From contig JAICPP010000003.1 in the NCBI GenBank assembly GCA_025929805.1, positions 1 to 33,069 on the forward strand: a stretch of DNA of 33,069 bases, written 5' to 3'. The stretch is from Gemmatimonadales bacterium. Its GTDB lineage: Bacteria > Gemmatimonadota > Gemmatimonadetes > Gemmatimonadales > GWC2-71-9. Positions 1 to 33,069 of this stretch are shown one piece after another. The notes below the pieces were generated by a model. That model worked only from the letters and a program-made list of their open reading frames with translations. It made no database searches and was not told the origin of the DNA. Each line of letters opens with the position of its first letter. Position 1 is the first letter of the stretch. The position numbers and the translations under genes were made by a program.

Positions 1-759
1 ATCGACGCCAGCAACGGCAAGACCAAGTGGTACTACCAAACCGTGCCGCATGATGTCTGGGACCTGGACGCGGTCTCACCTCCGGTCGTTCTCAATGTGG
101 GTGGCCGGAAGGTTGTGGCGCACGCCGGCAAGACCGGCTGGCTCTATGTCCTTGATGCGGCTACCGGTAAGCTGGTCCGCAAGAGCGACAACTTCGTTCC
201 GCATGAAAACATCTTCGCGTTGCCGACTGAAAAGGGGACGCGCATGCTGCCGGGCGCCAACGGCGGCGCCGAGTGGTCTCCGATCTCGGTCGACCCCACA
301 CTGGGCTACGCCTACGTGGCCGGCTTGCATCAGCCGATGAACTACATCACCCACAACGCGCCATGGGAAAAGGGGAAGCTGTGGCTCGGGTCCGCGTTTG
401 TGGCCATCCCTGGCGAGGAGCAGTACGGACTCTTCTCCGCCATCAATCTGCGAACCGGCAAGATCGCCTGGCAGAACAAGGTGCCTCAGCCCATGATGGG
501 TGGAGCGCTCTCCACCGCCGGAGGCCTCACGTTTACCGGTGAAGGCAACGGGAACTTCAACGCCTACAGTTCGAAGACGGGGAAACTGCTCTGGCAGTTC
601 AATGGTGGCGCCGGCTGCAACTCGGCACCGATGACGTTCACCCATGGTGGGGAGCAATTCATCGCCGTGGCGTGCGGGGGCAACTTCCAGCTCAGCTACC
701 CGCTGGGCGATGCGGTCCTTGTCTTCGGGCTACCGAAGCGTGCAGCTGCAAGCCAGTAA
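1..759 (+). CDS. PQQ-dependent (quinoprotein) dehydrogenase, C-terminal part, 5' truncated by window edge
   Basis: Frame is open from base 1 (IDASNGKTKWYYQTVPHDVWDLDAVSPPVV...). Beta-propeller style repeats (AATGKLV, LRTGKIAWQ, SKTGKLLWQF) and GGLTFTGEGNGNFNAYSSKTGKLLW are typical of PQQ alcohol dehydrogenases. Confidence 0.88.
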   Translation: MDASNGKTKWYYQTVPHDVWDLDAVSPPVVLNVGGRKVVAHAGKTGWLYVLDAATGKLVRKSDNFVPHENIFALPTEKGTRMLPGANGGAEWSPISVDPTLGYAYVAGLHQPMNYITHNAPWEKGKLWLGSAFVAIPGEEQYGLFSAINLRTGKIAWQNKVPQPMMGGALSTAGGLTFTGEGNGNFNAYSSKTGKLLWQFNGGAGCNSAPMTFTHGGEQFIAVACGGNFQLSYPLGDAVLVFGLPKRAAASQ

Positions 760-765
760 ATCGGC

Positions 766-1167
766 ATGGCGGCCACCCGATGGTACTGGACGCCATTAGT
801 CATCGGCGCAGCTCTCAGCGTTGCTGGCTGGAGCCAGCAGCAGCGGGCGCCGGATTGGCTCGCGGTCGACGGGACCGATTGGCGACAGATGGATCCTGCC
901 GTCCGGATGGCCTACGTAGAGGGGTTTCTCGCCGGGGCCGCCGTGGGGCAGGCCGCCAGTGGCGCTCGGGACACGACCGCGGTCAGGGTGGCGCTCGAGA
1001 ACCTGAAGCAGAGCGGGCGGCTGCGTTTCCCCTTCGGGGCCAACGTGTATGCCAGCCGCGTGAGCGATTACTACTGGTGGAAGAACCACCTCCCCCTGCC
1101 TACCTGGTACGCTTTCCTGGAGGTGAATACGACGCTGGGTCGTCGCATATCTGATTCGGTACCTTGA
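766..1167 (+). CDS. Hypothetical protein with N-terminal hydrophobic/signal segment
   Basis: ORF of 133 aa directly downstream of the PQQ gene; MAATRWYWTPLVIGAALSVAGWSQQQ resembles a signal peptide. Confidence 0.6.
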   Translation: MAATRWYWTPLVIGAALSVAGWSQQQRAPDWLAVDGTDWRQMDPAVRMAYVEGFLAGAAVGQAASGARDTTAVRVALENLKQSGRLRFPFGANVYASRVSDYYWWKNHLPLPTWYAFLEVNTTLGRRISDSVP

Positions 1168-1250
1168 CGCATGATGTTGCGGGTGCACGGTTGTCGTTCT
1201 GAAGTCAGGCGGTCGTTGGCGGCCATCCTTACGATGAGGGAGACGCACCT

Positions 1251-2459
1251 ATGAAGCGAGTCGCACTGTTGTGTGTGGGTCTGGCGGTGGGAGCGGCGAG
1301 CGCTGCCGAGGCACAGCTGACGATGCAGATGAGCAACGGCTGGTCTTTCACGTTCTCCGGCAACGTGAACGCGTTCGCGATTTACGAGTCACAGGACGAG
1401 GAAGGCGGCACACTGGGGGCCCCGGGCGGGCTCATCGGTATCGGCGGGAAAGGATTCAGCATCCGCACCGGCCTGCTCCCGGCGTTCGCGGTATTCGATG
1501 CCAAAGGGAAAGAAGGGAACACCGACCTCGGCGTGCACTTCGGGTTTGCGCCTCAGATTCAGTGCGGTGGCCAGGCGCACGACTGTTTTGGCGCCAACAT
1601 CGACATGAGGCAGGTGTACCTCACCCTCGGCGGCACCTGGGGCCAGATTCTGGCCGGCCGCGAGATCGGGCTCTTCAACCGGCAGAACATCCTGACCGAC
1701 CAGACTTTGTTCGGTGTCGGCGCCACCGGCGGCATCAACGGCGGCGGAACGACGCTCGGGCGCATCGGGTTCGGCTATATCTACCCTAATTTCGTTGCGC
1801 AGTTGACCTACTCCACGCCTGCCGGAAGACCGGGACAGCTCTCGATCGGTGTGTTTCAACCGGCATCGCTCGCCAGCGACGCCGGAGTGGCGTACGACGA
1901 GACGCAGATTCCTCGACTTGAGGCGGAAGGAACGTACAAGACGGGTGATGTCATGGTGTGGGTGAATGGCACAGTACAGAACGCCAAGAACACAGCGCTG
2001 GATGAATCCAAGACTGCGGCAGGCGCAGGCGGCGGTTTCCGTTTCGGCCGGACCACATTCTCCCTTACGGGCTCTGGCTATTGGGGCAAGGGCATTGGAA
2101 CGACACTGCAGTTCAATGGAGTCAACTCGGGGACTGGCGGCGTGCTTGATGGCCTCGGAGTCGGGGCAGATGGTGAGCTGCGTGATTCGTACGGGTTCAT
2201 CGGGCAGGTGACCTTCACCCCGGCCAACAGCAAGCTGACGGTCGCCGGCAGCTACGGCTCGAGTTACCTCCAGGCCACCGACGGTGAACCGGATTTCAAG
2301 ACCGAGAACACGCTGATTTCCGGCGGTATTTACTACCAGGCCACCAAGTCACTCAAGGTCGTCGGCGAGGGCAACTTCGCCTGGACCAAGGAGTCAGTCG
2401 CTGATCCGGAGAAGAACCAGACCTTCGCCCCGGCGTTCGGGTTCATGCTGTTCTTCTAA
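1251..2459 (+). CDS. Porin-like outer-membrane beta-barrel protein
   Basis: Signal peptide MKRVALLCVGLAVGAASAAEAQ, Gly/aromatic alternating strands, terminal Phe (FGFMLFF); purine-rich SD upstream (gagggagac). Confidence 0.75.
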   Translation: MKRVALLCVGLAVGAASAAEAQLTMQMSNGWSFTFSGNVNAFAIYESQDEEGGTLGAPGGLIGIGGKGFSIRTGLLPAFAVFDAKGKEGNTDLGVHFGFAPQIQCGGQAHDCFGANIDMRQVYLTLGGTWGQILAGREIGLFNRQNILTDQTLFGVGATGGINGGGTTLGRIGFGYIYPNFVAQLTYSTPAGRPGQLSIGVFQPASLASDAGVAYDETQIPRLEAEGTYKTGDVMVWVNGTVQNAKNTALDESKTAAGAGGGFRFGRTTFSLTGSGYWGKGIGTTLQFNGVNSGTGGVLDGLGVGADGELRDSYGFIGQVTFTPANSKLTVAGSYGSSYLQATDGEPDFKTENTLISGGIYYQATKSLKVVGEGNFAWTKESVADPEKNQTFAPAFGFMLFF

Positions 2460-2481
2460 CCATAGGAGACCAGGTCATTTG

Positions 2482-2515
2482 ACAGCGGCCCCCCTCGGGG
2501 GCCGCTGTTCTTTTT
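2482..2515 (+). terminator. Rho-independent terminator after the porin-like gene
   Basis: 12-bp perfect stem ACAGCGGCCCCC / GGGGGCCGCTGT (2482-2493 / 2497-2508), 3-nt loop, followed by TCTTTTTC. Confidence 0.9.
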
Positions 2516-2569
2516 CGGACTAGTGACCTCGTTACATTACCGCCACCTCAACCACCGTGGAGCGGCTCG

Positions 2570-2983
2570 ATGTTTTACCGTCTGGTACTGGGTGGCACCC
2601 TCCTCCTCTCGGCTTGTGCTCAGCGATACTCCGCGCCCGCCAACATTCAAACTTCAGCGGCCCCTGAGGAAGTGTTCGCCTGCATCAGGCGCCAAATGCC
2701 GACCCTCGGATACAAGCAAACCTCCATCGACGTGGACGAGCGTCGGGTCAGCGGGACCAAACTCGACCTGGAGTCCCGCAGGCCAGACACCCAATTCCGC
2801 CGCATGCTTAACCGACTGGAGGTCGAAGTAGCGCCGGAGGCCAATGGGCAGACCAGCATCGCGGTGGAGGCCCGCACGTTCGCCGAATACACCACTCAGC
2901 GTGGCCCCACGGAAGTGGAAGAGAAGCCCTCGGAGGAAGTGAAGAACGCTTCGCGTCAGCTGCTGGAGCGCTGTCGCGGGTAG
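2570..2983 (+). CDS. Hypothetical lipoprotein
   Basis: Lipobox LLLSAC in MFYRLVLGGTLLLSACAQR; 137 aa ORF. Confidence 0.65.
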   Translation: MFYRLVLGGTLLLSACAQRYSAPANIQTSAAPEEVFACIRRQMPTLGYKQTSIDVDERRVSGTKLDLESRRPDTQFRRMLNRLEVEVAPEANGQTSIAVEARTFAEYTTQRGPTEVEEKPSEEVKNASRQLLERCRG

Positions 2984-3058
2984 CTCGGGGCAAGCCGCCC
3001 CTGCTAGCTTCCAGCTCAGCGTGGTCGCGAGCTTGCGACACCCCCTAAGGAGAGTGCG

Positions 3059-4078
3059 GTGGCTGTTCCGTTGGTCCAACTGACGCGGTTCGCTCCGGAT
3101 TCCGGCCTGGCGGACACCAAGCCGGTGCCCGGAGGGCCTCCCCGCAAGCCCAGCTGGCTGAAGGTGAAGGCTCCCGGTGGGCCTAATTACACCCAGCTGA
3201 AGACGCTGATGCGGGAGCTGGAGCTTCACACCGTCTGCGAAGAAGCCCGTTGTCCGAACGTAGGCGAGTGCTGGGAGCACAAGGCAGCCACCTTCATGAT
3301 TCTGGGCGACGTGTGCACCCGCAACTGCACCTACTGCGCGGTAGCCCACGGCACTCCCAAGGCATTCGATCCACTGGAACCGGTCCGACTGGCCGAAGCG
3401 GTGGCTCGTATGGGCCTGCAGCACGTCGTGATCACCTCCGTCGACCGGGACGACCTGCCCAACGGCGGCGCCGAGGCGTTTGCCGGCTGCATCAGAGAGA
3501 TTCGGCAGCGACTTCCGGAGAGCTCGGTCGAGGTGCTGATCCCTGATTTCAAAGGGTCTGAGCGCGCCCTCGCAATCGTGATGGAGGAGCGGCCCGACAT
3601 CCTCAACCACAACCTGGAAACAGCGGAGCGATTGTACCCACTGGCCCGTCCCGGCGGACGTTACCGGCGGGCACTCGAGCTGCTCGCCAACGCTCGGAGA
3701 ATGGTGCCGGGCGGTTTGACCAAGTCCGGTGTCATTCTGGGTATGGGTGAGGAGTGGGACGAGGTGATCGTCTGCCTGCGGGATCTACGACGCAGCGATG
3801 TCAACGTCCTGACCTTGGGCCAGTACCTGCGCCCCTCGGCCAGACACATGCCCGTCGCCCGCTACTACACCCCGGAGGAGTTCGCCGAGCTTCGAGAAAT
3901 CGGGCTCGCCATGGGCTTCTCTCATGTGCAATCGAGTCCCCTTACCCGCTCTTCCTACCACGCCTGGGAGCAAGTGACCTCCGCGCGAGCGGAGGTCATC
4001 CCGAGTCCTTCCCTCGAGCGTCGCGAGGGGAAGGCGAGAGACCTCCCAGTACACCGGCGGAGCAGCACCAGTGGCTGA
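3059..4078 (+). CDS. lipA: Lipoyl synthase (radical SAM)
   Basis: CEEARCPNVGECWEHKAATFMILGDVCTRNCTYCAVAHG gives both Cys clusters, including CxxxCxxC; ends SSPLTRSSYHA then an unusual tail. GTG start. Confidence 0.95.
   Translation: MAVPLVQLTRFAPDSGLADTKPVPGGPPRKPSWLKVKAPGGPNYTQLKTLMRELELHTVCEEARCPNVGECWEHKAATFMILGDVCTRNCTYCAVAHGTPKAFDPLEPVRLAEAVARMGLQHVVITSVDRDDLPNGGAEAFAGCIREIRQRLPESSVEVLIPDFKGSERALAIVMEERPDILNHNLETAERLYPLARPGGRYRRALELLANARRMVPGGLTKSGVILGMGEEWDEVIVCLRDLRRSDVNVLTLGQYLRPSARHMPVARYYTPEEFAELREIGLAMGFSHVQSSPLTRSSYHAWEQVTSARAEVIPSPSLERREGKARDLPVHRRSSTSG
3975..4046 (+). repeat. REP-like double-hairpin element within the 3' end of lipA
   Basis: Perfect 10-bp stem TGACCTCCGC-GCGA-GCGGAGGTCA (3975-3998), then CCTTCCCTCG...CGAGGGGAAGG (4007-4016 / 4024-4034, one bulge). 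Outer GGAGGTC (3991-3997) can also pair with GACCTCC (4040-4046). Confidence 0.7.
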
Positions 4079-5102
4079 ATCCACCGCCGCTCGACCCAAA
4101 GCCAAGCCCAAAGGTTTGGATCCAGCCCGGGCCGAGCAGTACCGTCAGTGGCTACGGCAGATGCTCCTGATCCGCCGGTTCGAAGAAAAGGCCGGCGAGG
4201 CGTACAGCCTGGGTAAGATCGGCGGGTTCTGCCACCTCTACATCGGCCAGGAAGCGGTGGCAGTGGGTAGCCTGGGGGCGCTTGACCCGGACGATTACAT
4301 CACCTGCTCTTACCGGGAGCATGGCCATGCCCTGGCCCGTGGCATTTCCGCGCGAGCAGTCATGGCCGAGCTGTTCGGGAAGGCAACCGGCTGCTCCGGC
4401 GGGAAGGGCGGCTCGATGCATCTATTCGATGCTTCCCTGGGATTCCTCGGCGGGCATGCGATTGTGGGGGCGCACATACCCATCGCGACCGGTATGGCCT
4501 TCGCAATCAAGTACCGCAACACTAGTCAGGTTGCGGTCTGCTACTTCGGTGAAGCCGCGGTGAACAACGGCGCCTTTCACGAGGCGTTGAACATGGCGGC
4601 GCTGTGGAAGCTTCCAGTCATTTATCTGTGCGAGAACAACCGCTATGGCATGGGAACGGCGTTGGAGCGCGCCAGCGCCCTCTACGACATCTCGGAGCGA
4701 GCCTGCTCCTACGATATGGCGAATGAAGTCGTGGACGGACAAGAAGTCCTGACCATGAATGCCGCCATGGAGCGAGCTGTCCAGCGCGCGCGCACCGAGA
4801 AGCTTCCGACCCTGCTGGAAGTCAGAACCTATCGCTTCATGGGCCACTCCATGTCGGATCCGATCCATGGTCATTATCGGACCCGGGAAGAGGTAGAAGA
4901 TCAGCGCAAGCGCGACCCGATCGCGGTCTGGTCTCAACGCCTGATCGCGGACGGGCTGATGGATGAGGCCGCCGTGCGAAGCATGGACAAGGATGTCATG
5001 GAAGAAGTGGAAGACGCGTATCAGTACGCGGATGAGTCACCCGAGCCGGAACTGGATCAGTTGTACACGGATGTGTACGCGGAGGAAGAACGTAAAGAGT
5101 AA
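4071..5102 (+). CDS. pdhA: Pyruvate dehydrogenase E1 component, alpha subunit
   Basis: FCHLYIGQEAVAVG, GGKGGSMHLF, ENNRYGMGTALERAS, YRFMGHSMSDP. GTG start overlaps the lipA stop by 8 nt. Confidence 0.93.
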   Translation: MAESTAARPKAKPKGLDPARAEQYRQWLRQMLLIRRFEEKAGEAYSLGKIGGFCHLYIGQEAVAVGSLGALDPDDYITCSYREHGHALARGISARAVMAELFGKATGCSGGKGGSMHLFDASLGFLGGHAIVGAHIPIATGMAFAIKYRNTSQVAVCYFGEAAVNNGAFHEALNMAALWKLPVIYLCENNRYGMGTALERASALYDISERACSYDMANEVVDGQEVLTMNAAMERAVQRARTEKLPTLLEVRTYRFMGHSMSDPIHGHYRTREEVEDQRKRDPIAVWSQRLIADGLMDEAAVRSMDKDVMEEVEDAYQYADESPEPELDQLYTDVYAEEERKE

Positions 5103-5168
5103 ACGGTGAACAGTAAACGGGCCCGTCGTCACCCGTTCACCGTTTACTGTTGACTGTTCACGTCTTAC
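5092..5168. repeat. Heptameric inverted repeat, pdhA/pdhB junction (word GTRAACR)
   Basis: Left arm GTAAAGA|GTAAACG|GTGAACA|GTAAACG|GG (5092-5121). Right arm CC|CGTTCAC|CGTTTAC|TGTTGAC|TGTTCAC|GTCTTAC (5132-5168). Confidence 0.85.
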
Positions 5169-6155
5169 TTGTCTATGCCAACTCTGACCTACCGTGACGC
5201 GCTCAATCAGGCGCTCCGCGAGGAGATGCAGCGGGACGATACTGTCTTCCTCATGGGGGAAGAGGTCGGGGTTTACCAGGGCGCCTACAAGGTCAGTCGG
5301 GGATTGCTCGATGAGTTCGGACCCATGCGGGTTGTGGATACCCCGATCACCGAACTGGGGTTTGCCGGAGTAGGGGTGGGCGCAGCCATGGTGGGATTGC
5401 GCCCGGTGATTGAGTTCATGACCTGGAACTTTGCTTTGCTCGCCGTGGACCAGCTGGTGAACTCCGCGGCCAAAATGCGTTACATGTCGAACGGTCAGGT
5501 AGGGGTGCCAGCCGTTTTCCGCGGACCGGGAGGCGCTGCGCTACAGCTCGCGGCCCAGCACTCCCAGGCGTTTGAAAGCTGGTACGCTCACATCCCCGGC
5601 CTCAAAGTGGTCACGCCGGCCACACCCGCCGATGCCAAGGGCCTGCTCAAGAGCGCCATTCGGGACGACAACCCGGTCGTCTTCATCGAAGGCGAGATGC
5701 TATACAACACCAAAGGCGAAGTTCCTGATGGAGAGCACGTCGTTCCGCTGGGCCGGGCCGACATAAAGAGAGAAGGCGCTGATGTTACCCTGGTCTGCCA
5801 CTCCAAGACGGTGAGCGTAGCGCTCAAGGCAGCCGAGCAGCTGGCCAGCAATGGCGTCAACCCGGAGGTCGTGGATCTCCGCACCATCCGTCCGCTCGAC
5901 GTGGATGCAATCCTCAACTCGGTGGCCAAGACCCATCGCTGCGTGGTGGTGGAGGAAGGCTGGCCGTTCGCCGGAATCGGCGCGCAGGTAGTAGATCACA
6001 TTCAACGAGAGGCGTTCGACGAACTGGATGCGCCGGTTCTAAGGGTTACCGGAGCCGACGTGCCGATGCCGTACAACAAGCAGCTGGAGCGGGCAGCCAA
6101 GGCTGACCCGGAAAAGATCGTCGCCGCCGTGAATCAGGTACTGTATCGGGAGTGA
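5169..6155 (+). CDS. pdhB: Pyruvate dehydrogenase E1 component, beta subunit
   Basis: LTYRDALNQALREEMQRDDTVFLMGEEVG, TPITELGFAGVGVGAAM, VVEEGWPFAGIG. Start is TTG 5169 or ATG 5175. Confidence 0.94.
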   Translation: MSMPTLTYRDALNQALREEMQRDDTVFLMGEEVGVYQGAYKVSRGLLDEFGPMRVVDTPITELGFAGVGVGAAMVGLRPVIEFMTWNFALLAVDQLVNSAAKMRYMSNGQVGVPAVFRGPGGAALQLAAQHSQAFESWYAHIPGLKVVTPATPADAKGLLKSAIRDDNPVVFIEGEMLYNTKGEVPDGEHVVPLGRADIKREGADVTLVCHSKTVSVALKAAEQLASNGVNPEVVDLRTIRPLDVDAILNSVAKTHRCVVVEEGWPFAGIGAQVVDHIQREAFDELDAPVLRVTGADVPMPYNKQLERAAKADPEKIVAAVNQVLYRE

Positions 6156-6238
6156 GTCGCGAGTCTCGAGTCGTGAGTCACAACAGAGCCATTCTTCTCC
6201 AGCCTATGACTCGTGACCCATGACTCGCGACATGTGAC
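6156..6238. repeat. Heptameric inverted repeat, pdhB/pdhC junction (word GTCRYGA)
   Basis: Left GTCGCGA|GTCTCGA|GTCGTGA|GTCACAA (6156-6183). Right CTATGAC|TCGTGAC|CCATGAC|TCGCGAC|ATGTGAC (6204-6238). Confidence 0.85.
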
Positions 6239-6253
6239 TTAACGAAAGGACGT

Positions 6254-7573
6254 ATGGCTACCAAAGTCGTCATGGAAGCCCTCTCGCCCACCATGGAAGA
6301 AGGCCGCCTGGTCGAATGGAAAAAGCAGGAAGGCGAGGCGGTAGCGGTGGGGGACGTGCTGGCCGAAGTGGAGACCGACAAGGCCGTCATGGAGCTGGTG
6401 GCGCGCGCCGGCGGGACGCTGCTGAAGCACATCGTCGAGGCCGGTTCGACGGTGCCCGTCTCCGAGCCGGTCGCGGTCATAGGAGAGCCGGGAGAGGACG
6501 GCGCGGAGGATGGAAAGCGGGGCGGCGGGGCAGCGGGGACGTCCGAAAGGGCCGAGCAACAGGCGACTCAGCCCGCACCAGGGCACAACCAGCCAGCCTC
6601 GATGCCGCCGGCCCCGCCGGCTCGGGCCGCGACCGAGAGCAGACCCTTGACACCTCGGTCCACCGGGGGTCGAGCAAAAGCATCACCGCTCGCACGGCGG
6701 ATAGCAGCCGAGCGGGGGCTTGATCTCAGTATGGTAGCGGGATCGGGACCCGAGGGAAGAGTGGTGGCCCGGGATCTCGAGCATGCTGCCGAGCCGGTCT
6801 CGACGCGTCCGAGCTTCGCGCCTGCGCCGCCTGCGCGTCCTCTGCGTACTTCAGCCGACCAGGCCTATACCGATGTTCCGCTGACCCAGATCCGCAAGAC
6901 CATCGCAAAGCGGCTCGCTCAGTCGCTGGGACCCATTCCCACGTTCTATCTCACCACTGAGGTGGACATGGAGCGGGTCTGGGAGGCACGAGAGGCGATG
7001 CTGCGGAGTCTGCCCCAGCAAGGAGGCGACGAGGCACCGGGGCAGGAGAGCAAGGTTTCCTTCAATGACATCATCATCAAGGCCGTAGCGATGGCGCTTC
7101 GGAAGCACCCTTCCTGCAACGCCTGGTGGCAGGACGACCACATCCGGTACTGGAATGAGGTGCATGTGAGCATGGCCGTTGCCGTGGAAGAGGGCCTGAT
7201 CACTCCAGTGATCCGGAACACCGACCAGAAAGGGCTGCGTGAGATCGCGGCGGAGACACAGGACCTGGCAAGCCGGGCTCGAGAGCGGCGCCTTCGTCCG
7301 GAGGAGTACACCGGCGGAACCTTTTCGGTCTCCAATCTAGGCATGCTCGACATCGACGAGTTCACCGCCGTCATCAACCCGCCCGAGGCCGGTATTCTGG
7401 CGGTGGGCCGCATCGCTCAGAAGCCGGTCGTTCACGAGGAGGCCATTGCCTTGCGGCGCCGGCTGCGGCTTACCATGTCCTGTGATCACCGGGTAATCGA
7501 CGGGGCGACTGGAGCCCAGTTCCTCAAGACCCTGAAGCAAATGCTGGAAAATCCGTTGGCGCTTGTTTGGTGA
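6254..7573 (+). CDS. pdhC: Dihydrolipoamide acetyltransferase (PDH E2), one lipoyl domain
   Basis: Lipoyl motif EVETDKAVMEL, peripheral-subunit-binding segment ASPLARRIAAERGLDLSMVAGSGPEGRVVARDL, catalytic SCDHRVIDGATGAQFL. Confidence 0.94.
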   Translation: MATKVVMEALSPTMEEGRLVEWKKQEGEAVAVGDVLAEVETDKAVMELVARAGGTLLKHIVEAGSTVPVSEPVAVIGEPGEDGAEDGKRGGGAAGTSERAEQQATQPAPGHNQPASMPPAPPARAATESRPLTPRSTGGRAKASPLARRIAAERGLDLSMVAGSGPEGRVVARDLEHAAEPVSTRPSFAPAPPARPLRTSADQAYTDVPLTQIRKTIAKRLAQSLGPIPTFYLTTEVDMERVWEAREAMLRSLPQQGGDEAPGQESKVSFNDIIIKAVAMALRKHPSCNAWWQDDHIRYWNEVHVSMAVAVEEGLITPVIRNTDQKGLREIAAETQDLASRARERRLRPEEYTGGTFSVSNLGMLDIDEFTAVINPPEAGILAVGRIAQKPVVHEEAIALRRRLRLTMSCDHRVIDGATGAQFLKTLKQMLENPLALVW

Positions 7574-7577
7574 CAGC

Positions 7578-7647
7578 GTGAACGGGGTAAACAGTGAATG
7601 GGACGGCTGCCTTGCCGCCCCGTTTACCGTTCACCGTTACCGTTCAC
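7578..7647. repeat. Heptameric inverted repeat, pdhC/lpdA junction (word GTRAACG)
   Basis: Left GTGAACG|GG|GTAAACA|GTGAATG (7578-7600). Right CGTTTAC|CGTTCAC|CGTTAC|CGTTCAC (7621-7647). Inner near-palindrome GGGACGGC..GCCGCCCC. Confidence 0.82.
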
Positions 7648-7672
7648 GCTTTTCCACAATCACGAGGAAGAC

Positions 7673-9070
7673 GTGGCCAATCAGTTTGATGTCATCATCG
7701 TAGGCGGGGGGCCAGCGGGCTATGTGTGTGCCATTCGCGCCGCACAGCTTGGACTCGCCACCGCCGTCGTCGAGCGAGACAAGCTCGGCGGTGTGTGCGT
7801 CAACATCGGCTGTATTCCAACCAAGGCTCTCCTCCACAGTGCATACATAGCAAACCTGGTGAGCCATGACGCCAAGGAGCTGGGCGTGGAGGTCGGGAGC
7901 GTGAAGACCGACTACGGTGTCGCCATGCGGCGCTCCCGAAAGGTCTCGGAGCAGAACTCCAAGGGCGTCGAATTCCTGATGAAGAAGCACAAGGTCACGG
8001 TTATCAAGGGAACCGGAGTCCTGGGGCGTAACCGGATGGTTCGGGTTGCCACGGATGAGTATCAGGCGCGGAAAGCCGTGATCATCGCGACCGGTTCGCG
8101 AGTAAAGGGAATACCCCAGATCGGGCTGGAGATCGATAAGAACGCCGTCATCAGCTCGGACGAGGCGCTGTTTCTCGAGAAGCCACCCGCGTCGCTGGCT
8201 ATCATCGGCGCTGGCGCTGTGGGGTGTGAATTCGCCGATATCTTCAACGCCTTTGGCAGCAAGGTAACGCTGATCGAGGTGCTGCCCAGGATACTGCCGA
8301 TCGAGGATGCCGAAGCTTCCGAGGCCTTGAGCAAGAGCTATAAGAAACGGGGCATTACAGTCCTGGCCGGTGTGAAAGTCAAACAGGCGAAAGTCGGCAA
8401 GGAAAAGGTCACCCTCACCATCGATAACAGCGGCAAGAACGAGACGATCGAAGCCGAAAAGGTTCTGATGGCAGCGGGGCGAGCGGTAAACACCGAGGAT
8501 CTGGGCCTAAAGGAAGCCGGTATCCAGCTCACCGACCGCGGCTTCATCAAGGTGAACCTCGACACTCTGGAAACCACGGCCTCGGGGATCTACGCCATTG
8601 GTGATGTCGCCGGTCCTCCGATGCTGGCCCACAAGGGGAGCCGTGAGGGAGTCGTGGTAGCCGAGCGAATCGCCGGCCATCGGCCCCAGCCCATCAAGTA
8701 TGACAACGTGCCGAGTGTCACGTACTGTCATCCCGAGGTCGCGAGTATCGGGGTCACCGAGGATCAGGCCAAGGAACGGAAGCTGGATTATCAAGTAGGA
8801 CGCTTCCCTTTCAGCGCCAATGGTCGGGCACGAACCGCCGGAGAGACGGAGGGATTCGTCAAGATCATTCGAGACAAGAAGTACGGCGAGATCCTGGGAG
8901 CGCACATCGTAGGGAGCCACGCCTCGGAGATCATTCACGAGTTGGCGGTTGCTCGGCAGAACGAGTACACGGTGGAGGAGGTTGACCTGGCTATTCACGC
9001 CCACCCCACGCTTTCTGAGGCGATTGCCGAGGCCGCTTTGGACTCAATGGGACAGGTGATTCATATCTAG
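7673..9070 (+). CDS. lpdA: Dihydrolipoamide dehydrogenase (E3)
   Basis: VIIVGGGPAGYVCAIRAAQLG, GGVCVNIGCIPTKALL, YAIGDVAGPPMLAHKG, HAHPTLSEA. GTG start at 7673 preceded by cgaggaag; the longer ORF from 7598 is read-through of the repeat. Confidence 0.94.
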   Translation: MANQFDVIIVGGGPAGYVCAIRAAQLGLATAVVERDKLGGVCVNIGCIPTKALLHSAYIANLVSHDAKELGVEVGSVKTDYGVAMRRSRKVSEQNSKGVEFLMKKHKVTVIKGTGVLGRNRMVRVATDEYQARKAVIIATGSRVKGIPQIGLEIDKNAVISSDEALFLEKPPASLAIIGAGAVGCEFADIFNAFGSKVTLIEVLPRILPIEDAEASEALSKSYKKRGITVLAGVKVKQAKVGKEKVTLTIDNSGKNETIEAEKVLMAAGRAVNTEDLGLKEAGIQLTDRGFIKVNLDTLETTASGIYAIGDVAGPPMLAHKGSREGVVVAERIAGHRPQPIKYDNVPSVTYCHPEVASIGVTEDQAKERKLDYQVGRFPFSANGRARTAGETEGFVKIIRDKKYGEILGAHIVGSHASEIIHELAVARQNEYTVEEVDLAIHAHPTLSEAIAEAALDSMGQVIHI

Positions 9071-9132
9071 GGACCGGGACCAGGGGCCGGCGACCAGGGT
9101 AGAGGTGAGATGTAGAGGGGAGATCGGTGAAT
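9070..9132. repeat. Single-arm degenerate heptamer tract between lpdA and the next ORF
   Basis: GGGACCG|GGACCAG|GGGCCGG|CGACCAG|GGTAGAG|GTGAGAT|GTAGAGG|GGAGATC|GGTGAAT in strict 7-nt phase; spans the lpdA TAG to the next ATG. Confidence 0.6.
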
Positions 9133-9547
9133 GATTGCGAGTGGCCAAATCAGGAGTCCCATAGAGTTTGTGGCAGTGGTGGTTTCCTGCGCGACATCCG
9201 CGGGACTGCTGGTGATCACCGCCACAGTCGTGGGCGTCGACGCGCTGCGCACCGACAGCGGCCCTGCCGATCTCAACCTCTCATTTTACCTCCTGGTGGG
9301 AGGAACCCTCTTCGGCATCCTCCTGGCGGCCTATGCGGCCTGGCACCTGCTCGCGCCGGTGGACTCGACGTATCGGCGCGGCGGGCTCGCCATCGTGAGC
9401 GCCTTCGCCACCACGGCAATCATGTTGATCTGCATTCCCATCCATCAGCTCCTCGGCCGGACCGGTCTTCTGGTCCTCCTCTGCCTTTCCGGGGTGACCA
9501 CCCTGGCCCTGGCCCGCCTTGCTCGCCGGCTGGGTGGGAGCCCATGA
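9131..9547 (+). CDS. Small multi-pass membrane protein of unknown function
   Basis: 138 aa with about four hydrophobic segments; stop overlaps the lipB start (ATGA). Confidence 0.65.
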   Translation: MIASGQIRSPIEFVAVVVSCATSAGLLVITATVVGVDALRTDSGPADLNLSFYLLVGGTLFGILLAAYAAWHLLAPVDSTYRRGGLAIVSAFATTAIMLICIPIHQLLGRTGLLVLLCLSGVTTLALARLARRLGGSP

Positions 9548-10239
9548 GCCACCTGCTGTCGGTGCGGGACCTGGGACGCCAGCCATATGGCCGGGTTCTC
9601 GAGCTGCAGCGCCGTCTGGCCCGCCTTCGGGCTGAAGGCGCCCTGACAGAGGATATCCTCCTCCTGGTCGAGCATGATCCGGTCGTGACCCTGGGACGAG
9701 GCGCGCGACCTCAGAGTCTGCCGATTCCGCCAGCAGAGCTCGAGCGACGGGGCGTGGAGGTATGCGAGGTTGAGCGGGGAGGAGACGTCACCTTCCATGG
9801 GCCCGGTCAGCTGGTTGGCTATCCGGTGTTGGACCTGAGAAAACATCGACAGGATCTGCACTGGTATCTGAGGGCACTCGAGGAGGCGCTCATTCAGGGG
9901 CTGAATGCCCTGGGACTGGGCGCAGGCAGGAATCCCGGACTCACTGGGGTATGGACCAGGGGACGCAAGATCGGGAGCATCGGGATTCACGTGAAGCAGT
10001 GGGTTACCTACCATGGGTTTGCGTTGAACGTGAATACCGACCTCTCCTATTTCGATCTGATTGTTCCCTGTGGTATCAAAGACGTTACCATGACCAGTGT
10101 GGCCCTCGAGCTCGGGCGCGTCGACGCCGCCTCGCTCTGGGCCGAGACCCGGGATGCGATTGTAGATGGAATGGGGGCAGCATTCGATCTGAGCCCTGCC
10201 CCGGTTGCCTTTGGGAGGCCAATCGGTTTTTCTCCCTAA
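9544..10239 (+). CDS. lipB: Lipoyl(octanoyl) transferase
   Basis: VTLGRGARPQSL, ERGGDVTFHGPGQLVGYPVLDLR, WTRGRKIGSIGIHVKQWVTYHGFALNV, IVPCGIKD. Confidence 0.95.
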   Translation: MSHLLSVRDLGRQPYGRVLELQRRLARLRAEGALTEDILLLVEHDPVVTLGRGARPQSLPIPPAELERRGVEVCEVERGGDVTFHGPGQLVGYPVLDLRKHRQDLHWYLRALEEALIQGLNALGLGAGRNPGLTGVWTRGRKIGSIGIHVKQWVTYHGFALNVNTDLSYFDLIVPCGIKDVTMTSVALELGRVDAASLWAETRDAIVDGMGAAFDLSPAPVAFGRPIGFSP

Positions 10240-10240
10240 C

Positions 10241-10792
10241 ATGGCTGACTCGACCCGCCGGCCCTCCCCGGAAACCCAGGCTGATCAGAGGATCAGGGAA
10301 ATACTCCGGGCGGCCGACAGTTGGTCCCGCGAAGCACCCCGTGCACTCATGCCCCCTATCCGCGCCGTCTGTATCCGGCTGGCCGAGATGGTCGCGGATC
10401 AGCGGCACTACCTGGCACCACTCCCGGAACCCCAGGAAACCGAACGACGCACCGTCTTGACTCTGGTCGCCGACCGGCTGCGGTCCAAACCGGTTATCGA
10501 GGGGGTGGAACAGCACCTGAAGGAATTGGAGGAGCTTGAGCTGCGCTCGACCGGCTCATGGGCAGTGGTCGCCTCGGCTCAGACCGAGTGGATCACCACT
10601 GCCATCAGGTATCTGGAAGGCTGTGCCGCCCGGCTTCCTGCCGGTGACCGCCCAGATCCCTATTGGGCCGATGACGTGGTCGCCGGGATTATTGCCTCGG
10701 TGCGGGCCCTCATCGGGGTGGACGAGTTGCACGCACGAACCGAGGCCCGCTATTCCGGTCCGGTAAAGCGAGCCTCACCCGAGGAAGAGTAA
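10241..10792 (+). CDS. Hypothetical protein
   Basis: ATG 2 nt after the lipB stop; soluble, Arg/Glu-rich, 183 aa; no recognised domain. Confidence 0.55.
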   Translation: MADSTRRPSPETQADQRIREILRAADSWSREAPRALMPPIRAVCIRLAEMVADQRHYLAPLPEPQETERRTVLTLVADRLRSKPVIEGVEQHLKELEELELRSTGSWAVVASAQTEWITTAIRYLEGCAARLPAGDRPDPYWADDVVAGIIASVRALIGVDELHARTEARYSGPVKRASPEEE

Positions 10793-12168
10793 GCGCGCGC
10801 CGAACCGCCTTTCTCCGCAAACAACCGGAAGAATCGGCTGAAGATCTCGACTCCACTCCAGAGCTGAGCCAGATCCAGCTTTTCGTTGGGGGAGTGGAGA
10901 CCGTCATCCGGCAGTCCGATCCCGGTAAGAATGACCGGCGCTCCTGCCAGACCCAGCTCCGGCACGATCGGAATCGACCCGCCCGCCCGCACCTGAACAG
11001 CTTTGCGCCCAGTCACCGACTCGAACGCCTCATCCAACACCTCGAATGCCGGCGTGCTGACGTCAACTTGGACCGGATCGCCGCCATGCAACAGGTTTAC
11101 CTCTACGTCCGCCCACTTGGGCGCAGCCTGAGCCACCGCCCGTTTGAGCGCCCTTCCCACTTCCTGAACCTGGTTGCCGGGCACCAATCGCAAGCTCACT
11201 TTGGCGGTGGCCTGAGCGGGAATGACCGTCTTGGCTCCCTCGCCCACAAACCCACCCCTGATCCCATGAATCTCGAAGGTGGGCAACGCCCAGACTCGCT
11301 CGAAGACAGTCCGGTCCTGGAGCCCGGTGAGCACCTTCCCTGTCACCTCGCTTCGGATGAACCCCTCGCGGTCGAATGGCAGCCGCTTCCACGTATCCAA
11401 CTCGGCTTGGGTAGGTGGCTCGACTGCCTCGTAGAGCCCGGGAATCCGGATCTCACCCGTCTCCGATTTCAGGGCACAGAGTATCCGAGCCAGGGTCTCG
11501 ATGGCGTTGGGAGCCACTCCGCCGTAGGTCCCGGAGTGCAGATCCCGCTGGAGGGTACGCACCGAAATCTCGGCATAGCACAGTCCCCGTAGCGCGGTAT
11601 AGACGGCCGGCACCCCCGGCGCGTAGTACGACATGTCACAGACCAGGGCCGCGTCGGCCCGGGTACGTTCAGGCTCTCGCTTGAGCAGCTCGTAGATCAC
11701 CGTGCCGCCACACTCTTCCTCGCCCTCGAAGATGAAATGCACGTTCAGCGGCGGCCGTCCCCCACGATCGAGCACGGCCTGGTAGGCCTTGAGCAGGCAG
11801 AAGACCTGACCTTTGTCGTCCGACGCGCCGCGGGCGTAGAGCTTGCCGTCTCGGACAGTCGGACTGAAGGGAGGCGAGATCCATTCATCCAGCGGATCAG
11901 GCGGCTGGACGTCATAGTGGCCGTAAATCAGAAGAGTGGGTTTTCCAGGAACCTGCGGCCCTTCGCCCCAGACCACCGGATGGCCAGGCCCTTCGAGCAT
12001 ATCTACCGTGGGACACCCCAGCTGATGCAGATGATCCCTGAGCCACTCCGCCGCCCGCCGGCAATCGGCAGCATGGGCGGGCAATGCGCTCACACTGGGA
12101 ATTGCCAGGAACTCGGACAGCTCCCGGATCTGGCGGTCCTGCCCCGATTCTCTCAACGTCGAGTTCAT
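10750..12168 (-). CDS. M20-family dipeptidase/peptidase
   Basis: LLIYGHYDVQPPDPLDEW, GASDDKGQVF, FIFEGEEECGG, GGSIPIVPEL, DDGLHSPNEKLDL. Confidence 0.92.
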   Translation of the reverse strand: MNSTLRESGQDRQIRELSEFLAIPSVSALPAHAADCRRAAEWLRDHLHQLGCPTVDMLEGPGHPVVWGEGPQVPGKPTLLIYGHYDVQPPDPLDEWISPPFSPTVRDGKLYARGASDDKGQVFCLLKAYQAVLDRGGRPPLNVHFIFEGEEECGGTVIYELLKREPERTRADAALVCDMSYYAPGVPAVYTALRGLCYAEISVRTLQRDLHSGTYGGVAPNAIETLARILCALKSETGEIRIPGLYEAVEPPTQAELDTWKRLPFDREGFIRSEVTGKVLTGLQDRTVFERVWALPTFEIHGIRGGFVGEGAKTVIPAQATAKVSLRLVPGNQVQEVGRALKRAVAQAAPKWADVEVNLLHGGDPVQVDVSTPAFEVLDEAFESVTGRKAVQVRAGGSIPIVPELGLAGAPVILTGIGLPDDGLHSPNEKLDLAQLWSGVEIFSRFFRLFAEKGGSARAYSSSGEARFTGPE

Positions 12169-12184
12169 ACCTGAGCCTCACAAG

Positions 12185-13258
12185 TCATTCCGAGCGCTCG
12201 TTCACTGCCCGCTCGAGCCGAACGAACGCGCTGTCTCCCTGCGCTCCCGCCATGAGTGTCTCGAGCGCGCTCACGCTTTGCCGGATGTCCCCCCCGTGCT
12301 GCTGGTGCCAGCGTTCGAACAGGTCGAGCCGAGTCCGGTATATTCTGGCCCCGATCAGCTGCGCGTTGTTTATGGGCCGCTCGGTAAGCCGGCTGACGCG
12401 GTAAGTTCGGAGCCACCGGCCGACCGGTCCTTCCAGCTGGCTTCGGGCCCAGGCCGCTGCCTGCCGGCGGCCCTCCTCCAGAGCGGCAGAGTCGGGCTTT
12501 GTGACGTAGAGCGTCTCCAGTCGGGCAACCAGCGCGGCATAGTAGTCCGCCAACACCGTTTCGTCGTGCCACCGGTCGGCAGCCTGCCGGGCCCGCACGG
12601 TATCACCTCGAGCTCGGAAGAACGCCTCGGCTGAGCGGTACCCCACCAGCTGCGCGAAGCTCTCATTGAATGGAGTCGCGCTTTTCACATACAAAGTGTT
12701 GTGCGCGATCTCGTGGAACACGGTCGCTGCGAGCTCCACCGAATCCCGGGTGAGCGCCGTGGAGAGCAATGGGTCGTTGAACCAACCCAGAGTGGAGAAG
12801 GCCCCCGAGGGACGCAGATAGGTGTCATACCCGCGGGCGGCAAACCGGGCAGCTTCCCGTCGTGCGGCCTCGAGGTCAAAAAATCCCTTGTAAGGAATTT
12901 TTCCTACTATCGGATACTTCCAGGTGTGGGGACAGATGCAATCTTTCGGCGCGGCCTGAAGCACCAGCAGCAGGGTATCCCGGCCGACATCGGCGTAAGC
13001 CGTATACGTCTCTTTTGCTTCGAGCCCCAGCTGGGCCGCAAAGTCCCGGGCTGCCAGCACCAGCTCCAGGGAGCGTCGGACGTTTGGTTTGACCGAGCTG
13101 TCTCGAACCAATCGAGAGATCGGTTGGCGTGACTTGAGAATGCGGGTTTCTTCAAACCCCGCGCGCGTGATGTAGCGGACATCATCGCTGGCCAGGTAGG
13201 CAGTGCCGTATCCGGCAAAGATCGCAGCCACGAGGGCGAGGAAAATCATGCGCTTCAA
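12185..13258 (-). CDS. Putative aminopeptidase (predicted zinc aminopeptidase family, HExxH)
   Basis: ATVFHEIAHNTLYVKSATPFNESFAQLVG; CPHTWKYPIVGKIPYKGFFD; N-terminal TM. Confidence 0.85.
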   Translation of the reverse strand: MKRMIFLALVAAIFAGYGTAYLASDDVRYITRAGFEETRILKSRQPISRLVRDSSVKPNVRRSLELVLAARDFAAQLGLEAKETYTAYADVGRDTLLLVLQAAPKDCICPHTWKYPIVGKIPYKGFFDLEAARREAARFAARGYDTYLRPSGAFSTLGWFNDPLLSTALTRDSVELAATVFHEIAHNTLYVKSATPFNESFAQLVGYRSAEAFFRARGDTVRARQAADRWHDETVLADYYAALVARLETLYVTKPDSAALEEGRRQAAAWARSQLEGPVGRWLRTYRVSRLTERPINNAQLIGARIYRTRLDLFERWHQQHGGDIRQSVSALETLMAGAQGDSAFVRLERAVNERSE

Positions 13259-14919
13259 CGAATCCGAACGAGGGCAATCCGCGGCACGATGGACCTGGGC
13301 AGCTGCCCACCGCTGGCATTGGTCAGCCTGAGATCTACCGCTGCCGCGCCCGGGGCTTGCACCACTCGCACGTGCCGGCCGGATCCCGCTCGCAGGGTTC
13401 CGTTGTGACCGTAGTTAGTCCCGTCGGTGCTGTCCGGAGCCAAGGGGAATGCCATCCCGTTCGCTTCAGCGGCGAGTCGAAAGTTCCAGCTCTTGTATCT
13501 GAGGCGGCTACCCGGAGCGGAGAACCCCGGGAGATCATCGAGATAGTTCGCCAGCTGCCATTCGCCTACCAAAATAGAAAAGTCTACACCAGTCCGAGCG
13601 GTCACATTGACACTGCCGAGCTGACTGGTAGCCACCAGGGCGCGGGTCAGGTCGGTCCCCATGATCGTGTCGGTGGCAAAGTGGTCCGCCAGCCAGCGCA
13701 CGAAGAGCCAGTTCGCGCCTCGCTCCTCCAGCTTTCCAGTGGAATTTCCCGGCTCGATCAGGAAGAAATCTTCCGGGGATGCCAGATACTCAAACGCGTT
13801 CAACAGGTCGCCCTGTCCCAGAAATTCTGCCGCACAGGACGGCGAGCTGGGACATTCCGAATCCGGAATCTGGCGGCCGCCCAGCTCCTCAGCGAAGTGA
13901 GAGAGTCCTTCGTTCAACCAGGTATCCTCCGCGGGACTATTCCGGATCAGGACGTGCTGGTTGAAACTGATCATGTGCTGCAGCTCATGAATGAAGGTCG
14001 CGGGTAGCCGGCTGTTCGCCTCGTCCTTGGAGATGGTGCACGCCGAGTTGTTGGGGTCGGGAACCAGACCGTAGAAGACCTCGGCTTCATTGGATCCGGG
14101 GTTCTCGCTCGATCGCGGGAGCAGATCCGCGCCGAAGAAATACCCCAGGATTACCCGTCCGGTGCTGTTGCAGTCGGGACTGAGCGCGTTGACCAGTTGA
14201 GTCAGGAGGACAATGATCACCCCATTCGCGTCGACATCGGACTCCTCACCAAAGGCCGCTGCATCGATCGGATAGAGATACTGATCGAAGAGCACTCGTA
14301 CCCGGTCCAGATCGGTGTCGGTGTAACCGCCGACCGGCGCAGCATTGTCCACGAAGATCGCGACCCGTTGTCCAACCGATCGGGCGGTCGCCGTACTCTG
14401 CACAAACTCGGTGCACTCCGAGGACGAGCACACGTCGAACGACCGCTGCTCCCCCACGACCGGCGGGGGAGCGCCGGCTACTTCGATCCGCCCGCGGCTG
14501 AACAGGGCATGAGAGACCTCGCCGGCCAGGGCTCGCTCGCGCGCCCGGAGCAGACTATGGAACCGCTGGGGAGGTAGCGGCTTCCGAAAGGCCGACAGGA
14601 TGGGCGAGGGCAAGGGGGATGCCGCGGCCAGGGGGGCCGACACGCCACTCAAGAGGTAGGGTGAGGACACCCCGGCGGGAGTCTCCTGACCGGCGGTAGC
14701 CAGCGGAACGTAGAGATGCTCCGCACCGGCTGATCCTGCTGCGGGCAGCCGAACACAGGCCCCCGCAAAAGGGTCCAGAATCTGATGCTGGCCCACCGCG
14801 AGCGCCCGGGTGCTCGCCTCTGAGCACTCCAGCGACCCCGTACCGGGACCGGTGCTGTCACTGCAGCCAGCCAGGGTGAGACCCGCCAGAGTGGTAATGA
14901 AGGCGCGCTTGCGTCGCAC
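13255..14919 (-). CDS. Secreted lipoprotein metallopeptidase (HExxH, M30-like)
   Basis: [14 protein letters not shown]...[17 protein letters not shown]; lipobox LTLAGC when started at GTG 14919; overlaps the next gene's start by 4 nt. Confidence 0.75.
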
Positions 14920-15006
14920 TTGCTGAACTCCACCGTTGCGGAAGCAGGGAAAACGAACACGGAAGAACCGCGTGGTAGACAGCAAAATAAGGTGCCGCAA
15001 CAGCTT

Positions 15007-15035
15007 TTGACAATCTTCCGGCCTGCCGGTACTTT
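15007..15035 (+). promoter_or_regulatory. Sigma70-like promoter for hisIE: TTGACA-17-TACTTT
   Basis: TTGACA at 15007-15012, 17-nt spacer, TACTTT at 15030-15035. Confidence 0.55.
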
Positions 15036-15042
15036 CTCATCC

Positions 15043-15708
15043 GTGTCCGAGAACAATCGGCTGTCGGCGGTCAAGTTCGGTGCTGACGGACTGGTGCCGG
15101 TCGTGACCCAGGAGAGCCGTTCCGGCGACATTCTGATGCTCGCCTACGCCAATCGAGACGCGCTCGACCGCACGCTCTCCACCGGTTTTGCTCACTACTA
15201 CAGCAGATCCCGCGGCACCTTGTGGCAGAAAGGGGAGACGTCGGGGCAGACTCAGCGGGTGACCGAGATCCGACTGGACTGCGACGGCGACGCCGTTCTC
15301 TATCGGGTGGAGCAGGAGGGGCCTGCCTGCCATACCGGCACGAGGACTTGCTTCTCGACCGTAATCGAGCGGACCGGCGGTCTGGCGGACGGCCGGTCGA
15401 TGGAAGAGGATCCGGGCGGCCATCTGCTCAGCCGCCTGGCGCGTACGATTGCGGCACGGGCCCAAGAACGACCGGAAGGATCGTACACGGCGAAGCTGCT
15501 GGCCAGCGGGGTGCCCCGGATCTCGCAAAAAGTTGGCGAAGAGGCGGTCGAGACCGTCGTGGCGGCAAATACGCAGAGTGACGAGCGTCTCGCCTGCGAA
15601 TCAGCCGACCTCATCTATCACTGGTTGGTGCTCCTGCATGCACGTCGCGTCTCACTGGATGCAGTGTGGGAGGAGCTTGAAAAGCGGGGAGAAAAGCGTG
15701 AGCGGTGA
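15043..15708 (+). CDS. hisIE: Bifunctional phosphoribosyl-AMP cyclohydrolase / phosphoribosyl-ATP pyrophosphatase
   Basis: His[41 protein letters not shown]. His[33 protein letters not shown] start at 15043 preferred over the upstream ATG of the ORF track. Confidence 0.92.
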
Positions 15709-15781
15709 ACGTGAACGGTAAACGGGATCTTGCACCGAGGTCGATCTCTCCTCCCGTTCACCGCCAACCCTCACCGTTTAC
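15698..15781. repeat. Heptameric inverted repeat, hisIE/dnaE junction (word GTRAACG)
   Basis: Left GTGAGCG|GTGAAC|GTGAACG|GTAAACG|GG (15698-15726). Right CGTTCAC|CGCCAAC|CCTCAC|CGTTTAC (15755-15781). Confidence 0.82.
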
Positions 15782-15799
15782 GCATTGATATAAAGGGAT

Positions 15800-18700
15800 A
15801 TGTCCTTCGTCCACCTCCATACCCATAGCGAATACTCCCTGCTCGACGGGGCCAATCGAATACCCGAGCTCGTAGCCCATGTCAAAAAGCTCGGCATGGA
15901 TGGTCTCGCTGTTACCGATCACGGAAACATGCACGCCGCCTGGGACTTCTACGAAGAAGCCAGGCGGCAGCAGATCCGCCCGATCCTGGGCTTCGAAGCT
16001 TATCTGGCGTTTGGCTCACGCAGTCTTCGGGAAAAGCCGCAATGGGCGCCGGCACCCTACAGCCACCTGGTCCTGCTGGCTCGCAATCAGGAAGGATACA
16101 AGAACCTGGTCCGTCTTACCTCGATCGGGTTCATCGAGGGATTTTACCGGCGCCCCAGGATCGACAAGGACGTGCTGGCGGAGCACTCCGGCGGCCTGAT
16201 CTGTCTCGCCGCCTGCCTGTCCGGCGAGGTGGCGCTCTACCTGCGTCTAGGAAAGTTCGAGGAGGCGCGCAAGAGCGCTGAGTGGTTCAGCCGAACGTTC
16301 GGCAGCGACGGCTTCTGGCTGGAGATCCAGCAGCACGGCATTGCAGAAGAGCGGCAGGTCACCGAAGGCATGCTGCGCCTGGGCCACGAGCTTGGCATCG
16401 GAGTAGTCGCCACCAACGATGCCCACTACCTGCGGCGGGAGGATGCCGAAGCGCACGACGTGTTGTTGGCCATCGGCACTGCCAGTGATCTGGATGACCC
16501 CAAGCGGTTCCGCTTCCTGGGGCAGGAGTCCTACGTAAAATCCGAAGCGGAGATGCGGGCACTCTTCCCCGCAAATCCCGAGACTCTGAGCAACACCGTC
16601 AGGGTTGCCGACCTGTGCGAGTTCGATTTCGAGAAACGGTACTTCCTTCCGGTATTTCCTCGCCCGGAGTCGTTCGCGAGCGACGAGGAGCTGCTCTCGC
16701 ATCTCGCCACCAGTGGGGCGGAGCAACGCTATGGTTCGCCTCTTCCCGCCGCCGTGCGGGAACGCCTCATGTACGAGCTCGAGGTGATCGAACGGGCAGG
16801 GTACGCCGGCTACTTCCTCATCGTCCAGGATTTCATCGCGGCCGCGCGGGAGCGCGGCATACCGGTGGGCCCCGGCCGCGGCTCGGTCGCGGGCTCGCTG
16901 GTGGCGTACGCGTTGGGGATCACCAATGTATGCCCCTTGAAGTTCGACCTGCTGTTCGAGCGGTTTCTGAATCCAGAGCGGGTCTCCATGCCCGACATCG
17001 ACGTGGATTTCTGTTTCGAACGGCGAGGCGAGGTCATCGACTACGTCCGGGAACGTTATGGCCGCGAGAGCGTGGGCCAGATCGTCACCTTCGGCACGAT
17101 GAAGGCGCGCGCCGCGGTGAAGGACGTCGCCCGGGTTCTCCGGATCCCTCCCGGAGAGGCAGACAGAATCACCAAGCTCATCCCATCCGGACCGGCATAC
17201 AGCCTCACCATCAGGGACGCCGAGAAGAAGATCGACGAGCTGCGTGATCTGGTAAAGGCGAATCCGGTGTATGGACGCCTGGTCGACCTGAGCTCGCGCA
17301 TCGAGGGAATCTCCCGGCACATGTCGGTGCACGCGGCTGGAGTCGTCATCGCGCCAGGACCGTTGTGGGAGTACGTGCCGGTATGCACCGCGCCCACCAA
17401 AGGCGCGGGAGCCCCCACCGAGGGAGAAGAGTCCATCATCACCCAGTACGAGATGGGTGCCCTGGAAAAAGTCGGCATGCTCAAGATGGACATGCTCGGG
17501 CTCAAGACGCTTACGGTCATCCATGACGCCGTGAATATGATTGCCGTCCGGCATGGATCTGCGCCCTCCATGGATGACATCGCGTTGGACGATCCCGCGG
17601 TGTACGAGCTGTTGCGGCAAGGAAGAACCGCCGGGGTATTCCAGTTCGAATCCCCTCTCGCCACCGACACGCTGCGGGCTATGAAGTGCGACCGGTTCGA
17701 CGACCTGGTGGCCAGTAACGCACTCTTGCGTCCGGGACCGCTCGACGCAGGCATGCACACCGTCTTCATCCGCAGAAAGCTGGGGCAGGAGAAGGTCACC
17801 TATCCCCATCCATCGCTCAGGGATATCCTGGAGCCCACCTACGGCGTCATCACCTATCAGGAACAGGTGATGCGCATCGCTAACGTGCTCGCGGGATTCA
17901 GCCTGGCAGAAGCGGATGTTCTGCGGAAAGCGGTAGGCAAGAAGGACGCGGAGCTGATTCGAAAGGAGCTGGGGAAGTTCTGCGAGCGGGCCCGGGCACT
18001 GGGCCATCCGGGAAAGCTGGTGGACGATCTCGCCGCCCAGATCGAGACCTTTGGTCGCTACGGTTTCAACAAGTCCCACTCGGTTGCCTACTCGATCCTG
18101 TCCTATCAGACCGCTTGGCTCAAGGCGCACCGTCCTGCCGAGTTCATGGCGGCGCTCCTCTCCTCGGAGATCGGTAATACCGATAAGGTCGTACAATACA
18201 TCAATGAAGCCCGCGAGCTGGGCCTCGAGATCCTGCCGCCCGACGTGAACGAGTCCGGATTCAAGTTCACGGTGATCGGGGAGCACAGGATCCGGTTCGG
18301 GCTGGGCGCCATCCGCAATGTGGGTGAGGGAGCCATTGCTTCGATCATCGCCGGCCGGGAAACGGCGCCCTACCGTACCATTGCACAGCTGGTGGAGCAG
18401 ATCGATCTCCGGCTCTGCAACAAGCGGGTGCTTGAATCTCTGGTGGCGGCAGGCGCCTGCGATTCTCTCGGCGGCCATCGCAAGCAGCTGATCGAAGCGC
18501 TGGAACCGGCCTTGGCCGAAGCACAGCTCATCCAGGCGGAACGCGAAGCGGGACAGGGATCGCTGTTCGGAGACGGCGGGACGAGCGGAAGCGGCGGACA
18601 AAGCGGAACGGTTCCGGCCGCTCATTCCGCTCCCTCCGCTTCTTCCGCCTTGCCCGACATTCCAGCATGGACCGAGGCCGAGCGGCTGGCCAAAGAGAAG

Positions 18701-19324
18701 GAGGTGCTCGGCTTCTTCATCTCGGGCCATCCCCTGGAGCGCTTCCGAGCGGAAGTCGAGCTCTTTGGCACCCGGACCACGGCAACACTGGGGGCATGGG
18801 GCGAGCAGCAGGTGAGCGTCGCCGCTGTCGTTACCGGGGTCAAACGTCAGATCTCCAAGAAGACTGGCAAGGAGTACGCCCGCCTCGTTCTGGAAGACTT
18901 CCACGGCACGGCGGAGGCCATCGTCTTTCCTGAGGCATGGGCCAAGCTCAACCAGATCATCCGGCCTGATTCGGCTCTACTGCTGACCGGCGGATACAGC
19001 GACCGCGATCGCGGCGACGATCAGGCGCCGTTCATCGTGGAGAATGCCGGGCCGCTCGAGGAGCTCAAATCATCCGGGGCCCTGGCGTTGAGCCTGCGCT
19101 GGAAAGCGCCGTCGGCGCCCGAGCCCGCCGCGCTCAAGGAGGTTGTGGCGTTGTGTTCGGCCCATCCCGGCCCGACGCCACTCTATATTGAGTGGAGCGA
19201 CGGCAACGGGGAGGCGGTTCGTCTCCGATCCCGGCGCGTCCGCGTCGCGGCGGAAGACGACCTCATTCGGGCCCTCAGGAATGTGCTGGGCGCCGAGTCC
19301 GTCCACTACGTCAAGGCGGGATGA
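15800..19324 (+). CDS. dnaE: DNA polymerase III alpha subunit with PHP domain
   Basis: FVHLHTHSEYSLLDGANRI, GPGRGSVAGSLVAYALGIT, MPDIDVDFCFERRGEVIDYV, FGRYGFNKSHSVAYSILSYQTAWLKAHRPAEFMAALL. Confidence 0.97.
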   Translation: MSFVHLHTHSEYSLLDGANRIPELVAHVKKLGMDGLAVTDHGNMHAAWDFYEEARRQQIRPILGFEAYLAFGSRSLREKPQWAPAPYSHLVLLARNQEGYKNLVRLTSIGFIEGFYRRPRIDKDVLAEHSGGLICLAACLSGEVALYLRLGKFEEARKSAEWFSRTFGSDGFWLEIQQHGIAEERQVTEGMLRLGHELGIGVVATNDAHYLRREDAEAHDVLLAIGTASDLDDPKRFRFLGQESYVKSEAEMRALFPANPETLSNTVRVADLCEFDFEKRYFLPVFPRPESFASDEELLSHLATSGAEQRYGSPLPAAVRERLMYELEVIERAGYAGYFLIVQDFIAAARERGIPVGPGRGSVAGSLVAYALGITNVCPLKFDLLFERFLNPERVSMPDIDVDFCFERRGEVIDYVRERYGRESVGQIVTFGTMKARAAVKDVARVLRIPPGEADRITKLIPSGPAYSLTIRDAEKKIDELRDLVKANPVYGRLVDLSSRIEGISRHMSVHAAGVVIAPGPLWEYVPVCTAPTKGAGAPTEGEESIITQYEMGALEKVGMLKMDMLGLKTLTVIHDAVNMIAVRHGSAPSMDDIALDDPAVYELLRQGRTAGVFQFESPLATDTLRAMKCDRFDDLVASNALLRPGPLDAGMHTVFIRRKLGQEKVTYPHPSLRDILEPTYGVITYQEQVMRIANVLAGFSLAEADVLRKAVGKKDAELIRKELGKFCERARALGHPGKLVDDLAAQIETFGRYGFNKSHSVAYSILSYQTAWLKAHRPAEFMAALLSSEIGNTDKVVQYINEARELGLEILPPDVNESGFKFTVIGEHRIRFGLGAIRNVGEGAIASIIAGRETAPYRTIAQLVEQIDLRLCNKRVLESLVAAGACDSLGGHRKQLIEALEPALAEAQLIQAEREAGQGSLFGDGGTSGSGGQSGTVPAAHSAPSASSALPDIPAWTEAERLAKEKEVLGFFISGHPLERFRAEVELFGTRTTATLGAWGEQQVSVAAVVTGVKRQISKKTGKEYARLVLEDFHGTAEAIVFPEAWAKLNQIIRPDSALLLTGGYSDRDRGDDQAPFIVENAGPLEELKSSGALALSLRWKAPSAPEPAALKEVVALCSAHPGPTPLYIEWSDGNGEAVRLRSRRVRVAAEDDLIRALRNVLGAESVHYVKAG
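18576..18657. repeat. In-frame nonameric inverted repeat inside dnaE
   Basis: Left GCGGGACGA|GCGGAAGCG|GCGGACAAA|GCGGAACGG (18576-18611). Right CCGC|TCATTCCGC|TCCCTCCGC|TTCTTCCGC|CTTGCCCGA (18618-18657). Confidence 0.8.
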
Positions 19325-20292
19325 CCCCGATGGCTTCGGCCTACACCCTGGAGTTCGAGAAACCACTGCTGGAGCTGGAGCGACAGATCGATGATTTGAA
19401 ACGGATCGGGAGTGAACGCCAGATCGACATCGATGGTGAGCTGGAGGGACTCACCAACAAGCTGGAATCACTTCGAGCAGAGATCTACCGAAATCTGACC
19501 CCCTTCCAACGGGTCATGGTTGCCCGACATCCCCGCCGCCCGTACACGCTCGATTATCTGAGCACCATCTTCACCGATTTCATCGAACTGCACGGGGACC
19601 GGCTCTACATGGACGACCCCGCGATCGTGGGCGGTTGGGCCCGGCTGGGTGGGGTTTCGGTCATGGTCTTGGGGCATCAGAAAGGGAGGGACACCAAGGA
19701 GAATCTGAAGCGGAACTTCGGTATGCCGCACCCGGAGGGATACCGAAAGGCACTTCGCCTCATGAAGCTCGCGGCCAAGTTCGGTGCTCCGGTCATCACG
19801 CTGATCGATACGCCTGGCGCATACCCTGGTCTGGGTGCGGAAGAGCGGGGACAATCCGAGGCGTTGGCCAGGAACATCCTCGAAATGTCGTGTCTTCCTA
19901 CGTCCGTCATCGCTGTAGTCATCGGGGAGGGTGGTTCGGGTGGCGCACTCGCGCTGGGCGTGGCGGACCGGGTGTTGATGCTGGAGAACTCGGTCTACTC
20001 GGTGATCTCCCCCGAAGGCTGCGCGGCCATTCTCTGGAAAGACGCCACCCAACGGGAACGTGCCGCCGAGGCGCTCCGAATCACCGCCGAGGATCTCCTG
20101 CGATTCAAGGTCATCGACGAGATCATCAAGGAGCCCGTCGGAGGAGCCCACGTGGATCCCGACACTGCCGGAGAAGCCTTGCGGGAGGCGCTGATCCGCC
20201 ACCTCACCGAGCTGCGCAAGATCAAGCCCGAGAAACTGGTGCGACGCCGGGCCGAGAAATATGCCGCGATAGGCGCGTTCACCGAGGCATGA
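19321..20292 (+). CDS. accA: Acetyl-CoA carboxylase carboxyltransferase subunit alpha
   Basis: [75 protein letters not shown]-type core. ATGA overlap with the dnaE stop. Confidence 0.96.
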   Translation: [323 protein letters not shown]

Positions 20293-21212
20293 TGAGCCAA
20301 ACAGTCGAAGTCCGGTTCAAGGGAACCCGCAAGGCCTACTTCCTCTGGGAAGATGAGACCGACCCCATTCGGGTGAAGGATGCCGTAGTAGTAGAGGTCG
20401 AGCGTGGGCGTGACCTCGGGCGGGTGACGGCGGTGGGGGACGTTGCCTCGAAGAAGTGCGGCGGTTGCACCAGCTGCGCCGTTGGGGAGACCACCGAGGA
20501 GCCGGCCACGCTCAAGCCGGTTATCCGGCGTGCCACCGCCGAGGACCTCAAGGTTCATCAGGAGATCAGACTGTCGGAGGAAGAGGTGCGGCAAAAGGTG
20601 ATCCAGCGGGTGCGAGCGCACGAGCTGTTGATGAAGGTGAGCGACACCGAGTGGCAGTGGGACCGGAACAAGTTGACGATCTACTTTACCGCCGACAAAC
20701 GGGTCGATTTCCGTGCCCTGGTGAGGGACTTGGCGTCGCTCTTCCGCACCCGGATCGAGCTGCGGCAGATCGGGGTCCGCGACGAGGCTGCCCGCCTGTC
20801 CGGGGTAGGGCGCTGCGGCAGGGAGTACTGCTGCTCCACCTGGCTCAAGGAGCTTTCCCCGGTCAACCTCGGGCTGGCCAAGGACCAGCACCTCTCGCTG
20901 AACCCCTCCCAGATCTCCGGCGGCTGCGGCAGACTGCTCTGCTGCCTCAAATACGAGCACGATTTCTACGTCACCACCCGTAAGCGCTTTCCAAAGGAAG
21001 GAAAGACGCTCAAGACGGCGGCCGGCGCGGAGAAGGTGATTGCGGTCGATATTTTTCGGGAGCGGGTTTTCCTCCGCAGCGACGAGCACGGCTCCCGAAT
21101 CATTCCCCTCGCCCAACTGCGAGAAGAGATGGATCGCCTCGGCGAAGTGTTCCCCGTCAGTGAGTCACGCGCTCAGCGAGCCAGCACGAAGCACCCCGAG
21201 GCACCAAGCTGA
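20289..21212 (+). CDS. ricT: PSP1-domain / RicT-type regulatory protein
   Basis: YFTADKRVDFRALVRDLASLFRTRIELRQIGVRDEA, GRCGREYCCSTWL, SQISGGCGRLLCCLKYE. Start overlaps the accA stop; the longer ORF from 19635 is a shadow extension over accA. Confidence 0.9.
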   Translation: MMSQTVEVRFKGTRKAYFLWEDETDPIRVKDAVVVEVERGRDLGRVTAVGDVASKKCGGCTSCAVGETTEEPATLKPVIRRATAEDLKVHQEIRLSEEEVRQKVIQRVRAHELLMKVSDTEWQWDRNKLTIYFTADKRVDFRALVRDLASLFRTRIELRQIGVRDEAARLSGVGRCGREYCCSTWLKELSPVNLGLAKDQHLSLNPSQISGGCGRLLCCLKYEHDFYVTTRKRFPKEGKTLKTAAGAEKVIAVDIFRERVFLRSDEHGSRIIPLAQLREEMDRLGEVFPVSESRAQRASTKHPEAPS

Positions 21213-21227
21213 AGCGGCCGCGGACAA

Positions 21228-21374
21228 ACGCAGATGACGTAGATTCACTCATTTGATAGAGCACAACAGAGTGGTTGAAGGAGTACCCCGCCCGTCGTCT
21301 TCATCACCCTGCAAAGCAGTGTTCATCCGGGTTCGGGAACCCGCGAAGCGGGTGTGCTCCGTTGATCTGCGGTT
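21228..21374. repeat. Candidate degenerate inverted repeat with nested hairpin between ricT and metG
   Basis: ACGCAGATG|ACGTAGATT (21228-21245) versus the reverse complement of ..CTCCGTTGATCTGCGG. Inner perfect hairpin ACCCGC-GAA-GCGGGT (21339-21353). Confidence 0.5.
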
Positions 21375-21410
21375 AGACTACAGGGGATTCGTTATCTCAG
21401 GGAGAGCTGA

Positions 21411-22925
21411 TTGCCCAAGTTTTATCTGACAACCGCGATCGATTACTCCAACGGCGATCCGCACCTGGGACACGCCCTGGAAAAGGTCGGCGCCGATGCC
21501 ATTGCGCGGTATCGGCGGCTGCGGGGTGATCGGGTCCACTTCCTGATGGGAATGGACGAGCATAGCCAGTCGGTGCTCCAGGCAGCGGCCCGCGCTGGCA
21601 TGCAGCCCAACGAGTGGGTAGATCGGATGGCCGACCGGTTCCAGGAGTTCTGGCAACGCCTGGAGTGTACGAACGATGACTGGATCCGTACCACCGAGCC
21701 GCGCCATGCCGCCGCGGTTACCGAGCTGCTACGGCGGATTCAGCGGCTCCATCCCGACGACCTGTACGTCGCGGAATACGAGGGTCTTTACTGCACCGGC
21801 TGTGAGGAATTCAAGCAGGAAAGTCAGATCGTAAACGGGCACTGCATCGAGCACCCCACCCTGGAGCTCATTCCCACCCGCGAGCGCAACCACTTCTTCC
21901 GGCTCAGTGGTTATCGCGATCGCGTGCTCGAGCTGATTAGGGCGGGCCAGTTCAGGGTCGATCCCGCAATCCGCCGCAATGAGGTCTTGCGGCTGCTCGA
22001 GAGCGGGTTGCAGGACATTTCGGTCTCTCGACTCCGGCAGCCCTGGGGAATTCCCTTCCCCGGCGACCCTGAGCAGACGGTCTATGTCTGGTTCGATGCG
22101 TTGATCAATTACCTCTCGGCGACGGGGTTTCCCGGGTCGGGCTTTGAACGTCTCTGGCCCACTGACCTGCATGTGATCGGAAAGGGGATTACCCGTTTTC
22201 ACTGCGTGGTCTGGCCGGCCATGCTGCTCAGCGCCGGGCTCGAGCTACCGCGGCAGGTGTGGGCGCACGGCTACGTGCAATGGGAAGGCGCCAAGATGTC
22301 GAAGACCAGTGGCACCGCCGTGACTCTCGACGAGGCCATCGACCGTCACGGGCCCGATTCACTCAGGTATTTCCTGCTCCGCGAGGTTGGCTTCGAGGCC
22401 GATGGCAACTTTACCTGGGAACGATTCGACGAGCGCTACACATCGGATCTCGCCGACGGGCTGGGGAATCTGGTCTCCAGAACGCTGGCGATGCTCACCA
22501 AGTACCGGGATGGGATAGTGCCGCCCGCTTCCGCCATCACCGAGCTGGATCGTACGGGGCTGCAGGCGCTCGCCCAATACACTCGCGCAATGGACGCTCT
22601 CGACCTTCGCGCCGGGGCCGAAGCCGCATGGGAACTAGTGTCGTCCGCCAATCTCTACGTGCAACAGACTGCACCCTGGGCCCTGGCAAAAGCAGGTAGA
22701 TCCGACGAGCTGGATCAATCGCTGGCCGCCTTGGCCCGCGTGCTGGGGCGGCTGGCGATTTTAACCAGCCCATTCATTCCAGGGAAGGCTCAGGCCATCT
22801 GGCACATGCTGGGGATGGAGGGAACGGTGGCCGCGGTGCAGTGGGAGTCGGCGGAGCAAACTCCGGTAACAGGCCGGAGAGTTCGCCGGTCCGACGTCCT
22901 GTTTCCCAAGCCCGCGAGCGTGTAG
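21411..22925 (+). CDS. metG: Methionyl-tRNA synthetase
   Basis: FYLTTAIDYSNGDPHLGHALEKVGADAIARYRR, YVWFDALINYLSATGFP, KMSKTSGTAVT; TTG start. Confidence 0.95.
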   Translation: MPKFYLTTAIDYSNGDPHLGHALEKVGADAIARYRRLRGDRVHFLMGMDEHSQSVLQAAARAGMQPNEWVDRMADRFQEFWQRLECTNDDWIRTTEPRHAAAVTELLRRIQRLHPDDLYVAEYEGLYCTGCEEFKQESQIVNGHCIEHPTLELIPTRERNHFFRLSGYRDRVLELIRAGQFRVDPAIRRNEVLRLLESGLQDISVSRLRQPWGIPFPGDPEQTVYVWFDALINYLSATGFPGSGFERLWPTDLHVIGKGITRFHCVVWPAMLLSAGLELPRQVWAHGYVQWEGAKMSKTSGTAVTLDEAIDRHGPDSLRYFLLREVGFEADGNFTWERFDERYTSDLADGLGNLVSRTLAMLTKYRDGIVPPASAITELDRTGLQALAQYTRAMDALDLRAGAEAAWELVSSANLYVQQTAPWALAKAGRSDELDQSLAALARVLGRLAILTSPFIPGKAQAIWHMLGMEGTVAAVQWESAEQTPVTGRRVRRSDVLFPKPASV

Positions 22926-23105
22926 AAGTTACCGGATATTCTTGCGAAACTATTTGACAGTGAAAGAGTTATCACTCAATTGACCTCTTGACAATCCTTA
23001 TCGCCGTGAGCCACCTTAGCTTTGAAGGGCGAGCAGACCGGCAGAGGCAGAACCGCCGATCAGCTGCCGGAGGTTTTGAGGAACGTCAGGTACGAGGTGC
23101 GTGTC

Positions 23106-24029
23106 ATGGCCAAACGCCGTTGGACTCTGGTTCTTGTCCCCCACGGGTCGGAGCCCTCGCGTATTGTCGAGGTCTCCTACGGCGTGCTGCGCCTCGCTGC
23201 CCTGGTGGTCGGGGGGATTGTGGTTTTAGCCCTCATGGCGGGTTATGCCACCATCTCTCATACGACTGACCTGTCGCGCGCCGCTCGCTTGCAGGAGGAG
23301 AATGCCTCACTGGCCCGGGAGATCGGCGATTTGCACGGACGGCTGGTCAGCCTGGCCGACACCCTCAGCACCATTTCCCAACGCGATGCCCGGATCCGGG
23401 TCCTAGCGAACCTCGAACCGATCGATCCCCAGGTCCAAGCGGCCGGCATCGGTGGCCCGGGCACGTCTGAGTTGAGCCTGACCGGCCTTACCGGATTGCC
23501 CCGGCGTACCGCTGAAGTGCGGGTCGACCTCAGCGCCTTGATTCGGCGAGCCAACCTGCTGGCCTCGTCGTTCAAGGAAGCCGCCGACAGTCTGGCGCTG
23601 CACAGCGCCAGGCTTGCCGCTACCCCGTCGATCATGCCGACTCAGGGCTGGCTCACCAGCGCGTTCTCGTCCATGCGCTCCCATCCGATTTTGCACATGG
23701 CGCGACCGCACGAAGGGATCGACGTTACCGCACCCATGGGCAGCCCGATTGAGGCGCCTGCCGCAGGGGTGGTCAGCGACGCCGGTTGGGAGAACGGTTA
23801 CGGCAATACCATCACGATCAATCACGGGTTCGGTATCGTGACCAAGTTCGCCCATGCCTCCAAGCTCCTGGTCAAGACCGGCCAGCGGGTCTCGCGGGGA
23901 CAGAAAATCGCCCTGGTGGGCAACTCCGGTCTCGCCACCGGACCACACCTGCATTACGAGGTGCACGTGAACGGCCGGCCGGTGAATCCGTTGAAGTACG
24001 TGTTGCCGGAGGGGGTTGTGACGGATTAG
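23106..24029 (+). CDS. M23-family peptidoglycan endopeptidase with TM and coiled coil
   Basis: RPHEGIDVTAPMGSPIEAPAAGVVSDAGWENGYGNTITINHGFGIVTKFAHASK...GNSGLATGPHLHYEVHVNGRPVNPLKYV. Confidence 0.93.
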   Translation: MAKRRWTLVLVPHGSEPSRIVEVSYGVLRLAALVVGGIVVLALMAGYATISHTTDLSRAARLQEENASLAREIGDLHGRLVSLADTLSTISQRDARIRVLANLEPIDPQVQAAGIGGPGTSELSLTGLTGLPRRTAEVRVDLSALIRRANLLASSFKEAADSLALHSARLAATPSIMPTQGWLTSAFSSMRSHPILHMARPHEGIDVTAPMGSPIEAPAAGVVSDAGWENGYGNTITINHGFGIVTKFAHASKLLVKTGQRVSRGQKIALVGNSGLATGPHLHYEVHVNGRPVNPLKYVLPEGVVTD

Positions 24030-24127
24030 GACGGGAAGGACGGAAGCAGAGAGGCTCCGAAGAGAATCCAGAACTAAAGCTCCGAGACCAACTGGTCACG
24101 GAGCTTTTTTCGTACCTCCTTCCCGTC
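24030..24127. repeat. Inverted repeat flanking the terminator between the convergent M23 and lemA genes
   Basis: Perfect 11-nt arms GACGGGAAGGA (24030-24040) / TCCTTCCCGTC (24117-24127) with further GAGAAGA/GACGAGA-like words outside. Confidence 0.65.
24076..24110 (+). terminator. Rho-independent terminator after the M23 peptidase gene
   Basis: AAAGCTCCG-A-GACC-AACT-GGTC-A-CGGAGCTTTTTT, one mismatch in the stem. Confidence 0.88.
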
Positions 24128-24142
24128 TTTTCTCGTCTCTTC

Positions 24143-24712
24143 TCAAAACGTCACCTTGGGTGCCTCAGCGGCCCCGGGAGCTGCCTCGAAGTACTCACGG
24201 GGTTTCCCCATGCCAAAGACCTTGGCCGTCAGATTATAGGGGAATCGCCGGATATACGCGTTGTATTCGCCCACTGAGGTGTTGTAGTCCTGGCGCGCGA
24301 CGGAGATCCGGTTCTCAGTGCCCTCCAGTTGATCCTGCAGCTGGCGAAAGTTGGCGCTGGACTGGAGCTGGGGATAATTCTCGGCGATTGCCAGCAGGCG
24401 TCCCAGGCCCTGGGTCAGCTGCTGATTGGCAGCAGCCATTTCAGGTACGTTGCCGGACTGCACCGCGCCACCGAGCCGCGCCCTGGCGTTGGCGATCGAA
24501 ATGAAGACGGTGTCCTCCTGCTTGGTGACCCCCTTCACGGTATTCACAAGGTTGGGAATCAGGTCTGCCCGGCGTTGCAGCTGGGTCTGGATCTGGCCCT
24601 GGGCCTGATTCACCCGCTCGTCCATCGTCTGGATCGTGTTATAGCCGCAGCCGGCAAGGAGGACAGCAACCGCAAGGAGCGGCAGATGCTTGCTTGGGGG
24701 ACGCTTCATCAC
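24143..24712 (-). CDS. lemA: LemA family protein
   Basis: GCGYNTIQTMDERVNQAQGQIQTQLQRRADLIPNLVNTVKG, AENYPQLQSSANFRQLQDQLEGTENRISVARQDYN. Confidence 0.95.
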   Translation of the reverse strand: MMKRPPSKHLPLLAVAVLLAGCGYNTIQTMDERVNQAQGQIQTQLQRRADLIPNLVNTVKGVTKQEDTVFISIANARARLGGAVQSGNVPEMAAANQQLTQGLGRLLAIAENYPQLQSSANFRQLQDQLEGTENRISVARQDYNTSVGEYNAYIRRFPYNLTAKVFGMGKPREYFEAAPGAAEAPKVTF

Positions 24713-24723
24713 TGATCTCCGAG

Positions 24724-25428
24724 CTAGAGTTGATCCACGAACCGAGCCGTCTGCTCCACTGCGTTCATGTAGTTCTCGAATTCAGGCGCGGCACACCGCC
24801 ACTCGCGTTCAGAGCGATGGCGTACGACATGTAAGAGATATTCTGGCTCGAACCCGACGAGGGCCGCTGCGGCACCGGCAAGCTCGAGAGCGTCCGGCGG
24901 AACCGGTTTCCCGGCCACGGTGAGGACGCCCCGGAGCAACACCAGGATGGTGGCCGCGCTCTGCAGTCCCAGCGAACCGAGCGCCGCCGGATCTGGAGCA
25001 TACGTGGCATACCCCTGGCGCAAGCGAAGCAGCTTACCTCGAAACTCCCCCTCGAGAGCTTTTCGGAGATCATCCCGGTCCACCTGGACACCCTGCAACG
25101 GGTCCACGCCCCGCAGTACCTGGTAGGAGAGCCGCATATCGGTGATCTCCACCGGAAACGCGTCACTCGCGCGATTCCATTCAGAGTGGCTCAGCACCAG
25201 CGGCGGCTCGGGAGTTTTCTTGCGCCAGCCGGTAAAGGCGCGGCTGAGTGACCGGAGTACGGGTGGCGTCAGTTGCTCTACAACCAGCATCAGGTTGATA
25301 TCCGAGCGCCCGGGGATGAAATCGCCCCGAGCCGCCGAGCCGTAGAGCACGGCGCTGTACCCGTTGCCGAGCACCTGGTCGGCTTCGGCAAGGAAGGGAT
25401 CCACCACCCGGGATACCGTAGCCCGCAT
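24724..25428 (-). CDS. Nucleotidyltransferase-fold protein
   Basis: VLYGSAARGDFIPGRSDINLMLVVE resembles the GSxxxGxxxxxSDxDL motif. Start at 25428 overlaps the upstream TGA (TGATG). Confidence 0.7.
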   Translation of the reverse strand: MRATVSRVVDPFLAEADQVLGNGYSAVLYGSAARGDFIPGRSDINLMLVVEQLTPPVLRSLSRAFTGWRKKTPEPPLVLSHSEWNRASDAFPVEITDMRLSYQVLRGVDPLQGVQVDRDDLRKALEGEFRGKLLRLRQGYATYAPDPAALGSLGLQSAATILVLLRGVLTVAGKPVPPDALELAGAAAALVGFEPEYLLHVVRHRSEREWRCAAPEFENYMNAVEQTARFVDQL

Positions 25429-26315
25429 CAGAACCTTCCCCCTGCACCACCACCGCTGAATCCTCCCCCGCCGCCGAACCCGCCGAATCCTCCACCACCG
25501 CCTCCGAATCCACCGCCACCTCCCCAGCCACCACCGATCCATGGCCCTCCCCAATATACCCGCCCTCTGCGGCGGCGACGGCCACCCATTGCGCCTGACA
25601 TCATGAGCATGAACAAGATGAGAAAGAGGAGGGGCAACAGGTTACCGACGGTGGAGCTGCCGCCTTCGGCATCTACCGGCGGCTGATACGCCGTGAGAGC
25701 GGAGTCCGTGACACCGTACCCCTTTGCAATGACACTGGACAGTGCCCGCACGCCGAGCAACAGCCCGTCTCCATATTGCCCTTCCGACAAGTGGGGCCGC
25801 ATCAGATCACGGATCTGACCCGCGGTTGCGTCGGTGACAATGCCTTCCAGGCCCTGTCCCACTTCAATCCGGATGTGCCCGGAGTTGGGATCCCCCTCTC
25901 GGCGTGGCACCAGCAGCAGCACCACTCCAGCATTGCGGCGGGGATCTCCGATTTCCGCCTGGGCCCCCACGCCCCATTTGCGTCCAATAGCCAACGCGAC
26001 CTGCGCGGCGTCGTACTCGCCGATGGTCGGCAGAATCACCACTGCGATCTCGGCACCGGTCACGCCCTGCAGCCGGCGGATGAGATCTTCCATGTTGCCG
26101 GCTGATGATGGGTCCAGCACTGAGGCGAGATCGTTGACGTAGCCAGTCGGCCGTGCGGGAATCAGGCTGTCGATCCCCGCACGCTGAGCCCACACGCTCG
26201 CAGGAACCACTGCCGGGGCAACCGCTCCGCTAAGTTGAAGCAGTGCCAGGAGAGCGGTAGCTTTGGCTCGTGTCTCCCTCAATCGGTCTCCTGCTGCTGA
26301 CCCCTTCGTCAACAT
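25428..26315 (-). CDS. TPM-domain (YgcG-like) protein with Gly-rich C-terminus
   Basis: GYVNDLASVLDPSSAGNMEDLIRRLQGVTGAEIAVVILPTIG; C-terminal GGWGGGGGFGGGGGGFGGFGGGGGFSGGGAGGRF. Exact start uncertain. Confidence 0.85.
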   Translation of the reverse strand: MLTKGSAAGDRLRETRAKATALLALLQLSGAVAPAVVPASVWAQRAGIDSLIPARPTGYVNDLASVLDPSSAGNMEDLIRRLQGVTGAEIAVVILPTIGEYDAAQVALAIGRKWGVGAQAEIGDPRRNAGVVLLLVPRREGDPNSGHIRIEVGQGLEGIVTDATAGQIRDLMRPHLSEGQYGDGLLLGVRALSSVIAKGYGVTDSALTAYQPPVDAEGGSSTVGNLLPLLFLILFMLMMSGAMGGRRRRRGRVYWGGPWIGGGWGGGGGFGGGGGGFGGFGGGGGFSGGGAGGRF

Positions 26316-26320
26316 TCAAA

Positions 26321-27055
26321 GTGGTATGCGTTGTCGGACTGGTCGCGGCACTGGCCGGGTGCCGGAGCGAGCGCAGCGTGGCCGTGCGGGTCTCGATACC
26401 CAACGATGACGGGATGGAGACGCCGGCCTCTGGTGTGGGCGTCGTCGCGCTGCCGTACGACCGCGACAGTGTGCTGACCAGCCTCGAAGCCCGAGCTCCC
26501 ACTCCTCGCCCGCCGACTGGGCCCTTGGACAGCTTGTTCGCTCGGTTCCGCGGACCCTTTACGACCTACACCAAGCTCTCGTATGCGGCCTCCGGCCTGC
26601 GCGATTCGCTCAATGCACTCCGGCGAGCACTCGACACCGCGGCACCCGATTCTCCGGTGCGCGGGTCATTCGCCGCCGCCATGCAGCGGCTGAACGACTC
26701 ACTCCGCGCGACTGAGACCCGGCTAGAGAGCGCCCGGGTGCAGCTGGACCGCGCACGGAGCGCATTTGTGCAGCAGAGTGAAAGTCTGCGCGCCGCCATT
26801 CGGCAATGGGAAGATAGCACCTACCGAGGATACGACAGCATCGTCGAACAGCTTACCCGGGGCCGCGAGGCATCGACGGATACGACCGGGGAGGCGGGGT
26901 GGGCCCACTTCAAGGTGGGTCGTGGGGACTGGTGGCTCTATGCCCGGGCCTGGGACACCAGCGATCCCAATGCCGAGTGGTACTGGAACGTTCCCGTGAG
27001 TGACGACACCGTACTCTTGTCGAGCCGCACCGGCCGACGCCGGCCGAGGTACTGA
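26321..27055 (+). CDS. Hypothetical lipoprotein with central coiled coil
   Basis: Lipobox LAALAGC; long Arg/Ala/Ser helix segments. GTG start 26321 is preferred; the ORF track starts at 26270. Confidence 0.6.
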   Translation: MVCVVGLVAALAGCRSERSVAVRVSIPNDDGMETPASGVGVVALPYDRDSVLTSLEARAPTPRPPTGPLDSLFARFRGPFTTYTKLSYAASGLRDSLNALRRALDTAAPDSPVRGSFAAAMQRLNDSLRATETRLESARVQLDRARSAFVQQSESLRAAIRQWEDSTYRGYDSIVEQLTRGREASTDTTGEAGWAHFKVGRGDWWLYARAWDTSDPNAEWYWNVPVSDDTVLLSSRTGRRRPRY

Positions 27056-27694
27056 ATGGTTGAGTTGAGATTTTGGGTCTGGGGTGCGATGACTCTGGTT
27101 CCGTTGACGCTTTCCGCCCAGTCCACCGCACCGCTGGAGACCAGGAGCAAGGGCTCGCCTCAAGCTCCGGTGACTGTATACGAGATGTCGGATTTTCAGT
27201 GTCCCTACTGCAGGGAGTTTGCCCTTCAGACCTTCCCGCAATTGGAGCGGGACTACATTCGCCCCGGAAAGGTTCGATGGGTTTTTATCAACTTTCCTTT
27301 AACCAGCATCCATCAGCACGCTTCCGCTGCGGCCGAACTGGCACTGTGTGCCGGAGAGCAGCGCCGTTTCTGGCCGGTGCATGATCTGCTGTTTCAGCAT
27401 CAGGAGACCTGGGCGCCGTTGAAGGAGGCAGGGCCCTTCTTCGTGTCGTTGGCCGACTCGGCCCGGCTGTCCAAGCCAACGCTCCTCGCCTGTCTCGAGT
27501 CCCCCGAGACCAGAAAGCGAGTCCGAGCTGACGCCGAAGGTGCCGCCCGCTCCGGGGCCTCCAGCACGCCCACGTTTTACATCGAGGGTGGTCTCCTGGA
27601 GGGGGCTCAGCCGATCACCGTATTTCGGCAGGTGCTGGACTCGGTGTATGCGTCGAAGAAGGGGACCGGTGCGCGGGGACCGGGAACCAGGTAA
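27056..27694 (+). CDS. DsbA/thioredoxin-fold disulfide oxidoreductase
   Basis: PVTVYEMSDFQCPYCREFALQTFPQLERDYI; GASSTPTFYIEGGLLEGAQP; TGAATG junction with the upstream gene. Confidence 0.9.
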   Translation: MVELRFWVWGAMTLVPLTLSAQSTAPLETRSKGSPQAPVTVYEMSDFQCPYCREFALQTFPQLERDYIRPGKVRWVFINFPLTSIHQHASAAAELALCAGEQRRFWPVHDLLFQHQETWAPLKEAGPFFVSLADSARLSKPTLLACLESPETRKRVRADAEGAARSGASSTPTFYIEGGLLEGAQPITVFRQVLDSVYASKKGTGARGPGTR

Positions 27695-27738
27695 TGTCGA
27701 CACGCCCGTCCCGGTCCCTGGTTCCCGGCTCCTGGTCC
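27662..27738. repeat. Heptameric inverted repeat between the convergent dsbA-like and CPBP genes (words GGGACCR/GGAACCA)
   Basis: Left GGGACCG|GTGCGCG|GGGACCG|GGAACCA|GG. Right contains CCTGGTTCCCGG (27717-27728), an exact 12-nt inverse of CCGGGAACCAGG, plus GTCCCGGTCC and CTCCTGGTCC. Confidence 0.8.
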
Positions 27739-27749
27739 GCACTCACAGG

Positions 27750-28502
27750 CTAACGAATTGCCAGAATCACATCATACAACGCATGAGTCCAGGCAGTAAT
27801 GCCGAACCCTCGCGAGAGGTACAAGCCACTAAAAAGCAGGCCAGCTACCGTCCGGAAGGTGAACGAGGTGAGTGCCAGAGATTCACCATAGGGACCGATG
27901 TAATGAAAAGCAGAGAAGACGAGGGCACCGAGCACGATCGCTAAGAGATCGGCCGTCAACCGCGTCCAGCGGAAAAGTCGGGTGGCCAACAGGGCCAGAC
28001 CGGAGACCAGCAGTACCCGGAACAGAAGCTCCTCGTAGATACCGGCACCCAGTGAGATCATGAGTTGGGCGGGGAGGCTCAGCTCAACGGCAAGGCGAGG
28101 GATACCCTCGACCGCAGTCGCCACCAACACCAGCGTCGGCAGCAGCAGCACCGTGAGCGCACTCGCCACGAATCCGAAGGCCAGCGCGTATGCAACGGTC
28201 TCACCGGCCATCAGGGCCAAGTAGCGAGGCCGTATACCTCCACGGCGCCGGATGTCTCGCCCCACGAGTGAGGCTCCTCCCCCCACCAACAACAGCCCGA
28301 AAACCGTCAATCCATCCCGACCACCGAGCCCGACGAAGAGGCTCTTCAGCAGCACGTCGGCTCCGTTTCGCACTCCTGCCGCCTCGGCATCGGATAGAAG
28401 GAACGCGAGTGCTTCGTACAGAATGAGCAGAGGAAAGGCGAAGCTCAGGCTGTACCGAGGTTCCCTGGTCTCAGTCCAATAGCTCGATCGTGTCAGACTC
28501 AC
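27750..28502 (-). CDS. CPBP-family intramembrane metalloprotease
   Basis: GAGIYEELLFRVLLVS, VFSAFHYIGPYG, ITAWTHALYDVILA; multiple TM segments. GTG start at 28502 preferred because the ORF-track TTG (28532) lies in a terminator U-tract. Confidence 0.82.
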   Translation of the reverse strand: MSLTRSSYWTETREPRYSLSFAFPLLILYEALAFLLSDAEAAGVRNGADVLLKSLFVGLGGRDGLTVFGLLLVGGGASLVGRDIRRRGGIRPRYLALMAGETVAYALAFGFVASALTVLLLPTLVLVATAVEGIPRLAVELSLPAQLMISLGAGIYEELLFRVLLVSGLALLATRLFRWTRLTADLLAIVLGALVFSAFHYIGPYGESLALTSFTFRTVAGLLFSGLYLSRGFGITAWTHALYDVILAIR

Positions 28503-28530
28503 GGGGATCGCGGACCTCTCGCCATCGCCC

Positions 28531-28558
28531 AAAGAAAAGGGGCCGCTTCCGCGGCCCC
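28531..28558 (-). terminator. Intrinsic terminator on the minus strand upstream of the CPBP gene
   Basis: Minus strand GGGGCCGC-GGAA-GCGGCCCC then TTTTCTTT. Confidence 0.8.
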
Positions 28559-28677
28559 CCCAGGTTCATAGTGTCGCCTGGGTCTCAGCTTGCAGCTCGT
28601 GCTAACGGCCGCAGGCGACCCTTGACTCTGTAGACAATGGATCACCTCCTCGGTTGCAGGTGGAACAGGTAATGCGC
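28531..28677 (-). ncRNA. Candidate short structured transcript or leader with a very strong SD and mini-ORFs
   Basis: TTGATC-18-TACACT at 28713-28684; GAGGAGGTGATCC at 28650-28638; mini-ORFs of 11 aa (TTG 28637) or 17 aa (ATT 28638); 8-bp stem GTCGCCTG/CAGGCGAC; terminator at 28531-28558. Confidence 0.45.
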
Positions 28678-28752
28678 CCAATAAGTGTACTCGGAGGCCA
28701 TACTCAGGATCAACCCTCTTCCATTGGAGTAGATACCCCGCAACATTGGGCC

Positions 28753-30105
28753 ATGCCTTCCACTTCGCGGTTCTATCGGATTGCAATTCGGATGGGAACC
28801 GCGATTGCTCCCGTGGTGGGCTGGTTCAATCCAAAGATCCGAACGGGCACGCGGCTGCGGCGCGACGCCGGCGAACGTCTGTTGGAGTGGGCTCGGTGGA
28901 ACCGCGATCCTGCCCGGCCATTGGTGTGGTTTCACGCCTCATCTGTGGGGGAGGGCTTGCAGGCTCAAGCCGTGCTTCTCGCCCTCCGCCGAATCCGCGC
29001 CGATTGCCAGATCGTCTACACCCACTTCAGCCCCTCCGCCGTGGACCTGGCCCGGCGCATCGAGTCCGACGTCTCCGACTGTCTACCCTACGATCTCCCC
29101 CAGCCGGTCGAACGGCTGCTTGCTGTTCTGGAGCCGGATCTCGTGGTATTTGCCAAGCTGGATGTCTGGCCCGAGCTGTCCACCAGAGCGGCAACCAGCA
29201 GTGCGCAAGTGGCGATCGTGGCCGCCACGGTGAGTCCCGGAAGCAGCCGACTCCGTTGGCCGGTCCGGCAGCTACTCCAGCCAGGATATCGTGCGGTCGC
29301 GGCCGCCGCGGTGATCTCGCCGGAGGATGGACAACGCCTCGTCCGTCTGGGGGTAGATCGTGATCGGATTCATGTCTTGGGCGATCCCCGCTTCGACAGC
29401 GTGGCCGACCGGGTGCGCAGCGTGAGTCCAGACGAGCCACTGCTTCGCTTCGGGAGTGGCGCGCCCACTCTGGTGGCGGGATCCACCTGGCCGGCGGACG
29501 AAAACGTCCTTCTACCGGCCTTTACTCGCCTGCGGCAGCAACGGCCGGATGCCCGTTTGATCGTGGTGCCTCACGAGCCGACAGGAGAGCACCTGAACGG
29601 ACTGGAGCAGAGCGCCCGCGCTGCAGGCCTGCCCTCGCCGGTTCGCCTGAGTGCTGCCGAAGGCCCGGTCCCATTCCTGGTGGTCGATCGGGTGGGAGTC
29701 CTGGCCGTACTCTACGGCGCCGGGACAATAGCCTATGTCGGAGGTGGTTATGGAGCGGCGGGCCTGCATTCGGTTCTGGAACCCGCCGCGTGGGCGCTCC
29801 CAGTGACATTCGGCCCCCGATGGCAAAACAGCCGTGATGCTGCACTGTTATTGGAGGCGGGTGCGGCGGTTGCGTTGCCCGATTCTGGTGCCGAAAGTGC
29901 GCCAGAGGCACTCCGCGAATTGTGGGCGGCGTGGCTTGCCGATGAAGCCAGCCGAAAGAGCCAAGGACATCGGGGGCGAGAAGTGGTGGATCAGGGGACG
30001 GGAGCCTCGGAGCGGAGCGCCGCCATGCTGGCCCGGCTTATTTCAGGACGACGCCCTCGTAGGTCACCGCCCGCGGCACAATCAACCCGGCCGTCAATGC
30101 GGTGA
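28753..30105 (+). CDS. waaA: 3-deoxy-D-manno-octulosonic acid transferase
   Basis: PLVWFHASSVGEGLQAQAVLLALRRIR, VVFAKLDVWPELS, VAGSTWPADENVLLPAF, YVGGGYGAAGLHSVLEPAAWALPVTFGP. Confidence 0.93.
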   Translation: MPSTSRFYRIAIRMGTAIAPVVGWFNPKIRTGTRLRRDAGERLLEWARWNRDPARPLVWFHASSVGEGLQAQAVLLALRRIRADCQIVYTHFSPSAVDLARRIESDVSDCLPYDLPQPVERLLAVLEPDLVVFAKLDVWPELSTRAATSSAQVAIVAATVSPGSSRLRWPVRQLLQPGYRAVAAAAVISPEDGQRLVRLGVDRDRIHVLGDPRFDSVADRVRSVSPDEPLLRFGSGAPTLVAGSTWPADENVLLPAFTRLRQQRPDARLIVVPHEPTGEHLNGLEQSARAAGLPSPVRLSAAEGPVPFLVVDRVGVLAVLYGAGTIAYVGGGYGAAGLHSVLEPAAWALPVTFGPRWQNSRDAALLLEAGAAVALPDSGAESAPEALRELWAAWLADEASRKSQGHRGREVVDQGTGASERSAAMLARLISGRRPRRSPPAAQSTRPSMR

Positions 30106-30421
30106 CGAGAACGTCGGTCCAGCGGCTCCGCACCTTGATCTTGAGGTTGGCGATGCCGCTACCACCGGCGAGTTGAGCCGCGAGAGCCTTCCGCAGGGAG
30201 GGATCCTTGATCCTGAGCAATCCCCAGAACGTGTACATGGCCCGGGAGGTCACCCGAAACCGGCTTCCCTCCACCGGCTGACCCACCCTGCTGGCGAGCG
30301 TAACCGGCACGCCCAGCGTGGTGGCATCAAAGGTTTGGGCGCAGCCCTGGAGTGAGCCCAGCAGCAGGACGGTCGGCAGAGAGACGAACGCGAGTGCCGA
30401 CCGGATTCGCCAGAGTCTCAC
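30038..30421 (-). CDS. Hypothetical lipoprotein
   Basis: Signal and lipobox VLLLGSLQGC; 127 aa; overlaps the 3' end of waaA on the opposite strand. Confidence 0.6.
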   Translation of the reverse strand: MRLWRIRSALAFVSLPTVLLLGSLQGCAQTFDATTLGVPVTLASRVGQPVEGSRFRVTSRAMYTFWGLLRIKDPSLRKALAAQLAGGSGIANLKIKVRSRWTDVLVTALTAGLIVPRAVTYEGVVLK

Positions 30422-31095
30422 AGTCCTGGAATCCGAAACGCGTAATGCGCCCCGAGGCCGAATACACCTGGATCGCCCCCGTCGATAAAGACGCGATCGT
30501 ACGCGGCGTGCGCCCCGAGCCCGCTCAGCAGGTTGAGCTCCACGCCGGCGCTCACGCCGAAGTTGGTTTCCGTGTCGGAAAGCCCGCCACCTGACAAGCG
30601 GACAATGTCGAGTCGCGGTGCGATCCAGGGGTGAATGGCCAGCGCGGGATTGGGTATGGTGAGCGCGAACCCGAGCCCCACCGGAAAGCGGAGCTCGCTC
30701 TCATCGCCCGGCAGGATGCCTATATCCGGCTTGGAATAGCCGATTCCACCCTGCAGGGTGACCGAGAGAGGAATGAGCGGCCCGCCAAAGACCTTGTAGT
30801 TGAGGGTGGCGCCAACTGACACATGATTGTCGCCCGGTCCATCGGGGTTGAAGGTCGACAGGATGGCGGTTGCCCCGAACGGTCCGAATCCTGCGCGACC
30901 GCTGACCGCCAACGCGGTGCCCTTGCCGGCGTCCTCATTGGGAAAGCCGATGTCGCCATAGACGGCGATGCCGCTCGGGATGCCGCTGTTGTATATGGGA
31001 ATACCGCGGACTTGAGCCTCTGCTATCTGATCGCGAGCCACCAGGCATGCCATCAAGCCTGCGAGCACGATTCCTCTCTGCGCGCGTTGTCTCAT
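30418..31095 (-). CDS. Outer-membrane beta-barrel-like protein
   Basis: Signal peptide, glycine/aromatic beta-strand pattern, terminal FGLGAHYAFRIPGL; start/stop overlap with the downstream gene. Confidence 0.65.
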   Translation of the reverse strand: MRQRAQRGIVLAGLMACLVARDQIAEAQVRGIPIYNSGIPSGIAVYGDIGFPNEDAGKGTALAVSGRAGFGPFGATAILSTFNPDGPGDNHVSVGATLNYKVFGGPLIPLSVTLQGGIGYSKPDIGILPGDESELRFPVGLGFALTIPNPALAIHPWIAPRLDIVRLSGGGLSDTETNFGVSAGVELNLLSGLGAHAAYDRVFIDGGDPGVFGLGAHYAFRIPGL

Positions 31096-31201
31096 CGCTC
31101 GTCTCCAATAAGGTCGGGGAGTCGCCGATAGGGCCTGCGGCGCGCCAGAAGGTACTCGTGGGCTTCGAACGAAGTCAACCGAAGGTGTAGCACGGCGGCA
31201 A

Positions 31202-31234
31202 GAAAAACGCCCGTCCGCAACCGCGAACGGGCGT
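31202..31234 (-). terminator. Minus-strand intrinsic terminator after the barrel gene
   Basis: Minus strand ACGCCCGT..ACGGGCGT stem followed by TTTTTCT. Confidence 0.82.
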
Positions 31235-31254
31235 AGCAGTAATACGAGCCGGCG

Positions 31255-31864
31255 TTACCGAACGTAGGTCAAGCCGACACCCACACCTTCGAGGTCGCCG
31301 ATTCCTCCGCTCACTCGTACGGACCAGTCCTGGCTGAAGCGCATATCGACACCGAGACCGAGGGCAAACCCCACGTCGTCACCGCCGGCGGCACCGAGGA
31401 CGGGAACGATTACGGGGTGAGCATACGGCGTGAAGGTCGTACGGGATCCCTCGAGCTCGAATCGCCGGCCGAGCGAGATGCCAACCGGCAGGTAGATCGC
31501 ATCGTCACCGTCGCCCAGGTTGATCCCTGCTCCCACAGTCAGGGCGCCGTCGAGCGGGAAGCTCTCGCTGTAACTCAGTACCCGAGTGCGGAAGTTTCCC
31601 CCCAGCAGGAGGCGAGTGTCCCCCTCACCCTCCGGATTGGCAAAGCCCGCCCGGAAACCGAAATCATTGCTGGCGCGGCCGTAGCTATAGAACCCTTCAA
31701 GGGCGAAGTCTACTCCGCTACCCGGGTCGGAAAATGCGGCGCCAAACTCGTGATTGGTGAACGCGCGATACGGCGCCTTGAACATCGGCGTGCCGGTCTC
31801 TTGCGCTGCCGAGTCAGTCGCAGACAGAGCGACGACCGCTGCCACCAAGAGCCCACCGTAGAAA

Positions 31865-31875
<11 letters not shown>
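31255..31875 (-). CDS. Outer-membrane beta-barrel-like protein
   Basis: MRRSFYGGLLVAAVVALSATDSAAQ signal; beta-rich; ends GVGVGLTYVR. Start at 31875 lies inside the 3' end of atpC. Confidence 0.65.

Positions 31876-33069
<1,194 letters not shown>

Follow-up and report, generated by a model that had tools for sequence, protein, structure and literature searches.

CC2171 (Rfam RF01867) is an sRNA of Caulobacter. In the literature searched, we found no study of the function of CC2171 or of its peptide, and CC2171 was named there only as a family or as a predicted sRNA. It is thus a name in Rfam, with no function found for it in that literature. Among leaders of other kinds, those of SAM-II riboswitches are pseudoknots that sequester the Shine–Dalgarno sequence (SD). 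Among free RNAs carrying a mini-ORF, rnTrpL of Sinorhizobium is an example of the dual-function or attenuator-derived sRNAs (PMC10117765).

We analyzed a stretch of 33,069 nucleotides from a Gemmatimonadales bacterium (the window). Reading of its minus strand from 28713 to 28531 identified a promoter, an SD, a TTG-initiated mini-ORF, two stems, and an intrinsic terminator, and every element listed in the original prediction was present there. The features are as follows.

28684–28713, minus strand: sigma-70-type promoter TTGATC-18-TACACT, read from sequence, with the −35-side box TTGATC at 28713–28708, an 18-nt spacer, and the −10 box TACACT at 28689–28684
28651–28668, minus strand: conserved 5′ leader TGTTCCACCTGCAACCGA, directly upstream of the SD and kept beyond the genus
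28639–28651, minus strand: extended SD GAGGAGGTGATCC, recognized by 16S complementarity; its 12-mer AGGAGGTGATCC (28650–28639) is fully complementary to the 16S 3′ end
28602–28637, minus strand: mini-ORF of 11 codons (MSTESRVACGR), recognized by start and stop conservation, with the start TTG at 28637–28635 and the stop TAG at 28604–28602
28613–28621, minus strand: internal anti-SD GGGTCGCCT within the ORF, forming helix A with its partner AGGTGATCC (28647–28639); evidence from energy z-scores and relatives
28612–28619, minus strand: 5′ strand of helix B, GTCGCCTG, within the ORF and overlapping the anti-SD; evidence from sequence and a swap test across relatives
28573–28580, minus strand: 3′ strand of helix B, CAGGCGAC, retained in all same-genus copies
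28539–28558, minus strand: terminator hairpin GGGGCCGC-GGAA-GCGGCCCC, read from sequence; terminator-like hairpins also occur at motif loci
28531–28538, minus strand: U-tract TTTTCTTT

The predicted transcript, its 5′ end placed from the −10 box, would extend from approximately 28677 to 28531 (approximately 145 nt).

The claim that the SD is a perfect complement of the canonical 16S tail was confirmed against the 16S gene of a same-family genome, since the 3′ end of that gene reads ...GGCTGGATCACCTCCTTTCTG; the 16S 3′ end of the source MAG itself is unassembled. The computed energy of the duplex between the SD and the 16S tail was −25.9 kcal/mol, and opening of the SD in the window was calculated to cost approximately 11 kcal/mol, less than the computed gain from pairing with 16S. 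With up to one mismatch, 0.25 matches to the 12-mer are expected in the window by chance, and a second exact copy, without an Rfam match, was found elsewhere in the assembly (L001). The 12-mer alone is therefore only mildly unusual and not decisive. Its chance origin, which would be possible judging from the window alone, was ruled out by conservation in relatives; together with the occurrence of the extended motif as a single copy and the absence of matches to reversed controls, this conservation places the unit far beyond chance.

A similarity search with the minus strand of 28500–28760 matched seven of nine same-genus genomes (G001–G004, G006, G008, and G009) at 81–88% identity, approximately from the 5′ leader to the terminator, and eight more genomes from other genera or families, in which the match was limited to approximately 36 nt around the SD. 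Across the same-genus genomes, the divergent neighbor WaaA (KDO transferase) showed only 60–66% protein identity. In the two same-genus genomes without a match, waaA was cut by a contig edge (G007) or gave no match itself (G005), so that loss of the unit there is not established. Loss of the region where waaA is retained had been named as an outcome that would count against the original prediction; the unit was present wherever the same-genus waaA and its upstream region were assembled. No genome had more than one match to the 18-base pattern GGAGGTGATCCANTGTCT, which was present in 25 of 102 family genomes and 41 of 298 phylum genomes; the reversed pattern gave zero matches in both sets. When one mismatch was allowed, the 18-base pattern was found in 25 of the 69 more complete family genomes. 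The exact motif was missing from 257 of the 298 phylum genomes, in which the unit is thus absent or diverged. The conserved core AGGAGGTGATCCA[T/G/A]TGTCT was likewise limited to one copy per genome and recurred throughout Gemmatimonadota as well as in more than 100 other genome contigs, mostly of Alphaproteobacteria. One contig titled Gemmatimonadetes (L066) encodes the same peptide as a same-family locus (L041), the RNA being identical as far as read.

The boundaries of the unit were kept among relatives while its surroundings changed. Same-genus copies carried promoters at the same place (TTGCAC-17-TAAAAT, TTGCAC-17-TAGAAT, and TTGCCG-17-TACAAT), with the boxes kept and the flanks diverging; TANNNT clusters lay 38–46 nt upstream of GGAGG in Gemmatimonadota copies; and a permissive scan without a shuffle control detected terminator-like hairpins at 149 of the 158 motif loci. 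A co-directional gene for a CPBP (Rce1-like) protein lies downstream in the window, L004, and L014, and a convergent dsbA-like gene directly follows the terminator in L007, L009, and L015. The CPBP gene is upstream and divergent in L043 and L137, waaA is divergent upstream of the unit in several family members, and the neighbors in the remaining loci are unrelated genes. Neighbors in L004, L007, and L009 were assigned by manual reading of the sequence, as the automatic longest-frame picks were out of frame. These arrangements mark the unit as free-standing, from promoter to intrinsic terminator.

Next to the perfect SD, the signals for starting and stopping translation were constrained. The base preceding TG in 158 distinct loci was G in 98, T in 50, A in 10, and C in none. 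The original prediction had also offered a 17-residue frame starting at ATT, which is not supported: relatives variously have ATT, AGT, or AAT as its first codon, and the frame one base later begins with TTG, GTG, or ATG in all 158 loci. Related pairs were compared if they were 60–90% identical across 60 nt and had both stops within that span; all 257 shared the position of the first in-frame stop, and 154 of them used different stop codons there. Positional agreement in the other two frames was 106 of 214 and 347 of 424. The 257 pairs are not independent; of 66 non-overlapping pairs, 50 agreed in stop position, 16 of them with different stop codons. TAA, TAG, and TGA interchanged within most size classes. 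Substitutions were distributed evenly over codon positions 1, 2, and 3 (173, 196, and 172), and 290 of 360 changed codons were non-synonymous and 70 synonymous, a pattern that did not indicate purifying selection on the peptide. The conserved start codon and stop position with exchanged stop codons are as expected for a translated mini-ORF, and in combination with the flat and mostly non-synonymous changes they argue that starting and stopping are conserved and the peptide is free to vary.

Some loci carry other kinds of frame. In two gammaproteobacterial copies (L107:932–951, minus strand; L140:21–40, plus strand), the open frame runs through the terminator (GGGAGCC...GGCTCCCTTTT) and reaches the U-tract without a stop; their transcripts would be non-stop mini-mRNAs and natural substrates of ribosome rescue. 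Three Azospirillum loci (L101, L129, and L141) use the SD-NTGTCT start to open an ORF of 57–59 residues with a signal-peptide-like beginning (MSHGASPVVAALFGLAALLTAGIANA...), unlike the short frames elsewhere. At L175, left out of the statistics, the motif precedes an ORF of more than 100 residues resembling a VirB3/TrbD-type protein and probably represents an ordinary gene with a perfect SD.

The SD can pair with an internal anti-SD to form helix A. In the window's genus the energy of this helix had a z-score of −4.15, with +0.6 for a reversed-SD control; it was moderate in some groups, and in the subgroup with 20-codon ORFs it was unexceptional (z −0.15, single-sequence). Helix A can show no covariation because its SD side is invariant. 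The anti-SD of the 14-codon form is GGATCGCC at approximately +37, and that of the 20-codon form, GGGCAA-GC-GATCGCC, ends further downstream and also covers the start codon. In the latter form, the invariant partner GGGCAAGCGATCGCC over the SD and start codon was intact in all 14 sequences, with 100% of cells paired. The frame in which GATCGCC is read differs between the 14-codon and the 20-codon form, which points to constraint on the RNA rather than on the peptide. In Rhodobacterales (L065, L068, L094, and others), the partner of the SD is CATCTCCTT or CACCTCCT, located just before the terminator and outside the ORF, and locking of the SD thus seems to be kept with a changed partner.

Helix B pairs the early codons with the segment preceding the terminator. 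The native strands from 45 Gemmatimonadota paired at −34.1 kcal/mol, compared with −25.8 kcal/mol when strands were swapped between species; for 102 others, the values were −32.6 and −24.7 kcal/mol, and native strands were better than swapped in 83–84% in the two groups. In the 20-codon subgroup (14 sequences), compensatory changes occurred in six of eight helix B pairs, and the covariation score was 0.246, compared with a shuffled mean of 0.147 (none of 500 shuffles as high) and with at most 0.057 for slid registers. In a 14-codon subset (10 sequences), pairing was 86% in the correct register and 33–36% in slid registers; covariation in this subset was not significant by column shuffles, partly because four members are in another register. 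The case for helix B as a predicted element is carried by the swap test and the 20-codon subset. Across same-genus copies, its 3′ strand has A or G at a wobble position. In one 14-codon copy (L061), repeated TCCGCA/CTGCAG-like units make up a long insertion that separates the ORF stop from this strand. In the 20-codon form, the two helices are in pseudoknot order (A5′, B5′, A3′, B3′), and in the window they share the strand 28619–28612 and are therefore mutually exclusive.

The unit was also compared with known RNA families. The window had no Rfam match at gathering thresholds, and sub-threshold matches to BjrC68 and ftsZ-DE were rejected, GC-rich hairpins alone having matched. The window aligned to the full length of the RF01867 model with 24.6 bits (E 0.0015 in a search of 281 bases; curated cut-off 75 bits). 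This cut-off was reached by none of 41 phylum genomes; it was passed by three of 12 scanned Alphaproteobacterial loci and likewise by L099. The window fits the RF01867 5′ consensus cAAcaAucGAAAGGAGGUGAUCCAGUGUCU, reading CUGCAACCG--AGGAGGUGAUCCAUUGUCU with a two-base gap and a few differences, and the 3′ intrinsic terminator hairpin of the family is present at 28558–28531. A closing stem directly after NUGUCU and ending just before the terminator was clear in other Gemmatimonadota subgroups; in the window's genus the stem begins approximately 13 nt later. A scan for RAGGAGGTGATCCANTGTCT across one genome per species matched at least 119 stretches, those listed being mostly from Alphaproteobacteria, with others from Gemmatimonadota, one from Nitrospinota, and three from Gammaproteobacteria; the prevalence in Alphaproteobacteria is a lower bound only. 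By our own estimate, approximately two stretches with this 20-base pattern would be expected by chance.

Of the readings offered originally, the one best supported is a ribosome-binding sRNA, here with a mini-ORF that is translated: conservation extends to the promoter, SD, start, stop position, stems, and terminator, and RNAs of this kind are known from Alphaproteobacteria as Rfam CC2171. We consider it probable that the unit is a free-standing, translated, CC2171-like sRNA with its ribosome-binding site locked by its own structure, in which engagement of the ribosome rather than the peptide matters. An alternative in which the RNA is purely structural and its SD hybridizes to free 30S subunits as a decoy or reservoir, the ORF being incidental, would account for a 16S complementarity that is complete and exceeds the usual needs of initiation, and for the lack of peptide conservation; we regard it as improbable, since neither a start codon whose first base is T, G, or A and never C nor a fixed stop position with exchanging stop codons has reason to persist in an untranslated RNA. 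The converse alternative, a gene for a functional micropeptide (11–25 residues) with a regulated ribosome-binding site, is suggested by the conserved start and stop and by clade-specific patterns such as MSxD..ARIAgsR and MSHC...W. The small protein gene proposed originally is retained in its translation signals and not in its peptide sequence: the substitution pattern does not support it, the shared RNA motif is read in different frames, and the apparent peptide motifs overlie paired RNA segments, making a micropeptide gene quite improbable.

The attenuation of the CPBP protease gene that was also suggested originally, taken here as a leader-peptide mechanism acting on a co-directional gene, fits the three loci in which this gene follows the unit. 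The convergent dsbA-like genes, the CPBP genes on the other side, and the unrelated neighbors exclude CPBP attenuation as a general function, and the terminator stem overlaps neither helix A nor helix B, so that control of the terminator by translation is not obvious; we consider this explanation very improbable. Finally, the likeness between Gemmatimonadota and Alphaproteobacteria might be convergence imposed by the 16S tail rather than homology, given that eleven of the shared bases are the SD itself, that the remaining RNA aligns poorly, and that the Rfam score is sub-threshold. However, the shared bases reach beyond the SD on both sides (CAAC..GA before, A-NTGTCT after), both groups have the common order of promoter, ORF, long-range stem, and terminator, and the 20-base pattern far exceeds its estimated chance expectation; convergence is accordingly unlikely.

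Sequence comparison shows the elements, their conservation, the start and stop constraint, compensatory change in helix B among relatives, and a location independent of particular neighbors; the identity of the unit as a CC2171-like translated sRNA appears likely. We infer that it is transcribed and actually translated, that helices A and B switch, and that the RNA senses or exploits the loading or release of ribosomes (initiation capacity). The RNA would be a mini-mRNA whose 11-codon ORF has a perfect SD, a conserved start codon, and a conserved stop position, the peptide being unimportant. In the free RNA, the SD would be held by the anti-SD inside the ORF, and ribosomes would enter once free 30S subunits outcompete helix A. 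When the 3′ part has been made, or when a ribosome reads the ORF, pairing of helix B and the ribosome would replace helix A; translation of the short frame would then keep the structure open and finish at the stop. The likeliest purpose would be to respond to initiation capacity or to regulate through refolding that depends on the ribosome, a mechanism that we propose tentatively.

Compared with SAM-II leaders, the 20-codon Gemmatimonadota form has a similar pseudoknot order with the SD in one strand; it differs in being a free-standing RNA with no regulated downstream gene and no ligand in evidence. The window unit resembles rnTrpL (PMC10117765) in that the predicted free transcript is short and its ORF very short, whereas it has no conserved downstream operon, its ORF peptide is not conserved, and it carries a strong SD in place of the leaderless start of rnTrpL. 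As far as the literature searched shows, the Gemmatimonadota form, the constraint on start and stop without constraint on the peptide, and the built-in anti-SD are new. The closest likeness is to CC2171, with which the unit shares the 5′ order CAAC..GA-AGGAGGTGATCCA-NTGTCT, a similar length, and a full-length sub-threshold match; the long-range stem that in CC2171 starts after NTGTCT and closes before an intrinsic terminator has its clear counterpart in other Gemmatimonadota subgroups. The unit differs in its phylum, in its central hairpins, and in its start codon (TTG rather than GTG in CC2171), and the Rfam CC2171 consensus as printed has no SD/anti-SD pairing. Because its score lies well below the cut-off, the unit is best described as CC2171-like and not as a certified member. 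It is conceivable, if rather doubtful, that CC2171 and the related units of Gemmatimonadota belong to a single class of RNAs, spanning phyla, that report or buffer the capacity for translation initiation, each with a maximal SD locked by an anti-SD, opened by plentiful free 30S subunits, and an ORF that is merely entered and left. If so, the class would constitute a widespread sensor of translation capacity or a ribosome-binding regulator, and the current Rfam model of CC2171 would lack the translated frame as well as some of the structure. The relatives in a distant phylum, with their conserved start and stop codons, free peptide, and built-in anti-SD, turn CC2171 into a testable idea, that of a small RNA concerned with the ribosome itself.
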